From contig NZ_NSKC01000004.1 in the NCBI RefSeq assembly GCF_002286985.1, positions 1-64,000 of the forward strand: a DNA stretch of 64,000 bases, read 5' to 3'. How positions within the stretch are numbered: the first letter of the stretch is position 1; each line of letters starts with the position of its first letter. A model generated the notes under the pieces. It saw only the letters and a list, made by a program, of their open reading frames with translations. It was not told the origin of the DNA and did not search any database. This stretch comes from Halorubrum salipaludis. Lineage in GTDB: Archaea > Halobacteriota > Halobacteria > Halobacteriales > Haloferacaceae. Shown one piece after another: positions 1-64,000 of this stretch. Position numbers and translations under genes: made by a program.

Positions 1-6
1 ACGTTC

Positions 7-1269
7 ATGAGCTACGAGAAGGTCGACGTCCCTGCGGACGGCGAGGCGATCGAGCTGGCGGACGAGGAGACGGGAGAGCTGACGGTGCCGGAGAACCCGA
101 TTATCCCGATCATTTACGGCGACGGGATCGGGTCGGACGTGGGACCGGCCGCCCAGAAGGTACTGGACGCGGCCGCCGAGGCCACGGGCCGGTCGATCGC
201 GTGGATGCGCGTCTACGCGGGCGAGAGCGCCCGCGACAAGTACGGCGAGAACCTGCCCGAGGACACGGTGTCTGCGATCCGGACCCACCGCGTCGCGATC
301 AAGGGCCCGCTCACCACGCCCGTGGGCGCGGGCTTCCGCTCGCTGAACGTCGCGCTGCGCAAGACGCTCGACATGTACGCGAACGTCCGGCCGACCTACC
401 ACCTCGACGGCGTGCCGTCACCCGTCAAAAACCCCGAGGCGATGGACATGGTCACGTTCCGGGAGAACACCGAGGACGTGTACGCCGGCATCGAGTGGGA
501 GGCCGGCACCGACGAGGTCGAACAGGTCCGCGAGTTCGTCGAAGACGACATGGGCATCGACGACATCATCCACGACGGTCCCGTCGGGATCGGCGTCAAG
601 CCCATCTCCGAGTTCGGCTCGAAACGCCTCATCCGTGAAGCGATCGACTACGCGCTCGCCAACGACCGTGACTCCGTCACCCTCGTCCACAAGGGCAACA
701 TCATGAAGTTCACCGAGGGCGCCTTCCGCGACTGGGGCTACGAGCTCGCCGACGAGGAGTACGGCGAAGACGTCCTCACCGAAGACGAGCTGTGGGAGGA
801 ACACGACGGCGAGCAGCCCGACGGCACCGTAGTCGTCAAAGACCGCATCGCCGACAACATGCTCCAGCAGGTGCTCACGCGGACGAGCGAGTACGACGTG
901 GTGGCGACGATGAACCTCAACGGGGACTACTTCTCGGACGCGGCCGGCGCCCAGATCGGCGGACTCGGCATCGCGCCCGGGATCAACCGCGGCCACGGCC
1001 GCTGTCTCGCCGAACCCGTCCACGGCTCCGCGCCCAAGTACGCCGGCGAGGACAAGGTCAACCCCACCGCCATGATCCTCTCAGGCCGCGAAATGCTCGA
1101 CTACCTCGGCTGGGACGACGCCGCCGACCTGGTGCGTGACGCCGTCGAAGAGACGATCTCCTCGGGGAAGGTCACCTACGACCTCCACCGCCAGATCGAC
1201 GGCGGCGAAAAGCTCGCCACCAGCGAGTTCGCCGACGCCGTCGTCGAAAACATCGAGAACCTGTCGTAG
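7..1269 (+). CDS. icd: isocitrate dehydrogenase (NADP-type)
   Basis: Decarboxylating isocitrate dehydrogenase of the citric acid cycle: isocitrate to 2-oxoglutarate plus CO2, cytoplasmic. The 420-residue protein has the beta-decarboxylating dehydrogenase fold, with the nucleotide-side start IIYGDGIGSDV near residue 36. The substrate loop GAGFRSLNVALRKTLDMYANVRP (read in two parts) holds the serine and arginines that bind isocitrate. VTFRENTEDVYAGIEW follows, and the C-terminal half carries LNGDYFSDAAGAQIGGLG and the cofactor motif HGSAPKYAG. Length matches archaeal and bacterial NADP enzymes. The ATG lies six bases inside the window edge, so its promoter is not visible. The gene stands alone, and an 8-bp-arm hairpin follows the stop. 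NADP rather than NAD preference is inferred from family similarity. Confidence 0.95.
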   Translation: MSYEKVDVPADGEAIELADEETGELTVPENPIIPIIYGDGIGSDVGPAAQKVLDAAAEATGRSIAWMRVYAGESARDKYGENLPEDTVSAIRTHRVAIKGPLTTPVGAGFRSLNVALRKTLDMYANVRPTYHLDGVPSPVKNPEAMDMVTFRENTEDVYAGIEWEAGTDEVEQVREFVEDDMGIDDIIHDGPVGIGVKPISEFGSKRLIREAIDYALANDRDSVTLVHKGNIMKFTEGAFRDWGYELADEEYGEDVLTEDELWEEHDGEQPDGTVVVKDRIADNMLQQVLTRTSEYDVVATMNLNGDYFSDAAGAQIGGLGIAPGINRGHGRCLAEPVHGSAPKYAGEDKVNPTAMILSGREMLDYLGWDDAADLVRDAVEETISSGKVTYDLHRQIDGGEKLATSEFADAVVENIENLS

Positions 1270-1283
1270 ACGGGTTCTCTGGC

Positions 1284-1302
1284 CTCCGGCCGCCGGCCGG
1301 AG
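1284..1302 (+). terminator. hairpin just after icd
   Basis: CTCCGGCC and GGCCGGAG form 8-bp perfect arms around a 3-base loop, 15 bases after the icd stop codon. No strong T-run follows, so this may be an RNA-stability hairpin or part of the GC-rich repeat that begins shortly after, rather than a true terminator. Confidence 0.4.
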
Positions 1303-1377
1303 ACATCGAAACGCTCGCCTAAGCGCGGTCATCGCGACGCCGTTTTCCATTCTTTTTCGAGCGCGAGAGACATCGCC

Positions 1378-1628
1378 GTATATGGACAACCCCCGATCGC
1401 GGATCGGCGGCGAACACCTCCAAAGCTCCGGCTGCTCACTTATGAATAGTTGACAACAAATCGCCGGAGAGCGCCTCCAAAGCCACACCCGTCCGGGGCT
1501 GCACGGCACCTCATGCCTCCCCAGCCTCGCCGCGGCCGCTTTTAAGCGGCCGCGACTCCCTCGCGCGTGCGGTTCGCGCCGCGTTGCGGCGCTCACCGGC
1601 ACGCGCCGCCGCAGATCGATTTATAGGG
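1378..1628 (+). repeat. dispersed hairpin repeat, copy 1
   Basis: This fills the 372-base gap between icd and the Lrp gene. From left to right it holds a module GCGGATCGGCGGCGAA followed by CACCTCCAAAGC, and a second, weaker CCTCCAAAGC near 1478. Next comes the conserved block CCTCCCCAGCCTCG, then an 11-bp-arm hairpin (1531-1554) and the block ACTCCCTCGCGCG. A GCGTGC...GCACGC pair encloses an inner hairpin (1576-1592), and the copy ends with TTTATAGGG. The blocks recur at 7.1-7.3, 43.9-44.2 and 61.7-62.0 kb. The left boundary is approximate. I see no gene in it. Confidence 0.75.
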
Positions 1629-1641
1629 AATCGCCGCTCGT

Positions 1642-2055
1642 CTACCCCAGCCGCTCGTCGAGGATCAGCCGCGTCTTCGTCGACTTGACCTCGTCCATCT
1701 CCCTCGCCTGCGAGATGAGCTCGTTGACCGCGCGCGTGTCGACGGCGTCGACGACGAGGACGATGTCGTCCTCGCCGGAGACCTGCCAGACGAAGTCCAC
1801 CTCCTCCCAGTCGACCATGCGCTCGCCGACGGCGGCGGTGTCGACGTTCATCTCCACCGAGATCTCGATCATCGCCTTCACGTTGCCGGTGCGGGTCGTG
1901 ACGGTGAACCGCTCGATGATCCCCTCCTCGGTCATGCGGTCGACGCGGTTGCGGACCGTCCCCTCCGACGTGCCGACCCGGTCCGCAATCTCCGTGTAGG
2001 GGGTCCGCGCGTCCCGTCGCAGTATCGAGAGGATCCGGCGATCGAGGTCGTCCAT
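1642..2055 (-). CDS. Lrp/AsnC family transcriptional regulator
   Basis: A 137-residue feast/famine regulator. The N-terminal winged HTH (about residues 1-50) starts MDDLDRRILSILRRDART and has the recognition-helix region GTSEGTVRNRVDRM. The C-terminal RAM/ACT-like ligand domain (about 60-137) contains VSGEDDIVLVVDA. Family members bind DNA as dimers or octamers and usually sense amino acids. The gene diverges from carA, and a 21-base palindrome in the shared 96-base promoter region is the obvious candidate operator. I infer autoregulation and control of carA, possibly in response to an amino acid such as glutamine or arginine. The effector cannot be read from sequence. Confidence 0.92.
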   Translation of the reverse strand: MDDLDRRILSILRRDARTPYTEIADRVGTSEGTVRNRVDRMTEEGIIERFTVTTRTGNVKAMIEISVEMNVDTAAVGERMVDWEEVDFVWQVSGEDDIVLVVDAVDTRAVNELISQAREMDEVKSTKTRLILDERLG

Positions 2056-2083
2056 ACCAGACCCTTTCGCCCCGTCGACTTAC

Positions 2084-2104
2084 TCGTTACGAATATCGTA
2101 ACGA
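2084..2104. promoter_or_regulatory. palindromic operator between lrp-type gene and carA
   Basis: TCGTTACGA and TCGTAACGA are perfect 9-bp inverted repeats separated by 3 bases. The size and A/T centre fit Lrp-family sites. The site lies where the regulator's own TATA/BRE should be (its ATG is 29 bases away) and about 17 bases upstream of the carA TATA box. Repression of the regulator and control of carA are inferred. Confidence 0.7.
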
Positions 2105-2120
2105 ATCTACGAACGACGCA

Positions 2121-2127
2121 TTTATTA
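2121..2127 (+). promoter_or_regulatory. carA TATA box
   Basis: TTTATTA lies 25-31 bases before the carA ATG. That spacing predicts a leaderless transcript, which is common in haloarchaea. Confidence 0.6.
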
Positions 2128-2151
2128 CCCTTTGCGCGTACGTTTCTCGTA

Positions 2152-3213
2152 ATGTCGGACGCCTACATCGCGCTGGCCGACGGACGCGTGCTCGAAGCGC
2201 GCGCTCGTGCGCCGGGGCGCACCCGTGGCGAACTGGTGTTCACGACCGCGTACACCGGCTACGAGGAGTCGCTCACCGACCCCTCCTACGCCGAACAGAT
2301 CCTCACCTTCTCGTACCCCCTGATCGGGAACTACGGCGTCCGAAGCGAACGGTTCGAGTCCGACTCGGTCCGGCCGAACGCGGCGATCGCCCGCGAGCTG
2401 ACCGACGACGTCGCCGAGTGGCTCGCCGGCGAGGACGTGCCCGCCGTCGACCACGTCGACACCCGCGAGATCGTCACGACCGTCCGCGAGGAGGGCGCGA
2501 TGGCCTGCGGGATCGCCGCCGGCCCGGACGCGACCCCCGAGGACGCGGTCGCGGAGATGGAGGCGTGCGAGCCGATGAGCGACCACGTCGACATCGGCGC
2601 GCAGGTGTCGGTGACCGAGCCGACCGTCCACGAGGGCGGCGGAGACGCCACCGTCGCGCTCCTCGACTGCGGCGCGAAGGGCTCGATCATCTCCTCGCTC
2701 ACCGAGCGCGGCGCCGACGTCCACGTCCTCCCGTACGACGCGACCCCCGAGGACGTGGCCGACGTGGACCCCGACGTGCTGTTCGTCTCGAACGGCCCGG
2801 GCGACCCGGAGAACTTCGTCGCCGCCCAGACGGTCGTCGACGAGTTCGCGGGCGACCTCCCGCTGGCCGGCATCTGTCTCGGCCAGCAGGTGATCACGAG
2901 CGCGCTCGGCGGCTCGACCGAGAAGATGGCGTTCGGCCACCGCGGCGTCAACCAGCCCGTGAAGGACCTCCGCACCGACAAGGTCGTGATGACGACGCAG
3001 AACCACGGCTACACCGTCGACGACACCGGCCCGCTCGAGGTGACGCAGGTGAACGTCAACGACGACACCGTCGAGGGGCTCGACAGCGAGGAGCTCGACG
3101 TTATCACCCGCCAGTACCACCCCGAGGCGAACCCCGGGCCGCACGATTCGCTCGGCTTCTTCGACGAGGTGCTGGAGCTGGCGCGCTCGGCGCCGTCCGT
3201 CGCCGCCGACTGA
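2152..3213 (+). CDS. carA: carbamoyl-phosphate synthase small (glutaminase) subunit
   Basis: Hydrolyses glutamine and feeds ammonia to the CarB subunit to make carbamoyl phosphate for arginine and pyrimidines. The 353-residue protein has the small-subunit N-terminal domain (MSDAYIALADGRVLEARA to about residue 160), then a class I glutamine amidotransferase domain. The nucleophile is Cys242 in AGICLGQQV, and the His/Glu pair is His323 and Glu325 in QYHPEANPG. CarB is not next to it; surE follows after 165 bases. The start is fixed by a TATA box 25-31 bases upstream and by the divergent Lrp gene. Its product supplies ArgF, encoded 15 kb away in this window. Confidence 0.96.
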   Translation: MSDAYIALADGRVLEARARAPGRTRGELVFTTAYTGYEESLTDPSYAEQILTFSYPLIGNYGVRSERFESDSVRPNAAIARELTDDVAEWLAGEDVPAVDHVDTREIVTTVREEGAMACGIAAGPDATPEDAVAEMEACEPMSDHVDIGAQVSVTEPTVHEGGGDATVALLDCGAKGSIISSLTERGADVHVLPYDATPEDVADVDPDVLFVSNGPGDPENFVAAQTVVDEFAGDLPLAGICLGQQVITSALGGSTEKMAFGHRGVNQPVKDLRTDKVVMTTQNHGYTVDDTGPLEVTQVNVNDDTVEGLDSEELDVITRQYHPEANPGPHDSLGFFDEVLELARSAPSVAAD

Positions 3214-3387
3214 CGGCGGCTTCGGCCCCGCGCACGACCCGCCCCGCTCTCCGGGCCCTCCCGCTGACCACCAGAGTACCACCCGGCCGACGTTCGCGGC
3301 CCCGTTCGCTCATCCGTCACTCCCGCCCGTCGACTCTCTCCGCCCGCGACCGGCGACGTTTTCCGCCGTCCCCCCGCAGTGACGGCC

Positions 3388-4299
3388 ATGACGACGGAGA
3401 TCCTCCTCACCAACGACGACGGCATCGACGCCGTCGGGCTCCGGGCGCTTTCCGACGCGCTCTCGCGCGAGTACGACGTGACGGTGGTCGCGCCCGAGAG
3501 CAACCAGTCCGGCGTCGGCGGCGCGCGCTCGTGGTGGGACACGACGGTTGAGTACGCCGAGACCGACCTCGGCTACGCGGTCGAGGGGACGCCCGCGGAC
3601 TGCGTCGCCGTCGCGGACGTGGCGCTCGGGCTCGACCCGGACGTCGTCGTCTCCGGCTGTAACCACGGGCCGAACATCGGCGCGCACATCCTCGGCCAGT
3701 CGGGGACGGTCGGGGCCGCGATGGAGGCGTCGTTCCTCGGCACGCCGGCGATCGCGGTGTCGCTGTACGACCGCGGCAACCTCCCCGTTCCGCCGACGCT
3801 CGACAACGACGACTTCGCGGTCGCCGGCGAGGTCGTCGCCGACCTGCTCGCCCGCGCCGAGGTCGGGGGCGACGCGAACGCCGACGGTTCTCCCCTCGCG
3901 CTCCCGTTCGGCGCCGACGTGCTGAACGTCAACGTGCCCGCGGCCGACGACGAGGCGGCCGCGGATCCGACCTACCGGTTGACCGAACCCGCGCGCGGCT
4001 TCGACGTGATCGAGTTCCGGCCGGGCGACGAGGCCCCGGAAGACGAGAACGTCCCCGACGACTGGAAGTTCAGCGAGCGGCGCGGGGAGATGGGGATGGA
4101 GCTCCGCGACCGCTTCTGGCGGGAGTTCCTCCGCGGCGACGTCGCCGACGATCCCGGCTCCGACCGGCTCGCGGCGGTCGAGGGCGAGGTGAGCATCTCC
4201 CCGCTGTCGTCGTCGCGGTCGATCGCCGGCGACCGCGCGGGCGAGGTCGTCGAGCGGGCGGCGCCCGAATCGGCGGCCTCGCGGATCGAACAGGACTGA
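3388..4299 (+). CDS. surE: 5'/3'-nucleotidase SurE
   Basis: Metal-dependent phosphatase of nucleoside 5'- and 3'-monophosphates, cytoplasmic. The family metal site is visible at the very start as ILLTNDDGIDA (Asp-Asp pair), followed by VVAPESNQSGVGG and SGCNHGPNIGAH with the metal-binding Asn. The C-terminal part (LTEPARGFDVIEFRPG onward) is longer and more acidic than in bacteria. I start at the second Met (MTTEILLTNDDG) because the motif begins right after it; an in-frame ATG nine bases upstream (3379) is the alternative. The gene is monocistronic as far as can be seen. Confidence 0.92.
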   Translation: MTTEILLTNDDGIDAVGLRALSDALSREYDVTVVAPESNQSGVGGARSWWDTTVEYAETDLGYAVEGTPADCVAVADVALGLDPDVVVSGCNHGPNIGAHILGQSGTVGAAMEASFLGTPAIAVSLYDRGNLPVPPTLDNDDFAVAGEVVADLLARAEVGGDANADGSPLALPFGADVLNVNVPAADDEAAADPTYRLTEPARGFDVIEFRPGDEAPEDENVPDDWKFSERRGEMGMELRDRFWREFLRGDVADDPGSDRLAAVEGEVSISPLSSSRSIAGDRAGEVVERAAPESAASRIEQD

Positions 4300-4330
4300 C
4301 GGAGGAAAATTTCTCGGTGCTCCCCCGACC

Positions 4331-4558
4331 TCAGCGCCGCCGGCCCGGCCGCCGCGAACCGCCGGTGAACTCCCTCCCCAACCGGCCGAGGTACCACACG
4401 ACGACCAGTCCCAACGCGACGCCGACGCCGAGCGCGGCGAGCAGTTCGATCGGGGAGGGGTCGAACTGGAGCGAGATGAGCGGCGGCGACACCGCCACGA
4501 CGAGGAGGATAACCGCCTTTATCCGCCGGTTTCCGGCGTCGCGCTCCGCCTCCGACAT
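4331..4558 (-). CDS. small membrane protein of unknown function
   Basis: A 75-residue protein starting MSEAERDAGNRR. Two hydrophobic segments follow: AVILLVVAVSPPLISL (about 15-30) and IELLAALGVGVALGLVVVWYLG (about 37-58). The C-terminus is basic ([10 protein letters not shown]). The reading frame extends upstream to 4627, but the extra N-terminus is low-complexity and I prefer the internal ATG. I do not recognise the family. It converges on surE. Confidence 0.55.
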   Translation of the reverse strand: MSEAERDAGNRRIKAVILLVVAVSPPLISLQFDPSPIELLAALGVGVALGLVVVWYLGRLGREFTGGSRRPGRRR

Positions 4559-4749
4559 GGGCCCTACCACGCCGATCCCCCCGCGGTCCGCGCTCGGGCC
4601 TCGATCGCTCCCGTGTCCATGGGCCACCCACGGCTCGCCCCGATATCAACCCGGCGGAGCCGGTCGGGCGACTGCGGAGTTGAGGGCGGACGAGCGCGAC
4701 CTTGCGATCGATCCGCACACCTACGTCGTCGCGTCCTGATAAGCCTCTC

Positions 4750-4792
4750 GACCGTTCACGCCGGTAACGGTGGGCTACCGCCGTGAACGGTC
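4750..4792. repeat. 43-bp two-part inverted repeat upstream of gltX
   Basis: Outer arms GACCGTTCACG and CGTGAACGGTC are perfect over 11 bp. Inside them CGGTA and TACCG pair again after a C:C mismatch, leaving a 9-base loop. It lies in the 368-base gap between the small membrane gene (start 4558) and gltX, about 135 bases before the GltX start. I see nothing else convincing in that gap except a TATA-like GCTTTTGAG near 4895. It could be an operator, an RNA hairpin in a long leader, or a small mobile remnant. Confidence 0.6.
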
Positions 4793-4926
4793 TCGACTGT
4801 TTAAGCCGATCCGGGTCCACGTCTCCGACACCCCTACCCGCGGTCCCGACGGCCCCGTTTCGCGGGAGCCGCTCCTTCGGGCGCCGTTCCGCGGCGCTTT
4901 TGAGCCGACCCCGACAAGCGGGACGC

Positions 4927-6699
4927 ATGGACGACGAACTCCGCGAGCGCGTCGCGGCGGCCGGCGAGGCCGCCGCGCTGTTCAACGCGCTCAAACACGG
5001 CAGCGACCCGGACGTGGGCGCCATCATGGGCCCGCTGATGGGCGAGAACCCCGAGTTCCGACCGCACGGCGACGAGATCCCCGGCGTCGTCGCGCCGATC
5101 GTGAACCGGGTCGCCGGCATGGACGAGGCGGAGCGCCGGGAGCGGCTCGGCGAGCTCGCGCCCGACAAGCTCGCGGAGCTGGAGGCCGACGACGAGGCGG
5201 ACGAACACGTCCTCCCCGACCTCCCGAACGCCGAGGCTGGCGAGGTCGTGATGCGCGCAGCGCCGAACCCGAACGGCCCGTGGCACGTCGGCCACGCGCG
5301 GATGCCCGCGGTCATCGGGACGTACAAGGAGCGCTACGACGGCGAGTTCATCTGCCGGTTCGACGACACCGACCCCGAGACGAAACGACCCGATCTGGAC
5401 GCGTACGACGCCATCTTAGGGGACATCGAGTACCTCGGCTTCGAGCCGGACCGGGTGCTCCGCGCCTCCGACCGGCTGGAGACCTACTACGACCACGCCC
5501 GCGAGCTGATCGACGCCGGCGGCGCGTACACCTGCTCGTGTTCCGGCGAGGCGTTCTCGGCGCTGAAGAACGACGGCGAGCCGTGCCCGCACCGCGAGAA
5601 GGACGCCGAGACGGTCCGCGAGGAGTTCGACGCCATGATCGACGGCGAGTACTCGGCCGGCGAGATGGTCCTCCGCGTCCGGACCGACATCGAACACAAG
5701 AACCCCGCCCTGCGCGACTGGGTCGCCTTCCGGATGATCGACACGCCGCACCCGCGCGAGGCGGCGGCGGAGTACCGGTGCTGGCCCATGCTCGACTTCC
5801 AGTCGGGCGTCGACGACCACCTCACGGGCGTCACGCACATTATCCGCGGGATCGACCTCCAGGACTCCGCGAAGCGCCAGCGGTTCGTCTACGACTACTT
5901 CGGCTGGGAGTACCCCGAGGTGCTCCACTGGGGCCACGTGCAGGTCGACGAGTACGACGTGAAGCTCTCCACCTCGACGATCAAGGAGCTGATCGAGACC
6001 GGCGAGCTGACCGGGTGGGACGACCCGCGCGCGCCGACCATTCGGTCGATGCGCCGCCGCGGCATTCAGGGGCAGGCCCTCGTCGACTCGATGACCGAAC
6101 TGGGGATGTCCACCTCGGACGTCGACCTGGCGATGTCCTCCGTCTACGCGAACAACCGCGACCTGGTCGACGACGGGGCGAACCGCTACTTCCTCGTGCG
6201 CGACCGCGACGACGCGCCCGCCGTGGAGCTGCCGATCGTCGACGGCGACGCGCCCGCGCCCGAGGCGGGCCACCCGCCGCTCCACCCCGAGCACGCCGAC
6301 CGCGGTGACCGCGAGGTGCCCGCCGGCCGGGTCGCGATCGAGTCCCCGGACCTCCCGAGCGAGGGCGAGCGCGTCTGGCTCAAGGGGTACGGCTGCGTCC
6401 GGTACGAGGGCGACGAGCTGGTCTTCGTCGACGCCGACATCGACGTGGTCCGCGAGGGCGGCGTGGACGTGATCCACTGGGCGCCGGTCGAGGAGGGGCT
6501 CGACACGCTCCTCCGCACCGTCGACGGCGACGTGCGGGGGATCGCGGAGCCCGCGCTCGCCGACATCGATCCCGACACGGTCGTCCAGTTCGTGCGCGTC
6601 GGCTTCGCCCGGATCGACGCGTTCGGTCCCGCGGCGACCGACGAGCCGGACGGACCCAACGGCGAGGAGGACCTGCTGGCGTACTACGCGCACCCCTGA
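4927..6699 (+). CDS. gltX: glutamate--tRNA ligase, archaeal type
   Basis: Class I aminoacyl-tRNA synthetase charging tRNA-Glu. Archaeal enzymes also misacylate tRNA-Gln for GatDE. The 590-residue protein has an archaeal N-terminal extension (MDDELRERVAAAGEAA), then the class I signature as HVGH (residues 120-123) in NPNGPWHVGHARMP. The second signature is a variant, KLSTS (346-350). The C-terminal half has the beta-barrel anticodon-binding type found in archaeal GluRS and eukaryotic GlnRS. The frame is open upstream to 4783, but those 48 codons are not protein-like. The ATG at 4927 gives the family N-terminus. Confidence 0.95.
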   Translation: MDDELRERVAAAGEAAALFNALKHGSDPDVGAIMGPLMGENPEFRPHGDEIPGVVAPIVNRVAGMDEAERRERLGELAPDKLAELEADDEADEHVLPDLPNAEAGEVVMRAAPNPNGPWHVGHARMPAVIGTYKERYDGEFICRFDDTDPETKRPDLDAYDAILGDIEYLGFEPDRVLRASDRLETYYDHARELIDAGGAYTCSCSGEAFSALKNDGEPCPHREKDAETVREEFDAMIDGEYSAGEMVLRVRTDIEHKNPALRDWVAFRMIDTPHPREAAAEYRCWPMLDFQSGVDDHLTGVTHIIRGIDLQDSAKRQRFVYDYFGWEYPEVLHWGHVQVDEYDVKLSTSTIKELIETGELTGWDDPRAPTIRSMRRRGIQGQALVDSMTELGMSTSDVDLAMSSVYANNRDLVDDGANRYFLVRDRDDAPAVELPIVDGDAPAPEAGHPPLHPEHADRGDREVPAGRVAIESPDLPSEGERVWLKGYGCVRYEGDELVFVDADIDVVREGGVDVIHWAPVEEGLDTLLRTVDGDVRGIAEPALADIDPDTVVQFVRVGFARIDAFGPAATDEPDGPNGEEDLLAYYAHP

Positions 6700-6757
6700 G
6701 TCGGGTCGTCGTCGCGCTGAATGGTCTCCGTCTTCCGGACCGCGTCGCGGAGTTTAA

Positions 6758-7260
<503 letters not shown>

Positions 7261-7292
7261 CTTTTGCGCGTTGCCGCGATATCCGCGGACAG

Positions 7293-9290
7293 ATGGAGTT
7301 GGAGGCGATCCCCGGCGTCGGCGCGAAGACGGCCGCGGCGCTGCGCGAGCTCGACGACCCGGTCGCGACAGTCGAGTCCGGCGACGTGGCCGCGATCGCC
7401 CGCGCGCCCGGCGTCAACGAGGCCCGCGCGGCCCGCATCGCGCGCGGCGCGATCCGCCGGCGACACGGCGATGACGGGCGCGTGCTGGCGACCGACCGCG
7501 CCCGCGAGGTGTATCGAGAGGCGATCGACCTGCTGCGCGAGCGCACCGTCACCGACTACGCCGCCAAGCGGCTGGAGACGTTCTACCCGAGCGGCTCGGC
7601 TTCGCGGATCGAGGAGGCGCAGTCGTTCGCCGCGGCGGCGACGGAGCAAGAGCCGGATCCCGCGGTCCGGGAGGCGCTCGCCGGGGTCGAACCCCTGACT
7701 GACCCGCCGACGGTTCGGGTGCGAGACCGCTGTCTCGCGACGGCCGACGCCGAGACCCTCGCCCGTGCCGAGTCGGCGGTTCCGGAGCTGTCGGTCGAGA
7801 CGGTCGAGGAGGCACGCGACGTCTCCGAGCTCGCGCGGTCGTACGCGACCGTGATCGTCTTAGACGAGGCGTTCGCCGGGCTCGACGTCGAGGGCGACGT
7901 GCACGTCCGCCCGGACGCCTTAGAGACCCCCGCAGAGACGGTTCCGGAGCGACTGCTCGCCTTCTTCGCCGCGAACCGCGAGCGGCTGGAGGCCGCCGCG
8001 GCGGTCCACGAGGCGGCGGACCTCTCGCCAGCGGCCGACCTCGACCGCCTCCGCGACGCGCTCGCGCGGCTCGACGACGACGGGACGGTCGTCGGCGACG
8101 CGGAGCTGGACCGGCTGACGGCCGCCGTCGACGACCTCGACGCCGCGGTGTCGACCGCCGAATCGGTCGCGGACGACCGGCTCAGGGAGGCGATCCGCGA
8201 GCGCGACGTGACGATCGAGGGGACCGACTTCCTCTCCTTGGTCGAGCAGGGCGCCCGCGTCGACTCCCTCCTGGACCGCGAGCTGGCCGACGAGTACGAC
8301 GAGGCGATCGAGCGCGCCCGCGAGCACCTCGCGGACGCGCTCCGCTTGGAGCCCGGGGAGGCGGAGCTCGCGGACCGCGTCTTCGGCGGCGACCCCTCCT
8401 TCCCGGTCGAACACGAGGAGAGCGCGGTCTCCCGGCTCCGGACCGAGCTCTCGGCGGCGCGGGACCGGCGGGCGGCCCGGCTCAAGTCCGAACTGGCGAG
8501 CGACCTCGGCGACCTGCGGGAGCCCGTGGAGACGCTCGTGCGCGACGCCCTCGAACTCGACGTGGAGCTGGCGATCGCGCGGTTCGCGCGCGACTTCGAC
8601 TGCGTCATGCCGGAGGTCGTCGGACCGGAGGGGACCGCCGCCGGCGACGCGAAGGGGTTCCGCATCGAGGGCGGGCGCTCCCCCCTCCTCGACGTCGACT
8701 TCGCGGACGTGGAGCCGATCGACTACGCGGTGTCGGGCGCGACGCTCCTCTCGGGGGTCAACTCCGGCGGGAAGACCTCCACCCTCGATCTGGTGGCGCT
8801 CGTCGTCGTGCTGGCCCAGATGGGGATGCCGGTGCCCGCCGAGTCGGCGACCGTCGAGCGCTTCGAGGAGGTCCACTACTACGCGAAATCGCAGGGGACC
8901 CTCGACGCCGGCGCGTTCGAGGCGACGCTCCGGGACTTCGGCGACCTCGTCGAGGGCGCCGACGGGCGGCTCGTCCTCGTCGACGAGCTGGAGTCGATCA
9001 CGGAGCCGGGCGCCTCCGCGAAGATCATCGCCGGCATCCTAGAGGCGCTCGACGAGCAGGACGCCACCGCCGTCTTCGTCTCCCACCTGGCCCGCGAGAT
9101 CCGGGACGCCGCCGACTTCGAGGTCGCCGTCGACGGGATCGAGGCGGCCGGGCTCGTCGACGGCGAGCTCCGGGTGAACCGCTCGCCGAAGAAGGGGCAC
9201 CTCGCGCGGTCGACCCCGGAGCTCATCGTCGAGAAGCTCGCGGACGACCGCGGGGGCGACTTCTACGGGGACCTCCTGGAGAAGTTCTGA
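7293..9290 (+). CDS. MutS-family ATPase with N-terminal helix-hairpin-helix
   Basis: A 665-residue member of the archaeal MutS2/MutS5-like group. Residues 1-70 form helix-hairpin-helix DNA-binding repeats (AIPGVGAKTAAALREL, then APGVNEARAARIA). A long, acidic, helical middle (about 200-420) resembles the MutS lever/clamp. The C-terminal ABC-type ATPase has Walker A GVNSGGKTS near residue 488, the AQMGMPVPA motif, Walker B LVLVDELES and the switch VFVSHL. No mismatch-recognition N-terminal domain is seen. A role in recombination or branched-DNA processing is more likely than classical mismatch repair, but this is inference. It starts at the first ATG after the reduced repeat copy. Confidence 0.88.
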   Translation: MELEAIPGVGAKTAAALRELDDPVATVESGDVAAIARAPGVNEARAARIARGAIRRRHGDDGRVLATDRAREVYREAIDLLRERTVTDYAAKRLETFYPSGSASRIEEAQSFAAAATEQEPDPAVREALAGVEPLTDPPTVRVRDRCLATADAETLARAESAVPELSVETVEEARDVSELARSYATVIVLDEAFAGLDVEGDVHVRPDALETPAETVPERLLAFFAANRERLEAAAAVHEAADLSPAADLDRLRDALARLDDDGTVVGDAELDRLTAAVDDLDAAVSTAESVADDRLREAIRERDVTIEGTDFLSLVEQGARVDSLLDRELADEYDEAIERAREHLADALRLEPGEAELADRVFGGDPSFPVEHEESAVSRLRTELSAARDRRAARLKSELASDLGDLREPVETLVRDALELDVELAIARFARDFDCVMPEVVGPEGTAAGDAKGFRIEGGRSPLLDVDFADVEPIDYAVSGATLLSGVNSGGKTSTLDLVALVVVLAQMGMPVPAESATVERFEEVHYYAKSQGTLDAGAFEATLRDFGDLVEGADGRLVLVDELESITEPGASAKIIAGILEALDEQDATAVFVSHLAREIRDAADFEVAVDGIEAAGLVDGELRVNRSPKKGHLARSTPELIVEKLADDRGGDFYGDLLEKF

Positions 9291-9380
9291 GGCGGTGAGT
9301 GGGTCACACCGACGACGACCGCCGTGCGACCGCGCGCGACCACCACCAGCTTCAGGTGTCGGTCCCGCGAAACGGCTCCC

Positions 9381-9626
9381 ATGCCGGCCGTCACCCCGCT
9401 CGCAGTCCTCCTCGGCGCGGTCCAGCTCGTCGTCGGCCACCGGGTCTCGCTGTCGGTCACCGGTCTCTCCCGCGTCGCCCGCGCGCTCGTCGCCCTCGCC
9501 GTCGCGGCGCTCGGCGTTGCCGCGCTGCTCGGATTCGGGATCGTCGGCATGGTCCTGTTCGACCTGCTCGCGCTCGCCCTCGCCGCCGTCGGCGGACAAC
9601 GCGAGACGAGCCCGGCCGCCGGGTGA
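9381..9626 (+). CDS. small membrane protein, uncharacterised
   Basis: An 81-residue protein, MPAVTPLAVLLGAVQLVVGHR at the start. It has three hydrophobic stretches (about 3-20, 28-48 and 50-72) and a short polar tail (GGQRETSPAAG). The frame extends upstream to 9324 with non-hydrophobic, Arg-rich codons, so I use the ATG at 9381. Its stop lies 7 bases from the convergent mgtE stop. I do not recognise it. Confidence 0.6.
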   Translation: MPAVTPLAVLLGAVQLVVGHRVSLSVTGLSRVARALVALAVAALGVAALLGFGIVGMVLFDLLALALAAVGGQRETSPAAG

Positions 9627-9633
9627 CAGAGGC

Positions 9634-10893
9634 CTACAGCAGCACCGCCCCGGCCAGCCCGAGGAAGACGAAGAAGCCGAGCACGTCGGTCGCGGTGGTG
9701 ATGAAGATCGTCGCCGAGGTCGCCGGGTCGTACCCGAGCTTGTCGAGGACGAGCGGCGTGAGCGCGCCGAAGAAGCCGGCGATGACGAGGTTCGCGACCA
9801 TCGACACGCCGATCACGGCGCCGAGCAGGATTCCGAATTCACCGTACGAGAAGGCGGTCGCGATGACCGCGACCAGGGCGCCGGTGATGAGCCCGTTGAC
9901 CGCGCCGGCGATCGCCTCGTTCGCGATGACCCGCTTCCCGGTCGAAAGCGACACCTGCCCGAGCGAGATGCCGCGGACGGTGACCGCCATCGACTGCGTG
10001 CCGGCGTTCCCGCCCATCCCGGCGACGACCGGCATGTAGGCGGCGAGGATGGCGACGGCCGCGATCGTCGACTCGAACAGCCCGACGACCGCGGCGGCCA
10101 TGAACGCGGTGCCGAGGTTGAGGATGAGCCACTTGTACCGCCGCCGGACCTTCTCGACCGGCCCGTCGAGGACGCTCTCCTCCTCGGCGACGCCGGTGAA
10201 CTCGTAGAGCGTCTCGCCCGCCGCCTCGTCGATCAGCCGCAGCAGGTCCTCGGCGTGGATAACGCCGAGGATGTCGTTCTCCTCGTCGAGCACGGCCACG
10301 GTCCGCTCGCTGTTCTGCCGGAACACCTCCAGCACCTCCTCGTCCTCCCGGTCGTACCTGACCGACGGCGTCTCCCGGACGTGGTCGGGTATCGACTCCG
10401 ACGCCGCGTCGGCGACGGAGAGCGCCGCACCGGGGAGCTCGCCGAGCAGCTCGTCGCCGTCGGTGACGAATATCGTCGGCACCTTCCCGGTCCGCTCCTC
10501 GAAGCGACGCACCCGCTCGGTCACCTCGGAGAACGACCGACCGGCGTCGACGGTGACGTAATCGAGCGTCATCACCCCGGCGGCGCTCTCGGGATCGAAC
10601 GACAACAGGAAGTCGACCTTCTCGCGTCGACTGTTGTCGAGGCTGGTGAGGACCGCCTCGCGTGTCTCCTCGTCGACGTAGCCGAGCGCGTCGGTTATCT
10701 CGTCCGGGTCGAGCGGGTCGACGAACGACTCCAGCTGTTCCGGGGTCATGCCGGTCGCGACCGCCTCGCGCGCGCTCTCCGAGAGCGCGAAGAAGACGTC
10801 CCGTCGCTCGCGTCGCGGCAGCGACGCGAACTCCGCCGCCGGCTCCGGCGACATCGCGATCGCCTCCTGTACGTCGGTCGTCTGGCTGCTCAT
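9634..10893 (-). CDS. mgtE: magnesium transporter MgtE
   Basis: Mg2+ channel/transporter of the plasma membrane. The 419 residues show the MgtE order. An N-terminal helical superhelix domain (about 1-125) contains LPRRERRDVFFAL. A CBS pair (about 130-245) contains VPTIFVTDGDELLGELPGAAL and NDILGVIHAEDLLRLIDEAAGE (each read in parts). Five membrane helices (about 280-419) include the pore signature MGGNAGTQSMAVTVRG. In the family, the cytosolic domains bind Mg2+ and close the channel when internal Mg2+ is high. The start ATG is 10891-10893. The gene stands alone and converges with a small membrane gene. Confidence 0.95.
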   Translation of the reverse strand: MSSQTTDVQEAIAMSPEPAAEFASLPRRERRDVFFALSESAREAVATGMTPEQLESFVDPLDPDEITDALGYVDEETREAVLTSLDNSRREKVDFLLSFDPESAAGVMTLDYVTVDAGRSFSEVTERVRRFEERTGKVPTIFVTDGDELLGELPGAALSVADAASESIPDHVRETPSVRYDREDEEVLEVFRQNSERTVAVLDEENDILGVIHAEDLLRLIDEAAGETLYEFTGVAEEESVLDGPVEKVRRRYKWLILNLGTAFMAAAVVGLFESTIAAVAILAAYMPVVAGMGGNAGTQSMAVTVRGISLGQVSLSTGKRVIANEAIAGAVNGLITGALVAVIATAFSYGEFGILLGAVIGVSMVANLVIAGFFGALTPLVLDKLGYDPATSATIFITTATDVLGFFVFLGLAGAVLL

Positions 10894-10973
10894 ACGCGGC
10901 CGTCACGAGAGTCGCACTAAACGGTGCCGGACGGCGGCATCGCGCGTCTCGCGGTCGCCGCCGAGCGCCGGGC

Positions 10974-13925
10974 TCAGTCGTCGTCGGCCACAGCCGGCTT
11001 CCGACGGTCGTCGCGGGGGCCTTCGAGGTCGACGTCCGGAAGCAGGTCCCGCAGGTACCGCCCGGTGTGCGAGTCCTCCTCGCGGGCGACCGCTTCCGGC
11101 GTCCCGCTCGCGACCAGCTCGCCGCCGCCGTCGCCGCCCTCGGGACCCAGATCGATCACGCGGTCGGCGTTCTTGACGAGGTCGAGCTCGTGTTCGATGA
11201 CGACCACCGTGTTGCCGGCGTCGACGAGCCGGTGGAGCACGTCGATCAGCTTGCGCTCGTCCGCCTTGTGGAGCCCCGTCGTCGGCTCGTCGAGCAGGTA
11301 GAGGGTGTCGCCGGTCGCCTTCTTGCCCAGCTCCTCGGCGAGCTTCACGCGCTGCGCCTCGCCGCCGGAGAGCGTGGTGGAGGGCTGGCCCAGCTCCATG
11401 TAGCCGAGCCCCACGTCCTTCAGCAGCTTCAGGCGGCGCTGGAGCCCCTGGTGGCTCTCGAAGAAGTCGTACGCCTCGTCGACGCTCATGTCGAGCACGT
11501 CGGAGATGGTCGCGCCCTTGTACTCCACGTCGAGCGTCTCGTCGTTGTAGCGCGCGCCGCCGCACTCCTCGCAGGGGACGTACACGTCCGAGAGGAAGTT
11601 CATCTCGATCTTCACGGTCCCCTGGCCGCCGCACTCCTCGCAGCGCCCGCCCTTCACGTTGAAGGAGAAGCGACCCTTCTCGTAGCCGCGGCGCTTCGCG
11701 AGCTTGGTCTCCGCGAACAGCTCCCGGACGTAGTCGAACACGTCGGTGTACGTGGCGGGGTTCGAGCGCGGCGTCCGCCCGATCGGCGACTGGTCGATGA
11801 GCCGCACCGTCTCGATCTCGTCCACCCCGTCGATCGCGTCGTGTGCCCCGGGGTCGACCGAGGTGTTGTCGTTCATCTCGCGGGCGAGCCCCTTGTACAG
11901 GATGTCGTTGACGAGCGTCGACTTCCCGGAGCCGGAGACGCCGGTGACGGTCGTCAGCGTGCCGAGCGGAATCGACACGTCGAGGTCCTTGAGGTTGTGC
12001 TGGCGGGCGCCGCGCACGGTCAGCTCCCCGTCCGGCTCGCGGCGCTCGTCGGGCACCGGGATCTCCTTGCGGCCCGCGAGGTAGTCGCCCGTGATCGACT
12101 CGTCGGCGTCGATCACGTCGTCGAAGTCGCCCTGCGCGACCACTTCGCCGCCGCGCTTGCCGGGGCCGGGGCCCATGTCGATGATCTCGTCGGCGCGGCG
12201 CATCGTCTCCTCGTCGTGCTCGACGACGACGAGGGTGTTGCCGAGGTCGCGGAGCCCCGCCAGGGTGTTCAGCAGGCGGTCGTTGTCGCGCTGGTGGAGC
12301 CCGATGGAGGGCTCGTCCAACACGTACAGCACGCCGACGAGCCCCGACCCGACCTGCGTCGCGAGCCGGATGCGCTGGCTCTCGCCGCCGGAGAGGGTCG
12401 ACGCCTCCCGGTCGAGCGTGAGGTACTCCAAACCGACCTCCTCCATGAAGCCGAGCCGCGCGCGGATCTCCTTTAAGATCTCCTCGGCGATCGTCGTGTC
12501 GCGCTCGTTCAGTTCGGCCTCCATCCCCTCGAAGTGCTCGCGCGCCTCCGCGATCGACATCTCGTTGACCTCTGTGATCGCGGTGCCGGCGACGAGCACG
12601 TGCCGCGACTGCTCTTTCAGGCGGGTGCCCTCACACTCCGGGCACGTCGTCACGGCCATGTACTCCTCGATGTGGTCGCGGGCGCGCTCGGAGTCGGTCT
12701 CGACGTGACGGCGCTCTAAGTTCGGGATGACCCCCTCGAAGCGCTCGGTCTTCTCGCGGGTGCCGTTCTTCGTCGTCCACTCGAAGTGGACCAGGTCGTC
12801 GGTGCCGTAGAGGAACTGGCGCCGGATCGACTCGTCGAGCTCCTCGAAGGGCGTGTCCAGCGAGACCCCGAAGTGGTCCGCGACGTTGTCGAGCTGGCGG
12901 GAGTAGTAGGTGCGGTCGTAGCTCCACGGCTCGAAGACGTTCTTGAGGGGTTTCGAGGGGTCCTCGATCACGAGGCCCTCGTCGACCTCCTTCGTCGAGC
13001 CGATCCCCTCGCACTCGGGACAGGCGCCGTAGGGGCTGTTGAAGGAGAACGAGCGCGTCTCGATCGCGGAGAACTGCACGTCGGAGTTGGGGTTGCCGAG
13101 CTCCTCGGAGAACTCGACGACGAGCCGGTCGTCGCCCTCGGCGTCCGCGGCCAGCGACCCGGTCGAGCGCGCGTTCGAGGCGAAGGGAACGTCCTCGGGC
13201 GGGTCGGGGACGATCAGCTTGAGGGCGCCGTCGGCCTCCTCCAGGGCGGTCTCCACGGAGTCCGTGATCCGCGAGCGCGCGTCGGGCGAGACCGTCACGC
13301 GGTCGACGATCACGTCGATCGTGTGGTCATAGTTCTCGTCGAGCTCCGGGTCGTCCAAGGTCAGGTCGACCGGCTCGCCGTCGACCTCGACCCGGGCGTA
13401 CCCGTCGGCGACAAGCTCCTCGAACAGCTCCTCGAAGGCCCCCTTCTGGTCGCGGACGACCGGCGCGGCCACCTTCGCGCGGGTCCCCTCGGGGAGGTCG
13501 AGGATCTGGTTCACCATGTCCTGTGCGGACTGCTCGCCGACCTCCTCGCCGGTGACGGGGTCGTACTGGGTGCCGATCCGGGCGTACAACAGTCGGAGGT
13601 AGTCGTGCAGTTCGGTGACGGTCCCCACGGTCGAGCGGGGGTTGTTCGCGGCGTTCTTCTGGTCGATCGAGATCGCGGGGGAGAGCCCCTCGACCGACTC
13701 CACCTGCGGTTTGTCCATCTGCCCGAGGAAGTTGCGGGCGTACGCCGACAGCGACTCGATGTAGCGGCGCTGCCCCTCGGCGTAGACGGTGTCGAACGCG
13801 AGCGACGACTTCCCCGACCCGGAGAGCCCGGTGACGACGGTGAACTCCTCGCGCGGGATCCGGACGTCGAGGTCCTTGAGGTTGTGCTCCTCGGCGCCGC
13901 GGACCTCGATGTAGTCCTTGCTCAT
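10974..13925 (-). CDS. uvrA: excinuclease ABC subunit A
   Basis: Damage-recognition ATPase of bacterial-type nucleotide excision repair, working with UvrB and UvrC. The 983-residue protein starts [20 protein letters not shown]. The first Walker A is GLSGSGKSS (33-41). Zinc-binding CPECEG and CEECGG modules follow, the long one being [10 protein letters not shown]...[15 protein letters not shown]. Two ABC signatures ([12 protein letters not shown] and [12 protein letters not shown]) and a second Walker [14 protein letters not shown], are also present. The frame is open far upstream (to 14723), but only the ATG at 13923-13925 gives the family N-terminus. uvrB is 31 kb away in this window, so the Uvr genes are not in one operon. 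Confidence 0.97.
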
Positions 13926-14050
13926 CTTGTGCCCCCGTTGCGTGCGCGCGCGGGAATACCCGTCGGTCTCGGCGGTCTGCGGGGCTGACGGGACGGCGGT
14001 CTTCGGCGCGGTGAGAAGGGAAGTGGACCGGATCGGAGCCCGAGCGCCCG

Positions 14051-16279
14051 TCAGCGCCCGACGAGCTCCGAGGGCGGCGAGAGGTTCCGCCGGCCGCCGA
14101 ACGTGACGAGGAACAGGACCCCGACGCCGACGCCGTACGCCGCCATCAGCGGGAGCGTCGCGAGGATCATCGTGATCACGTCCGCGGGGGTGAACACCGC
14201 CGCGAACAGCAGGATCCCGACGGTGACCTCGCGCCAGCGATTCCGGAAGACCCGGTACGGGATCCCGGCGTTGTTCAACAGGAGCATCGCGATCGGGATG
14301 TCCGCGAGGAAGCCGATCCCGACGGTGGTGTAGATGACGAGCCAGAGGAAGTCGCTCACCTGGTAGGTGATGATCATGTTCGCCAGCTTGGCGTCGGTGA
14401 CGAGCCAGCCGATGATCCCGGGGGCGATGTAGGAGTACCCGATCGCGAAGCCGCCGATCAGCCCGGCGAACAGCGCTCCGGTCCAGAGGTACACCGTCCA
14501 GATCCGTCCGGCGACGAAGCCGCGCTCGCGGAGGGCGGGCCACGCGTAGTAGAGCGCGACCGGGAACACGGCGACGATCCCGAGCAGCACCGAGAACTTC
14601 ACCATGAAGATCAGCGCCTCCACCGGGTGGAGTGTGATGATGTTGATCCCGCCCTCGATCTCGGCCGGGACGCGGGACTCCAAGTCGTTTCGCACCGTCG
14701 CGAGCCCGCCGAGGTAGAGCCACGTGAACGCGGCCGCCATCACGCCGCCAAAGACGGCGACCAGCCGGAACGACCGCGAGCGCAGCGAGTCGAAGATGAA
14801 CTTGAGGTCTTTGTAGTAGCCGCCGATGTCGTCTTCGGCCTCGTCCTCGTCGCCGTCGGTGAGCTCGGAGAGGAACGTGGAACTGGCCCGAGAGGTCCGG
14901 TCCTGGACGGTCCCCATCAGGCCGTCGCCGCCGGCACCGCCCGCGCCGCCGCCTCCGGACCCGGTCGCGTCGGCGTCGGGGTCGGCCTCGCCGCCGTCGC
15001 CGTCACCGTCGTGTACCGCGTCGAACCGGTCGAGGATCGCCTGGGCCTTCTCGGGCTCGTCGTCGTCGATCGCGGCCTGCGCGAGCGCGAGCGACTCCTC
15101 CTCGTCCATCTCCGCGAAGGCGTCGTCGGGGGCGGCGCGCACGCCGGCCGCGTCGAGTTCGCTCACGTCGATGGCGGCGGGGTCGCCGTACTGGTACCCC
15201 GCGCTCGTCGTGTCGAGGTCGGCGTAGACGGCCCACAGCGTCGCGACCGCGACAAACGCGATCGCCCACGCCACGGCGTAGATCCCGGCCGCCGTCGCGG
15301 GGTCGGTGCCGAGCCCGGCGCCCGGTTCGAGGAAGCGCCAGTCGCTGCCGACGAGCCGGAGGAGGTCGTTGACGGCGCTGCGCCCGCCGTACTCGTAGAA
15401 GGCGTACACGATCCCGCCGCCGAGGACGGCCGCCCCGCCCACGACGTTCCAGTGGTTCCGCGCGGCGCCGAGCACGTCGATGCGGTCGGAGCTCCGCTTG
15501 GCCGTGACGACGAGCTTCGCGAGGTAGAGGCTGAAGCCGTATAAGGCGATCAGCGGGAACGCCCACATCAGCTGCGTGAACGGGTCCGGCGGCGAGAAGA
15601 GGGCGCCGAAGACGAAGATTGCGACGACCGCGTAGCGCCACTTGTCGCGGAACGTCTCGTACTGAACGATCCCGGAGTAAGAGAGCCCGGTGATCAGAAG
15701 CGGCATCTGGCCGGCGAGGCCGAAGGAGAGCGAGAGGAAGACGATGAACTCCGTCCACATCACGATCCCGTAGGTGGGCTGGAGTCCGGCCTCCAGCCCG
15801 AAGCCGGCGAGGAAGGAGAACATGATCGGGAAGAACGCGTAGATCCCGTAGGCGACGCCGACCCCGAACAGCCCGAACCCGAGGAGCGCGATCCCGGCGA
15901 GCTTCCAGCGCGGGACCGGCGACTGCGGCCACGCCCCGCGGGCGCGGAGCTCGTCGCGAGCGACGTAGATGAAGGGCGGAATCGCGAAGATCACGCCCAC
16001 GATCAGCCCGATCTTCGCCTGCAGGAGGATCACCTCGAACGGGGTCGTCGCGATCACGTCGGAGGCCGCGGCGACCTCGGGGGACATGTTCGCCTGCGTG
16101 ACGGCAAAGAGGAAGTCCCAGACGTACACGCGGAGCGCCCAGAACGTCGCGAGGAATCCCAGCAGGAAGACGACGAACACCTTCTGGAGGTCTTTCTGAA
16201 CCGACCGGAGGAAGGCCTTCGCAGACTCGCGTCCCTCCGCGAGCGACTGCTGGGTATCCTCGTCGAGGGCACTCGCCAT
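14051..16279 (-). CDS. tatC2: Sec-independent translocase TatC2, double-TatC fusion (TatCt)
   Basis: Core membrane receptor of the twin-arginine export pathway, the main export route in haloarchaea. This 742-residue form holds two TatC domains in one chain, at about 1-365 and 490-742. Each has the glutamate-containing loop seen as VMWTEFIVFLSLSFGLAGQMP in the first half (read in parts), and the linker is acidic and Gly-rich (DGDGDGGEADPDADATGSGGGG and nearby). This architecture is known from haloarchaea (TatCt). I use MASALDEDTQQSL as the start; the ATG ten codons upstream (16309) is less likely. It diverges from tatC1 with 121 bases between them. Confidence 0.95.
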   Translation of the reverse strand: MASALDEDTQQSLAEGRESAKAFLRSVQKDLQKVFVVFLLGFLATFWALRVYVWDFLFAVTQANMSPEVAAASDVIATTPFEVILLQAKIGLIVGVIFAIPPFIYVARDELRARGAWPQSPVPRWKLAGIALLGFGLFGVGVAYGIYAFFPIMFSFLAGFGLEAGLQPTYGIVMWTEFIVFLSLSFGLAGQMPLLITGLSYSGIVQYETFRDKWRYAVVAIFVFGALFSPPDPFTQLMWAFPLIALYGFSLYLAKLVVTAKRSSDRIDVLGAARNHWNVVGGAAVLGGGIVYAFYEYGGRSAVNDLLRLVGSDWRFLEPGAGLGTDPATAAGIYAVAWAIAFVAVATLWAVYADLDTTSAGYQYGDPAAIDVSELDAAGVRAAPDDAFAEMDEEESLALAQAAIDDDEPEKAQAILDRFDAVHDGDGDGGEADPDADATGSGGGGAGGAGGDGLMGTVQDRTSRASSTFLSELTDGDEDEAEDDIGGYYKDLKFIFDSLRSRSFRLVAVFGGVMAAAFTWLYLGGLATVRNDLESRVPAEIEGGINIITLHPVEALIFMVKFSVLLGIVAVFPVALYYAWPALRERGFVAGRIWTVYLWTGALFAGLIGGFAIGYSYIAPGIIGWLVTDAKLANMIITYQVSDFLWLVIYTTVGIGFLADIPIAMLLLNNAGIPYRVFRNRWREVTVGILLFAAVFTPADVITMILATLPLMAAYGVGVGVLFLVTFGGRRNLSPPSELVGR

Positions 16280-16400
16280 ACGGGACCGGAAGTCCGTCGC
16301 CGTTATCAACCTTTTCGACCGCGCTCGCGTCCGCCGCCCGGGTGGACGCTCGCCGCTATCCGAAAAGGCCTATAGTCACCCGGTTGCCTAGAAGAAGTGA

Positions 16401-17612
16401 ATGGACGATTCGGACCGGTCGCGCGACGACTCCTCGGCCCCCGAGGACGGCTCGGTCGACAGCGCCGACGCCGGCGGTGCTGAATCGCCCGAATCGGCCG
16501 AGACGGCCGATGATACCCACGACGACGGGTCCGACGGCGATGACCGCGACGCCGACGAGTCGGCGTCCGTGGAGCCCGAGGTGTCGTCCGAGGTCACGCC
16601 CGAGGTCGGCGCGGGCGAAGATAACGAGGAGGCCGCGGGCGAGACCGGCGCGGACGCAGACGCCGAGAACGACGAAACCGAGGACGGCGGCGAAGACGAA
16701 ACCGAGGACGACGCCGAGAACGACACTTTCGACGCGCACGAGCCGGGGAGCGCGAAGTACCTCGACGACAGCGAGAAGCCGGACCTCTCGGGCGCTTCGT
16801 CCGACGACGATACCACTGACGCGCCGACCGTCGAGGACGGCGGCGTTGCCGAGGGGGCGACCGGCGGCGACGAGGAGTTCGCGGGGTTAGAGGCGCCCGA
16901 GACGGACGAGGAGATGCCGCTCGCGGCCCACATCGAGGAGATGATGCGGCGGCTCGCGGTCGTCTTCGTCTTCGGCGGGCTGGCGACGCTGGTCGTCGTC
17001 ACCGAGTCGACGGAGCTCATCAACTACTTCTGGAGCTACCACATCCCGGCGCCGATGGAGAACCGGCCGCGGCTGTACGGGCCCCTCGAACTCCCGCTCA
17101 CGCGGCTGAAGGTCGCCGGGCTCGCGGGCGTCGTCGTCGGGCTCCCGGCGTTCGTCTACCAGACCTATCGGTTCATGCGGCCGGGGCTGTACGAGAACGA
17201 GCGACGCTACTACCTCGCGGCGGTTCCGACCAGCCTCGTCCTCGGCGGGATCGGGATCGCGTTCGCGCACTTCCTCGTGTTGCCCGCGATCTTCTCGTAT
17301 TTCACCACCTACACCTCCGACGCCGCGACGATCGCGTTCGGGCTTGCGGAGACGTTCAACCTGATCGTCATCATGCTCGCGTTCATGGCGATCGTCTTCC
17401 AGATCCCCCTTTTCATCATGCTCGCGATCATGATGAACCTCGTCACCCGGCAGTGGCTGGAGGCGAAGCGGCTGATCTTCTGGGGGTCGTTCCTCGGGAT
17501 CGCCTTTTTGTTCAGCCCCGACCCGACCGGGATGGCGCCGATCATCGTGACGCTCACCATGATCGTCCTGTACGAAGGGACGCTGGCGGTGCTGCGCTGG
17601 ACCGGGAACTAG
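16401..17612 (+). CDS. tatC1: Sec-independent translocase TatC1 (TatCo) with acidic N-terminal tail
   Basis: Second TatC of the twin-arginine pathway, with a single TatC core. The 403-residue protein opens with about 165 residues that are extremely rich in Asp, Glu, Ser, Thr and Gly and contain no hydrophobic segment. The TatC domain follows from EEMPLAAHIEEMMRRLAVVF to the end, with about six membrane helices. The motif PLELPLTRLKVAGLAGVVVGLPAFVYQTYRFMRPGLY (read in parts) is the conserved first cytoplasmic/periplasmic loop region. The cytoplasmic acidic tail is a haloarchaeal feature. The core is essential in Haloferax by published genetics. It diverges from tatC2, with a TATA-like CCTATAG about 30 bases upstream. 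Confidence 0.95.
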   Translation: MDDSDRSRDDSSAPEDGSVDSADAGGAESPESAETADDTHDDGSDGDDRDADESASVEPEVSSEVTPEVGAGEDNEEAAGETGADADAENDETEDGGEDETEDDAENDTFDAHEPGSAKYLDDSEKPDLSGASSDDDTTDAPTVEDGGVAEGATGGDEEFAGLEAPETDEEMPLAAHIEEMMRRLAVVFVFGGLATLVVVTESTELINYFWSYHIPAPMENRPRLYGPLELPLTRLKVAGLAGVVVGLPAFVYQTYRFMRPGLYENERRYYLAAVPTSLVLGGIGIAFAHFLVLPAIFSYFTTYTSDAATIAFGLAETFNLIVIMLAFMAIVFQIPLFIMLAIMMNLVTRQWLEAKRLIFWGSFLGIAFLFSPDPTGMAPIIVTLTMIVLYEGTLAVLRWTGN

Positions 17613-17787
17613 GCGGGACGCGGCGATCCCCCGGTTCCTTCGTCGAAGCGCTCTCGTTCAGGCGACGTCTCGGCGAGCGACTCGGTCGACAGCGACCGGG
17701 GGCCGGCAACGACACTCCGTGCTGTTCTCCCGCCTCATCGTATTGACATCCAGAAAGAATATCGACAAGTGGCACCGATCGGGTGGT

Positions 17788-17967
17788 ATGGTCTCTCGCG
17801 AGAACGAGATCGTGTTCGGCTGTGTCATCGTCGGGGCCGTCGCGGCGTTCTGGCTCGCAGACACGGGTGCGCCGGCAGGGATTCCGGCAGGCGCCTTCGC
17901 TCTCGTCGCGGCGGTCGTTCCGATGGCGATCAACAATCGGCTCGACGCGACGGCCTCCGCAGAGTGA
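17788..17967 (+). CDS. small two-helix membrane protein
   Basis: A 59-residue protein starting MVSRENEIVFGCVIVGAV. Hydrophobic segments lie at about 8-24 (IVFGCVIVGAVAAFWLA) and 29-50 (IPAGAFALVAAVVPMAINN), with a short C-terminus. The start codon is the ATG at 17788; the frame is open upstream to 17719, but that part is charged and not conserved-looking. I do not recognise the family. It sits alone between tatC1 and a convergent membrane gene. Confidence 0.5.
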   Translation: MVSRENEIVFGCVIVGAVAAFWLADTGAPAGIPAGAFALVAAVVPMAINNRLDATASAE

Positions 17968-18041
17968 ACGCCGCCTCCGGCGTCTTCACCTTGAAACCGC
18001 TCGGTTACGGAGTCGCCTTCCGCTTCACCGATCTCGACGAC

Positions 18042-18395
18042 CTAGACGCCGGGGACGCCGAACGCGCCGACGCCGAGTCCGAAGACGGAGTTAACGACGA
18101 AGAGCACGACGAGCGCGGCGACCCACGCGCCGCCGCCGATGATCGCCGCCTTCACCCAGCCGCCGGGGTAGCGCCAGTTGATGACGCCGACCCACACGAC
18201 CAGCGCGATGAGCGGGCCGACGAGCGGGACCCACGACGTGAGCGCCCAGCCGAGCGCGCCGAGCAGCGCGGTGACCAGGGCGTGGCCGTAGTCATCGACG
18301 TCGACGACGACCCGCGCGCTGAGGTAGATGGCGAGGCCGCCCACGAGCAGCGCGACGACGAACGAGGCGATCGATCCGATGAACGGGAGTGTCAC
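18042..18395 (-). CDS. membrane protein of unknown function
   Basis: A 117-residue protein from a GTG start (TLPFIGSIASFVVALLVGGLA). It has three to four hydrophobic helices, at about 5-25, 38-52, 55-74 and 85-105. The second pair contains WVPLVGPLIALVVWVGVINWRY, read in parts. It resembles small conserved haloarchaeal membrane proteins without assigned function. It lies 44 bases upstream of the argF stop on the same strand but has no evident link to arginine synthesis. Confidence 0.6.
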   Translation of the reverse strand: MTLPFIGSIASFVVALLVGGLAIYLSARVVVDVDDYGHALVTALLGALGWALTSWVPLVGPLIALVVWVGVINWRYPGGWVKAAIIGGGAWVAALVVLFVVNSVFGLGVGAFGVPGV

Positions 18396-18438
18396 GGGAG
18401 AGAACGCCGGAGCAGCCGTATAAAACCGGGGCAGACGC

Positions 18439-19338
<900 letters not shown>

Positions 19339-19402
19339 GGGTGGGTCGTGGGTGATCGGATCGGTGGTGGTGTCGGAGTGCTCGTGCGTCGTTACGCCGG
19401 TT

Positions 19403-19439
19403 CAAAAGGAGGCGGCGTCACGGCCGGTGCCGTGACGCC
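19403..19439 (-). terminator. hairpin-T terminator after argE
   Basis: Read on the minus strand directly after the argE stop: a 10-bp stem (GGCGTCACGG at 19430-19439 and CCGTGACGCC at 19414-19423) with a 6-base loop, then GCCTCC and TTTT. This looks like a bacterial-style intrinsic terminator, which is unusual for archaea, where T-runs alone suffice. It would end the lysW-argE transcript before argF. Confidence 0.6.
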
Positions 19440-20605
19440 TACGGTCGGTCCCGGCAGACGTCGCTCAACACCGCCGTCGCGCGGTCCAGCTCGGAGAGGG
19501 GGAGCCGCTCGTCGGGCGCGTGGTCGAGGTCCGAGTTCCCGGGGCCGTAGGTGACCATCGGGCAGTCCCACGCGGCCGCGAACAGGTTCATGTCGCTCGT
19601 CCCGGTCTTGCGCAGCAGGCGCACGTCGCCGCCGGCGCCGCGGATCGCGACGCGGAACGCCCGCGCCAGCTCCGTCCGCGGGCTCTCCATCACCGGCGGG
19701 ATCGGCTCCTTCCAGTGGACCGAGCCGGTCGACAGCTCCGTCTCCGCCAGCTCGTGGATCTCGTCGACCGTCCGGTTCGGGGGGACGCGCAGCTGCACGT
19801 CCATCGTCGCCTCGACCGCGAGCCCGTCGTCGGTGAGCCCGCCGTCGACCGAGACGGGCTTCGTCGTCACCTGCTCGAAGACGGGCGTGTCCGCGTCGGC
19901 GGGCTCGAACGTCTCCTCGACGCCGTGCCACCAGTCGATCGCGTGCTGGATCGCGTTCGGCTCGGGCCGCGAGGTGTGGCCGGACTCGCTCGTGTTCACG
20001 TACGTCCCCGCGAGGAACCCGCGGTAGCCGAGGGTGACGCCGTCCCAGCCGGAGGGCTCGCCGTTCACCACGGCCTCGGGCGCGTCGCGGTCTTCGACGA
20101 GGTGGCGGGCCCCCCGCGAGTTCGTCTCCTCGCCGGCGACGCCGACGAACGAGACGCCCGTCTTCACCGCCGCGACCGCCATCGCGACGAGGGGACCCGT
20201 GGCGTCCACGGTCCCGCGCCCCCAGAGCACGGGCTCGCCCGGTTCGCCGACCTCGTCGTCCTCGGCGGCCGGCTTCACCTCGACCGGGATGTCGCCCGGG
20301 ACGGTGTCGACGTGCGAGGTCAACAGGACGGCGTCGCTGGCGGGCGCGCGGACGTTGCCGACCTCGTCGATCCACGCCTCCCGCCCGTTCGCCTCGAAGA
20401 AGTCGACGAGGCGCTTCGCCGCCTGCTCCTCCTCGCCCGAGGGCGAGGGGATGGAGACCATGTCGTACAGCAGCTTCCGGGCCGGCGTGTCGCAGGCCTC
20501 GGGGTAGCCGCCGCCCGCGACCACGTCGGTCCCGGCCGACGAGGAGTCGGCGGCGGTGGACTCGGTCGCCGCGTCCTCCGATTCCCGCTCCTTCCCGGTC
20601 GACAT
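19439..20605 (-). CDS. argE: [LysW]-ornithine hydrolase (ArgE/LysK family)
   Basis: Releases ornithine from the LysW/ArgW carrier protein (M20 metallopeptidase family), the last carrier-bound step. The 388-residue protein starts MSTGKERESED with an acidic Ser/Thr-rich tail of about 40 residues. The metal ligands appear in LLTSHVDTVPGD (His, Asp) and VGVAGEETNSRG (Glu-Glu), with further ligands in the C-terminal half. Its ATG overlaps the argD stop by one base (TGATG), so translation is probably coupled. It is the last gene of the lysW-led operon. Use of ornithine rather than lysine is inferred from the arg context. Confidence 0.9.
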   Translation of the reverse strand: MSTGKERESEDAATESTAADSSSAGTDVVAGGGYPEACDTPARKLLYDMVSIPSPSGEEEQAAKRLVDFFEANGREAWIDEVGNVRAPASDAVLLTSHVDTVPGDIPVEVKPAAEDDEVGEPGEPVLWGRGTVDATGPLVAMAVAAVKTGVSFVGVAGEETNSRGARHLVEDRDAPEAVVNGEPSGWDGVTLGYRGFLAGTYVNTSESGHTSRPEPNAIQHAIDWWHGVEETFEPADADTPVFEQVTTKPVSVDGGLTDDGLAVEATMDVQLRVPPNRTVDEIHELAETELSTGSVHWKEPIPPVMESPRTELARAFRVAIRGAGGDVRLLRKTGTSDMNLFAAAWDCPMVTYGPGNSDLDHAPDERLPLSELDRATAVLSDVCRDRP

Positions 20606-21732
20606 CACCCGATCACCTCCGCGAGCGCATCGACCACGGCGTCGGCGTGCTCGCGCTCGATCGTCAGCGGCGGGAGCAGGCGCAACACGGTCCGGCCAGC
20701 CGGCAGCGCGAGCACCTGGTGTTCGATCGCCAGGTCGCGGAGCAGGCGGTTCGAACCACGCTTCACCTCGATGCCGATCATCAGGCCGTCGCCGCGCACC
20801 TCGCGGACGTCGTCGCCGAGGCGTTCCTCGATCTGTCCGCGGAGGTACGCGCCCGTCTCGGCGGCGTGTGCCGGGAGGTTCTCGCGCTCGATCACGTCGA
20901 GGGTGGCCCCGGCGGCCGCGGAGACGACGGGCCCGCCGGAGAACGTCGAGCCGTGGTTGCCGGCGTCGTCGGCGATCCAGTCGCGACACAGCGTCGCGCC
21001 GATCGGGAGCCCGCTCGCGAGCCCCTTCGCGGTCGTGAGCACGTCGGGCACCACGCCGTGGCGCTCGGCCGCCCAGAGCGTTCCGGTGCGGCCGAGCCCG
21101 GTCTGTATCTCGTCTAAGACCATCGCGGCCCCCGCCTCCTCGGTCGCCTCGCGGACCGCTTCGAGGTACGCGGTGGCGGCGGGGTTGATCCCGCCCTCGC
21201 CCTGCAGGGGCTCTAAGATTACCGCGGCGGTCTCGTCGTCGACCGCCTCGCGCATCGCCTCGGCGTCGCCGTAGTCGACGAACTCGACGCCGCCGGCGAG
21301 CGGCTCGAACCCCTGCTTGTACTTCTGCTTCCAAGTGGCGGCGAGCGCGCCCATCGTCCGGCCGTGGAACCCCTGCGTCGTCGCGACGATCTTCTCGCGA
21401 CCGGTCGCGTGGCGCGCGAACTTCAGGGCGGCCTCGTTGGCCTCCGTGCCGGAGTTACAGAGCCAGACGTTGTCCACGTCGCCCGGGCCGGCCGCGGAGA
21501 GCTGCTCGTACAGCCCCGTCCGCGCCGCGTTCGGGTAGGACGCCTGCACGTACATGAGCTCCTCCAGCTGGCTCGTCGCGGCGTCGACGACCTCGGGGTG
21601 ACAGTGGCCGACCGGCGTGCAGGCGTAGCTCGCGCCGAAGTCGAGGTACTCGGTCCCGTTCGTGTCGGTGAGGTGGACGCCGTCGCCGGAGGCGATCTCG
21701 ATCGGCTTCTCGGAGAAGACGAAGCCACTCAT
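20605..21732 (-). CDS. argD: [LysW]-glutamate semialdehyde aminotransferase (ArgD/LysJ family)
   Basis: PLP-dependent class III aminotransferase making carrier-bound ornithine with glutamate as amino donor. The 375-residue protein contains the cofactor motifs CNSGTEANEAALKFAR and VLDEIQTGLGRTG, with the PLP lysine at 236 in TTAKGLASG. Length is short and typical of the acetylornithine/LysJ group. It overlaps argB by four bases upstream and argE by one base downstream, which shows tight operon packing. Confidence 0.93.
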   Translation of the reverse strand: MSGFVFSEKPIEIASGDGVHLTDTNGTEYLDFGASYACTPVGHCHPEVVDAATSQLEELMYVQASYPNAARTGLYEQLSAAGPGDVDNVWLCNSGTEANEAALKFARHATGREKIVATTQGFHGRTMGALAATWKQKYKQGFEPLAGGVEFVDYGDAEAMREAVDDETAAVILEPLQGEGGINPAATAYLEAVREATEEAGAAMVLDEIQTGLGRTGTLWAAERHGVVPDVLTTAKGLASGLPIGATLCRDWIADDAGNHGSTFSGGPVVSAAAGATLDVIERENLPAHAAETGAYLRGQIEERLGDDVREVRGDGLMIGIEVKRGSNRLLRDLAIEHQVLALPAGRTVLRLLPPLTIEREHADAVVDALAEVIG

Positions 21733-22688
21733 GCGGTCTCGCCCTCCGTTTCGGCCTGTTCCGCATCGTCACCGTCCGCGTCGCCGAGCACCGACCGCTC
21801 GATCGCCGTCCCCGCGCCGCCGAGCGCGGCGACGATCGGGTCGCGGACGTTGGCGTCCGCCACGATCACGCGCCCGGATCCGCCCGAGAGCGCCTCCTTC
21901 GCGGCCATCACCTTCTTGCCCATGAACCCCTCGGCGGCGTCCTCGACCGCGTCGAGCTCGTCGGGCGTCGCCGCCGACTCGATCAGCGTGTCGGGGTCGT
22001 CCGGGTCCGCGTACACGCCGGCCACGTCGGTCAGGAGGACGAGGTCGGCACCGAGCGCACCGGCGACCGCGGCGGCCGCACGGTCAGCGTCGGTGTTGAC
22101 GGGCGTGACGCCGCCGTCGCCCTCTCTGCCTTCCATGGGGGGCGAGACGACGGGGGTGTAGCCGTCGGCGAGGAGGCCGGAGAGGAGGTCGGCGTTGACC
22201 GACTCGATCCGCCCCGAGTGCTCGCCGCGGCGGATCTTCTTCTTGCCGCCCTCGATCACCCGGACCGCGGACTTGCGGGGCCCCGAGAGGAGCCCGCCGT
22301 CGACGCCGGAGAGGCCGACCGCGTCGACGCCGGCCTCGCGGAACAGCGCCGTCAACTCGGTGTTGAGCTTGCCGGCCATCGCCATCGTGAACGCCTCCAT
22401 CGTCTCCGCGTCGGTGAACCGACCCGTGACGCCGGAGGCGGACTCGACGTACTCGGGCTCCATGCCGAGCCGCTCGATGGTCTCGTCGACGACGGTGGAG
22501 CCGCCGTGGACGACGACGACCCGCCGCCCGTTGGCGGCGAGGTGGGCCACGTCGCCGACCGCGCCGGCCGGGTCGACCGCCTTCGCGCCGCCGATCTTGA
22601 CGACGATGGGCGGCTCGTCCGCGGGGTCCGTCGCGGCGTCCGCCGCGGCCGCCGCGGCGCCGTCGCCGCCGGTGTCGAACCCCGTCAC
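21729..22688 (-). CDS. argB: [LysW]-glutamate kinase (ArgB/LysZ family)
   Basis: Phosphorylates the side-chain carboxylate of the carrier-bound glutamate (amino acid kinase family). From a GTG start (TGFDTGGDGAAAAA) the protein has 319 residues. The ATP/substrate motif VVKIGGAKAVDPAG is near residue 28, followed by VVVHGGSTVVDETIERLGM. VSPPMEGREGDGGVTPVNTDADRAAAA (read in parts) and a C-terminal GGSGRVIVAD are also visible. The reading frame runs on upstream inside argC, but only this GTG, overlapping the argC stop by four bases, gives the right N-terminus. The Ala-rich N-terminal tail is an unremarkable halophile extension. Confidence 0.92.
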   Translation of the reverse strand: MTGFDTGGDGAAAAAADAATDPADEPPIVVKIGGAKAVDPAGAVGDVAHLAANGRRVVVVHGGSTVVDETIERLGMEPEYVESASGVTGRFTDAETMEAFTMAMAGKLNTELTALFREAGVDAVGLSGVDGGLLSGPRKSAVRVIEGGKKKIRRGEHSGRIESVNADLLSGLLADGYTPVVSPPMEGREGDGGVTPVNTDADRAAAAVAGALGADLVLLTDVAGVYADPDDPDTLIESAATPDELDAVEDAAEGFMGKKVMAAKEALSGGSGRVIVADANVRDPIVAALGGAGTAIERSVLGDADGDDAEQAETEGETA

Positions 22689-23773
22689 GGCGATCCCACG
22701 GGGTGGAGCCCCTGGAACTCCAGACCGGCGTCTTCGGGCAGTCCGAGCGCGACGTTCGCCGCGTGGACCGCCTGTCCGGCCGATCCCTTCATCATGTTGT
22801 CTATCGCCGAGAAGACGACGATGCGCCGGTTGCCGGGGTCGAGCTCGAAGCCGACCTCGCCGTGGTTGGTGCCGGCGACCGCCTTCGGCTCGGGGTAGCG
22901 GTAGACGCCGCCCCCGCCGGAGACGATCCGCATGAACGGCTCGTCGGCGTAGGCGCCGCGGTACGCCTGCCACAGGTCCGCCTTCGAGACGGGCTCGTCG
23001 GGGAAGACGTGACAGGTCGCGCTCGCGCCGCGCACCATCTCGACCGCGTGGACGGTGAAGGACACGTCGAGGCCGAGGTACGCGCCGATCTCCGCCTCGT
23101 GGCGGTGGCTCGTGGGCGCGTAGGGGCGCACGACGCCCGACCGCTCCGGGTGCGAGGAGGCCGCGCCGCCGCCGGCGCCGCCCTCCGAGGAGCCCACCTT
23201 CACGTCGACGACGACCTCGCCGGCGTCGGGGCCGAGCGCGCCCGCGTCGACGAGGGGCTTCAGCCCGAGTATCGTCGCGGTCGCGTTGCAGCCGCCGCCG
23301 GCGATCAGGTCGGCGCCGGGCAGGTTCTCGCGGTTGAGTTCGGGGAGCGCGTACTCCGCGCGCTCTAAGTACTCGGGCGACTCGTGGCCGTCGTACCACT
23401 CGTCGTACAGCGCCGCCTCGGGCAGGCGGAAGTCGGCCGAGAGGTCGACGACCGTGTCGGCCGCCTCGAAGTACTCGTCGATCCGCCCCATCGAGACGCC
23501 GTGGGGGGTCGCCGAGAACAGCACGTCGACGGATTCCAAGTCGTCGGGGTCCGAGAAGCGCAAGTCGAGCCCGCGCAGGTTCGGGTGCGACCGACCGACG
23601 GTCATGTTGTCGGCCGACCGCGACGTGGCCTGCACGACCTCGAAGTCGGGATGCCCCGAGAGGATCCGCAGCAGCTCGCCGCCGGTGAAGCCGGTGCCGC
23701 CAACGACGCTGGCGGTGTACGTCTCGCCGGCGTTCACGTCAGCCGCCGAGTCGGTCGCGTCGTCTGCGCTCAT
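22685..23773 (-). CDS. argC: [LysW]-glutamyl-phosphate reductase (ArgC/LysY family)
   Basis: NADPH-dependent reductase of the carrier-bound acyl phosphate to the semialdehyde. The 362-residue protein has the nucleotide-binding start VVGGTGFTGGELLRIL (about 23-38) after an acidic tail. The catalytic Cys162 is in GGGCNATATILG, and the dimer/active-site region KVGSSEGGAGGGAASSHPER (read as two parts) follows. It overlaps argX upstream and argB downstream by four bases each. Assignment to the LysW type rather than the acetylglutamate type rests on the neighbours argX and lysW. Confidence 0.93.
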   Translation of the reverse strand: MSADDATDSAADVNAGETYTASVVGGTGFTGGELLRILSGHPDFEVVQATSRSADNMTVGRSHPNLRGLDLRFSDPDDLESVDVLFSATPHGVSMGRIDEYFEAADTVVDLSADFRLPEAALYDEWYDGHESPEYLERAEYALPELNRENLPGADLIAGGGCNATATILGLKPLVDAGALGPDAGEVVVDVKVGSSEGGAGGGAASSHPERSGVVRPYAPTSHRHEAEIGAYLGLDVSFTVHAVEMVRGASATCHVFPDEPVSKADLWQAYRGAYADEPFMRIVSGGGGVYRYPEPKAVAGTNHGEVGFELDPGNRRIVVFSAIDNMMKGSAGQAVHAANVALGLPEDAGLEFQGLHPVGSP

Positions 23774-24663
23774 GCCGTCGCCTCCGTGGCGTCGTCAGCA
23801 GCCGCCGCGGCCGCCTTCGCCTCCAGCCAGTCGACGACCTTCGCGGGCACGTCGACGTCGGTGGCTGAGTCGAGCGCCTTGAACTCGACCGTGTGGTTCA
23901 CCTCGTGGACGGTGTACTCGCCGGACCCGGTGCCGCCGACCTCCATCAGGTCGACGCCGAGCATGCCGCCGCCGACCGCCTCGGAGGCGCGCTCGACGAG
24001 GTCGAGCGCGCGGTCGTCGAGGTCGAACGACTCCGTCTCGCCGCCCTTCGCGGCGTTCGTGAGCCAGTGGTTCGAAGAGCGGGTCATCGCGGCGACCGGC
24101 TCGCCGTCGACCGCCAGCACGCGGATGTCGCGGCCGGGCTTGTCGACGAACTCCTGGACGTAGAACACCTTGTGCTCGTAGTGGCCCAGCGTCTCCTTGT
24201 GCTCTAAGATCGCCTCCGCGGCGTTGCGCGTGTCGATCTTCGCCATCAGCCGGCCCCACGAGCCGACGACGGGCTTGAGCACGCAGGGGTAGCCGAACTC
24301 CTCGATGGCCTCCATCGCGGTCTCCTTCGTGAACGCGACCTCCGTCGCCGGGGTGGGGATGTCGGCCTCCGCGAGCGCGAGCGAGTTCTTCGCCTTGTCG
24401 GCGCAGACGTCGCCCGTCTCGGGGGCGTTGATCACGGGGACGCCGTAGCTGTCGAGGAACTTGGTCGCGTACAGCGACCGGCTCGTCGACAGACAGCGGT
24501 CGACGACTAAATCGAGGTCGTCGACGTCGGCCGTGGTCGACTCCAGTCCGAACCGCTCCTTGCGGACGTCGATCTTCGTGACCTCGTGGCCACGGTCGCG
24601 GAGCTCGCCGAGCAGCAGCTTCTCGTCTTTCCGGATCCGCGAGTAGAGGATCCCTATTTGCAT
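23770..24663 (-). CDS. argX: glutamate--LysW ligase, ATP-grasp (ArgX/LysX)
   Basis: ATP-grasp ligase that attaches the alpha-amino group of glutamate to the C-terminal Glu of the LysW/ArgW carrier, protecting it during synthesis. The 297-residue protein starts MQIGILYSRIRKDEK. It has the ATP-grasp motifs CVLKPVVGSWGRLMAKI, FYVQEFVDKPGRDIRV and VDLMEV...HEVNHTVEFK. The ATG at 24663 follows the family; a GTG nine bases upstream is the alternative. Haloarchaea usually make lysine by the diaminopimelate route, so a glutamate (arginine) role is more likely than aminoadipate. The sequence alone does not settle specificity. Confidence 0.9.
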   Translation of the reverse strand: MQIGILYSRIRKDEKLLLGELRDRGHEVTKIDVRKERFGLESTTADVDDLDLVVDRCLSTSRSLYATKFLDSYGVPVINAPETGDVCADKAKNSLALAEADIPTPATEVAFTKETAMEAIEEFGYPCVLKPVVGSWGRLMAKIDTRNAAEAILEHKETLGHYEHKVFYVQEFVDKPGRDIRVLAVDGEPVAAMTRSSNHWLTNAAKGGETESFDLDDRALDLVERASEAVGGGMLGVDLMEVGGTGSGEYTVHEVNHTVEFKALDSATDVDVPAKVVDWLEAKAAAAAADDATEATA

Positions 24664-24704
24664 GTCGACCACTCGCGTGTCGCGGTCGTGGCGGTCGTCG
24701 CCAT

Positions 24705-24893
24705 CTACTCGCCCCAGTCCTCCTCGAGTTCGGGAGCCTCTTCGAGCACGACGGGGTCCAGCGAGATGACCTCCAGCTCGGTCCCGGTGACCGGGCTGTC
24801 GATGATCTCGCCGACCTCGACGTCGGCCGGAAGCTCGATCTCTTCGCCCGTGATCGGGTCCTCTGCCAGCACCGGGTCAGTGTCGCTCGTCAT
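24705..24893 (-). CDS. lysW: amino-group carrier protein LysW/ArgW, lacking zinc cysteines
   Basis: A small acidic carrier whose C-terminal glutamate receives the substrate amino acid. The 62-residue protein ends in the diagnostic EDWGE and has the family core EIELPADVEVGEI...GTELEVISLDPVVLE. Typical LysW proteins have two Cys-x2-Cys pairs forming a zinc site; here the matching places read AEDPITG and DSPVTG, and there is no cysteine in the protein. The start ATG at 24893 is supported by AGGAGGT (24897-24903) four bases upstream. It leads the operon, 41 bases before argX. Confidence 0.9.
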   Translation of the reverse strand: MTSDTDPVLAEDPITGEEIELPADVEVGEIIDSPVTGTELEVISLDPVVLEEAPELEEDWGE

Positions 24894-24896
24894 CGT

Positions 24897-24960
24897 ACCT
24901 CCTACTCGACCGTGAACCCGCATAAACCCTTCGAACTTGTAATCTAGTTTACAATAAATA
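24897..24960 (-). promoter_or_regulatory. lysW operon promoter: TATA box, palindrome and ribosome site
   Basis: On the minus strand: TATA-like TTTATT (about 24954-24960), then the palindrome TTGTAATCTAGTTTACAA (24937-24954, six perfect bases each side, centre nearly symmetric), a second TATA-like GGTTTATG (24921-24928), and the Shine-Dalgarno AGGAGGT (24897-24903). The palindrome lies between the first TATA box and the expected start of transcription, so a repressor there would block initiation. Upstream (24961-25172) there is another small inverted repeat, GAAATC...GATTTC, near 25004-25023, but no gene. Confidence 0.55.
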
Positions 24961-25172
24961 GACTACCCGCTAACGGAGCAAAATCGGCCGTACAATCGCC
25001 GTGTGAAATCCGATGTCAGATTTCAGTAGTTAGTGTGTCCCCTCGCGGGGACGGCGGCGTCGTCGGCGGTCGCGGATCGACCGTCGACGGCGCCGGCCGC
25101 GGTCGCGGTCGTCGCGGCCGGCGAAGCCGCCGATCCGCGGCGGTCGTCGGGTCGCGGACGCGCACCGGCGAC

Positions 25173-26645
25173 TCACGCATATGAGTCCACCTCCGCGTCC
25201 AGCAGCGCCGCCGCCGCCGCGAGCGACTCCCGCTCGTCGGCAAGCGCCGCGTGGTCGGCCTCGATCCCCGCCTCGGCGGTCGCGAGCTCGTCGGCGACCG
25301 CCTCGGGGGCGGGCCCGCCGGCGGAGTCGCGGCTCGCGACGCTGGCTGCGGGGTCGAGCGCAGACTCCACGTCCTCGCGGCTCACGTGCGCCGAGAGGGG
25401 CTCGCCCGTCACCTTTCGAGTGGCCTCGTCAACTTTTGCGGCCGCGGCCGCCGGCGAGTCGGCGTCGGAGACGGTCTCGGCGGCGGTCGCGACGATCTCG
25501 TGGGCGGTGCGGAAGGGCATTCCGCCCATCGCGAGCAGGTCGGCGACGCCCGTCGCCGTCGAGAATTCCTCGCCCGCGGCGTCCGCGAGCGCGGCCTCGT
25601 TCCAGTCGGCGGTCGCGACCGCGCCCGCGGCGACCGCGGTCGCCTCGCGCACGTCGTCGGCGATCTCGAACACGCCCGCGTGGGCGCGCTGGAGGTCACG
25701 GTTGTAGGCGCGGGGGAGCCCCTTCAGCAGGCTCAGGGTGCCGGTCGCCTCGCCGATCGCGTCGCCGGCGACGCCGCGGGTCAGCTCCAGCGTGTCGGGG
25801 TTCTTCTTCTGGGGCATGATCGAGGAGGTCGAGGAGTAGGCGTCCGACAGCTCCACGAACCCCTTGTTCGAGAAGAGGATAAGATCCTCCGCGAGCCCCG
25901 ACAGCGTCGTCGCGAGCGTCGCGCACGCGGTCGACCCCTCCGCGAGGAAGTCGCGCGCGGACGCCGCGTCCGTCGAGTTCCGGACCGTCCCGTCGAACCC
26001 GAGCAGCTCCGCGGTGCGGTCGCGGTCGATATCGAAGGGCGTCCCCGCGAACGCCGCGGCGCCCAGCGGCGACCGATTGACCCGGTCGTACGCGTCGAGC
26101 AGGCGCTCGGTGTCGCGGGCGACCCCGCCCTCGTAGGAGAGCAGGTAGTGCGCGACCGTCGTCGGCTGGGCCGGCTGGAGGTGCGTGTAGCCGGGCATCG
26201 CGGTCTCGGTGTGCTCGCTCGCGACCTCGACGAGCGCCTCGCGGAGCGTTAGCGTGGCCTCGGCGGCCGCGAGCAGGTCCTCGCGCAGGCGGTACCGGAT
26301 GCAGGTCGCCACCTCGTCGTTGCGCGAGCGGGCGGTGTGCATCCGGCCGCCGTCCGGGCCGATCCGATCGATGACCGCCGTCTCGATCGCCTCGTGAACG
26401 TCCTCGCCGTCTGGCAGGTCGCCGTGGCCGGCCGCCTCCACGTCGTCGAGGGCGGCGAGGATCTCGCCGGCGACCGCGCTGTCGACGATCCCCTGCTCGG
26501 CGAGCATCACCGTGTGCGCGCGGTCGACCGCGAGGTCGGCCTCGAAGATCGCCGCGTCGGCGGCGAGGCTCGACAGGAACCCGCGGGCGGGGCCGCCGCT
26601 GAAGCGGTCGCGGCGGACGGCCGTGCCGGGGTCGTCGTCGGTCAT
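25173..26645 (-). CDS. argH: argininosuccinate lyase
   Basis: Cleaves argininosuccinate to arginine and fumarate, the last step of arginine synthesis. The 490-residue protein carries the fumarase/aspartase-superfamily signature SSIMPQKKNPDTLELTRG (read as two parts), with the catalytic-loop serine just before it. HTARSRNDEVAT, TAMPGYTHLQPAQPTT and the substrate region SPLGAAAFAGTPFDID are also visible. The C-terminal 60 residues are Ala/Glu-rich. Its ATG directly abuts the argG stop codon with no gap, so the two are surely co-transcribed. Confidence 0.96.
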   Translation of the reverse strand: MTDDDPGTAVRRDRFSGGPARGFLSSLAADAAIFEADLAVDRAHTVMLAEQGIVDSAVAGEILAALDDVEAAGHGDLPDGEDVHEAIETAVIDRIGPDGGRMHTARSRNDEVATCIRYRLREDLLAAAEATLTLREALVEVASEHTETAMPGYTHLQPAQPTTVAHYLLSYEGGVARDTERLLDAYDRVNRSPLGAAAFAGTPFDIDRDRTAELLGFDGTVRNSTDAASARDFLAEGSTACATLATTLSGLAEDLILFSNKGFVELSDAYSSTSSIMPQKKNPDTLELTRGVAGDAIGEATGTLSLLKGLPRAYNRDLQRAHAGVFEIADDVREATAVAAGAVATADWNEAALADAAGEEFSTATGVADLLAMGGMPFRTAHEIVATAAETVSDADSPAAAAAKVDEATRKVTGEPLSAHVSREDVESALDPAASVASRDSAGGPAPEAVADELATAEAGIEADHAALADERESLAAAAALLDAEVDSYA

Positions 26646-27875
26646 TTATTCGGACTCGTCGTCGATTCCGCTCCCGTCCGTCGCGAGCTCAGGCTTCGAG
26701 ACGTTCGCCTTCACGTCGTTGGCGAGACGCTCCTGGAGCCCGTGGTACTTCGCGACGCCCGTGGCGTCCTCCTGGGCGATGCCGGCCACGTCCTCGGTGT
26801 TGAACGAGGCCATCTCCTCGGAGTAGACGGCGTACTCGGAGTCGCGGGCGACGACGCGGCAGTTGCCGCCGGAGACCTTCACCGTCGCGGTGCCGGTCAC
26901 CACGTCCTGCGTCTCGTCGACGAACGCGTTCAGCGCGTCGACGACCGGCGCGAACACGAGCCCCTGGTACGCCTTCTCAGACCACTCCTGCTCGATCCCC
27001 TTCTTGAAGGAGCGCTCGTTCTTCGTCAGGACGAGGTCCTCGAGCGCCTGGTGGGCCGTCAGCAGGACGGTCGCGGCCGGGTGCTCGTAGTTCTCGCGCA
27101 CCTTCAGCCCGAGCATGCGGTCCTCCATCACGTCGGTGCGGCCGATCCCGTAGCCCCCGGCGTACTCGTTGAGGTGCTGGATGAGCGAGACGGGGTCCAT
27201 CTCCTCGCCGTCGACGGCGACCGGGACGCCCTCCTCGAAGGCGACCTCGATGGTCGTCTCGCCTTCCGGCTCCGCGGTCCACTCGTAGATGTCCTCCGGC
27301 GGCTCGTAGTTCGGGTCCTCCAGCTTCCCGCCCTCGACCGCGCGCGACCAGATGTTCTCGTCGATGGACCAGACGCCGCCGTCGCCGGCCTCGACGGGCA
27401 GGTCCTTCTCGGCCGCGTAGTCGATCTCCCACTCGCGGGTGAGCCCGAGCTCGCGCACGGGGGCGATCACTTCCAGATCGGAGCCGCGCCAGACGGCCTC
27501 GAACCGGAGCTGGTCGTTCCCCTTCCCGGTGCAGCCGTGCGCGATGGCGTCACAGCCCTGCTCCTCGGCGACGCCGAGGATCGCCTCGGCGATGACGGGG
27601 CGCGCGAGGGCGGTGCCGAGCGGGTAGCCCTGATACGTCGCGTTCGCCTTCACCGCGTCGTAACAGAGGTCCGCGAACTCCTCTTTGGCGTCGACGACGT
27701 GGATGTCGAGCCCGAGCGCCTCCGCGGTCTCCTCCGCCTCGTCGAACTCCTCGGTCGGCTGCCCGACGTCGACGTTGACGCCGATGACCTCGTCGTAGCC
27801 GTACTCCTCTTTCAACAGCGGCACGCAGACTGTCGTGTCGAGTCCCCCACTGAACGCGAGTGCAACGGTTGCCAT
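26646..27875 (-). CDS. argG: argininosuccinate synthase
   Basis: ATP-dependent joining of citrulline and aspartate. The 409-residue protein starts MATVALAFSGGLDTTVCV, with the PP-loop SGGLDTT at residues 9-15. The citrulline/aspartate-site motifs include AHGCTGKGNDQLRFE, and a long C-terminal synthetase domain follows. The frame is open 12 codons further upstream, but the chosen ATG gives the family N-terminus. It is first of the argGH pair, and its promoter must lie in the 384-base gap above it. ArgF and CarA, which supply its substrate, are encoded in the same window. Confidence 0.96.
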   Translation of the reverse strand: MATVALAFSGGLDTTVCVPLLKEEYGYDEVIGVNVDVGQPTEEFDEAEETAEALGLDIHVVDAKEEFADLCYDAVKANATYQGYPLGTALARPVIAEAILGVAEEQGCDAIAHGCTGKGNDQLRFEAVWRGSDLEVIAPVRELGLTREWEIDYAAEKDLPVEAGDGGVWSIDENIWSRAVEGGKLEDPNYEPPEDIYEWTAEPEGETTIEVAFEEGVPVAVDGEEMDPVSLIQHLNEYAGGYGIGRTDVMEDRMLGLKVRENYEHPAATVLLTAHQALEDLVLTKNERSFKKGIEQEWSEKAYQGLVFAPVVDALNAFVDETQDVVTGTATVKVSGGNCRVVARDSEYAVYSEEMASFNTEDVAGIAQEDATGVAKYHGLQERLANDVKANVSKPELATDGSGIDDESE

Positions 27876-28010
27876 TACCGGAGTAGAATGGACTCTAACC
27901 CTTAAATTCACCGGTTTAGATCCTGTAAGTAAGTGGCGGCGGCGACGCTATTCGACGACGTAGCTGTCACTCTCCGGAACGGTACGGCGCGAACGCGACG
28001 AGGGAGGAAA

Positions 28011-28171
28011 TTACTGGCCCGAAGGGGCCGGTCGTCGCGCCGCGCCGGAAGCCGGTCGCGGCGGTCGGACGCCTCGTCGCGGTCGCGGGGCTCGTCGGCC
28101 TCGGATGAGGGCGGCGTCGAGACGAGCCTCCGCGGTCATCACGTGTACCTACCCAAGTTTCCGTATAAAAA
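28011..28171 (-). other. candidate short transcript or 42-codon ORF upstream of argG
   Basis: Most of the 384-base gap between argG and hemL is explained only by this. TATA box TTTTTATA (28164-28171, minus strand) is followed 22-25 bases later by GTG-ATG (28142 and 28139). A 42-codon open frame ends in TAA at 28011, inside a hairpin GGCCC-CTTC-GGGCC (28016-28029) followed by TAATTTCC. The peptide would be Arg/Pro/Ala-rich with no known domain. The promoter and hairpin suggest a real short RNA of about 125 bases; whether it codes is unclear. The RNA start GTGATGA also matches a C-box, but no CTGA D-box follows. The rest of the gap shows nothing. Confidence 0.25.
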
Positions 28172-28259
28172 GATTCCGCACCTGACGGGCGATCGCAACG
28201 TTTGCCGCCCGAAAACGTCGGTCACGGCGCTTTCCGACTTTCCTACACGCCGCCGGCGC

Positions 28260-29597
28260 TTACAGCGCCTCCCGGTACGCCGCCAGCGTCTCCTCGACAT
28301 CCTCCTCCGTGTGCGCATAGGAGGTGAACTGACACTCGAACTGGTTGGCCGTGAGGAACACGCCCCGGTCTTTCATCTCCTGCCAGAACACGCGCTCCCA
28401 CCGGTCGGTGGCGGCGCGAGCCACGTCGGCGCCGGTTTTCGGACAGCTGTCGTAGCGGTCGCAGTCGGGATCCTGCCGACAGCCGTCCGTACAGCAGGCG
28501 TCCGGGTCGTCCGGCGCCTCGCGGGTGAAGATCGTCTTGAACATCGAGTCGGTACCGACGACGGTGTACTCGGGCGCGCGCTCGGCGCAGATCTCGGCGA
28601 TCCCCTCGCGGAGCTTCCGCCCGAGGCGGTTGACGTGCTCGTACACGCCGTTCTCGGCGGCGTACTCCAGCGTCGCCTTCCCCGCGGCCATCGTCACCGG
28701 GTGCCCGGAGAAGGTTCCGGACTGGAACACGTCGCCCGCGGGCGTGAACTCCTCGATTATCTCGGCTTTCCCGCCGATGGCGCCGACCGGGAAGCCGCCC
28801 CCGATGATCTTCCCGAACGTGGTCACGTCCGGGGTGACGCCGAACTTCGACTGCGCGCAGCCGAGCCCCCCCACGCGGAACCCGGTGATCACCTCGTCGA
28901 AGACCAAAAGCGAGCCGTGGTCGTCACAGAGGTCGCGCAGGATCTCGTGGTAGCCGTCGATCGGAGTGACGATGCCCATGTTAGCTAAGATCGGCTCGAC
29001 GAGGACCGCCGCGATGTCGTCGCCGTGTTCGGCGAACACCTCCTTGGCCGCCTGCGGGTCGTTGAAGGGGATCGGGAGGGTGTGCTCGGCGAACTCCTCG
29101 GGGATCCCCTTCGTCGACGGGTGGGGGTCGTCGGCCGATCCCTCGACGAGCGTCGACTCCTGCGCGCCGTGGTAGCCGCCCTGCATGACGACGATCTTGT
29201 CGCGGCCGGTGTGCCCGCGCGCGAGCCGAACCGCCGAGACGGTCGCCTCCGTCCCGGAGTTGACGAACCGGATCGACTCGACGCTCGGGACGTGTCGCGC
29301 CACGAACTCCGCGTGTTCGACCTCGATCTCGGTGGGCGCGCCGTACATCGGCCCCGCGGCGACGTGTGACTGGATCGCCGCCTCGACCGGCTCCGGGAGG
29401 TCGTGGCCGTACAGGAGGGGGCCGTACCCCATCACCCAGTCGACGTACCGGTTCCCGTCGGCGTCGATCACGTGCCCGCCGTCGCCGCGCTCGATAAAGA
29501 ACGGGTGCGGCATCGTCGCCCGGACCGAGGAGTTGACGCCGCCCGGCATGACCGACAGCGCGCGGTCGTACAGTCCGCGCGAGCGCTCGTGGTTCAT
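28260..29597 (-). CDS. hemL: glutamate-1-semialdehyde 2,1-aminomutase
   Basis: PLP enzyme making 5-aminolevulinate for heme, siroheme and cobalamin. The 445-residue protein starts [23 protein letters not shown] and has [27 protein letters not shown] and the PLP lysine 263 in [16 protein letters not shown] Cys-rich insertion follows the large domain at about 361-390, with five cysteines (368, 369, 373, 379 and 385). The insertion is not in the bacterial enzymes I know. The gene is alone, with its start set by [10 protein letters not shown], which fits the family. Confidence 0.94.
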
Positions 29598-29728
29598 GGC
29601 CGGCGGTAGGGTTTGAGGGGTGAAAGTAGTTGCCGAGTCGGCGCCGCCGCTCGGCCGTCGGCGTCCCGGAAAAGCGATCGGTCAGTCGGTCGATTCCTCG
29701 CCGGTTCGGTGTCGGTCCGGTGGCCGGC

Positions 29729-31414
29729 TTACACCGCCTCCGGACCGGTCTCGCCCGTGCGGACCTGCAGCGCGTCCTCGACGGGCATGATGAACACCTT
29801 GCCGTCGCCGGGCTCGCCGGTCTTCGCGGCGTCGGCGATCGCGTCCGCGACCTCGTCGGCCGGGATGTCGGCGACGACCACGTCGATCTTCACCTTCTGG
29901 TGGAGGTCGACCGTGAACTCCTCGCCGCGCCACTGCCCGGTCTTCGCGGGCTGGCTGCCGCGGCCGGAGACGTTCGTCACCGTCAGCGAGGGCGCGTTGA
30001 CCTCCGCGAGCGCCTGCTTGATCGCGCCGAGCTTGTCGGGGCGGACGACCGCGGTGACCATCTTGATCTCCGTGCCCGCCTCCTCGCCGCCGTCGGCGCG
30101 CGGGGTACCGTCGGGGCTCTCGGTCGTGTCGACGACCGAGGGGCCGCCGTCGGTCGCCACGTTGGCCTTGCCGAACTCGGGGTACGTCTCGACGCCGTGT
30201 TCGCTGACGTCGAGGCCGTCGCGCTCGTGTTCGGGGGTGACGCGGGCCTGGCCGGCCGCCTTGAAGGCGCCGAAGACGAGCGCGGTCGCGACCACGGTCC
30301 AGGCGCTGATGACGACCACGCCGATCACCTGCGAGACGAGCAGGTCGGCCGAGAACCCGTTGATGTGCACGAACGGCAGCGCGAGCACGCCGAGGACGCC
30401 CGCGGAGCCGTGGACCGGGAACACCGCGCAGACGTCGTCGATCTTCAGCGTGTCCGAGACGAACTCGAAGACCAGCGGGAGCTGGAGCCCGCAGAGGAGC
30501 CCGACCGCGATGGCGCCCCACCAGGTGACGAGGTTCGCGATACCGGTGACGCCGACGAGCCCCGCTAGCAGTCCGTTCGCGACGTACAGCGTGTCGACCT
30601 TCTTCGAGAGCGCCACGGAGGCGAGCGCGGCGCCGACGCCGCCGGCGGCCATGCCGAGCGTCGTGCCCAGCGAGACGCGGCCGACGGAGGCGTAGCCGTC
30701 CAAGACGAGTTCGCCGCCGTCGACCGCGAACACCGTCGCGGTCGTGCCGACGTTGAAGCCGTACCAGCCGAACGCGAGGATGAGCGTGCCGAGCACCGCG
30801 AACGTCATCGAGTGACCGGGGATGACGTTCGTGGTGCCGTCCTCGGCGTAGCGGTCCATCCGCGGACCGAGCACGTACGCCGCCGTGAGGCCGGCGATAC
30901 CGCCCATGCCGTGGACGATCATGCCGCCCGCGAAGTCGGTGAAACCGAGGCCGCTCCCGCCGAGGAAGCCGCCGCCCCACGTGATCCCCGCGACGACGGG
31001 GTAGATGACCGCGGAGATGGCGATGGTGTACGCCACGTACGCGCGGAGCTTCGCGCGACCGGCGACCGCGCCGGAGACGATCGTCGCCGCCGTCATCGCG
31101 AAGACGGCGCCGAACAGCCAGCTGTTGACCCAGCCGCCGTCACCGAGGGCGGTCGCCGCCGAGAAGCCGCCGCCGGCGGCGAGCCCCTCGACGCCGAAGC
31201 CGACCAGGAAGTAGAGGAGCACGCCGACGCTCCACGTGAGCAGGTTCTTCGTCAGCTGGTTCGCCACGTTCTTCGCACGCACCTGCCCCGCCTCGAGCAT
31301 CGCGAAGCCGGCGTGCATGAAGAAGATGAGGAAACAGACCACGGCGACCCACATCAGGTTCACGCCCTCGGCGAGCACGCTCGGATCGATGCTCGCCAGT
31401 ACGCCGGCCGTCAC
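29729..31414 (-). CDS. ammonium transporter fused to a C-terminal PII (GlnB/GlnK) domain
   Basis: A plasma-membrane ammonium channel with its own regulator attached. Residues 1-395 are Amt: [11 protein letters not shown] and the twin pore histidines His168 (GMIVHGMGG) and His335 (VFPVHGSAG). An acidic linker (about 400-446) leads to a complete PII domain (449-561): [20 protein letters not shown]-loop around 480-505, and C-terminal [22 protein letters not shown]. The T-loop residue uridylylated in enteric PII (Tyr51) aligns with Trp495, so that modification is impossible. It starts at a GTG that overlaps the stop of a 20-codon upstream frame by four bases (GTGA). No separate glnK is nearby. 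Confidence 0.93.
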
Positions 31415-31473
31415 GCGTCAACCACCTCGGGTGAACGTTCGTCCGTCATACAGCGCGTTTCGTTCGTGTTCAT
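31411..31473 (-). CDS. possible 20-codon leader peptide of the Amt-PII gene
   Basis: An ATG at 31471-31473 lies about 12 bases after the expected transcription start from the TATA box at 31509-31516. It opens a frame of 20 codons ([14 protein letters not shown] and so on) ending in TGA, which overlaps the transporter's GTG by four bases. Such overlap is how genes are coupled in this genome. No homology can be claimed for so short a peptide. Confidence 0.35.
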
Positions 31474-31945
31474 GTGCTGAATCACGTTTCGACAGGGGGT
31501 AATGGGAATATATAAACGTTTGACTTGAGTTTCACAATAAATTTGGTTGATGATACGAGAAACGTACAATATTAGACCAACTTGGTGTTGTATAAGGACA
31601 TATAGTCGGGAGATATCTGGCAATCATTGCGTTCAAATCGGACGCTTGTTTTGTCGTTTAATTTTCATTTAGTGCCGCAGGCCGCGATTTCGGGGCGCAA
31701 AACGCCGTGCGCGGTGTAGAGTGGAAATACTTGCCGGCCCGCCGATCGGGTCGAATCGACCGATCTGCCCTCTCCGTCCGGATATCGGGCGACTCAGCGG
31801 CTGATCAGAGAAAATGACGTTTGTCAACCCGATCCCGAGTCCGCCGTCCCGTCCGGGGATTCCGGACGGACGATATCGACCGATCTCCGCGAATTTTTCG
31901 CATTTCCCGCCGAATTCGGCCGATCGATCCGCGAGCGGTGTCCCG
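31415..31945 (-). promoter_or_regulatory. AT-rich upstream region of the Amt-PII gene
   Basis: A 531-base gap, strikingly AT-rich against its surroundings between about 31460 and 31680. It contains the TATA box TTTATATA (31509-31516, minus strand) for the transporter. The far part, next to the radA stop, returns to GC-rich sequence with no gene. The length suggests several regulator sites for nitrogen control, but I cannot name a motif. Confidence 0.5.
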
Positions 31946-32977
31946 TTACTCCGGCTTCAGGCCTTCGCCCTGCACGCGCATCACGGCCTCGCCGTCGGCG
32001 AGGTTCGGGGCGTCGACGAGCCGGACGATCCGCTTGTCCCCCTTCGACTTGCGGAGGTAGATCCGGAACGTGGACGCGTGTCCGAGGATGTTGCCGCCGA
32101 TCGCCTGCGTCGGGTCGCCGAAGTAGGAGTCGGGGTTAGAGGCGACCTGGTTCGTGACGAGGATGGCGGTGTTGAACAGGTCGCCGATCCGCATCAGGTC
32201 GTGGAGGTGTTTGTTCAGCTTCTGCTGTCGCTCGGCCAGCTCGCCCCGGCCGACGTACTCCGCGCGGAAGTGGGCCGTCAGCGAGTCGACGCAGACGATC
32301 CGGATCGGCCACTCGCTCTCTTCGTGTTCGCCGGCGAGCTCCTTGGCCTTCTCGGCCAGCAGGATCTGGTGGTTGGAATTGAACGCCTTCGCGACGTGGA
32401 TCTGGTCGAGGAAGGCCTCGACCAGCGCCTCCATCGCCTCCTCGTCGTCCGGGGTGCCCTCGATCTCGCGGCGTTCCATCTCCTCGGCGAGGATCTCGTC
32501 GTCGAGGCCGCGGACCATGTCGTCGATCCGCTCCGGACGGAACGTGTCCTCGGTGTCGACGAAGATGCAGCCGCCGTCGAGCCCGCCGTTCTCCGGCAGG
32601 AGCTGGACGTTGACCGCCATCTGGTGGGTCACCTGCGACTTGCCGGACCCGAACTCGCCGTACACCTCGGTGATCGACTGCGTCTCGATCCCGCCGCCGA
32701 GGAGGTCGTCGACCTCGTCGATCTGCCACGAGAGCTTCCCGATCTCCTGTCGGCGCTCCAGGACGCTCGCGCCGGTCTCGAAGCCGCCGACGTCGGCGGC
32801 GTCGCGGGCGGCGTTGATGATGTCCGCGGCCGAAGACTCGCCGATGTCGGCCGTGTTCGACATCTCGCCGGGGCTCGCGACGGCTATCGACTGATAGCTC
32901 TCGAACCCGTTCTCGACGAGCTTGTCTGCGGTGGCGGGGCCGACTCCGGGGAGGTCCTCGAGTTCGTCTTCAGGCAT
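31946..32977 (-). CDS. radA: DNA repair and recombination protein RadA
   Basis: Archaeal RecA/Rad51 recombinase for homologous recombination. The 343-residue protein starts with an HhH domain ([20 protein letters not shown], about 7-26). Then come Walker A GEFGSGKS (107-114), [14 protein letters not shown]-like sequence ([17 protein letters not shown]) and Walker [15 protein letters not shown]. Loop 2 contains [28 protein letters not shown] (read in parts). Length equals that of other haloarchaeal RadA proteins with no intein. TATA box TTTATA lies 27 bases upstream of the ATG, so the mRNA should be leaderless. Confidence 0.97.
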
Positions 32978-33003
32978 GTACCCGTCCCTTGTTCGCCATC
33001 CCG

Positions 33004-33009
33004 TATAAA
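33004..33009 (-). promoter_or_regulatory. radA TATA box
   Basis: CTTTATACGG on the minus strand contains TTTATA ending 27 bases before the radA ATG (32977), the usual distance for a leaderless haloarchaeal transcript. Confidence 0.6.
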
Positions 33010-33200
33010 GACTGGTTTACACCCGAGTGAAAGTGAAAATCCGGCGGGAACGGCGTTCCGGACTGGCTCGCTTCCGTATATAAGGCTCAGTACGGACGCG
33101 GCGGTGAGCCGCCGCGGCGGAACTGATCGGTCCCGCCGGTCGCCGGCGGCGGTCGTCCCGGCTCACCCGGCCGGCTCAGAACCCGGCTCGCCTGGCCGAC

Positions 33201-33701
33201 TCAGAACCCGACGCGGCGGACGTACGACAGATCGCGGATCTCGACGAGCAGGTCGCCGGAGACGTCGGCGTCGGTGATCACGTACAGCTTCGGGTCGTCA
33301 GTGAACTCCGGGTCCTCGCTCAGCACCTGTCGGATCGAGACGTCGTGGTCCGCCAAGATACCGGTCACCTCGGCGACGATTCCGGCCTCGTCGGCGGCCG
33401 CGACCTCGATCGTGAGCACCGTGAGATCCAGTACGGGGGCGAGGTCCATCAGGCTCGGCACCGACGAGATGTTGGTGAAGATGCGTTTCAGCTCCGGGTC
33501 GGCCAGGATCGCGTCCGTCGTCGAGTCGACGACGCGCCGGTCGACGTCGAGCTCGCGCGCGATCCCGGTGTAGGGGATCTCGATCCCGCCGGAGACGACC
33601 CGTCCCTCCTCGTTGACGGAGAAGCCGCGCTCCAAGAACAGCCGGATGACGGCCTGTTGGCTGGGTGACCCCTCGAACTTCTCGAGGATCTCGTCGAACA
33701 T
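33201..33701 (-). CDS. HTH and ACT-domain protein (amino-acid-binding regulator)
   Basis: A 166-residue protein. Residues 1-80 are helical and look like a winged HTH (SPSQQAVIRLFLERGFSV, then IPYTGIARELDVDRRVVDSTTDAIL). Residues 93-166 form an ACT domain (LTVLTIEVAAADEAGIVAEVTGILADHDVSIRQVL, read in parts). ACT domains bind amino acids as regulators. It is conserved in haloarchaea as an amino-acid-binding protein, but I know of no proven target. A TATA-like CTTTTTAAC (33730-33737) lies about 30 bases before the start. The sequence around its stop is duplicated just downstream. Confidence 0.8.
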   Translation of the reverse strand: MFDEILEKFEGSPSQQAVIRLFLERGFSVNEEGRVVSGGIEIPYTGIARELDVDRRVVDSTTDAILADPELKRIFTNISSVPSLMDLAPVLDLTVLTIEVAAADEAGIVAEVTGILADHDVSIRQVLSEDPEFTDDPKLYVITDADVSGDLLVEIRDLSYVRRVGF

Positions 33702-33753
33702 TCGTTGCTACGGTGCTCGTCGCCGAGGGTTAAAAAGCGGGGCACTACGGGCC

Positions 33754-34224
33754 TCAGTTCGCGAGCGCCGCGTAGACGCCGCCGAGAACCGTCCCGTAGA
33801 CGGCGTGCCCGACGAGGCTCTCGACGCCGACGTTCGGCAGCGGCGGCGCCCCCGGGAAGCCGACGGCGCCCAGCCAGATCGGCATCACGATCACCGCGAG
33901 CGCGGCCCACACGAGGAGGCCATAGCCCGCGCCGACGCCGAGGCTCGTTCCGACCGAGCCGCCGAGATCCGGCTTCAGGTCCCCGATTGCGGCGAAGCCG
34001 ACGCCGATGACCGCGCCGTGGGACACGTGGATCGCCCAGCCGACGGTGCCGGCGGGGCCTTCGATGCCGTACATCGCCGGAATCCCCATCTGCAGGACTC
34101 CGGGAGTCATTATCGACATCATCGCGCCGAAGACGAGGCCGCCGACCAGCCCGCCGGCCACGCCGGCCTTCCAGTTCGCGGTGTCCGTCGATACGTCCGT
34201 CGGCGTCGCGGTTTCGGTCGCCAT
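33754..34224 (-). CDS. haloarchaeal membrane protein, Gly-rich, uncharacterised
   Basis: A 156-residue protein with a polar Thr-rich start (MATETATPTDVSTDTANWKAG) and about four hydrophobic, glycine-rich helices (about 22-42, 62-82, 90-118 and 135-154). A conserved-looking His lies in WAIHVSHGAVIGVGFA. Similar proteins are widespread in haloarchaea without assigned function. Some databases label them histidine kinase, which nothing here supports. It is a single gene in the gap between the ACT protein and the helicase. Confidence 0.65.
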   Translation of the reverse strand: MATETATPTDVSTDTANWKAGVAGGLVGGLVFGAMMSIMTPGVLQMGIPAMYGIEGPAGTVGWAIHVSHGAVIGVGFAAIGDLKPDLGGSVGTSLGVGAGYGLLVWAALAVIVMPIWLGAVGFPGAPPLPNVGVESLVGHAVYGTVLGGVYAALAN

Positions 34225-34398
34225 AGCAGGTCGTGGGTCGGATGAGAACCGGTAATAAATTCCGGGAACGTGTGTTCACGGTGCACAAGACCAGAACTGT
34301 TATCATCGCTGAAACGACGTCGCCGGGGCGTTCCCCCTGTCGACCACTTCCGCTCCGGCACCCGACCCCTTTTAGCCGGTGACGCCGAACTCACCCCC

Positions 34399-36618
34399 GT
34401 GTCAGAAGCGCCGCATCTGCGGTTCTTCCCGTACGAGGAGCCGTACCCGAACCAGCGCGAGGCGATGGACAGGGTCGCCAACGCGCTGGACCGCGGACAG
34501 GACGTGCTGTTCGAAGGCGCGCCCGGGACGGGGAAGACCCTCTCCGCGCTCGTGCCCGCCCTGGAACACGCCCGCGAGCACGACCGCACAGTCGTCATCA
34601 CGACCAACGTCCACCAGCAGATGCGGCAGTTCGTCGAGGACGCCCGCGCGATCACCCGCGAGGAGCCCATCCGCGCGGTCGTGTTCAAGGGGAAGTCCTC
34701 GATGTGCCACATCGACGTCGACTACCAGGAGTGTCAGACCCTCCGTGACACCACCCGCGAGATGGTCGAGACGGAGAGCGAGGTCCGCGAGCTGGAGGCC
34801 CGCCAGCGCGAGCTGCTGGCCGAGAGCCGCGAGGGCGACGCGGGGGCCGCCGAGGCCCGCGAGTCGGTCATGGAGGAGCTTGACGAGCTGGAAGCCGAGA
34901 TCGAGGAGTACGAGACCGCGAACGTCTGCGCCCACTACCGAAACAACCTCGTCGAGGACACGGACGAGTTCTTCGGGTGGCTGTTCGAGGACGTTCGCAC
35001 TCCCGAGGACGTGTACGCGTACGCGGACGAGCGCGAGCTGTGCGGCTACGAGCTGCTGAAGGAGGGGATGGAGGGGGTCGACCTGGTGGTGTGTAACTAC
35101 CACCACCTGCTCGACCCCCAGATTCGAGAACAGTTCTTCCGGTGGATCGACCGCGACCCCTCGGAGATAATCACCGTCTTCGACGAGGCCCACAACGTCG
35201 AGGACGCCGCCCGCGACCACGCCACCCGCACCCTCACCGAGAACACGCTCGACGCCGCCCTCGACGAGCTCGCGGAGAGCGACGACTCCCGCGCCGAGCC
35301 CGCCGAGAACGTGGTCCGCGCGTTCCGCGACGCGCTGGTGGAGACGCGCGAGGACGCGCTCGGTGCCGGCCAGCGCGAGTCGGTCGGCGAGAACTGGGAG
35401 GACCTCGCCGTCGCCAACGACGACCGCCGCGACGACCTCACGCTCGCGTTCCTCCGGAACTACGAGGGGAAGGGGATCGACACCGAGACGGAGCTCGCGG
35501 TCCAGCTCGGACAGGCGTTAGACGAGGAGTACGACCGGCGCTACCGCGAGGGCGAGACCACGACCCGCACGGAGTGTCAGACCCTGCAGGTCGCCCGGTT
35601 CGTCTCGACGTGGATGGAGGAGGGGACCGAGCTGGGCCAGTACCCGGTCGTCTCCGTGCGCCGCGACGGCGCCACGGAGGAGGTGTACGGCCGCGCGGAG
35701 CTGTACACCTGCATCCCCCGCCGCGTCACCCGGGAGCTGTTCGACGAGGTCGCCGCCTCGGTGCTGATGAGCGCGACGCTCCGCCCCTTCGACGTCACCG
35801 AGGACGTGCTCGGCTTAGAGGACGTGGCGTCGCTCGCGTACGAGATGGGGTACCCGGAGGAGAACCGCCGGACGTTCGCGGTCGACACGCCCCCGCTGTT
35901 CGCCTCCGAGCGCAACGACCCGGCGACCCAAGAGACCGTGGCGTCGCTGCTGCGTGACGCGATCCGCTTCACGCCGGGGAACACGCTCGCCTTCTTCCCC
36001 TCCTACGCCGAGGCCGAGCGCTACTACGAGCGGCTCGGCGGGTCGACCGGCGGCGCGGGCGACACCGGCGCCGGCGCCGGGCTCGCAGGCGCCGGCCTCG
36101 GAACCCTCTACCTCGACGGGCCGGGAGAAGACGAGGAAGACCTGCGCCGGCGGTTCGTCGAGAGCGACGACGCGACCCTCTTTACCTCCCTGTGGGGGAC
36201 GCTCGCCGAGGGCGTGAGCTTCGACGGCGACGACGCCCGGACCGTGGTGGTCGTCGGCGTCCCGTACCCGCACCTCTCCGACCGGATGGAGGCGGTCCAA
36301 GACGCCTACGACCGGGCGTTCGCCGACCGCGACCGCGCCCGCGACCCCGGCTGGGCGTACGCGGTCGAGATCCCGACGATCCGCAAGACGCGGCAGGCGC
36401 TCGGCCGGGTCGTCCGCGGCCCCGAGGACTTCGGCGTCCGGATCCTCGCGGACCGGCGGTACACGACCGCGGACATGGGGAAGTACTCCGTCCGCGGCGC
36501 GTTCCCACCCGAGGAGCGCGGGGAGCTGCTCGATCTCGACCCGGAGAAGCTGAAGTTCGCGATGCTGAACTTCTACGGCGATCACGACGCGTACGACGGG
36601 GCGCCGCCGGAGCCGTGA
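34399..36618 (+). CDS. XPD/DinG-family DNA helicase
   Basis: Superfamily 2 5'-to-3' helicase with a probable iron-sulfur cluster. The 739-residue protein, from a GTG start (SEAPHLRFFPYEEPYPNQREAM), has a Q-like motif at the start and Walker A GAPGTGKT (40-47). Candidate cluster cysteines are Cys103, Cys112, Cys177 and Cys215. DEAH is at 262-265 in VFDEAHNVED, and the C-terminal helicase motifs are LMSATLRPFDVTEDVLG, FFPSYAEAE and QALGRVVRGPEDFGVRILADRR (read in parts). A coiled-coil of about 60 residues (115-175) sits between the second and third cysteines, longer than in Sulfolobus XPD. The frame is open upstream to 34270, but the GTG at 34399 matches the family start. Repair is the inferred role. 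Confidence 0.9.
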   Translation: MSEAPHLRFFPYEEPYPNQREAMDRVANALDRGQDVLFEGAPGTGKTLSALVPALEHAREHDRTVVITTNVHQQMRQFVEDARAITREEPIRAVVFKGKSSMCHIDVDYQECQTLRDTTREMVETESEVRELEARQRELLAESREGDAGAAEARESVMEELDELEAEIEEYETANVCAHYRNNLVEDTDEFFGWLFEDVRTPEDVYAYADERELCGYELLKEGMEGVDLVVCNYHHLLDPQIREQFFRWIDRDPSEIITVFDEAHNVEDAARDHATRTLTENTLDAALDELAESDDSRAEPAENVVRAFRDALVETREDALGAGQRESVGENWEDLAVANDDRRDDLTLAFLRNYEGKGIDTETELAVQLGQALDEEYDRRYREGETTTRTECQTLQVARFVSTWMEEGTELGQYPVVSVRRDGATEEVYGRAELYTCIPRRVTRELFDEVAASVLMSATLRPFDVTEDVLGLEDVASLAYEMGYPEENRRTFAVDTPPLFASERNDPATQETVASLLRDAIRFTPGNTLAFFPSYAEAERYYERLGGSTGGAGDTGAGAGLAGAGLGTLYLDGPGEDEEDLRRRFVESDDATLFTSLWGTLAEGVSFDGDDARTVVVVGVPYPHLSDRMEAVQDAYDRAFADRDRARDPGWAYAVEIPTIRKTRQALGRVVRGPEDFGVRILADRRYTTADMGKYSVRGAFPPEERGELLDLDPEKLKFAMLNFYGDHDAYDGAPPEP

Positions 36619-36660
36619 CTTATTACGAGAGCCGCGGCGACGCCACGCCCGAGTGCGGGG

Positions 36661-37020
36661 TCATCCGGGCATCGTCGCAAGCAGGAGCGAGGCGCTGAAC
36701 AGCACTAATCCGAGCAGTGTCGTGACCACGGCGTGGATCACGGTCATACCGACGACAAGTCGGCGCGGCTGGTCGTAGCTCCACGCGAACATGGCGCCAT
36801 CGAGAACGAGTGCCACGAGAACAACTACGGCCTCCGGTAGCGCATACGTGACACCAACGATAGCGGTGACTGCCGGAAGCGGACCGATATAAAGAGCACG
36901 ACGCGGGTCCACGTCGCCGAGGACGTTCCGCGCAGCGAGGTGTGCCGTCAGGGAGAGAAACAGCGCCAACGCGACCGTCGTCCCCAGAACTGTGATCGGC
37001 GTCACCGTCTGCAGGAGCAT
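36661..37020 (-). CDS. four-helix membrane protein, uncharacterised
   Basis: A 119-residue protein, MLLQTVTPITVLGTTVALALF at the start, with four hydrophobic helices (about 7-30, 44-62, 65-82 and 94-115). RNVLGDVDPRRAL lies between the first two, and a short MPG ends the chain. It matches a conserved haloarchaeal membrane family of unknown function. It lies downstream of tbp on the same strand, after a pyrimidine-rich probable terminator, so it is likely transcribed separately. Confidence 0.65.
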   Translation of the reverse strand: MLLQTVTPITVLGTTVALALFLSLTAHLAARNVLGDVDPRRALYIGPLPAVTAIVGVTYALPEAVVVLVALVLDGAMFAWSYDQPRRLVVGMTVIHAVVTTLLGLVLFSASLLLATMPG

Positions 37021-37074
37021 GGGCGACCTACGGGACGGCGGGTAAAAGTGGTCGCGGAATCGGCACGGGAAGGA

Positions 37075-37135
37075 GAGTAGAGGGGAAAAACAGAGGGAAG
37101 TAAAGCAGAGGGAAGTAAAGAAGCGGGGAGGAAAG
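37075..37135 (-). terminator. pyrimidine-rich terminator of tbp with a tandem 15-bp repeat
   Basis: Read on the minus strand after the tbp stop, the sequence is nearly all C and T, with runs TTCTTTACTTCCC and CTGTTTTTCCCC. On the plus strand it contains CAGAGGGAAGTAAAG twice in perfect tandem (37091-37105 and 37106-37120). Archaeal transcription ends at such T-rich stretches, and the duplication doubles the T-runs. Confidence 0.5.
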
Positions 37136-37157
37136 GGGACGGAGAGCGCGCCGACCG

Positions 37158-37715
37158 CTACGCCAGCAGGCCGAGGCCGTCGAGTTCCTCGACGATCACG
37201 TCGACGGCGGCCGCGGCGTCGTCGGGGCTCGTCCCGCCGGTGACGACGAGCTTCCCGCTGCCGAACAAAAGCGCGACCACGTCGGGCTCGTCGATCCGGT
37301 AGACGAGGCCGGGGAACTGCTCCGGCTCGTACTCGATGTGTTCCAAGCCGAGCCCGATCGCGATCGCGTTGAGGTTCAGGCTCTCGCCGAGGTCGGCGGA
37401 GGTGACGATGTTCTGGACCGTGATCTCGGGGTCCTCGATCGGGATCTGGAGCTTGCGGAGCTCGTCGAACACCAGGTCGAGGCTCTCGTGGACGGCCTCG
37501 ATGGAGTTCGCGCCCGTACAGACGATCTTCCCCGACCGGAAGATCAGCGCGGCCGACTTCGGGTCCGTGGTGCGGTAGACGAGCCCGGGGAACTGCTCCG
37601 GGTCGTAGTCCGCGCCCTCGAGGTCCATGGCGACGCTCTGGAGATCGAGCTCCTGCCCGATCCCCGTGGAGGCAACGACGTTCTCTATCGTGATCGTCTC
37701 CTTCGGATCGGCCAT
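37158..37715 (-). CDS. tbp: TATA-box-binding protein
   Basis: General transcription factor that binds the TATA box and recruits TFB and RNA polymerase. The 185-residue protein is two direct repeats of the TBP saddle, at about 8-90 and 99-181. The paired motifs are VYRTTDPKSAALIFRSGKIVCTGA and VYRIDEPDVVALLFGSGKLVVTGG, each read in parts. It has the acidic halophile surface and starts MADPKETITIENVVAS. Haloarchaea often have several TBPs; this complete, unmodified copy next to housekeeping genes looks like a main one, though that is inference. Confidence 0.97.
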   Translation of the reverse strand: MADPKETITIENVVASTGIGQELDLQSVAMDLEGADYDPEQFPGLVYRTTDPKSAALIFRSGKIVCTGANSIEAVHESLDLVFDELRKLQIPIEDPEITVQNIVTSADLGESLNLNAIAIGLGLEHIEYEPEQFPGLVYRIDEPDVVALLFGSGKLVVTGGTSPDDAAAAVDVIVEELDGLGLLA

Positions 37716-37802
37716 TCTTACATCGATACACACTTGAAGCACGTAAAAAGGTGGCTGGTCGGAACCGCTATCCTCTTGCGACCGGCGGTCCGACTCCGCG
37801 GC

Positions 37803-38873
37803 GTGTACTGGCTCGAACTCGCCGGCGAGGAGGACGCGTTCGCCGCGCGCGAGGCCGCCGTCGCGGCGACGGGCGTGGAGCTGCTCGCGCCGGGGATCGC
37901 GCGCGCCGGGAGCGTGGGCGGGAGGGACGCCGACGGTCGGGTGAGCCCGATCCGTCGGCTCGCGTACACCCGCGCCGCCCACGAGGCGATCGCCCGGACC
38001 GACGCCGACCTCGACGCCGCCGCAGCGGCCCTCGACGCGGCGCCCCTGGACCGGGCGGGGACCGTCGCGGTCCGCGCCCGCAACGTCCGGAACACGGCCG
38101 ACGTCTCGACGAGCGCGGCCGAGCGCGAGCTGGGGGGTGTCCTCGTCGACCGCGGGTTCGAGGTCGACCTCGACGACCCTAACCACGTCCTGCGCGCGCT
38201 GTTCGCGGCCGGCGAGCGCGACGACCACGAGGCGGTCCCGGGCGCGGACGGCGGCGACGCCGCGGTCTGCGCGCTCGGGTGGGTCGCCGTCGAGGCCGCC
38301 CGCGACTTCGCGCCCAAGCCGACCGACCGGCCCTTCTTCCAGCCTGGGAGCATGGCGCCGGCCGACGCCCGCGCGTACGTCAACCTCGCCGGCGCGGCGC
38401 CCGGCCGGACCGTCCTCGACCCGATGTGCGGCACCGGCGGGCTCCCGCTGGAGGCGGGGATCGTCGGGAGCGACGCCGTCGCGTGCGACGCGCAGGCGAA
38501 GATGGTCCGCGGGACGCGCGAGAACCTCCGGGAGTACGTCGGCGTCGATTCCGGCGATTCCGACGGCTCCGCCCCCGACTGGCACGTCGCCCGCGGCGAC
38601 GCCACGGACCTCCCCCTGCGCGACGACGCGGTCGACGGGGTCGCGTTCGACGCCCCCTACGGCCGCCAGTCGAAGATCGCCCGCCACGAGCTCGCCGACC
38701 TCGTCGGGGGTGCCCTCGCGGAGGCCGCGCGGGTCGCGCCCCGAGCCGTCGTGGTCGCCGACCGCGACTGGCGCCGGGAGGCGCGGGCGGGGGGCTGGAC
38801 CGTCGACGCCGCCTTCGAGCGCCGGGTTCACCGGTCGCTGACGCGGCACGTGCTCGTGCTCGACCGGGAGTGA
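37803..38873 (+). CDS. tRNA (guanine(10)-N2)-methyltransferase, Trm-G10 type
   Basis: SAM-dependent methylase of G10 in tRNA. From a GTG start the protein has 356 residues (VYWLELAGEEDAFAAREAAV). The N-terminal half (about 1-165) fits the THUMP RNA-binding region, and the C-terminal half is a Rossmann methylase. The SAM motif DPMCGTGGLPLEAGIVG is near residue 206. Motif IV is FDAPYGRQSK where the family usually has DPPYG; the first Pro is Ala here. ALVLVDRDW-like and VLVLDRE endings close the fold. The frame is open far upstream through tbp's antisense, so the GTG at 37803, 87 bases beyond the divergent tbp start, is preferred. Confidence 0.85.
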   Translation: MYWLELAGEEDAFAAREAAVAATGVELLAPGIARAGSVGGRDADGRVSPIRRLAYTRAAHEAIARTDADLDAAAAALDAAPLDRAGTVAVRARNVRNTADVSTSAAERELGGVLVDRGFEVDLDDPNHVLRALFAAGERDDHEAVPGADGGDAAVCALGWVAVEAARDFAPKPTDRPFFQPGSMAPADARAYVNLAGAAPGRTVLDPMCGTGGLPLEAGIVGSDAVACDAQAKMVRGTRENLREYVGVDSGDSDGSAPDWHVARGDATDLPLRDDAVDGVAFDAPYGRQSKIARHELADLVGGALAEAARVAPRAVVVADRDWRREARAGGWTVDAAFERRVHRSLTRHVLVLDRE

Positions 38874-39047
38874 CGAGAGCAGGGCGGAGAAACCGCAGCG
38901 AGGAGGCCCGAAAACGCACCGAGACCACCGTCCCGAGAGTGAACGATCGGTCGCCGATACCCGTGGCGTGAGCGTCGCAGGCGACAAGTTTCAGTTTCAC
39001 CCTCCCGGCGGGCAACGGTTAAGTGGGCGGCCTGTCGTGGTGTTCAC

Positions 39048-40175
39048 ATGACCGGGGACGCCGGCGGCGACATGCTCTCGTGGGACGAGTCGGTGTTCCG
39101 CGACGAGTCGGTGTTCGAGATCGACCACGTCCCCGAGACGTTCCGCCACCGCGAGAGCCAGCTGGAGAGCCTGAAGTACGCGCTCCGCCCCGCCGTCCGC
39201 GGCTCCCGGCCGCTCAACACGATGGTGCGCGGCCCGCCGGGTACCGGGAAGACCACCGCGGTCCAGAAGCTGTTCGGCGAGCTCGGCGCCCGCACCGACG
39301 TGCGAACGGTCCGCGTCAACTGCCAGGTGGACTCGACGCGGTACGCGGTGTTCTCGCGGCTGTTCGAGGGGATATTCGACTACGAGCCCCCCTCCTCCGG
39401 GATCTCCTTCAAGAAGCTGTTCGGGCAGATCACCGACCGGCTCGTTGAGGAAGACGACGTGCTCGTCGTCGCCCTAGACGACGTAAACTACCTCTTCTAC
39501 GAGAACGAGGCGTCGGACACCCTCTACTCGCTGTTGCGCGCCCACGAGGCGCACTCGGGCGCGAAGATCGGCGTCATCGTCGTCTCCTCGGATCTGGGGC
39601 TCGACGTGATCGACGACCTCGACACCCGCGTGCAGTCGGTGTTCCGCCCCGAGGAGGTGTACTTCCCCGTCTACGACGCCACCGAGATCTACGACATCCT
39701 CCACGAGCGCGCGAAGCGCGGGTTCCACGACGGCGTCATCGGCGACGCCGAACTGGAGCGCGTCGCCGACCTCACAGCCGAGAGCGGCGACCTCCGGGTC
39801 GGGATCGATCTCCTCCGTCGGGCCGGGCTCAACGCGGAGATGCGCGCCTCGAAGACGATCGCCGAGGAGGACGTGGAGTCGGCGTACGACAAGTCCAAGC
39901 ACGTCCACCTCTCCCGGTCGCTCCGCGGGCTCTCGGAGTCCGAGCGCGCCCTCGTCCGCGTGCTCGCCGAGAACGACGGCGAGCGCGCCGGAACCGTGTA
40001 CGAGTCGTTCCACGACGAGACGGACCTCGGCTACACCCGCTACTCGGAGATCATCAACAAGCTCGACCAGCTCGGCGTGATCGACGCGGAGTACGCCGAC
40101 GTGGAGGGACGCGGGCGCTCGCGGGAGCTCTCCTTGGCCTACGAGGCCGAAGCGGTGTTAGACCGGCTGGAGTAG
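39048..40175 (+). CDS. Orc1/Cdc6-type replication initiator
   Basis: An AAA+ initiator of archaeal DNA replication. The 375-residue protein has Walker A GPPGTGKTT (62-70), Walker B as VVALDDVNYLFYE with Asp-Asp instead of the common Asp-Glu, and sensor-1 region VIVVSSDLGL. A C-terminal winged helix (about 300-375) holds RALVRVLAENDGERAGTVYESF and TRYSEIINKLDQLGVI (read in parts). Haloarchaea carry many orc genes, most next to their own origin. Neither flank here (174 and 71 bases) shows the long inverted repeats of an origin, so it may be an orphan initiator. The start is the ATG at 39048; 39072 is possible. Confidence 0.9.
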   Translation: MTGDAGGDMLSWDESVFRDESVFEIDHVPETFRHRESQLESLKYALRPAVRGSRPLNTMVRGPPGTGKTTAVQKLFGELGARTDVRTVRVNCQVDSTRYAVFSRLFEGIFDYEPPSSGISFKKLFGQITDRLVEEDDVLVVALDDVNYLFYENEASDTLYSLLRAHEAHSGAKIGVIVVSSDLGLDVIDDLDTRVQSVFRPEEVYFPVYDATEIYDILHERAKRGFHDGVIGDAELERVADLTAESGDLRVGIDLLRRAGLNAEMRASKTIAEEDVESAYDKSKHVHLSRSLRGLSESERALVRVLAENDGERAGTVYESFHDETDLGYTRYSEIINKLDQLGVIDAEYADVEGRGRSRELSLAYEAEAVLDRLE

Positions 40176-40246
40176 CCCGACGCGTCACCACCCGATCGGC
40201 CTCGGACCCCGACGCCTTTTCAACGGCTCCGTACGCACTCGACTGC

Positions 40247-41044
40247 ATGAAGACGAGCGGCGGGAGCGACGCGATGAAGCGACGCGCCGGCGAGTCGGCG
40301 GCCGAGGCGGTGACCGACGGCGACGTGGTCGGACTGGGGACCGGGTCGACGGCGGCCCACGCGATCCGGCGGCTCGGGGACCGGATCGACTCGGGGCTCG
40401 ACGTCAGAGGCGTCGCCACCTCCTTCGCGAGCCGCGAACTCGCGACCGACTGCGGGATCCCCCTGCTCGACCTCGACGAGGCGGTGGGACCCGACGCGCC
40501 CGGGATCGACGTCGCGATCGATGGGGCGGATCAGGTCGCGGTCGGCGGGGAGGAGAGCGAGGGAACGGGGAGCGAGGGAACGGGGAGCGAGGGAACGGGG
40601 AGCGAGGGAACGGGGAGCGACGAACCGGCGGCCGGGGTCGGCCCCCTGATAAAGGGGGGCGGCGCCGCCCACGCCCGCGAGAAGCTGGTCGACGCCGCCG
40701 CTGACCGCTTCCTCGTCGTCGCCGACCCCTCGAAGGAGGTCCCGGTCCTCGACCGGTCCGTCCCGGTCGAGGTGCTCCCCGCCGGTCGCTCCGCGGTCGC
40801 CGAGGCGGTGCGGGCGGCCGGCGGCGAGCCGACCCTCCGGCGCGCGGAGCGGAAGGACGGGCCGGTCGTCACGGACAACGGGAACCTCGTGCTCGACTGC
40901 GCCTTCGGCGAGATCGGCGATCCGGCCGCGCTGGCGCGGACGCTGTCGGCGACGCCCGGGGTCGTCGAACACGGGATCTTCGTCGGGCTCGCGGACGAGG
41001 TCCACGTCGGGACCGAATCGGGCGTTCGGGTCGCCAAGCGCTGA
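40247..41044 (+). CDS. rpiA: ribose-5-phosphate isomerase A with an internal repeat insertion
   Basis: Interconverts ribose 5-phosphate and ribulose 5-phosphate. The 265-residue protein has the family motifs GLGTGSTAAHAI near residue 28, DVAIDGADQV near 88, LIKGGGAAHAREKLV and FVVADPSK-like FLVVADPSKEVPV. Between DGADQV and LIKGGG sits an insertion of about 35 residues, 20 of which are four perfect SEGTG units (residues 104-123). This loop normally is only a few residues long, and the insertion should project from the structure near, but outside, the active site. The catalytic acid and lysine regions are intact, so the enzyme is probably active. Confidence 0.93.
   Translation: MKTSGGSDAMKRRAGESAAEAVTDGDVVGLGTGSTAAHAIRRLGDRIDSGLDVRGVATSFASRELATDCGIPLLDLDEAVGPDAPGIDVAIDGADQVAVGGEESEGTGSEGTGSEGTGSEGTGSDEPAAGVGPLIKGGGAAHAREKLVDAAADRFLVVADPSKEVPVLDRSVPVEVLPAGRSAVAEAVRAAGGEPTLRRAERKDGPVVTDNGNLVLDCAFGEIGDPAALARTLSATPGVVEHGIFVGLADEVHVGTESGVRVAKR
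40556..40615 (+). repeat. 15-bp tandem repeat, four perfect copies, inside rpiA
   Basis: The unit AGCGAGGGAACGGGG occurs four times with no mismatch, encoding SEGTG each time, and is followed by a broken fifth copy (AGCGACGAACC). The unit is a multiple of three, so changes in copy number keep the frame. Perfect identity suggests recent expansion. Confidence 0.95.
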
Positions 41045-41098
41045 CCGCCGCTCGACGCCCGCCCGACGGACGCGTCGCTCGCCGGTCGGCGGTCGCTC

Positions 41099-41104
41099 AA
41101 AAAA
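41099..41104 (-). terminator. T6 run after the 55-aa histone-fold-like gene
   Basis: Read on the minus strand, CATTTTTTGAGC starts 25 bases after the stop codon at 41129. A bare T-run is the usual archaeal terminator. Confidence 0.5.
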
Positions 41105-41128
41105 TGAAGGGCTGAAAGCGCGTCCGTC

Positions 41129-41296
41129 TTAGAGGTCGCGAGGCTGGACCGTCTTCCGGTCGTTGGCCTCGGCGCGGCGCGCGGCGTCTTCGAGCAGCTC
41201 GTCCACTTCGTCGTCCAGCGCGTCGTAGAAGTCCGAAGCGACGTTCTTGTCGTCCAGGGCTTCCTTGACGGCCGCTTTGACAATAAGGTCTGCCAT
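41129..41296 (-). CDS. 55-aa DUF1931/histone-fold-like protein
   Basis: A short complete gene, too small for most ORF cut-offs: MADLIVKAAVKEALDDKNV at the start, 55 residues, mostly helical, ending RKTVQPRDL. The composition and the ending (Arg-Lys-Thr-Val-x-x-Arg-Asp-Leu) resemble archaeal histone-fold proteins of the DUF1931 group, in which a helix-strand-helix ends in a TVxxxD motif. It lies between the convergent rpiA and divergent larB, followed by a T6 run. A DNA-binding role is plausible but unproven; the acidic composition argues against ordinary DNA wrapping. Confidence 0.8.
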   Translation of the reverse strand: MADLIVKAAVKEALDDKNVASDFYDALDDEVDELLEDAARRAEANDRKTVQPRDL

Positions 41297-41393
41297 GCGC
41301 TCGACGATATCCGTCGACCGTTAATAAGAGTTCCTGAATTCGACCGCGAGGGACGCCGTGCCGGCGGTTCGCGGCGGTGTCCCGGAGGGCTCC

Positions 41394-41402
41394 CTTATAA
41401 AC
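41394..41402 (+). promoter_or_regulatory. larB TATA box
   Basis: CTTATAAAC, 82 bases before the chosen ATG at 41484, predicting a leader of about 60 bases. Confidence 0.45.
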
Positions 41403-41483
41403 TTTGTGAGAACAGGAGACGGTCGGCGACCGAATCCGGTCGAGATCGATAGGTACGACACCGCTCGGCCCCCACGATCGGCC

Positions 41484-42269
41484 ATGCGCGACACGCTCGA
41501 GGCGCTCGACGCCGGGGAGATCGGCGTCGCGGAGGCGGAGTCACGGCTCGCGGGCTACGCGACGACGGCGGCCGGGCGGTTCGACGCCGCCCGCGAGGGG
41601 AGACGCGGGATCCCCGAAGCGATCCTCGCGGAGGGGAAGACGCCGGCGGAGGTCGCCGCGCTGACGGCGACCGCGGTGGAGACGACCGGCCGTGCGCTCG
41701 TTACCCGGACGGACGCGGACGACGCGGCCGCGATCGAGACGGCGATGGCGGACCTCGAACTCGACACCGCCGACGCGCTCGACGCGACCGTCGACCACGA
41801 CGAGCGGACCGGCACGATCGTCGTCCACGCCGGCGACTTCGAGGGGCCGGATCTGGACGCGACCGTCGCGGTCGTCGCCGCCGGCACCGCGGACGCGGCG
41901 GTCGCGGGCGAGGCGGCGGTCGTCGCCCGCGAGATCGGCGCGACGATCGATCGGATCGACGACGTGGGGGTCGCGAACCTCGACCGGATTCTGGATCAGC
42001 GCGACCGCATCCGGGAGGCCGACGTGGTCGTGGTCGCCGCCGGCCGCGAGGGGGCGCTCCCCACCGTCGTCGCGGGGCTCGTCGCCGCGCCGGTGATCGC
42101 GCTCCCGGTCTCGACCGGCTACGGCGTCGGCGGCGAGGGAGTCGCGGCCCTGGAGGGCGCGCTCCAGTCCTGCTCGGTGCTCACGACGGTGAACGTCGAC
42201 GCCGGCTTCGTCGCCGGCGCGCAGGCGGGCCTGATCGCCCGCGCGGTCGACGCGGCCGGGCGCGACTGA
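41484..42269 (+). CDS. larB: nickel-pincer cofactor biosynthesis protein LarB
   Basis: LarB carboxylates nicotinic acid adenine dinucleotide in the first step of the nickel-pincer nucleotide of lactate racemase-type enzymes. The 261-residue protein starts MRDTLEALDAGEIGVAEAE. It has a helical N-terminus (GIPEAILAEGKTPAEVAAL), and its C-terminal half is a PurE/AIR-carboxylase-like fold (VVAAGTADAAVAGEAAVVARE and STGYGVGGEGVAALEGALQSCS, each read in parts). LarC and LarE are not in this window, so it is either dispersed or serves another pathway. The frame is open upstream to 41358, but ATG 41484 fits the family. Confidence 0.9.
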   Translation: MRDTLEALDAGEIGVAEAESRLAGYATTAAGRFDAAREGRRGIPEAILAEGKTPAEVAALTATAVETTGRALVTRTDADDAAAIETAMADLELDTADALDATVDHDERTGTIVVHAGDFEGPDLDATVAVVAAGTADAAVAGEAAVVAREIGATIDRIDDVGVANLDRILDQRDRIREADVVVVAAGREGALPTVVAGLVAAPVIALPVSTGYGVGGEGVAALEGALQSCSVLTTVNVDAGFVAGAQAGLIARAVDAAGRD

Positions 42270-42302
42270 CCGCCGAGTCCGACGCCCGACTGGACGCAGG
42301 CA

Positions 42303-42311
42303 TTTATAAGC
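42303..42311 (+). promoter_or_regulatory. TATA box of the 50-aa zinc-finger gene
   Basis: TTTATAAGC about 85 bases before the ATG at 42395. The predicted leader includes a small hairpin CCGGTG-AA-CACCGG near 42375-42388. Confidence 0.4.
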
Positions 42312-42394
42312 ACTTTTCCGGAAGCTGACGGGGGTGAGAAAGGGTATTTGTTCGTCGAACACCTACATCGGCCGCCGGTGAACACCGGTACCGA

Positions 42395-42547
42395 ATGCCA
42401 CGATGTGACCACTGCGGGTCGCACGTCTCGGACCGTTTCGCACGCGTGTTCGCAGACGAGCACGGCGACCTCAACGCCTGTCCGGACTGCTCTGCGAACG
42501 CCGGGATCGCCGAGGTCTCCCGGGAACGCGCCGGCACCGGAGACTGA
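42395..42547 (+). CDS. 50-aa zinc-finger protein
   Basis: A complete small gene: [19 protein letters not shown] at the start, 50 residues. The Cys-x2-Cys pairs at 4/7 and 29/32 would hold one zinc. The middle ([20 protein letters not shown]) and the end ([11 protein letters not shown]) match a conserved haloarchaeal small zinc-finger family of unknown function. Such proteins are abundant in haloarchaea and some affect growth or biofilm in published Haloferax work, but this one's role is not known. Confidence 0.8.
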
Positions 42548-42630
42548 CTCGCCGATCCCGCCGCGAAGCCGATCCACCGAGCCGCGTCGAGACCGGCAGC
42601 TATTCGTTTCGGTCGACCCGATCCGGTGGC

Positions 42631-42897
42631 GTGTCGACGCCGAGCCAAGACTCGTCCCATCACGTCTACGTCATCGAGTGCGCCGACGGCACGCTCTACA
42701 CCGGCTACACCACCGACGTGGAGCGGCGCGTCGCCGAACACGACGCCGGCGAGGGCGCCAAGTACACCCGCGGGCGGACTCCCGTGACCCTGCGCCACGT
42801 CGAGTCGTTCGACTCGAAGTCGGCCGCGATGTCGCGTGAACACGCGATCAAATCGCTCACGCGCGCCGAGAAGGATCGGCTGATCGGCGACGCGTAG
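42631..42897 (+). CDS. GIY-YIG domain protein
   Basis: An 88-residue single-domain protein from a GTG start. It has the GIY-YIG strands VYVIECADG and [16 protein letters not shown], the catalytic Arg in [10 protein letters not shown], and the metal-binding Glu in [10 protein letters not shown]. It belongs to the UPF0213/YhbQ-like group, small stand-alone proteins of this nuclease fold with unclear substrates. It is not UvrC, which is much longer. It is single, in a compact run of small genes. Confidence 0.85.
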
Positions 42898-42932
42898 CGT
42901 GCTCTCGCTCTCCATCTCGCTTTCTTCCGGCC

Positions 42933-43823
42933 TCACTCGACGAGTCGCTCGATCTCCGTGACGAGGATGCCGGTCGCGCCGACCGACTTCAGCTCCGAGA
43001 TCGTCGCGAACACGTCGCGCTCCTCGACGACGGCGTGGACCGCGACCATGCCGTTGCCGTCCTCGTCGGCCTCGACGTTCATCACCGTCGGGCCGCCGAG
43101 CCCGGGGATCACGTCTTTCACCTCGTCGAGCCGCTCCTTGGGGGCGTTCATCATCAGGTACCGCCGACCGTCGGCCGCGAGGACGGACTCGAAGGCGGTC
43201 AGCACCTGCTCGACCTTCGGGTCGTCGACCACGTCGGATCGGGCGAACAGCCGCACCGAGGAGTCGAGCACGTCGTCGATCACGGCGAGCCGGTTCACCT
43301 TCAGGGTCGTCCCCGTCGAGGTGATGTCGACGATGGCGTCGGCCATGTCGACGTGGGGGGTCAGCTCCGTCGCGCCCGTTACGGTGACCACGTCGGCGTC
43401 GACCCCCACGCGGTCGAGGTAGTCGCGGGTGACCGCCGGGAACTCGGTGGCGATCGTCCCGCCGGCGAGGTCCGCGACGCTCTCGATGTCGCCGTCCTCC
43501 GGCGCCGCGAGGACGAGCTTACACGAGCCGTATCCCAGATCCAGGAGGTCGACGAGGTCACCCTCTTCGGCCGCGCTCGCGGAGTCAGCGACACCGCCGG
43601 ACTCCGCGGCCTGATCGAGCCCCGTGATCCCCACGTCGGCGGCCCCGTCGCGGACGTACTCGGGGATGTCGGCCGCCCGGGCGAACAGCACCGTCACGTC
43701 GGGGTCGACGGTGTCGGCGTACAGCTGGCGGTCGGCGGTCTCCTCGACGTGGAGCCCCGCGCGCTCTAAGAGCGAGAGCGTCGGATCGTGCAGGCGGCCC
43801 TTGTTGGGGACGGCGATGCGCAT
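42933..43823 (-). CDS. hisG: ATP phosphoribosyltransferase, long form
   Basis: First enzyme of histidine synthesis: ATP plus PRPP to phosphoribosyl-ATP. The 296-residue protein starts [23 protein letters not shown]. It has the periplasmic-binding-like catalytic domain with the PRPP motif [18 protein letters not shown]-terminal ACT-like domain (about 225-296, [24 protein letters not shown] and onward) is the site of histidine feedback in long-form enzymes, so no HisZ is needed. The upstream open frame to 44297 is not coding. Its promoter appears to be the outward TATA box at the end of a dispersed repeat. Confidence 0.95.
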
Positions 43824-43894
43824 ACGGAGAGCGTCGCGCGGGGAGGGGGAAACGTTTTCGTCCGGACAGCGGCGGCGGACGTCGACACGAGACC

Positions 43895-44249
43895 ACTTAT
43901 AAATGACCTCGTGCGGAGGCGCGCGCCTCCGAGCGGCCGGTAGGCCGCGAGTAGCGAGGGACCTTCGGTCCCTCTGACAGCCGGCGGCGAAGCCGCCGGC
44001 GAGAGCGCCGCGCGAGGGACGCGGTGAGCGCTCGGAGAGCGCGAACCGCGAGGCTGGGGAGGTGTGAGGTGCGGGGTAGTGCGGTGCGGGTGGGACTCGA
44101 AGGGGCAGTCGCGAGGCGGGCGCAGGTGACGCAAGGACCGCAAGGAAGGGAGCGAGCAGCGCGAGCGACCGACGAGGACCGCAGCGAACGTGCGCCCGCC
44201 TCGCGACTGGGGCTTCGGGGCAGTTCGTGTCGGTCAGTAGTTTATAAGT
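43895..44249 (-). repeat. dispersed hairpin repeat, copy 2, with 9-bp terminal inverted repeats
   Basis: This fills most of the 486-base gap between hisG and a membrane gene. Ends are ACTTATAAA (43895-43903) and TTTATAAGT (44241-44249), exact inverted repeats. In minus orientation it carries GAAGCCCCAGTCGCGAG, a 19-bp inverted pair (44106-44124 with 44191-44209), CCTCCCCAGCCTCG, a compound hairpin (44020-44050) and GTCCCTCGCGCG. An array of four hairpins follows (43980-44000, 43956-43974, 43933-43948 and 43915-43930). No target duplication or transposase is seen. The rest of the gap (44250-44309) holds nothing recognisable. Confidence 0.8.
43897..43903 (-). promoter_or_regulatory. hisG TATA box formed by the repeat end
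   Basis: Read on the minus strand, TTTATAAGT at the edge of the repeat lies 74-80 bases before the hisG ATG. No other TATA-like sequence lies in between (that stretch is GC-rich apart from AAAACG). Expected leader about 50 bases. Confidence 0.45.
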
Positions 44250-44309
44250 CTCAACGTCTAGCCGAGCGGCTGAGACTTCGAGAGACCCCGAGTCCAACGG
44301 ATCGGCGGA

Positions 44310-44753
44310 TTACCCCTCTGTCGCGCCCAACCTCGTCCGAACCAGCCAGTACGCGACGGGGAGACAGCAGACGAACGCGAATGGCCAGACGATCATCTGT
44401 GCGATCGGGTCGGGCGGCGACACGAGGCTCCCCACGATCAGCCCGCCGATTCCGGCGACTGCGACGGCGGCGGCGGAGCGCTCCCATCGAGACGGCGGAT
44501 GCTCGCGCGATCGTCCGCGACGCCACCACAGCAGGTAGTACAGTAACACGACGCCCGAAAGCGGCGCGACCACGCCCCAGAAGGCCGGATAGTCGCTTCC
44601 GCGAGCGTGCGCGTCGAAGTTGATCCAGACGCCGGTCGCCATCAAGACGAACAGGAGGAGGGCCATCCCGAGCACGACGATGGGCGGGAACGCGAGGGAC
44701 ACGGGCGGATTTCTGTCGGGCGAGTCATCAGTGTGATCCCTGCGAGCGTCCAC
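44310..44753 (-). CDS. membrane protein of unknown function
   Basis: A 147-residue protein from a GTG start with a polar tail ([18 protein letters not shown]). It has four hydrophobic helices: about 20-42 ([20 protein letters not shown]), 57-76 ([20 protein letters not shown]), 92-110 and 118-138. A basic loop ([16 protein letters not shown]) lies between the second and third. I do not recognise the family. It diverges from uvrB. Confidence 0.55.
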
Positions 44754-44826
44754 ACCGGACCGAATGCCTCGCTGTAATCCCCCTATCCGCGCCGCTCAAG
44801 TGTCTCGCCGACCAACCACGGGTATC

Positions 44827-46881
44827 GTGAGCGACGCCGACTCCCCCCTCTCGGAGGACCGCCCGACCGTCGACCGTCCCCTCCGCGTCGACGCCCCGTT
44901 CGAGCCCGCGGGCGACCAGCCCGAGGCGATCGAGAAGCTCGTCGAGGGATACGAGTCGGGCGCCGACAAGCAGACCCTGCTCGGGGTCACCGGCTCCGGG
45001 AAGACGAACACCGTCTCGTGGGTCGCCGAGGAGCTCGACCAGCCGACGCTCGTGTTGGCCCACAACAAGACGCTCGCGGCCCAGCTGTACGAGGAGTTCC
45101 GCGAGCTGTTCCCGGACAACGCGGTGGAGTACTTCGTCTCGTACTACGACTACTACCAGCCGGAGGCGTACGTCGAGCAGACGGACACGTTCATCGACAA
45201 GGAGATGTCGATCAACGAGGAGATCGACCGCCTGCGCCACTCCGCGACGCGCTCGCTCCTGACGCGCGACGACGTGATCGTGGTCGCCTCGGTCTCCGCC
45301 ATCTACGGGCTGGGCGATCCCCAGAACTACCGGGACATGGCGCTCCGGTTGGAGGTCGGGGAGGAGGTGGGCCGCGAGCAGCTGCTCGCTGACCTCGTCG
45401 ACCTGAACTACGAGCGCAACGACGTGGACTTCACGCAGGGGACCTTCCGCGTCCGCGGCGACACCGTCGAGATCTACCCGATGTACGGGCGGTACGCGGT
45501 CCGAGTGGAGCTGTGGGGCGAGGAGATCGACCGGATGATCAAGGTCGACCCGATGAAAGGCGAGGTCGTCTCGGAGGAGCCCGCCGTCATGCTCCACCCC
45601 GCGGAGCACTACTCGATCCCGGACGACCAACTGGAGCAGGCGATCGCGGAGATCGAGGACCTGATGGAGAAGCGGGTGAGCTACTTCGAGCGGCAGGGCG
45701 ACCTCGTGGCGGCCCAGCGCATCGAGGAGCGAACCACCTTCGACCTGGAGATGCTCCGCGAGGCCGGCTACTGCTCCGGGATCGAGAACTACTCGGTCCA
45801 CATGGACGACCGCGAGTCCGGCGACGCCCCCTACACCCTGCTGGACTACTTCCCGGACGACTTCCTCACCGTCGTCGACGAGTCCCACCAGACGATCCCC
45901 CAGATCAAGGGCCAGTACGAGGGCGACAAGTCGCGGAAGGACTCGCTCGTCGAGAACGGGTTCCGGCTCCCGACCGCCTACGACAACCGCCCCCTGACGT
46001 TCGACGAGTTCGAGGCGAAGACCGATCGCACACTCTACGTCTCGGCGACGCCGGGCGACTACGAGCGCGAGACCTCCGACCGGATCGTCGAGCAGATCGT
46101 CCGCCCGACTCACCTCGTCGACCCGAAGGTGGAGGTGACGGAGGCGACGGGACAGGTCGAGGACCTCTTAGAGCGGGTCCACGACCGGATCGAGCGCGAC
46201 GAGCGCGTCCTGGTCACCACGCTCACCAAGCGGATGGCCGAGGACCTCACGGAGTACTTCGAGGAGGCCGGGATCGACGTGTCGTACATGCACGACGAGA
46301 CGGACACGCTCGAGCGCCACGAGATCATCCGCGACCTCCGCTTAGGCAACATCGACGTGCTCGTCGGTATCAACCTGCTCCGCGAGGGGCTCGACATTCC
46401 GGAGGTGAGCCTCGTCGCGATCCTCGACGCCGACCAGGAGGGGTTCCTCCGGTCGACGACGACCCTCGTGCAGACGATGGGGCGGGCCGCGCGCAACGTC
46501 AACGGCGAAGTCGTCCTCTACGCCGACCGGGTGACCGACTCGATGGAGGCGGCCATCGAGGAGACCCAGCGGCGCCGCGAGATCCAACTGGAGTACAACG
46601 CCGAGCACGGCTACGAGGCGACCACCATCGACAAACCGGTCGGTGAGACGAACCTCCCAGGCGCGAAGACGGACACCTCGTCGGTCAGCGTCGGCGACGT
46701 GGAGAGCGAAGCCGAGGCGAAAGCCCAGATCGAGGCGCTCGAAGAGCGGATGGACGAGGCCGCGAGCAACCTGGAGTTCGAGCTGGCGGCCGACATCCGC
46801 GACCGGATCGCGGAGCTGCGGCGCGCGTTTGAGCTCGACGGCGGCGACGACGGGGTGCCGGCGCCGATGGTCGACGAATAG
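44827..46881 (+). CDS. uvrB: excinuclease ABC subunit B
   Basis: Helicase-like damage-verification subunit of UvrABC. From a GTG start ([18 protein letters not shown]) the protein has 684 residues. It has Walker [11 protein letters not shown] (about 53-62), the beta-hairpin region [16 protein letters not shown], and the motifs [46 protein letters not shown] (read in parts) and QTMGRAARN. The C-terminal UVR motif around [24 protein letters not shown] binds UvrC. The frame is open 21 codons upstream, but those residues do not fit the family. The last codons and stop (GTCGACGAATAG) are repeated imperfectly just downstream. Confidence 0.96.
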
Positions 46882-46930
46882 TTCTGACGGTCGACGAGTA
46901 GGCGAGCGCGACGGCCCGTCCGGGGGCGCT

Positions 46931-47890
46931 TCAGTCGACCAGCGTCGTCTCCACCACGGTCACCGATTCGTCGACGACCACCCGGAGCTCGTCGCCCCCG
47001 CAGGGGAGCGAGAGGCGCACCCGAAGCGGGTCCTCTGAGACGACCGTCGTCCGCTCGTCGCTCACGCACCAGTCGAACGTCCAGAACGGCTCGGTGTTGA
47101 GGTCGACGCCGCGCTCGGAGAAGAACAGCAGCGTCTCGGCGTGGTCCAGCAGGGTGACGCCCACCGTCGACCGCAGTCGGTAGTTACACCGCCGGCAGAC
47201 GTGTTCGACGGCGAGGTCGAGGTCCTCCTCGTCGGGGTCTCGGACGAGCGTCGTCTCGACCGCGCCGGTGCACTCGGGGCAGACGCCGTCAGCGGCCAGA
47301 CAGTAGTGGTGGCGGACGTAGTGGTGGAACGCCTGCAACAGCTCGTCGGTCGTGCGGTCGTCGAGCCCCCCCGAGGGGAACGGGTAGCTCACCTGAATGG
47401 CGCCGCAGTCGGCACACCCCACGGTGAGCGTGTCGTCGACGTACCAGCCGTGGAGGTCGCCGTCGCAGTCGTAACACGACCCCTCGACCGGGAAGAACCC
47501 GACCTGCGCGCGCTCGGTGAGGGTCCCGGTGAAGATGGCGCTGACGACCTTCCGGCCGGGGTACCGGAACTCGTAGCCGTCGTCGCTCCGCTTGACGAAG
47601 TGGCCGGTGAGCTGCCGGAGGTGGTAGTTGAAGTTGGCGCTGTCGTCGATGTCGACCCGCTCGAAGAGGTCGGTGAAGCTCACCGGATCCTCGTCGGCGC
47701 CGAGTTCGAGGAGGGCGCGCAGGATGTCGACGCGCGTGTCGTTGCCGAGGGTGGCGAACACCTCCGCGGGGAGCACGCGGGACTCGGTCCGGAGGGCGGC
47801 AGTCAGGTCGCGGTCGGCGTCGTCGAGATCCGCGGCCGCGTCGGTCTCCGCACCCGCGTCCGCGCCGGCGGTCCGGTCGAACTGACTCAC
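46931..47890 (-). CDS. ArsR-like HTH regulator with zinc ribbons
   Basis: A 319-residue haloarchaeal regulator from a GTG start (SQFDRTAGADAG). Residues about 40-125 form an ArsR-type winged helix (EVFATLGNDTRVDILRALLE, then SANFNYHLRQLTGHFVKRS). The rest contains Cys-x2-Cys pairs (CYDCDG, CADCG, CPECTG, CRRCNYRL) that look like two zinc ribbons, and a beta-rich C-terminus. The ligand is unknown. A TATA sequence (TTTTATGCGG, near 47911-47920) lies about 25 bases before the chosen GTG, supporting a leaderless start there; a GTG six codons upstream is the alternative. Confidence 0.75.
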   Translation of the reverse strand: MSQFDRTAGADAGAETDAAADLDDADRDLTAALRTESRVLPAEVFATLGNDTRVDILRALLELGADEDPVSFTDLFERVDIDDSANFNYHLRQLTGHFVKRSDDGYEFRYPGRKVVSAIFTGTLTERAQVGFFPVEGSCYDCDGDLHGWYVDDTLTVGCADCGAIQVSYPFPSGGLDDRTTDELLQAFHHYVRHHYCLAADGVCPECTGAVETTLVRDPDEEDLDLAVEHVCRRCNYRLRSTVGVTLLDHAETLLFFSERGVDLNTEPFWTFDWCVSDERTTVVSEDPLRVRLSLPCGGDELRVVVDESVTVVETTLVD

Positions 47891-48012
47891 ACCGGATCCA
47901 CGCGGCACGACCGCATAAAACCCATCGAACGGAGAAAGTTCGTCGAACCAACCCGACTCCGAGGCCGAACCGGTCGGCAGGCTTTTCGACCGGACGCCCC
48001 TACCGCGATCCC

Positions 48013-48432
48013 ATGTCGGACGCCACCGCGATCGCCGACCGCTCCGCGGTCCCGGAGGGCGGGTCGTACCGCTTCACCGCCGAGGACGCCTTCGGAAACG
48101 AGACGGAGGTCATCCTCGTCCCCTGCGAGGAGGACCCCGGCGTCAGGGCGTGGGTCAACAACTGCACGCACGAGGACCAGCGCCTCGACACGGGCCGCGG
48201 CGCGGCGATCCGCGACGGCGAGATCATCTGTCCGCGACACGGGTCGATGTTCGACGCCTGCTCCGGCGACTGCGACAACGGAGAGGCGTCGGGCACCACG
48301 CTTCCCGGCGTCGACATCACGGTCGAAGGCGACGCCGTCCTCCTCACCGACGAGCACTACGACTACCTGCACGACGGCGGCGTGAACGACGGCGACGACG
48401 GACCGGGGTCGACCTCCCACCTCTCGTTTTGA
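48013..48432 (+). CDS. Rieske [2Fe-2S] protein
   Basis: A 139-residue single-domain protein with the Rieske ligands Cys51-x-His53 (NNCTHEDQ) and Cys73-x2-His76 (CPRHGSMFD). The extra cysteines CSGDCDNGEASGT in the second loop resemble soluble ferredoxin-type Rieske proteins of dioxygenases and nitrite reductase. There is no signal peptide or membrane helix, so it is cytoplasmic. No oxygenase or reductase gene is adjacent, so its partner is unknown. Confidence 0.88.
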   Translation: MSDATAIADRSAVPEGGSYRFTAEDAFGNETEVILVPCEEDPGVRAWVNNCTHEDQRLDTGRGAAIRDGEIICPRHGSMFDACSGDCDNGEASGTTLPGVDITVEGDAVLLTDEHYDYLHDGGVNDGDDGPGSTSHLSF

Positions 48433-48459
48433 ACCGCCGTTCGCTCCGACCGACCGCCG

Positions 48460-49299
48460 TCAGCCTCGCGGCGGTCTGCACGGTCGGACCACCGGCGCGT
48501 CGATCACAGCCTGGGGTGCCGCGCCGCCGCGGTCGGCGATCCACCTGACTGCCTCCGAACCGAGCGCGACCGTCCCGTCGAGGTCCGCGATCCGGACCGC
48601 CGCGAGCGACGCCGCGAGGGACGGCCCGTCGTACGCCCCGGGTTCCGCGCCGGCGTCGGTCGGAGCGGCGCCCGGAACGACCGCCAACGCGTCGCGGAAC
48701 TCCGAATACACCTCCCGCGCGAGCTCGCGACGGGCGTCCCGGCGTCGGTTCCGCAGCCGGTCCCGGAGTTCGAGGCGTCGCTCCCGGGCGTCCCGGGCGT
48801 CGGAGGCCCGCTCGCGGGCGCGTTCGAGCGCCTGCTCGGCCGCAATTCGATCGCTCTGTGCGGCCGACAGCTCCGCGGCCGCCGACTCCAGATCGCCGAG
48901 GGCCTCGTCGGTCTCTGCCCGGACCCCGTCGGTCTCAGACTCGATCTCCCGTCGCGCTCGCACGCCCCCGCGGAGGGCCGCGACGCGCTCTTTCAGTCGC
49001 TCTTCCTCGCCGCTCGCGGCCGCGACTCGGCGCCGGGCCGCGTCGAGGTCGACCGGTTCGACCTCGATCGCCGCGATGGAGTCCCGAATCTCTATCAGCT
49101 CGTCGCCGATCGACGACGACAACCCGAGCGTCCGAGCCGCCGCCGCGAGCTCGCGCCGAAGTCCCGCCCCAGTCGGAACGCGACCGATCACGGCGGCCGG
49201 TTCGGGGATCGCCGGCTCGGGAGCGGTAGCGACGATCCCGTCGCTCCCGGGCGTTTCGTCTGCCTCCGTCCGATCGCGCCGCCCGTCCGTCCCGCTCAC
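48460..49299 (-). CDS. coiled-coil protein in the mcm neighbourhood, uncharacterised
   Basis: A 279-residue protein from a GTG start (SGTDGRRDRTEADETPG). After a disordered acidic start, residues about 55-210 are Ala/Arg/Glu-rich and strongly coiled-coil (RRRVAAASGEEERLKERVAALRGG and so on). The C-terminal 60 residues contain GSEAVRWIADRGGAAPQAVIDAPVV. Its GTG overlaps the stop of the gene upstream by four bases (GTGA). This and the next two genes form a conserved haloarchaeal set downstream of mcm, without known function. Confidence 0.7.
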   Translation of the reverse strand: MSGTDGRRDRTEADETPGSDGIVATAPEPAIPEPAAVIGRVPTGAGLRRELAAAARTLGLSSSIGDELIEIRDSIAAIEVEPVDLDAARRRVAAASGEEERLKERVAALRGGVRARREIESETDGVRAETDEALGDLESAAAELSAAQSDRIAAEQALERARERASDARDARERRLELRDRLRNRRRDARRELAREVYSEFRDALAVVPGAAPTDAGAEPGAYDGPSLAASLAAVRIADLDGTVALGSEAVRWIADRGGAAPQAVIDAPVVRPCRPPRG

Positions 49300-49634
49300 A
49301 GGTCGTCGCCCCGCATCGAGTCGGGGTCCGGGTGGTCCGTCCCGGCGGCGAACGCGGCGTACGGCGTCGACTTCGCGTCGCGGTTCGCGTACGCCCTCGC
49401 CGCCTCGCGGACCGGCTCGTCGAGCGCGACGAACTCGTTGAACGGCTCCGTCCGCTCGATCTGTACGTCTCCGCCGTGCGACTCGCGCAGGCGGAGCGCG
49501 AGGAACGCGGCGTACACCGTCCCGTCGAGCAGGGCCGCCCGGCCGAACCGCCGCGCGACCGCCCCCTCGTGGCGGCGGCACAGGTTCCGGAGGCCGGTGC
49601 GGGCCGCCGACGAATACGTCACGACCAGCAGCAC
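49296..49634 (-). CDS. 112-aa conserved haloarchaeal protein in the mcm neighbourhood
   Basis: From a GTG start: LLVVTYSSAARTGLRNLCRRHEGAVARRFGRAALLD (read in parts). Helical and basic at the N-terminus, acidic toward the end (DHPDPDSMRGDDL). The conserved-looking core YSxAARxxLRNLCRxHE suggests a nucleic-acid or protein-binding surface, but I cannot name a function. An upstream ATG (49814) would add 60 atypical residues overlapping the neighbouring gene, so I prefer 49634. It overlaps the coiled-coil gene by four bases. Confidence 0.7.
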   Translation of the reverse strand: MLLVVTYSSAARTGLRNLCRRHEGAVARRFGRAALLDGTVYAAFLALRLRESHGGDVQIERTEPFNEFVALDEPVREAARAYANRDAKSTPYAAFAAGTDHPDPDSMRGDDL

Positions 49635-49761
49635 GGACGCGGCTGATCGGTTTCGCCATTTAGCGGTTCCGGACCGGAACGTTTCAGTCGCATTCAGCGA
49701 AGCCGGTGCAGTCCATCGTTTTCCGACGCGGTCGACGCCGCGTTCGGCGACTCCGCCCCAC

Positions 49762-50067
49762 TCAGACGCGCTCGATCTCGAAGGCCGGGCCGTCAGCGTC
49801 GCCCGGACCATCACCGTCGCCCGGGTCGAGTCCGTTCGCCGCGAGGAGCCGTTCGCGGGCGGCCGGCTCCGAGGGGGCGACCACGACCGTCCCGTCGACC
49901 GGCTCCTCGCCGACCGCGCGGAACACGTCGTCGTCGCCGTCGAACTCGGTGGCGTACGTCCGGAGGACCGCCGCCACGCGCCGCTCGGTGTCGGCGAGGT
50001 CGGCGTCGCCGTTCTCGAACGCGCGAAGCGCGTCCTCGACGTTCCGGATGGCGGAGATGCGGTCCAT
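49762..50067 (-). CDS. 101-aa conserved protein directly after mcm
   Basis: Starts MDRISAIRNVEDALRAFENGD one base after the mcm stop codon, so it is certainly co-transcribed with mcm. The helical, acidic N-terminal half (NVEDALRAFENGDADLADTERRVAAVLRTYATEF, read in parts) is followed by a strand-rich part with GTVVVAPSEPAARERLLAANGLD and a low-complexity tail. I do not recognise a function. The link to MCM makes a replication role worth testing. A gap of 127 bases to the next gene holds nothing. Confidence 0.75.
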   Translation of the reverse strand: MDRISAIRNVEDALRAFENGDADLADTERRVAAVLRTYATEFDGDDDVFRAVGEEPVDGTVVVAPSEPAARERLLAANGLDPGDGDGPGDADGPAFEIERV

Positions 50068-53000
50068 CTACGTCGTCCGGAGGTGGCCCTGCTTGGGCTC
50101 GTACACTTCGCCCTTCGTGCGAAGCTTCTCGATCTCCTGTTCGGCCTTGCCGGGATCCATCCCGATCTCGCCGGCGCGGTCGAGCACCTCGTCGACGGGC
50201 GCGCCCTCCTCGAACTCCTCTTCGATGTCGGCGATGAGCCCCTTGATGTTCTTGATGCGGTCGCGCTGGCTCTTCGAGGTCCCCGTCTCGACCACGTCGG
50301 CGTCGAACTGCCCCGTCTCCGGGTCGACGCCGATGTCCTTGAGACACGACTCGACGATGTCGGTCGCGCGGTCGGCGTCCTCGCGCTCGACGGTGTCCGA
50401 GAGCCGGACCCGCGCGCTCGCCTCCGAGAGCCGCACCATCGCCTCCAGCTTCCGGGCCGTGACCGGGACGGGAGCGTCCTCGTCGGCCCCCTTCGAGCGC
50501 AGGTCGACGTAGAACTCCTCGATGAGCTCCTTCGCCTCCTCCGTCATCGTCGGGTAGCAGGAGCGCTTCGCGTGGGCGATGTACTTCCGGAGCAGCTCGG
50601 CGTCGATCTCCGGCGCGACCTCCTGAGTCACCTCCGCGACCTGGTCCGAGGTGAACTCCGAGCTCGCCAGCTCCTCGCGCTGGGTGTTCAGCTCGCCGGC
50701 GTAGTTCGTCTTGATGATGTGTTGGGCCAGCCGGGAGTCGTGTTCCGGGTCCGGGCTGTCCGTCACCGTGAAGATCAGGTCGAACCGCGAGATGAGCGCG
50801 GGTTCGAGGTCGATCTGCTCGCCGATCGGCTCGTACTGGTCGAACCGGCCGTACTTGGGGTTCGCTGCGCCGAGCAGCGAACAGCGTGCCTTGAGGGTGG
50901 CGTTGATCCCCGCCTTCGAGACGGAGATCTTCTGCTGTTCGAGCCCCTCGTGCATCGCGGAGCGGTCCGACGAGTTGTGGACGACGAGCCCGTTCGCGAC
51001 GAAGTTGTGCGTGTCGTCGACGGTCAGGTCGTAGACCTTCGGGCGCCGACCGTCGTCGATCCGGGACAGAATCGACCGTAGTTCGTCCTCGACGGCCCTC
51101 AGTTCCTCTGCGACCGCCTCCCGGAGGTCGTCGATCCGGTCCGTCTCGACGGTTCCGGAGAGCCAGCGCGAGACGGTCGCCTGATCCACGTCGAGCGACG
51201 AGGCGACGGCCGTCTGGCTGACGCCGTACGCGTCGAGCGCCGCCGCCAGTTCCTCCCGCGTGTCCCCGACCGGCCCCCGTTCGAGGAGGTCGCGAGCCCG
51301 TCGTTCGACCGTCTCGATCGATCCGCCGATAACGTCCGCCAGCCGCTGTCGGAGTACCTCACTGCGGTGTTCGGTCGACTCCGGCGGCACGGTTTCGACC
51401 GACTCGACACGTCGCCACTTCACGTCTCCGCGCACGAACTCGCGGAGGTCGTCGAGGTCGGTCTCGGTGACCTCCGCGAGGACGTCTCGGAACCGCTCGG
51501 CGACCGTTCGTCGAACGTCGTCGCGCCCGCCCCACAGACGGGAGATCTGCTGTTGTGACAGCGTCGTCCCCTCGGCGATCTCGGACTGTGAGACGTGGTA
51601 CCGATCGCGCATCTCGGCGAGGAGTTCCCACGACGGGTCGTCGTCGAGCACGCGACGGTCCTCGGTTGCCGCCTCCAGCCGCTCCTCGAAGGCGGCGAGG
51701 ACCCGTTCCGCGCGGTGAAGCGACGCGTTCGCCGCTCCGTTTTCGAAGTCGCAGTACGTTCCGGCGTCGAGTCCGCACTCGCTCTGATGGAGCCGGAGCG
51801 ACTCGCGATACTCCGCAAGCACCTCGTCGACCTCCGGGATCACGTCGAGGATCGTGCGGTCGCCGTCCGCGGCCTCGACGACGCGGTCGAGCGCCTCGGC
51901 CTTCCGGGCGGCCGTGAAGCCGACGTACCGTCGGAACGCGGCCAGCGACTCCGAATCGGTCACGGTGAGGTAGTACACGTCTCGACCGCCGTCGCGGGCG
52001 CGACGCTGTAGCTGGCTCGACACGCCGAACTGCAAGAGGAGGTTGCGCGTGCCCCGCAGCAGGTCCCGGCTCGCGGAAGCCACGCGGACGTTCCCCGCCG
52101 ACTCGTCGACGTGGGCCTCGCTGTCGGCCAGCGCGCGGACAAACGCGGCCTTCGCCGCCCGGTTCCCCGTCGAGACCGCGGTCGGGAAGCACTTCTCGTC
52201 GTACCGGCCGAGGTTCATCCCCGCGTCGAGGACGGCGTCGGCGTGTTCTTTTCCGTGAACGCGAACCGTCTCGACGCCGCCGTCTCGCTTCTCGCTCGGC
52301 GGGCGCGTCGGCTCCGCGTCGAACGCCTCCCGCGCCGCTCGCTCGAAGTCGTCCAACAGATCGGCGGCGGCGTTGGTGAACCGAACGCCGTAGACGCCCT
52401 CGTCGCGGTCGTAGTAGACGTTCCCGTCCCCGGAGAGGTAGCCGAGGACGCTCGCCATCGCGGGAGAAACCCCTTTGTCTTCGCCGGGAACCCCGGCGTC
52501 GACGCCACCGCTCGGAGCCGCCACCGCTCCCGCCCCGTCCGCGGCCTTTGTCGGAATCTCCCGGGGGACGTACACCCAGTCGCCGTCGTCGAGCGCGGCC
52601 GCCTCGCGTTCGACTCGTTCCCCGTCGTCGAGGACGAAGAACGGGTGATCCGCCGTCGCGCGCAGCGACTCGCCGGTCTCCATGGTCACGCGGGTCAGCT
52701 CCGAGGGCGCGTCGTACTCGTGAACCGCGGAGACGGGACGCTCGACCAACTGCCCGTCCTCGTCCATCGACCAGACCGTGAGGTCGACATCGCGGATGTG
52801 ACGGCCGTTCGAGAGCTCCTCAATCTCGCCGTCCTCGGCGGCCTCCCGCGCCAGCTCGTCGATGCGCTCCACGCGTCCGTCCGCGAGCGTGACGAGGGTG
52901 TCGCCAGTGACGCAATCCATCTTGTCGAGCTCGTCGACCGCGGCGATCCCCTTGTCCGCGAGGACGAGCGCGCCCGCTTCCAGCGACCACTGCTGACCGT

Positions 53001-54111
53001 CTCCGAAATCATCTCTTACAGCAGCGGCGGTGAGGCCTGCAGCGGATGATCCTTTTCCGGACGTATAAACTGATCTTGGAGCAATATTCTCGACATAACT
53101 GATCATCTGCGACTTTCCAGTACCGGGGTCGCCGATCAGGAGCATGTGCAAGTCGCCCCGAATGCGCGAGCCGTCGGGGAGGTGCTTGGTGACGCCGGAG
53201 AAGAGCTGGAGGATCATCGCGAGCTTCTCCTCCTCGTAGCCGTAGATGGCGGGCGCGATGGAATTAACCATCGCCTCGTAGATGTCCTCGCGGTTGGAGA
53301 GCTCGATGATCTCGCGTTTGTCCGCCTCGGTGATGTCCATGTCCTCGAACTCCTCGTCCTCGATGCCGATGGAGACGCCGTCCATGTAGAGGTCGAAGAT
53401 GGCGGACTTCTCGTTGCCCTGCTCGACCTGTTCGATGTGGAGGACGCCGACGCAGGTGACGTGGTCGCCGGGGCTCACCTCGCCGGTGATGTCGTCGACG
53501 ATGTCGACGTCGATGCTCTGGGGCGTCTCGCCGCCGCGGAGCCCCTCGGGCGACTCCTGGATGCGGAGCTTCTGGGAGTCGATGAACTCCGACTGGTCGA
53601 AGTTGACGCGGAACGGGCCCTGTCGCTCACAGCCCTGACACTCGTGGGGCTCCTGAAAGCCGCCGTCGCTCTGGGGGATGTACGTCATCGTGCCGCAGCG
53701 CTGGCACTCGAAGGCGGCCTCGGTCACCTTCGGGCGCACGTCGGTCGCCTTGCGGACGATCCCCTTGATCGAGACGAGCTTGCCGATGTGGTCGTCGTGG
53801 ACGCGAATGCCGCGAATGTCGATGCTCTCGGGGAGGTTCTCGATCCGGACGTGCGCGCGGCCGAGACTGACGTCCGCGGGGAGGTCGTAGAGCCGCAGCG
53901 CCTCCTCGGCGTACTCGCGCATCTGCTCCGGCTTCGTGCGGAAGTCCTCGGCGAGGTCGCGGTCGAACTGGTAGAGGTCGTCGTACTCGACGTACAGCGA
54001 GCGCTGTTCGTTGGGGTATCGCTGCGCGAGAGTGCCGATCTCCTCGCGGTAGTAGTTGCGGTAGAACTGAATGAACCGCTCCGTGAGGTCCTGATTCCCG
54101 GCCTGGGCCAT
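50068..54111 (-). CDS. mcm: replicative helicase MCM interrupted by an intein
   Basis: The replicative helicase at the archaeal fork. The 1347-residue precursor contains a 647-residue intein (residues 400-1046), leaving a normal 700-residue MCM after splicing. Extein features: N-terminal OB region with zinc ligands Cys136/139 and Cys158/161, Walker A GDPGTGKS (327-334) and Walker B VDELDKM (392-398). After the intein come SSDRSAMHEGLEQQ, LISRFDLIF with the arginine finger, and a C-terminal winged helix. The intein splits Walker B from the next helix, so unspliced protein should be inactive. The start MAQAGNQDLTERFIQFY fits the family. The promoter lies in the AT-rich gap 54112-54328. Confidence 0.97.
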   Translation of the reverse strand: MAQAGNQDLTERFIQFYRNYYREEIGTLAQRYPNEQRSLYVEYDDLYQFDRDLAEDFRTKPEQMREYAEEALRLYDLPADVSLGRAHVRIENLPESIDIRGIRVHDDHIGKLVSIKGIVRKATDVRPKVTEAAFECQRCGTMTYIPQSDGGFQEPHECQGCERQGPFRVNFDQSEFIDSQKLRIQESPEGLRGGETPQSIDVDIVDDITGEVSPGDHVTCVGVLHIEQVEQGNEKSAIFDLYMDGVSIGIEDEEFEDMDITEADKREIIELSNREDIYEAMVNSIAPAIYGYEEEKLAMILQLFSGVTKHLPDGSRIRGDLHMLLIGDPGTGKSQMISYVENIAPRSVYTSGKGSSAAGLTAAAVRDDFGDGQQWSLEAGALVLADKGIAAVDELDKMDCVTGDTLVTLADGRVERIDELAREAAEDGEIEELSNGRHIRDVDLTVWSMDEDGQLVERPVSAVHEYDAPSELTRVTMETGESLRATADHPFFVLDDGERVEREAAALDDGDWVYVPREIPTKAADGAGAVAAPSGGVDAGVPGEDKGVSPAMASVLGYLSGDGNVYYDRDEGVYGVRFTNAAADLLDDFERAAREAFDAEPTRPPSEKRDGGVETVRVHGKEHADAVLDAGMNLGRYDEKCFPTAVSTGNRAAKAAFVRALADSEAHVDESAGNVRVASASRDLLRGTRNLLLQFGVSSQLQRRARDGGRDVYYLTVTDSESLAAFRRYVGFTAARKAEALDRVVEAADGDRTILDVIPEVDEVLAEYRESLRLHQSECGLDAGTYCDFENGAANASLHRAERVLAAFEERLEAATEDRRVLDDDPSWELLAEMRDRYHVSQSEIAEGTTLSQQQISRLWGGRDDVRRTVAERFRDVLAEVTETDLDDLREFVRGDVKWRRVESVETVPPESTEHRSEVLRQRLADVIGGSIETVERRARDLLERGPVGDTREELAAALDAYGVSQTAVASSLDVDQATVSRWLSGTVETDRIDDLREAVAEELRAVEDELRSILSRIDDGRRPKVYDLTVDDTHNFVANGLVVHNSSDRSAMHEGLEQQKISVSKAGINATLKARCSLLGAANPKYGRFDQYEPIGEQIDLEPALISRFDLIFTVTDSPDPEHDSRLAQHIIKTNYAGELNTQREELASSEFTSDQVAEVTQEVAPEIDAELLRKYIAHAKRSCYPTMTEEAKELIEEFYVDLRSKGADEDAPVPVTARKLEAMVRLSEASARVRLSDTVEREDADRATDIVESCLKDIGVDPETGQFDADVVETGTSKSQRDRIKNIKGLIADIEEEFEEGAPVDEVLDRAGEIGMDPGKAEQEIEKLRTKGEVYEPKQGHLRTT
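50974..52914 (-). other. MCM intein with LAGLIDADG endonuclease and two HTH modules
   Basis: A 647-residue intein in the Walker B site (DELDKMD / SSDRSAM). Splicing residues are Cys1 (CVTGDTLVTLADG), block B TADHPFF (88-94), C-terminal VVHN and a Ser +1. The homing endonuclease has block C LGYLSGDG (157-164) and block E near FVRALADSEA (258-267). HTH 1 is at about 441-461 (VSQSEIAEGTTLSQQQISRL). A second HTH (about 564-585, VSQTAVASSLDVDQATVSRW) lies in a 113-residue stretch that interrupts the C-terminal splicing strands, between RRVESVETVPPES and KVYDLTVDDTHNFVA. All splicing residues are intact. Confidence 0.93.
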
Positions 54112-54296
54112 TACGAAATCACTTCGTCGCCATCACGTATGAACCTCATGTTCGGAGCGGAGGTTATCGCCATCGACCGCTCGTACTCGCGCAGCTTCGC
54201 ACCTGATTCGGTCTCAATAATATCGTACAGATGAAATCAGTGGGGCAGATCGACGGCTGTAACGGTGCATAGTTTATACATTCTGAACAATGTGGA

Positions 54297-54304
54297 TTTA
54301 TAAT
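54297..54304 (+). promoter_or_regulatory. TATA box of the 81-aa membrane gene
   Basis: TTTATAAT ends 25 bases before the ATG at 54329, predicting a leaderless mRNA. It sits in the AT-rich 217-base gap shared with the divergent mcm promoter, which shows a second TATA-like AGTTTATACA near 54271. Confidence 0.6.
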
Positions 54305-54328
54305 ACTCTGAATTAACGGTTGAAGTAC

Positions 54329-54574
54329 ATGTCAGCTGAAAATGACACTGGAAGTCCGATAATAGTAGCGCTTATCTCCTTTCTCATCCCTGGAGTCGGA
54401 CATATCATCGGCGGGATGAAAGGCCGCGGTCTCTACTGGCTCGGCGGCTTCGTGATCTACATGCTGATCTCCGTCATGCTGGTGTTCGTCGGAATCGGGA
54501 TCTTCATGCTGTTCCTCGAACCCGTGTGGCATATCGGATCGGCGATCGACGGGTACGTTCAGGCCAACGACTGA
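54329..54574 (+). CDS. small TM2-like membrane protein
   Basis: An 81-residue protein, MSAENDTGSPIIVALISFLIPG at the start. It has two or three hydrophobic segments (about 9-27, 37-58 and 58-66). LIPGVGHIIGGMKGRGLYWLGGF between the first two (read in parts) resembles the PGxGxxYxG turn of TM2-type proteins. Its codons and flanks are more AT-rich than neighbours. Function unknown. Confidence 0.7.
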   Translation: MSAENDTGSPIIVALISFLIPGVGHIIGGMKGRGLYWLGGFVIYMLISVMLVFVGIGIFMLFLEPVWHIGSAIDGYVQAND

Positions 54575-54672
54575 GGCGTCGACGGCGAGCGCGCCGTCAC
54601 TACGGCGGCTTTTCTCCGCGAGTCCCGCGTGAGGCGATCGGCACGGGACGACCGGCGCGAGACGGGTGTAGC

Positions 54673-55035
54673 CTACGCCTTGGTCACGAACGTCGCGTCG
54701 GCGGAGGTGCGACCCTCGTTGAACGAGAGCACCTTCGCGCGGATCACGTCGCCTTTCCCCACGTCGCGGGGGATGTCCTCGGTGAAGACGACGAACCCCT
54801 CGACCTTGCCGACGGCGACCTCCTCGCCCGAGTGGTGTTCGGTGAGCTCGGTGACGCCGAACTCGTACGTCTCGCCGATCTCGACCGGGGGTTCGCGCTC
54901 CTGGGCGGCGTCGTGGGCGCGCTTCGACTCGCGCGCGTCCGAGGACGGAGCGCGCAGGCGGCGCACGAGCACCAGCAGGACGAGCAGGGCGACCACGGCG
55001 GCGGCACCGATGACGGCCGGCGACGACGGTAACAT
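54673..55035 (-). CDS. membrane-anchored TRAM-domain protein
   Basis: A 120-residue protein. An N-terminal membrane helix (MLPSSPAVIGAAAVVALLVLLVLV) and a basic stretch (RRLRAPSSDARESKRAH) are followed by a TRAM-like beta-barrel (about 52-118): VEIGETYEFGVTELTEHHSGEEVAVGKVEGFVVF (read in parts) and VGKGDVIRAKVLSFNEGRTSADATFV. TRAM domains bind RNA. Small TRAM proteins act as RNA chaperones in some archaea, but a membrane-anchored one suggests RNA work at the membrane. It converges on the 81-aa gene. Confidence 0.8.
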   Translation of the reverse strand: MLPSSPAVIGAAAVVALLVLLVLVRRLRAPSSDARESKRAHDAAQEREPPVEIGETYEFGVTELTEHHSGEEVAVGKVEGFVVFTEDIPRDVGKGDVIRAKVLSFNEGRTSADATFVTKA

Positions 55036-55215
55036 ACCGGGCGGTCGACCCGCTGTCACGTAAACGCTCGGGGTCGGCGGGGCGGTTCGGCGCCGCCTAC
55101 GTCGGCCGCGGCCGCGCGGACCGCATGAGAAACGCCTTTGCTCTCGAAGCCCCCGGTTCGACGTGATGCGAACGACTCTCGGTCGCCGTCGAGTCGCCCA
55201 CGGGCGTGGTGCGGC

Positions 55216-57558
55216 GTGAAGGTCGCGGACGCGGTGCCGGAGTTCGCCGACGCCTTCGGGTTCGAGGAGTTCAACCGGATGCAACGCGAGGCGCTGCCGG
55301 GCGTCCTAGAGACAGACCACAACGTGGTCGCGTCGGCGCCGACGGCCTCCGGGAAGACCGCGCTCGCCGAGCTCGCGATCTGCAAGACCCTCTCGGAGGG
55401 CGGGACCGCGCTCTTCGTCGCGCCGCTTCGCGCGCTCACCAACGAGAAGGAGAGCGAGTGGGAGCGGTTCGAGGAGCTCGGCTACTCCGTGTACGTCGTC
55501 TCCGGCGAGCGCGACCTCAACCCCCGCCGCGCCGAGCGCGCGGACGTGCTCGTGACGACCCCGGAGAAGGCCGACAGCGCCACCCGAAAGCACGACTCCG
55601 GGCGCTACTCCTTTATCACCGACGTGGACTGCGTCGTCATCGACGAGGTCCACTTACTCGACAGCGAGAAGCGCGGCGCGGTGCTCGAAGTGACCGTCTC
55701 GCGGCTCCGCCGCCTGCAGGACCCCCGCGTCGTCGCGCTCTCGGCGACGATGCCGAACGTCGCGGACGTGGCCGAGTGGCTCGACGCGCCCGCGGAGACG
55801 ACCTACGAGTTCGGCGAGGAGTACCGTCCGGTCGATCTGGAGACCGGCGTGAAGACGTACTCGCACGGCTCGAACGCCTTCGCCGACAAGTACCGGCGGC
55901 TCTACCGCGCGCTCGACCTGGCCGAGCCGCACGTGCGGGAGGACGGGCAGGCGCTCGTGTTCGTCTCCTCGCGGCAGGACACGGTGCAGGCGGCCAAGAA
56001 GGCGCGCGACGAGATCACCGAGCGCGACATCCCGATCGACTCGCGGGGCGACTACGACTTCCACAACGAGGCGAAAGAGCTCACCAACGACACGCTTCGC
56101 CAGTCGGTCACCGACGGCGTCGGGTTCCACCACGCGGGGCTCGGGAAGGAGGACCGCGACCGCGTCGAGGAGTGGTTCAAGCAGGGGAAGATCAAGCTCC
56201 TCTTCTCGACGTCGACGCTCGCGTGGGGGGTGAACCTCCCGGCGCGCTGCGTCGTGATCCGCGACACCAAGTACCACGACCCGCTGGAGGGCGAGACCGA
56301 CATCTCGCCGCTCGACGTGCTCCAGATGCTCGGGCGCGCGGGCCGTCCCGGCTACGACGACGTGGGGTACGGCTGGGTGGTCTGTGACCGCGGAGACGCC
56401 GACAGGTACCGTGCGCTGCTGAAGGAGGGCAAAGAGATCGAGTCCCGGCTCGCGGCGGACCTCGAATCGCACCTCAACGCCGAGATCGCGATGGGCACCA
56501 TCCGCGGCCTCGAGGACGTGATGGCGTGGTTAGAGACCACCTTCTACTACGTCCGGGCCGAGTCGAAGCCCGACGAGTACGCGTTTGCCACCCTCCGGGA
56601 CCGCGTCCGCGACACCCTCGACTCGCTCGTCGAGGACGGGTTCGTCGCGGCCGACGACGACCTCGCGATCGAGCCGACGGCGCTCGGTCGCCTCGCCTCG
56701 AAGTACTACCTGCGCTTGGACACGGCCCGCCGATTCCGGCGGCTCGCCGACCGCGAGACGCTGACGGTCGATTCCGTGTTGGAGACCGTCGCGTCGGCCG
56801 GCGAGTTCGACTCGGTCTCGGCGCGCTCGGCCGAGTCGGACGCGATCGACCGGATCCTCGACGGCCGCGACACCGAGTTGGAGGACGGCCACCGCAAGGT
56901 GTTCGCCATCCTGCTGGCCGGGATGGCCGACTCGATCCCCTCGGACCTGCGCTCGGACGCGTGGGTGATCCGGCAGAACGCGCTCCGGCTGCTCGCCGCG
57001 CTCTCGGAGTTCCTCGACCGCTTCGCCGGTCCCCGCGCCGCCAACCTCGCGTGCCGGGTCGAGGCGCGCGTCGAGCACGGCGTCTCCCGCGAGGCCGTCG
57101 CGCTCACCGCGATCGACGGGGTCGGCTCCGGCCGCGCCGAGCGGCTCGCGGACGCCGGGCTCACCTCCCCCGCAGCCGTCGTCGACGCCGGCGCGAGCGA
57201 ACTCGAGAACGCCGGCATGAGCGGCTCCGTGGCGGACCGAATCGTCGACGCCGCCCGCGATTGCCCCCGCGTCGACGTCGACTGGGGAGAGTTCCCCGAG
57301 GCCGTCGCAGTCGGCGAAAACGAGATGTGCGAGGTCGCCGTCGCCGCCGTCTCCGGGAGCGCCCGCGCGGGGATCCGGGTCACCGTCAACGACGTGGAGA
57401 TGACCGCGACGACGACGTACCTCGACGGGGAGACGACGGTCCCCGTCGGCGTGTTCGGACCGCCGGACGCCGACGAGCTGGAGTTCGTCGTCGAGGTCGT
57501 CTTTCCGGACCTGCCGCTGATGCCGGTTCGGGCGACGCGGACGGTTCGGGTGGCGTAG
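55216..57558 (+). CDS. hel308: Hel308/Ski2-family ATP-dependent DNA helicase
   Basis: Superfamily 2 3'-to-5' helicase thought to act on stalled forks. The 780-residue protein, from a GTG start (KVADAVPEFADAFGFEEFN), has a Q-motif, Walker A APTASGKT (41-48), DEVH (143-146) in VVIDEVHLLDSEKRG, SATMPNVADVAEWL, ARCVVIRDTKYHDP and QMLGRAGRPGYDDVG. A winged helix and ratchet domain follow, then C-terminal HhH (AIDGVGSGRAERLADAGLTS, read in parts). After the HhH it has an extra beta-rich domain (about 690-780, ending PVRATRTVRVA) not found in Archaeoglobus Hel308. It may therefore be a Hel308 paralogue; haloarchaea often have two. Confidence 0.9.
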   Translation: MKVADAVPEFADAFGFEEFNRMQREALPGVLETDHNVVASAPTASGKTALAELAICKTLSEGGTALFVAPLRALTNEKESEWERFEELGYSVYVVSGERDLNPRRAERADVLVTTPEKADSATRKHDSGRYSFITDVDCVVIDEVHLLDSEKRGAVLEVTVSRLRRLQDPRVVALSATMPNVADVAEWLDAPAETTYEFGEEYRPVDLETGVKTYSHGSNAFADKYRRLYRALDLAEPHVREDGQALVFVSSRQDTVQAAKKARDEITERDIPIDSRGDYDFHNEAKELTNDTLRQSVTDGVGFHHAGLGKEDRDRVEEWFKQGKIKLLFSTSTLAWGVNLPARCVVIRDTKYHDPLEGETDISPLDVLQMLGRAGRPGYDDVGYGWVVCDRGDADRYRALLKEGKEIESRLAADLESHLNAEIAMGTIRGLEDVMAWLETTFYYVRAESKPDEYAFATLRDRVRDTLDSLVEDGFVAADDDLAIEPTALGRLASKYYLRLDTARRFRRLADRETLTVDSVLETVASAGEFDSVSARSAESDAIDRILDGRDTELEDGHRKVFAILLAGMADSIPSDLRSDAWVIRQNALRLLAALSEFLDRFAGPRAANLACRVEARVEHGVSREAVALTAIDGVGSGRAERLADAGLTSPAAVVDAGASELENAGMSGSVADRIVDAARDCPRVDVDWGEFPEAVAVGENEMCEVAVAAVSGSARAGIRVTVNDVEMTATTTYLDGETTVPVGVFGPPDADELEFVVEVVFPDLPLMPVRATRTVRVA

Positions 57559-57642
57559 GAGCCTCGTCGTCGGCCCCCGCTTTTCATCCCGCATAAACCC
57601 CCGCGCCGACCGCTTAACACCGATACCGCGGCCACCCGTCGT

Positions 57643-58398
57643 ATGCCGGAACGACTCCGCGTGTTCGCAGGCGACTGCCGAGTGACCGAACGCGGCGACC
57701 GCTCCCGCACCCACCGCGGGCGCGTCGTCGTCCTGATCAAGCCCGACGACACCACGCTCGTCCACGACGCCGACGGCTACCAGCCGGTCGCGTGGCTCAC
57801 CCGCCCCGACTCGGTCGTTGTCGAGGGGGACGGCGACGGGTTCTCGATCACCGCCCGTGACGGCGCCCGCCGGCTCCGGGTCGTCGCCGAGGAGGCGACC
57901 GCGAGCAGGGCGCTCCCCGTCACCGAGGCCGGCCTCCCGGTCGGGACCTGCCCCGAGGACGGCGGGGTGCTCGTGCGCTCGCGCGGCGACGTGACCTGTC
58001 TCGACTGCGAGGAGCGATGGGGGCTCCCGGCCGGCGCGAGCGTCACCGACGGGGTCTGCGACGACTGCGGGCTCCCGAAGATCCGGATCGAGCGCGGCGA
58101 GCCGTTCCACCTCTGTCTCGACCCCGCGTGCGACCCGATGGAGGCCGCCGTCAGCGACCGATTCGACCGCGTCTGGGGGTGTCCGGACTGCGAGGGCGAC
58201 CTCACCGTCCAGTCCGCGCCCGGCCGCGTCTACCTCGCCTGCGAGAACGACCCCGACTGCGAGACCACCGTCTCGATCCCCTCGGGGGTCGTCGTCGACG
58301 ACTGCGACTGCGGGCTCCCGGTGTTCGAGACCGCGGCCGGCCGCGGCTGCCTCGACGGGAGCTGCGAGCTGAGCGGCCACACGGCGGCCGACGGGTAG
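57643..58398 (+). CDS. NucS N-domain-like protein with topoisomerase-type zinc fingers
   Basis: A 251-residue protein. Residues 1-90 resemble the N-terminal dimer/ssDNA-binding half of NucS/EndoMS (DUF91): RVFAGDCRVTERG, GRVVVLIKPDDTTLVHDADGYQPVAW (read in parts). The nuclease half is absent; instead residues 103-245 hold seven cysteine pairs (119/122, 139/142, 158/163, 180/183, 200/206, 221/223 and 236/241) like the C4 fingers of topoisomerase I. It follows the Hel308-type gene by 84 bases. DNA binding at mismatches, forks or single strands is inferred. Confidence 0.8.
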   Translation: MPERLRVFAGDCRVTERGDRSRTHRGRVVVLIKPDDTTLVHDADGYQPVAWLTRPDSVVVEGDGDGFSITARDGARRLRVVAEEATASRALPVTEAGLPVGTCPEDGGVLVRSRGDVTCLDCEERWGLPAGASVTDGVCDDCGLPKIRIERGEPFHLCLDPACDPMEAAVSDRFDRVWGCPDCEGDLTVQSAPGRVYLACENDPDCETTVSIPSGVVVDDCDCGLPVFETAAGRGCLDGSCELSGHTAADG

Positions 58399-58443
58399 AA
58401 GAGCGCGACCGCGGGTAGAAACGCGCGAGCCGCGGTCGAACCG

Positions 58444-59457
58444 TTACTCGGCGAGCTGTTCGCGTCCCGGCGCGATCAGCCGGTCGAGGTACTCCGCGAG
58501 CGCGCCCTTGGCGTCGGCGGGGTGGAGCTCGCCGGACTCTAAGTCCGCTTCGAGCGCGTCGTAGGACTCGTACTCTAAGTCGCCGCCGTACTCCTCGGGC
58601 CGCTCGACGACGACGGCGTCGAACCGCGGGAACACGTGGTACTCGAACACCTGGAGGACCGGGTTCTCCCGCGCCTCGCCGTCGTCGGTCGGCTCGGGGT
58701 CGGCCGTCGGCGGGCAGTACGCGTCGTTCACCTTCGACTCGATGTCCTCGCGGGAGTCCTCCATCGAGATGGTGACGCCCTCGCTGGAGGACATCTTCCC
58801 GCGGCCGGTGCCCAGATCGGCGATGAGCGGGGTGTGGAGGCTCGTCGGGGGCTCGCGGTCGATGCTCGGGAGCACGTCGCGCGCGAGCATGTGGACCTTG
58901 CGCTGCTCCATCCCGCCGACGGCGAGGTCGACGCCGAGGTACGGGATGTCGAGCGCCTGCATCAGCGGGTACACCGCCTGCGACACCTTCACGGAGTCGC
59001 CAGAGGTGATCTCTGCCATCGCGCGCTCGGCCCGCGCGAGCGTGGTCTCCAGCTCCAGCGAGTGGAGGTCGAGCGTGTAGTCGTCGTCGAGCTGGAAGTC
59101 GGAGCCCAGGACGAACTGCGTGTTCGACTCGTCGAGCCCGTACGCGATGAACTGGTCGCGCATGCGCTCGGCGGTGTGGCGGATCTCCTCGAACGACCCC
59201 TTGTCGTTGAGGTAGGCGTGCACGTCGGCCAGGAGGACCGTCACCTCGAAGCCCGCCTCCTGGAGGTCGATGAGCTTGTTCGCGGTGAGCATGTGCCCGA
59301 TGTGGAGGACCCCCGAAGGCTCGTAGCCGACGTACGCCCGCTTCCCGTCGGGGTCGTCGGCCAGCGCCTCGATCTCCTCCTCGGTGACCACCTCGGCCGC
59401 GTTCCGGGTGATCCGCTCGTAGGCGTCCATACGCACGACTGCGCGGTTGTCGGTCAT
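58444..59457 (-). CDS. tyrS: tyrosine--tRNA ligase, archaeal type
   Basis: Class I synthetase charging tRNA-Tyr. The 337-residue protein has the signatures HIGH (52-55, GVLHIGHMLTANKL) and KMSSS (221-225). YVGYEPSG and GGMEQRKVHMLARDVL around the tyrosine pocket are also visible. It has the short archaeal/eukaryotic length without the bacterial C-terminal S4 domain. The start could be MTDNRAVVR (59457) or MDAYERITRN (59430); the latter matches the family more closely. It lies 60 bases after the DUF460 gene on the same strand and may share its transcript. Confidence 0.95.
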   Translation of the reverse strand: MTDNRAVVRMDAYERITRNAAEVVTEEEIEALADDPDGKRAYVGYEPSGVLHIGHMLTANKLIDLQEAGFEVTVLLADVHAYLNDKGSFEEIRHTAERMRDQFIAYGLDESNTQFVLGSDFQLDDDYTLDLHSLELETTLARAERAMAEITSGDSVKVSQAVYPLMQALDIPYLGVDLAVGGMEQRKVHMLARDVLPSIDREPPTSLHTPLIADLGTGRGKMSSSEGVTISMEDSREDIESKVNDAYCPPTADPEPTDDGEARENPVLQVFEYHVFPRFDAVVVERPEEYGGDLEYESYDALEADLESGELHPADAKGALAEYLDRLIAPGREQLAE

Positions 59458-59517
59458 ATGACTTCTGGAAGCGTGTTGTGACGTGACGAGGGCGCGCGGC
59501 CGGCGCGGCCGATCGAC

Positions 59518-61566
59518 TTACTCCTCGGTCTCCGGGAGGGTCCGCCCCGCCCGGTGCTCCGAGATGATCCGGTCGAGGTGCTCCTGTTTCTCGGCCTTCC
59601 GCCGGCGTTCGGCGCGGCGCTCCCAGTCGCCGAGCGCGGCCTCCAGCTCCTCCTCGCTCGCGACCGCCAGCTCGTCGACCTCGCGCACGGGGACCGCGTC
59701 GGCCGGGACCACGGGCACGTCGTGGTCGAACAGCACCTGATCGGCCACGTCCGAGAGGTTGCCGTCGCGGATCACGGCGCGGGGTTCCGTCTCGGCCAGC
59801 CGCTCGGCGGTCCTCCGGCCCGCGCCCGAGGCGTCGCGGAGGTAGACCACATCGCCGGCGACGAGGCCGTACGCCTCGTCGGCCGCCTCGATGGCGTCGA
59901 GCGTGAACTGCTCGACGACCTTCACGCTGGCGAGCCCCTGGTCCGCGGCCACGTCGTCGAAGTTCGAGTGGTCGAGCCGCCACAGCTCCTTCAGCGTCTC
60001 CACTTTCCCCTCGAGCTCCGCGACGGTCTCTCGGGCTTCGTCGCGCTCGCGCTCCAGCCGGTCGGTCTCGCGTTCGAGCCGCGAGACGGCCCGCCGGCTC
60101 CGCGCCTCGATTCGCTCCTCGCGCCGCGCCTCCTCAAGTTCGCTCTCCAGCTCCGCGATCCGCTCGTCGCGCTCGGCGAGGTCGGCCTCCAGCGACTCCG
60201 CGTGCGACTCCAACCGCTCGACGCGCTCGCGGAGCCGCCGGATCGTCTCCTCCTCCTCGGTGCGCTCGGGCTCGGTGGGATCGGTCTCGTCGGTCCCGTC
60301 CTCGCCGTCGCCGCCGTCACCGCCGTCGTCGCTCAGATCCGCGATGACGGACTCCACGGATGCGTCACCCGCGACGACGCCCGCGATCACCGCCTCGCGG
60401 TCGAGCCGCGGCGGGGTCTTCGCCGCGATGCGCTCGAACTGGTCCTCGTGGTCGTCGTAGGCGTACAGCGCGGCCGCCAGCGCATCGCGCTCGTGGTCGT
60501 TCTGGTAGCTCGCCTCGCGGGTCCGGTGGAGCTTCTCGTCGACCGGGAGATCGGTCGTGGGGCGCCACCCGGCGGCGTCGAACGACCGCCGGAACTTCTC
60601 GACGGTCTCCGGCATCGGCTCCACGTCGGCGGCGACGATGATCGGGCGGCCCTGCTCGATGATCCACTCCGTCACGTCGGCGGTGTCGGCGGTCCGCGAG
60701 GAGTAGAGCGCGTGGACGGTGCCGTCGAGCCCGACGACGGCGGCCGCGGTGGTCGTCCCCGGGTCGATGCCGACGATCACCCGGTCGCGCCGCTGTACGA
60801 GCGGCTCGTACTCGATCCCGTCGCGGCGCTCGCGCTCGACCTCGACGCGCACGTCCCCGGCCCGCGAGTTCGACACCGGGATCTCCTCGGGGCGCGCCTC
60901 GACCGTGAACGTCGCGTTCGCGTAGCCGCCGTACTTCTCGGTCACGTCGCGCTCGAAGTCGAGGTTCGCCTCCTTGAGCTTCGACTGGACCTGTCGGGTC
61001 CGCTTCCGGACGTTCCCGTGGATCCGCCGGGTGTAGCGGTCCTGGCTCCACCCGCCCTTTCCGGTCGAGCGCCCGCGGGACACCTTCACCCGCGTCTCGT
61101 CGGTGAACGCCGTCACCTCGTGGCCGACGTTGGCGGCCGCGAGCCGGGCCGACGCCTCCGCCTCCTTCATCGGATCCTTCCCGTACGGGATCCCGTGGCG
61201 CGAGGCGACCCGCGAGAGCGGTTCGGGGCGCTCCGCGCCGGTCACCTGCACGAGCCGCGTCCCGTCGGGGAGCGACCGCAGGAACCCCACGAGCTCCCCC
61301 TTGTCCGCCGCCAGCTCGTAGGCGTTGTCGGTGGCGACGTACAGGGGTTCGCGGCCGTCGATCAGCCGGCAGAGCTTCCGGAACGACACCACGTCGCGGG
61401 TGACCCGCGCCATCGGGCCGTCCGCGTCGGGGGCGTCCGGATCGTCCTCGTCGACGGGGTCCAAGATGACGAGGGCGTAGGAGGGGTCGTCGCCGCGAAC
61501 GTCGCCGCTGTGCACGTCGACGCCGAACACCGGCCGGTCGCGGGCGCGGATGGTCCGGGTTGTCAC
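59518..61566 (-). CDS. DUF460 RuvC/RNase H-like coiled-coil protein
   Basis: A 682-residue archaea-specific protein from a GTG start (TTRTIRARDRPVFGVDVHSGD). Two RNase H-like regions can be seen. The first is at about 12-150. The second is at 262-375, with acidic residues Asp268 (GIDPGTTTAAAVVGLDG), Asp314/Glu316 (VAADVEPMPETVEKF) and Glu359/Asp361 (NDHERDALAAALYAY). Then comes an acidic linker (about 405-435) and a coiled-coil (about 440-545). A C-terminal domain with GDVVYLRDASGAGRRTAERLAE completes the chain. The family's function is unknown; the acid pattern is that of Holliday-junction resolvase-like nucleases, which is suggestive only. The first GTG after a TATA-like CGTATATACC is used. 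Confidence 0.85.
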   Translation of the reverse strand: MTTRTIRARDRPVFGVDVHSGDVRGDDPSYALVILDPVDEDDPDAPDADGPMARVTRDVVSFRKLCRLIDGREPLYVATDNAYELAADKGELVGFLRSLPDGTRLVQVTGAERPEPLSRVASRHGIPYGKDPMKEAEASARLAAANVGHEVTAFTDETRVKVSRGRSTGKGGWSQDRYTRRIHGNVRKRTRQVQSKLKEANLDFERDVTEKYGGYANATFTVEARPEEIPVSNSRAGDVRVEVERERRDGIEYEPLVQRRDRVIVGIDPGTTTAAAVVGLDGTVHALYSSRTADTADVTEWIIEQGRPIIVAADVEPMPETVEKFRRSFDAAGWRPTTDLPVDEKLHRTREASYQNDHERDALAAALYAYDDHEDQFERIAAKTPPRLDREAVIAGVVAGDASVESVIADLSDDGGDGGDGEDGTDETDPTEPERTEEEETIRRLRERVERLESHAESLEADLAERDERIAELESELEEARREERIEARSRRAVSRLERETDRLERERDEARETVAELEGKVETLKELWRLDHSNFDDVAADQGLASVKVVEQFTLDAIEAADEAYGLVAGDVVYLRDASGAGRRTAERLAETEPRAVIRDGNLSDVADQVLFDHDVPVVPADAVPVREVDELAVASEEELEAALGDWERRAERRRKAEKQEHLDRIISEHRAGRTLPETEE

Positions 61567-61700
61567 ACACTCACGTAGGCCGTTGGCGCGTATATACCCC
61601 ACGACGGGACTGAGACTGATCCTGATCGACAGCGGGAGTGAGCCTCGTAAGATGGTGGAGGTGTTATTTATAAGTCGGATTGTGGTGGTGCTGGCGGGTG

Positions 61701-62048
61701 TTTATAAGCGATTGGCGATGTTGCGGTGAAGACCTGCAAAGCCCCAGCCGCGAGGGCGGCGCACGCTCGCTGCGCGCTTCGGTCGCTCGCGTTACTCGCT
61801 CCCTGCAGTGCTTACATCGTCATCAGAACGCGAAGCGTTCTGATTGGCTCACGAGAGCTCCGCTCTCGTGAACGCCTGCGCCCGCCTCGCGACTGCCCCT
61901 TTGAGTTCCGCCCCGCACAACACCGCAGCCTCACGCCTCCCCAGCCTCGTCGGCCGGCGCATATAAGCGCCGGCCGACTCCCTCGCGCGTGCTGCTCGGC
62001 CGCAGGGCGGCCTCGCAGGCACGCGCCACCGCAATTTTGTTTATAAGT
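61701..62048 (+). repeat. dispersed hairpin repeat, copy 3
   Basis: This fills most of the 619-base gap before the surface-protein gene. Ends are TTTATAAGC (61701) and TTTATAAGT (62040-62048); another TTTATAAGT lies outside it at 61667. Blocks in order: GCAAAGCCCCAGCCGCGAG, TCGGTCGCTCGCG...CTCGCTCCCT, a 10-bp-arm hairpin with GAA loop (61822-61844) and a 9-bp-arm hairpin (61849-61871). Next come CTGCGCCCGCCTCGCGACTG, CCTCCCCAGCCTCG, an 11-bp-arm hairpin with an A/T loop (61950-61977), ACTCCCTCGCGCG, and GCGTGC...GCACGC. The remaining 137 bases are the promoter region of the next gene, with ACTTGTTTAAATAC near 62068. No gene seen. Confidence 0.8.
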
Positions 62049-62185
62049 AGTGCTGCGCCGTCACTCACACTTGTTTAAATACTCTATCACCACCGCCGAT
62101 CTGCGAGACCCACTCCCACTATCGTCCGTCACCGTCTCCCCGTCACACCGACAAACTACTTATCGGGTCGGCCGTAATCGCACCT

Positions 62186-63946
62186 ATGCGACGGGTTCTC
62201 ACGTTCTCGGTCGTCGTCGCCGCGATAGCCCTCCTCTCGTTCGGCGTCGGCGGGGTGGTCGCCGCCGGGCCCGCGACCGGACCGTCGGTGGCAATTTCGA
62301 GTGACGCGCCGGCCAGCGCGACCGCCGCGGAGTGCGACGCGGGCGCCGGAACCGACCTCGTCGGCTGCTGGAACGGGACTCACTACGAGGAGGACCTCTC
62401 GTTCAACCAGTCTGACGGCCTGACGGAGGCGGAGCTGGAAGCGCTGACCGACCTGACGATGGCCCGCGTCGAGCACGTCCGCGAGCGCCCCTTCCGCGAG
62501 GACGTGCCGGTCGAGACGGTCGCGCGCTCCGAGTTCATGAACGACTCCGCGGGCGGCGGCGCGGGCGGCTCCGGCGCCGAGTTCCAGCGCTGGAACGACC
62601 AGGTGTGGAAGGCGCTGTTCGTCGTCGGCGAGGACGAGAACGCCTCGGACGCGATTGACGGCGTCTTCGGCGGCGCGGTCTCGGGGTTCTACTCCCCGGC
62701 GGAGGACCGGATCGTCCTCGTCGTCCCGGAGGGCGAAGACCCGCAGATCGACCCGTCGACGCTGGCACACGAGCTGGTCCACGCGATGCAGGACCAGTAC
62801 CACGACCTCTCGAACCCCCGCTACGTCGGCGCCACGCAGGACGCCGACCTCGCGGTCGACGGGGTCGTCGAGGGCGAGGCGGTCCACATCGAGGAGCGAT
62901 ACGACGAGCGCTGCGCCGCCAACTGGAGCTGTCTCGCGCCGCCCGACTCCGGCGGTGGCGGCGGGACGACGCCCGACTACAACTTCGGCATCCTCCAGAC
63001 CGTGCTCCAGCCCTACGGCGACGGGGCGCTCTACGTCGAACGGCTCGTCGACGAGGGCGGGTGGAGCGCCGTCAACGAGACGATGAACGAGCCGCCGGCC
63101 GCGACCTCCGAGGTGATCCACCGGGAGCCCGACTACGAGACCCGCGAGGTGTCGTTCGAAGACGCGGCCGAGGGCGGCTGGGAGACGTACCCGAACCAGG
63201 GCGTCGACGGCGCCGACACCGCCGGCGAGGCGTCGATGTTCGTGATGTTCTGGTACCAGAGCTACGAGTACCGGCACGCGGTGTTGGACCCGGACGCGAC
63301 GATTCGGGAGAACGTCCAGATCCACACGCAGACGGACGAGCGGCTCCGGACCCGCATGAACTACAACTACGCCCACGAGTCGACCGACGGCTGGGCGGGC
63401 GACGAGCTGTATCCGTACCGGAACGGCGGGAACGCGACCGACGGCGAGGACGGCTACGTCTGGGTGACCGAGTGGCAGACGACCGCGGACGCGGCCGAGT
63501 TCCGCGAGGCGTACCTGCGCATGCTGACCGCCCACGGCGACGACGAGTACGCCGACGGCGTGGTGTACGAGATCGAGGACGGCGACTTCCGCGGGGCGTA
63601 CGGCGTCGAGCGCGACGGGACCACGGTGACGGTCGTGCACGGCCCCGAGCCCGCGGACGTGCTCGAACTCCGCCCCGACGCCGGGTTCGACCTCCCCTCG
63701 ACCGACGACGGTGACGGGGACGAGACTGACGGCGGCGACGAGACTGACGGGACCGACGGCGACGACGAAAGTGACGGGACCGACGGCGACGACACCGACG
63801 AGACCGACGACGGGAGCGACACCGGCTCCGACGGCTCCGGCGGCCCCGACGCCGCCACCGACGACGGCACGCCCGGGTTCGGCGTCCCGGTCGCGGTCGG
63901 GGCCCTGCTCGGGGCGGCCCTCGTCGCGCGTCGCGTGCGGTCCTGA
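62186..63946 (+). CDS. Hvo_1808-like surface protein with HELVH motif and PGF-CTERM anchor
   Basis: A 586-residue exported protein. A signal peptide (MRRVLTFSVVVAAIALLSFG) cuts near residue 28. A large extracellular domain carries the zinc-peptidase-like motif HELVH (195-199) in STLAHELVHAMQDQYHDL, with a possible third ligand in VVEGEAVHIEERYDE. A Thr/Asp/Gly-rich linker follows (about 505-560). The C-terminus is a PGF-CTERM signal: TPGFGVPVAVGALLGAAL and basic RRVRS, recognised by archaeosortase A for lipid anchoring. The family is known as Hvo_1808-type surface proteins, and peptidase activity has not been shown. A TATA-like CTACTTATC lies about 28 bases upstream. Confidence 0.88.
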   Translation: MRRVLTFSVVVAAIALLSFGVGGVVAAGPATGPSVAISSDAPASATAAECDAGAGTDLVGCWNGTHYEEDLSFNQSDGLTEAELEALTDLTMARVEHVRERPFREDVPVETVARSEFMNDSAGGGAGGSGAEFQRWNDQVWKALFVVGEDENASDAIDGVFGGAVSGFYSPAEDRIVLVVPEGEDPQIDPSTLAHELVHAMQDQYHDLSNPRYVGATQDADLAVDGVVEGEAVHIEERYDERCAANWSCLAPPDSGGGGGTTPDYNFGILQTVLQPYGDGALYVERLVDEGGWSAVNETMNEPPAATSEVIHREPDYETREVSFEDAAEGGWETYPNQGVDGADTAGEASMFVMFWYQSYEYRHAVLDPDATIRENVQIHTQTDERLRTRMNYNYAHESTDGWAGDELYPYRNGGNATDGEDGYVWVTEWQTTADAAEFREAYLRMLTAHGDDEYADGVVYEIEDGDFRGAYGVERDGTTVTVVHGPEPADVLELRPDAGFDLPSTDDGDGDETDGGDETDGTDGDDESDGTDGDDTDETDDGSDTGSDGSGGPDAATDDGTPGFGVPVAVGALLGAALVARRVRS

Positions 63947-64000
63947 ACCGCCGGGCGACGACAGATACCTTTTGGCGACGACCGCGCATCCGCCGGAGGC
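63947..64000. other. window end, no gene seen
   Basis: 54 bases after the surface-protein stop. They contain CCTTTTGG, a possible weak T-run terminator or the start of the next promoter. The next gene lies outside the window. Confidence 0.3.

Follow-up and report, generated by a model that had tools for sequence, protein, structure and literature searches.

Three large copies and a reduced one of a dispersed repeat lie in the 64,000-nt stretch of Halorubrum salipaludis DNA analysed here (the window), and their hairpins stay paired while the sequence of the arms changes from copy to copy. What kind of element is this, and is its structure kept as RNA or as DNA? An earlier note on this DNA had named the copies and claimed that they share several sequence blocks and carry different hairpins between them. 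Direct reading of the sequence confirmed copies 1, 2 (inverted) and 3 at the positions listed in Table 1, and a different strong hairpin was indeed seen in each of them between CCCCAGCCTCG and TCCCTCGCGC. The claim on shared blocks stood for CCTCCCCAGCCTCG, which is exact in these three copies (1516-1529, 44049-44062 on the minus strand, and 61936-61949) and has at least one mismatch elsewhere in the window; it did not stand for CAAAGCCCC, which is exact only in copies 3 and 4 and, taken alone, is not significant in the 64-kb window. Copy 2 has CGAAGCCCC in place of CAAAGCCCC—a compensated variant, because the partner arm has also been altered (CTTCG)—and copy 1 has only CAAAGCTCC and CAAAGCCAC. 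The reduced copy lacks the CCTCCCCAGCCTCG core and retains a TTATAAG box, a single CAAAGCCCC unit, a hairpin and a remnant of stem C. The second stem described before, GCGTGC...GCACGC, is real and corresponds to stem C, which in copy 2 takes an enlarged form.

Copy 1 sits between two convergent genes (7-1269, plus strand; 1642-2055, minus strand), copy 2 is flanked by hisG (42933-43823, minus strand) and a predicted minus-strand gene (44310-44702), and the gene starting at 62186 on the plus strand is transcribed away from copy 3. Helix P0 of copy 2 encloses a GGG/GGG loop, helix P1 and a rod with tandem GA mismatches; that of copy 3 encloses P1, the rod and an inserted double-hairpin module (about 61819-61873).

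Table 1. Copies of the element in the window and their parts (strand: folding strand)
Feature	Position	Strand	Details
Copy 1, partial, without long stem A	1378-1628	-	fold z -3.8; R1 match 1509-1606
Copy 1 hairpin B	1529-1556	-	GTCGCGGCCGC...GCGGCCGCGGC on the minus strand
Copy 1 stem C	1563-1607	-	bulged C, 3-bp GGT/ACC helix, tandem GA loop, apical hairpin
Copy 4, reduced, core lost	7107-7260	-	
Copy 2, complete element	43895-44249	+	fold z -5.8
Copy 2 TTTATAAG box	about 43896-43903		
Copy 2 stem C	43917-44019	+	enlarged by extra hairpins; ends in core block GCGCGAGGGA (44010-44019)
Copy 2 hairpin B	44020-44049	+	CGCGGTGAGCGCTCGGAGAGCGCGAACCGC; followed by core GAGGCTGGGGAGG
Copy 2 helix P0	44098-44217	+	CGAAG 44098-44102 with CTTCG 44213-44217
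Copy 3, complete element	61701-62048	-	fold z -6.3
Copy 3 helix P0	61737-61903	-	CAAAG 61737-61741 with CTTTG 61899-61903
Copy 3 hairpin B	61949-61978	-	GTCGGCCGGCGC...GCGCCGGCCGAC
Copy 3 TTTATAAG box	about 62040-62047		

A common architecture underlies these copies when each is read on a single folding strand, which is likely the plus strand of the window for copy 2 and the minus strand for copies 1 and 3. From 5' to 3', the element consists of a TTATAA box, stem C, the core block GCGCGAGGGA, hairpin B, a second core block (GAGGyTGGGGAGGnnTGAGG, also given as GAGGCTGGGGAGGyGTGAGG), a G-rich linker and P0, followed by the GGG/GGG loop, P1, the rod, a tail and another TTATAA box. Stem C (GCGCGTGC...GCACGCGC) combines a bulged C, a variable 3-bp helix, tandem GA/GA mismatches and a variable apical hairpin; hairpin B has the constant 5' foot GGGA; P0 typically pairs CAAAG with CTTTG; and P1, of about 19 bp, leads into a rod built of 2-bp helices separated by tandem GA mismatches. 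The constant blocks are mostly unpaired and purine-rich, and the helices around them vary yet stay paired. The predicted RNA folds of all three large copies are more stable than those of dinucleotide shuffles (z-scores in Table 1). Double-hairpin modules with conserved linkers (e.g., CGTGATGACGA and TTGCAGCCGG) occur at several set places inside elements; one of them, M1, was seen in loci L012, L023, L026 and L178 and another, M2, in L018, L033 and L091, and one module can be nested in another (the CGTGATGTCGTCAGAA insert). Some copies (L003, L005, L008) are preceded by tandem repeats of about 57-75 bp that are exact or nearly so and include a TTATAA box and a CAAAGCCCCAGCCGCTCG unit.

To place the window copies in a broader context, the whole 3.5-Mb genome and those of other haloarchaea were searched. 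The gapped motif CCCCAGCCTCGN{10,40}TCCCTCGCGC occurs 63 times in the genome, against 0 occurrences of its reversed control, so the repeat seen three times in the window is not due to chance. A covariance model built on stem C and hairpin B (R1) found about 122 matches in H. salipaludis at E<=0.001—thus many copies beyond those of the window—and 139 in one single-contig relative, with matches in all 35 genomes sampled from the same genus. Across an order-wide sample, R1 matched in 45 of 243 genomes and 10 of 77 genera, and two genomes of another family held 57 and 76 matches (E<=0.05). A pattern search using sequence only recovered the element in Halorubrum, Halorussus, Halosimplex, Haloparvum and Halobellus. 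In a genome of a third family (L178) the architecture is the same and P0 is different, with UGAAAG/CUUUCA arms around GGGGC loops. Additionally, in genomes of another family (f17; L173, L181, L188, L194) the P0/P1 arm after the core is replaced by a different 3' part ending in (A)TAGCTAGCT, and some loci of other genera (L209, L278, L201, L280) have two model matches, one on each strand, within about 100-350 bp.

Pieces of the element were also found on eight haloarchaeal plasmids, and no match was obtained in phage records or viral contigs. The rod part alone, 80-85% identical, is present on plasmids of Halorussus, Natrinema, Natrononativus and Natronococcus, and may thus spread separately from the core. 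Two contigs of the H. salipaludis assembly (G000:C23 and G000:C27) both start with what appears to be the same copy (L043 and L053, at position 1), which suggests that the assembly breaks at these repeats. Scans against Rfam gave 0 matches in the 64-kb window at the gathering threshold, and for four loci at E<=5 the single match was to an unrelated miRNA; these scans gave no recognisable covariance-model match to a group I or group II intron or to another Rfam family. No description of the element was found in the literature covered, subscription papers lying outside that coverage. The repeat is, then, an undescribed, dispersed non-coding element that is absent from Rfam and reaches up to about 140 copies per haloarchaeal genome.

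The pairing of the variable arms was compared with that of re-paired or shuffled controls, and the within-copy pairing exceeded them for stem C, hairpin B and P1. In stem C, 99% of cells are paired and 9 of 17 pairs are altered on both sides; its 3-bp helix exists in 23 distinct arm pairs that are 77% Watson-Crick, compared with 43% after re-pairing (maximum 64%). Among 77 distinct hairpin B inserts collected by sequence alone, with no pairing requirement, 40 have arms that are at least 7/8 Watson-Crick (null mean 7, maximum 13), and several further inserts pair except for tandem GA. P1 is 90% Watson-Crick against 71% when re-paired, an excess also seen in a genus-wide replication. The two arms of P0, which span 80-300 nt, combine as CAAAG with CTTTG in 86 cases, CGAAG with CTTCG in 15 and otherwise in 6, the genus-wide replication giving 51 and 11 versus 6 others. 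Among the 30 pairs compared across other genera, 27 show changes on both arms (20.7 in shuffles) and 88% of cells were paired (64% shuffled, 20-46% slid), in an alignment that was fitted to the model and is thus biased in favour of the structure. Between the helices, the loops that are not complementary are mostly retained. Selection for structure, as proposed in the earlier note, is thus supported, and arms that vary without keeping their pairing are not what was found; taken together, these patterns suggest that natural selection acts on the shape of the element, probably as RNA.

The question of which strand folds was addressed through its mismatches and loops. On the inferred strand, G-U pairs outnumber A-C pairs by 52 to 18 (p=6e-5, with P0 and hairpin B not included—an optimistic value that, like the other p-values here, ignores the kinship of the copies and overstates the evidence) and by 23 to 9 in other genera. 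Hairpin B was left out of the pooled count because its strand signal is not uniform, being 6:0 in one class by hand reading and 3:5 in the set collected by sequence only; the mismatches in P0 favour the opposite strand, with A-C over G-U. Of the 15 tetraloops in stem C, at least 12 conform to GNNA, and these, together with the tandem GA/GA mismatches, make sense on the inferred strand and support it. Folding energy alone cannot pick the strand, since the opposite strand of copy 2 also folds well (z -5.5). The TTATAA box on the inferred strand peaks sharply 18-22 nt before stem C, a gap shorter than the usual archaeal TATA-to-start distance, so a transcription start there would not fall before the whole of stem C; by our own reading of the sequences, TTATAA at the other end of the element has a promoter-like spacing for the opposite strand. 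The constant purine loops, the strand signal and the long-range pairing favour a structured RNA, and from these sequence features we infer that the folding strand probably acts as RNA rather than DNA. With a probability of roughly 0.5, we read the repeat as a haloarchaea-wide dispersed non-coding element whose G-rich strand would fold, most likely as an RNA of about 240-350 nt.

The main rival to this RNA reading is a role at the level of DNA, in which a folded single strand or cruciform would be bound by a protein of the nucleoid, of repair or of transposition, with its hairpins maintained as DNA in the manner of REP/BIME elements; we hold it to be about half as probable. Triloops, which are better tolerated in DNA than in RNA, make up 66 of the 87 loops of stem C, and tandem PyGAPu mismatches are stable in DNA too. 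The genomic setting also recalls REP elements: 0 of 113 copies overlap a called gene (calls from a simple codon model written for the analysis), and 51 of 100 copies in this genome lie between convergent genes, compared with 18 of 98 gaps without a copy (p=1.5e-6). The inserted modules, most of which share one orientation while some are reversed, fit DNA as well, as may a G-rich strand with several GG tracts in K+-rich cells. However, an excess of G-U over A-C on one strand is unexpected for a two-stranded structure, and the one-strand signals argue against a simple double-stranded cruciform. On a chromosome assembled as one contig (G027) the copies are randomly spaced and show neither strand runs nor a replichore strand bias, which argues against a lagging-strand mechanism; this role and one in chromosome architecture were both rejected.

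Like REP/BIME, the element comprises many dispersed, intergenic palindromic copies near gene 3' ends, with arms that vary and pairing that stays. REPs are single hairpins of 20-40 nt with a GTAG/GGAG foot and a RAYT partner, whereas the element described here measures 240-350 nt or more, has several helices, a long conserved purine core and GGGA at the foot of hairpin B. A genome search for a stand-alone Y1 (RAYT) transposase found none: the one PF01797 match adjoins a TnpB-like gene and is an IS605-like TnpA, and the REP/RAYT explanation was discarded on this ground.

How the hairpins change was examined at sites shared with a close relative (G012; hisG 95% identical). Of 40 testable copies in that genome, 14 lie at sites occupied in H. 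salipaludis in the same orientation and 1 in the opposite one; re-insertion at hot spots is disfavoured, because mixed orientations would then be expected. In gap-trimmed identities over 7-16 pairs, the outer 5' flank is more similar at shared sites than in a non-orthologous control (0.90 vs 0.76), whereas the interior is no closer than between unrelated copies (stem C 0.84 vs 0.84, rod 0.82 vs 0.81, hairpin B 0.87 vs 0.82), implying that hairpins turn over as cassettes. Moreover, about 18 of 30 species, by reading, carry an element at the site upstream of hisG, and its hairpins differ among them; in one locus there (L096), the element appears to be interrupted by an insertion that has a transposase-like reading frame. 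The type of hairpin B is not associated with that of stem A (p=0.44) and only weakly with that of stem C (p=0.001). The paired changes on both arms reported earlier are therefore to be understood differently: pairing is kept, but most of the change is whole-hairpin replacement, not stepwise paired substitution. The alternative raised alongside, insertion of hairpins at a set place, also proved apt, as modules do sit at set positions; retention of structure and exchange both hold. The simplest account combines inherited sites, exchange of hairpins between copies via the conserved blocks and selection for pairing. At another locus, two species have the element and four have gaps of only 24-53 bp, indicating that gain or loss of the element also occurs.

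Such filled and near-empty sites also fit non-autonomous, MITE-like mobile DNA, whose internal hairpins would be passengers devoid of cellular function and whose place in convergent gaps would reflect harmless insertion. Small size is a further likeness, and a subset of copies (L013, L022, L035 and others) is enclosed by terminal inverted repeats of about 26 bp (GATCGATAGCGGGAGTGnGTATnGCA, also written GCGGGAGTGnGTATnGCA) some 320-610 bp apart; the pieces on plasmids agree with mobility too. We nevertheless regard this explanation as improbable. A passenger should decay, yet the core is intact and pairing is kept under constraint in many copies of several genera; many copies, copies 1 and 2 among them, show no terminal repeats, so that the structured core also occurs without them; no clean target duplication was found, no autonomous partner was identified, and no long element bearing the GATCGATAGCGGGAGTGnGTATnGCA ends was seen in this genome. 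The closest published haloarchaeal elements are the PATEs of Haloquadratum walsbyi, which are likewise non-coding, dispersed, palindromic and strongly diverged between copies (PMC3119063). Their palindromes are near-terminal and related to IS605 ends (PMC3119063), whereas the hairpins here are internal and accompanied by conserved single-stranded blocks, and no IS605 end was noticed on inspection.

Two further explanations appear very improbable. A transcription terminator or 3' UTR processing element of the neighbouring genes would account for the enrichment in convergent gaps, but the copies show no clear orientation preference between tandem genes (16 vs 23), and a terminator would need neither the conserved purine core nor the long arm. 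Template switching at quasi-palindromes, a known process in bacteria that copies one arm to the other, could yield the many perfect palindromes by mutation, free of selection, but it would have made the loops complementary too, whereas the bulged C and the tandem GA and GGG/GGG loops recur across copies. On that ground it was discarded as the main cause; P0 pairing over such distances and the G-U/A-C asymmetry are also at odds with it.

Returning to the favoured reading of a folded RNA, its layout would comprise a 5' stem C, the purine core, hairpin B, the G-rich linker and a long closed arm formed by P0/P1 and the tandem-GA rod. The loops and purine core may be recognised by a protein or folded in three dimensions; the conserved blocks would let copies swap hairpins by recombination or gene conversion, and copies no longer able to pair would be lost to selection. 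The element is probably also mobile, given the empty sites seen in some related species and the MITE-like terminal inverted repeats of a subset of copies. Ornate large structured RNAs (OLE, GOLLD, ROOL, HEARO) are large, multi-helix and covarying, with conserved purine loops and peripheral hairpin insertions, and the element resembles them in all these respects; it differs in having tens to about 140 copies per genome, no Rfam match, and no phage or protein-gene association found. Integron attC sites also conserve structure with very variable arms and favour one strand, as does the element, whose fold is far more complex and in which no R/R' boxes were noticed. Tentatively, at somewhat less than even odds, we propose that these copies could represent a new class of large structured archaeal RNA—with tens to about 140 loci per genome, helices that act as cassettes shuffled between loci, and a purine core and fold conserved across several haloarchaeal families.

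If this is true, a well-studied archaeal group would harbour an abundant, undescribed class of structured elements that is missing from Rfam. Having many paralogous folds per genome, inherited sites and fast-changing helices, the family would offer a natural experiment—suited to measuring selection on structure, gene conversion among dispersed repeats and the rules of loop conservation—and the element would be directly testable in culturable Halorubrum strains.

What the first reader, a model, noticed from the sequence alone, without database searches (positions are those of the whole stretch)
43915..44000. Array of four different hairpins in one repeat end
In 86 bases there are four back-to-back palindromes: 43915-43930 (perfect, 16 bp), 43933-43948 (loop GGTA), 43956-43974 (8-bp arms, loop TTC) and 43980-44000 (9-bp arms, loop GAA). 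The last one is nearly the same as the hairpin in the reduced copy at 7209-7228. Tandem hairpins with short fixed loops suggest modular gain of hairpin units, as in REP/BIME-like elements, which are not well described in haloarchaea.
Basis: seen in the sequence. Interest (0 to 1): 0.6.

Follow-up and report, generated by a model that had tools for sequence, protein, structure and literature searches.

The report
Multi-copy structured RNA repeat in haloarchaea
The hairpin cluster is one end of a roughly 350-base repeat, present over a hundred times in this salt-loving archaeon's genome and found across its class, that looks like a mobile element encoding a folded RNA and carrying swappable pairs of hairpins.

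Summary
The hairpins are real, but they are not a REP/BIME array. They are the 5' part of an interspersed element (window 43895-44249 plus a 63-nt 3' unit) that I found described nowhere. A covariance model of its 3' domain gives 134 matches in this genome (about 127 without opposite-strand duplicates) and matches in 140 of 194 genomes of the class (52 of 65 genera). In a phylum sample all 17 matching genomes belong to the own order. Rfam has no match. Covariation is strong (51 pairs, 35 with changes on both sides) and non-Watson-Crick cells are mostly G.U on one strand, so the fold is probably selected as RNA. 'Palindrome 1' is one strand of stem P1, hairpin 2 a universal variable hairpin, hairpins 3-4 an optional double-hairpin cassette. 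Such cassettes sit in 42 of 199 copies and almost nowhere else. One site is filled or empty in different species; a minority of copies lie in a longer inverted-repeat frame; no transposase was found. The 3' tandem units are multiples of 3 nt (135 of 139) without a codon signature, which is unexplained. Mobility and the RNA's role are inferred; no transcript data were available.

The parts
43895..43903 (+). left AT box ACTTATAAA, inverted copy of 44241-44249
   Evidence: I14; in 113 copies without longer frame no conservation lies outside the left AT box
43912..44218 (+). structured RNA element, two domains
   Evidence: R2 hit 43912-44062, E 1.4e-6; R1 hit 44084-44218, E 1.2e-18; fold z -6.6
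   Evidence: absent from most copies (42 of 199 have any double hairpin)
44005..44019 (+). P1 3' strand and GAGGGA box
44021..44049 (+). hairpin H2
44050..44062 (+). box GAGGCTGGGGAGG
   Evidence: nearly invariant in 58 copies
44084..44218 (+). 3' domain P3: long stem with GGG/GGG internal loop and a ladder of GC pairs with GA steps
44219..44281 (+). one 63-nt 3' unit (repeat of the P3 3' strand, here decayed), holding the right AT box 44241-44249
   Evidence: array rule
61624..62125 (-). second, longer copy: inverted-repeat frame, both domains, another double hairpin (61822-61871) in P3
1410..1625 (-). reduced copy: 5' domain kept, P3 mostly deleted
   Evidence: R2 E 7.6e-13; sequence
7170..7246 (-). 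strongly reduced copy: P1 5' strand, half a cassette (7209-7228), GGGGCTTTG and start of the 3' unit

Best explanation
The cluster is the 5' part of a short, transposase-free interspersed element of haloarchaea that encodes a two-domain structured RNA. Shown: one genome-wide family with conserved boxes and covarying stems, found across the class; a core bounded in most copies by inverted TTATAA boxes and in a minority lying in a longer inverted-repeat frame (GATCGATARCGGGAGTG); filled and empty versions of one site in related species; hairpins that differ completely between copies at one site yet stay paired. Inferred: the element is copied as DNA by an enzyme supplied in trans that I did not find; its RNA is transcribed and bound by a protein, so that selection keeps the fold and not the hairpin letters; recombination between copies through the conserved boxes exchanges hairpins, and discrete double-hairpin cassettes are gained or lost at helix junctions.
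For: Copy number: 134 R1 matches in the own genome. Range: 140 of 194 genomes of the class; 17 of 148 in the phylum sample, all in the own order; boxes present in 30 of 30 loci of ten other genomes, with GAAAG/CTTTC and GGAAG/CTTCC changing in step, 24 and 6. RNA fold: 98.8% and 96.9% of cells paired against 20-56% when slid, 12 of 16 and 23 of 35 pairs with changes on both sides, 0 of 500 shuffles reach any measure. Strand: G.T 66 against A.C 5 in A1, 51 against 19 in A2, 19 against 7 in 88 distinct H1. Mobility: one site filled in 3 genomes, 36-54 bp long in 5 and 148 bp without the element in 1; inverted frame motif 59 sites against 0 in the reversed control, framed copies 443-573 bp and deletion forms of 139-362 bp. 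Exchange: 15 different H1 among 15 read at the hisG site; 6 of 36 H2 alleles with two or more H1. Cassettes confined to the element.
Against: No RNA data. In A2 the number of pairs with any G.T cell (13) equals that with any A.C (14), so strand evidence rests on cells, which are not independent. The left AT box is 19-20 nt before GGCGCG, too near for a TATA box of an RNA that starts there (spacing from recall). No target duplication seen, ends at the polymorphic site not exact, only 23 of 136 copies have the longer frame, and no enzyme was found. At the hisG site the element is old and widespread (16 of 30 loci), not freshly moved.
Confidence: 0.6

Rival explanations
1. The hairpins are REP/BIME-like palindromes moved by a REP-associated Y1 transposase.
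For: Tight pairs of strong hairpins with short loops, many copies, intergenic; one Y1 transposase in the genome.
Against: Cassettes live inside one 350-bp element (42 of 43); no constant tag; the Y1 gene is an IS605 TnpA beside TnpB; stems belong to a larger covarying fold.
Confidence: 0.05
2. A host regulatory or structural RNA, or 3'-UTR element, in many copies: copies are kept because they act on neighbouring genes or on the cell, and movement is incidental.
For: Class-wide conservation, RNA-like covariation, preference for gaps between convergent genes: 53 of 113 against 41 of 280, an old copy at hisG.
Against: In same-direction gaps 20 sense and 23 antisense, so no fixed relation to the upstream gene; filled and empty sites; many deletion forms; convergent gaps are also where insertions do least harm.
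Confidence: 0.2
3. The palindromes are kept perfect by template switching during DNA synthesis and have no function; the fold is a by-product.
For: Hairpins differ wholesale between copies at one site and are still perfect; such correction of imperfect palindromes is known (recall).
Against: It does not explain the long-range stems P1 and P3, the conserved unpaired boxes, the excess of G.T over A.C cells, or conservation across genera.
Confidence: 0.1
4. A remnant or satellite of IS200/IS605 elements (PATE), its RNA being an omega RNA without TnpB.
For: Haloquadratum has many transposase-free repeats, the PATEs, with palindromes related to IS605 ends (PMC3119063; passages read).
Against: 3 TnpB and 1 TnpA in the genome, no R1 match in their loci; inverted ends, which PATEs lack; no Rfam match.
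Confidence: 0.05

Closest known systems
Transposase-free repeats of Haloquadratum: SMR, MITE, PATE (PMC3119063; passages read)
   Same: Many copies, no coding, inverted ends unrelated to a known transposon in the genome, no target duplication (SMR-like); small elements inserted in larger ones.
   Different: SMRs are about 80-110 bp, ours 350-570 bp; no folded RNA is described for them in the passages read; sequences not compared (supplements not open to me).
REP, BIME and REPIN of bacteria (abstract starts of PMC2817692, PMC3116915, PMC3733652)
   Same: Strong short palindromes, often in pairs, many copies between genes.
   Different: Hairpins are parts of a larger fold, no constant tag, not free-standing, no matching Y1 gene.
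Double hairpin elements and repetitive hairpin elements of mitochondria (abstract start of PMC2800124; rest recalled)
   Same: Discrete two-hairpin cassettes with a short linker, present or absent at given places.
   Different: Here they are confined to one RNA element on an archaeal chromosome, with one orientation per place.
Structured non-coding RNA families of Rfam
   Same: Covarying stems, conserved unpaired boxes, optional helices.
   Different: No Rfam 15 family matches.

Membership tests
REP/BIME | free-standing palindromes in many copies | tested here: not met
   42 of 43 double hairpins within 200 bp of an element box
REP/BIME | constant tetranucleotide tag (GTAG or CGTC) at the hairpin foot | tested here: not met
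   flanks vary: CAGC, TAGC, CAGG, CCGC, GGTC, GGTT
REP/BIME | REP-associated Y1 transposase flanked by the repeats | tested here: not met
   one Y1, an IS605 TnpA; no element in its locus
MITE | terminal inverted repeats | tested here: met
   9-bp AT boxes in the window copy; 17-bp frame motif in a minority
MITE | ends shared with an autonomous transposon | tested here: inconclusive
   no inverted pair of the frame motif (up to 2 mismatches) spans a gene-sized stretch in the own genome (my reading); other genomes not searched
MITE | target site duplication | tested here: inconclusive
   none seen by eye in the framed copies; empty site not exact
Haloquadratum SMR | inverted ends unrelated to known transposons, no duplication, no transposase | tested here: inconclusive
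   features fit but sequences were not compared and the length differs
IS605/PATE or omega RNA | no inverted ends; palindromes related to IS605 ends or overlap with tnpB | tested here: not met
   inverted ends; no R1 match at TnpA/TnpB loci of the own genome
IS110 bridge RNA | IS110 transposase in the genome | tested here: not met
   PF02371: 0 matches in the own genome, control genomes positive
retro-element (SINE-like) | reverse transcriptase in the genome | tested here: not met
   PF00078: 0 matches in the own genome, control genomes positive
structured RNA family | compensatory changes beyond chance | tested here: met
structured RNA family | transcribed | not testable with these tools
   no expression data

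The most novel reading that the evidence does not exclude
A class-wide haloarchaeal mobile element that works through its RNA: a two-domain RNA of about 250 nt, perhaps with a G-rich GGG/GGG core suited to multi-molar potassium, bound by an unknown haloarchaeal protein that moves the DNA. Its hairpins form an exchangeable cassette system, and its 3' ends are duplicated in strict 3-nt register, which would point to a copying or strand-pairing step that works in triplets and not to translation.
Probability: 0.2. Interest if true: 0.92.

Novelty: new variant of a known kind. Interest (0 to 1): 0.72.

Why it matters
With about 127 matches of a 350-570 bp repeat the family makes up roughly 1-2% of this genome (my estimate), reaches contig ends where the assembly breaks, and occurs in most haloarchaeal genera sampled, yet it has no Rfam family and I found no paper on it (searches, open-licence library only). 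If its RNA is made, it is one of the most numerous structured RNA families of these archaea. The cassettes are a natural series of swapped domains for testing what the fold does, and the triplet-spaced non-coding arrays are a clean regularity without a known cause.

Tried and rejected
REP/BIME, IS605/PATE/omega RNA, IS110 bridge RNA and retro-copying were tested and not met (membership table). Viral spread: 0 exact matches of a 17-base core pattern in viral contigs, no match in phages. Plasmids: 2 weak matches with the Halorubrum copy, 35 records with a copy from another genus, all haloarchaeal among the rows shown, 3 with another. Promoter reading of the left AT box: spacing does not fit. Coding in the 3' arrays: no codon-phase entropy, best frame open in 98 of 135 units. 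The hairpin parser (second part) was wrong for H1 and H2 and was replaced; one search's H2 tally (62 of 129 with six Watson-Crick outer pairs; G.T 7, A.C 10, other 61) mixes hairpin types with different registers and does not support the strand reading; I do not count it either way.

Rows dropped before counts: A1 holds 58 of the 69 diverse copies printed (88 found); A2 holds 59 of the 70 printed (94 diverse, 108 found). I left out long copies and most copies with the other P3 type, so A2 leans to one type, though several of the other type remain and L086 misaligns inside. One search skipped 38 copies without clear flanking genes. One search used boxes only, some of them false and inside genes. 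One search printed minus-strand loci the wrong way round; one search corrected this. Copies from related species are not independent. R1 E-values are rough, and one search scored 150 of 6919 candidates, so 134 is a lower bound.

Full report
Observation. The four inverted repeats are present and clustered beyond chance: three hairpins with arms of at least 7 bp in 86 bp are not reached in any of 20 Markov copies of the window. They lie upstream of hisG (minus strand), between two minus-strand genes (the name hisG is my reading of the ORF).

It is a repeat. A search with 43880-44260 against the own genome lists 49 matches, with 40 of 319 candidates scored. The copies share boxes (GGCGCGYGCC, GAGGGA, GAGGYTGGGGAGG, GGGACTCRAAGGGGCAG, GGGGCTTYGG) separated by stems whose sequence differs from copy to copy.

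It folds as an RNA. Alignments of 58 and 59 copies give consensus folds with 16 and 35 pairs. Against shuffles and slid partners the covariation is strong: 98.8% and 96.9% of cells paired, slid versions 20-56%, 12 and 23 pairs with changes on both sides, 0 of 500 shuffles reaching any measure. Non-Watson-Crick cells are mostly G.T on the element strand: 66 against 5 A.C in A1, 51 against 19 in A2, 19 against 7 in 88 distinct H1 hairpins. By number of pairs A2 is even (13 and 14), so I take the strand as likely, not proven. The window copy folds at -186.3 kcal/mol, z = -6.6.

What the four hairpins are. The second is H1, with 28 different 7-nt arms among 88 distinct H1. The third and fourth form a cassette. 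Of 199 distinct copies, 42 carry at least one double hairpin, 63 in all. The commonest type reads CAGC-[hairpin]-TGGCA-[GCCGG hairpin]-GAC in one orientation and its complement in the other: 18 forward, 24 reverse, 19 of other types. By my reading of that list it recurs at five main places of the element, always in one orientation per place. In 1.35 Mb, 42 of 43 such pairs are within 200 bp of an element box. Another type sits at the same place of P3 in the window's second copy and in L205, a locus of one of the non-Halorubrum genomes.

Extent and range. Model R1 (3' domain) finds 134 matches in the own genome; seven are opposite-strand duplicates by my count. In a class sample 140 of 194 genomes and 52 of 65 genera match; in a phylum sample 17 of 148, all in the own order. 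Outside Halorubrum the matches hold up: 30 of 30 loci from ten genomes carry GYGGGAMTGRAAGGGG (up to 2 mismatches) and a GGGGCTTYC-like 3' strand (up to 1), and the stem changes in step, GAAAG/CTTTC 24 and GGAAG/CTTCC 6. Model R2 (5' domain) is found directly upstream in several of these. Rfam has no match (one search lists one chance match far below its gathering score).

Mobility. At one site the element fills the gap in three genomes, while five related genomes have 36-54 bp there and one has 148 bp without it. The gap sequence is too diverged to give exact ends. At the hisG site 16 of 30 loci examined (of 52 genomes hit) carry the box, so that copy is old. Of 136 copies, 113 lose similarity just outside the left AT box, while 23 lie in a longer frame with inverted GATCGATARCGGGAGTG ends. 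That motif has 59 sites in the own genome and 0 for the reversed control. Framed copies are 443-573 bp, and derivatives of 139-362 bp lack parts of the RNA. No reverse transcriptase and no IS110 transposase were found in the own genome, and one IS605 pair. Elements prefer gaps between convergent genes (53 of 113 against 41 of 280 other gaps) without sense bias (20 sense, 23 antisense; 38 copies skipped).

Hairpin exchange. At the hisG site the 15 readable H1 are 15 different sequences. In the own genome 6 of 36 H2 alleles occur with two or more H1 alleles among 49 copies read. I infer exchange between copies through the conserved boxes.

An unexplained regularity. Many copies carry tandem copies of the P3 3' strand plus a spacer. 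Unit lengths are multiples of three in 135 of 139 units and in the first unit of 86 of 88 arrays, over nine different lengths. Lengths inside the element show no such preference (remainders 0/1/2: 51/55/53 and 31/53/52). Tandem Repeats Finder gives 19 of 19 for these arrays, 76 of 86 for coding repeats and 25 of 60 for other intergenic repeats. Yet there is no codon-phase signal and no always-open frame. The two arrays found in other genera fit (51 and 57 nt). The window copy has one decayed 63-nt unit.

Literature. The nearest description is the set of transposase-free repeats of Haloquadratum (PMC3119063; passages read). The passages of the Haloferax volcanii genome paper that I saw (PMC2841640) name no such RNA. 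Searches for the family or its sequence returned nothing relevant in the listings.

Judgement. Identity as a class-wide structured RNA element is well supported. That it is a mobile, non-autonomous element is likely. What the RNA does is unknown; my committed reading is a protein-bound RNA serving the element's own spread.

Noticed in passing
3' arrays of the element, e.g. window 44219-44281, L026, L011, L049: Tandem unit lengths are almost always multiples of 3 (135 of 139) although the arrays show no codon signature.
   Followed up: partly
L266, L268, L270 (Haloarcula marismortui pNG500, Halobacterium sp. DL1, Halorientalis marina plasmids): In three plasmids an R1-like element lies about 460 bp upstream of a gene annotated as DNA-binding or SOSS subunit B protein.
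   Followed up: no
G000 contigs C23, C26, C27 ends: R1 matches lie at the very ends of contigs (C26:1-129, C27:229671-229799, C23:1-113, C27:1-113): the repeat probably breaks the assembly.
   Followed up: no
L160, upstream of hisG: The element is cut inside H2 by another, AT-richer sequence, perhaps an insertion sequence.
   Followed up: no
L271 and L273: Copies that lack P3 are joined at the two GGCTGGGG stretches, as expected for deletion between short direct repeats.
   Followed up: no
L198, L209, L219: In one other genus the elements stand as close inverted pairs.
   Followed up: no
window 40247-41044 (+): An ORF that looks like ribose-5-phosphate isomerase (recall, not searched) holds a tandem EGTGS repeat, repeated in the DNA.
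   Followed up: no
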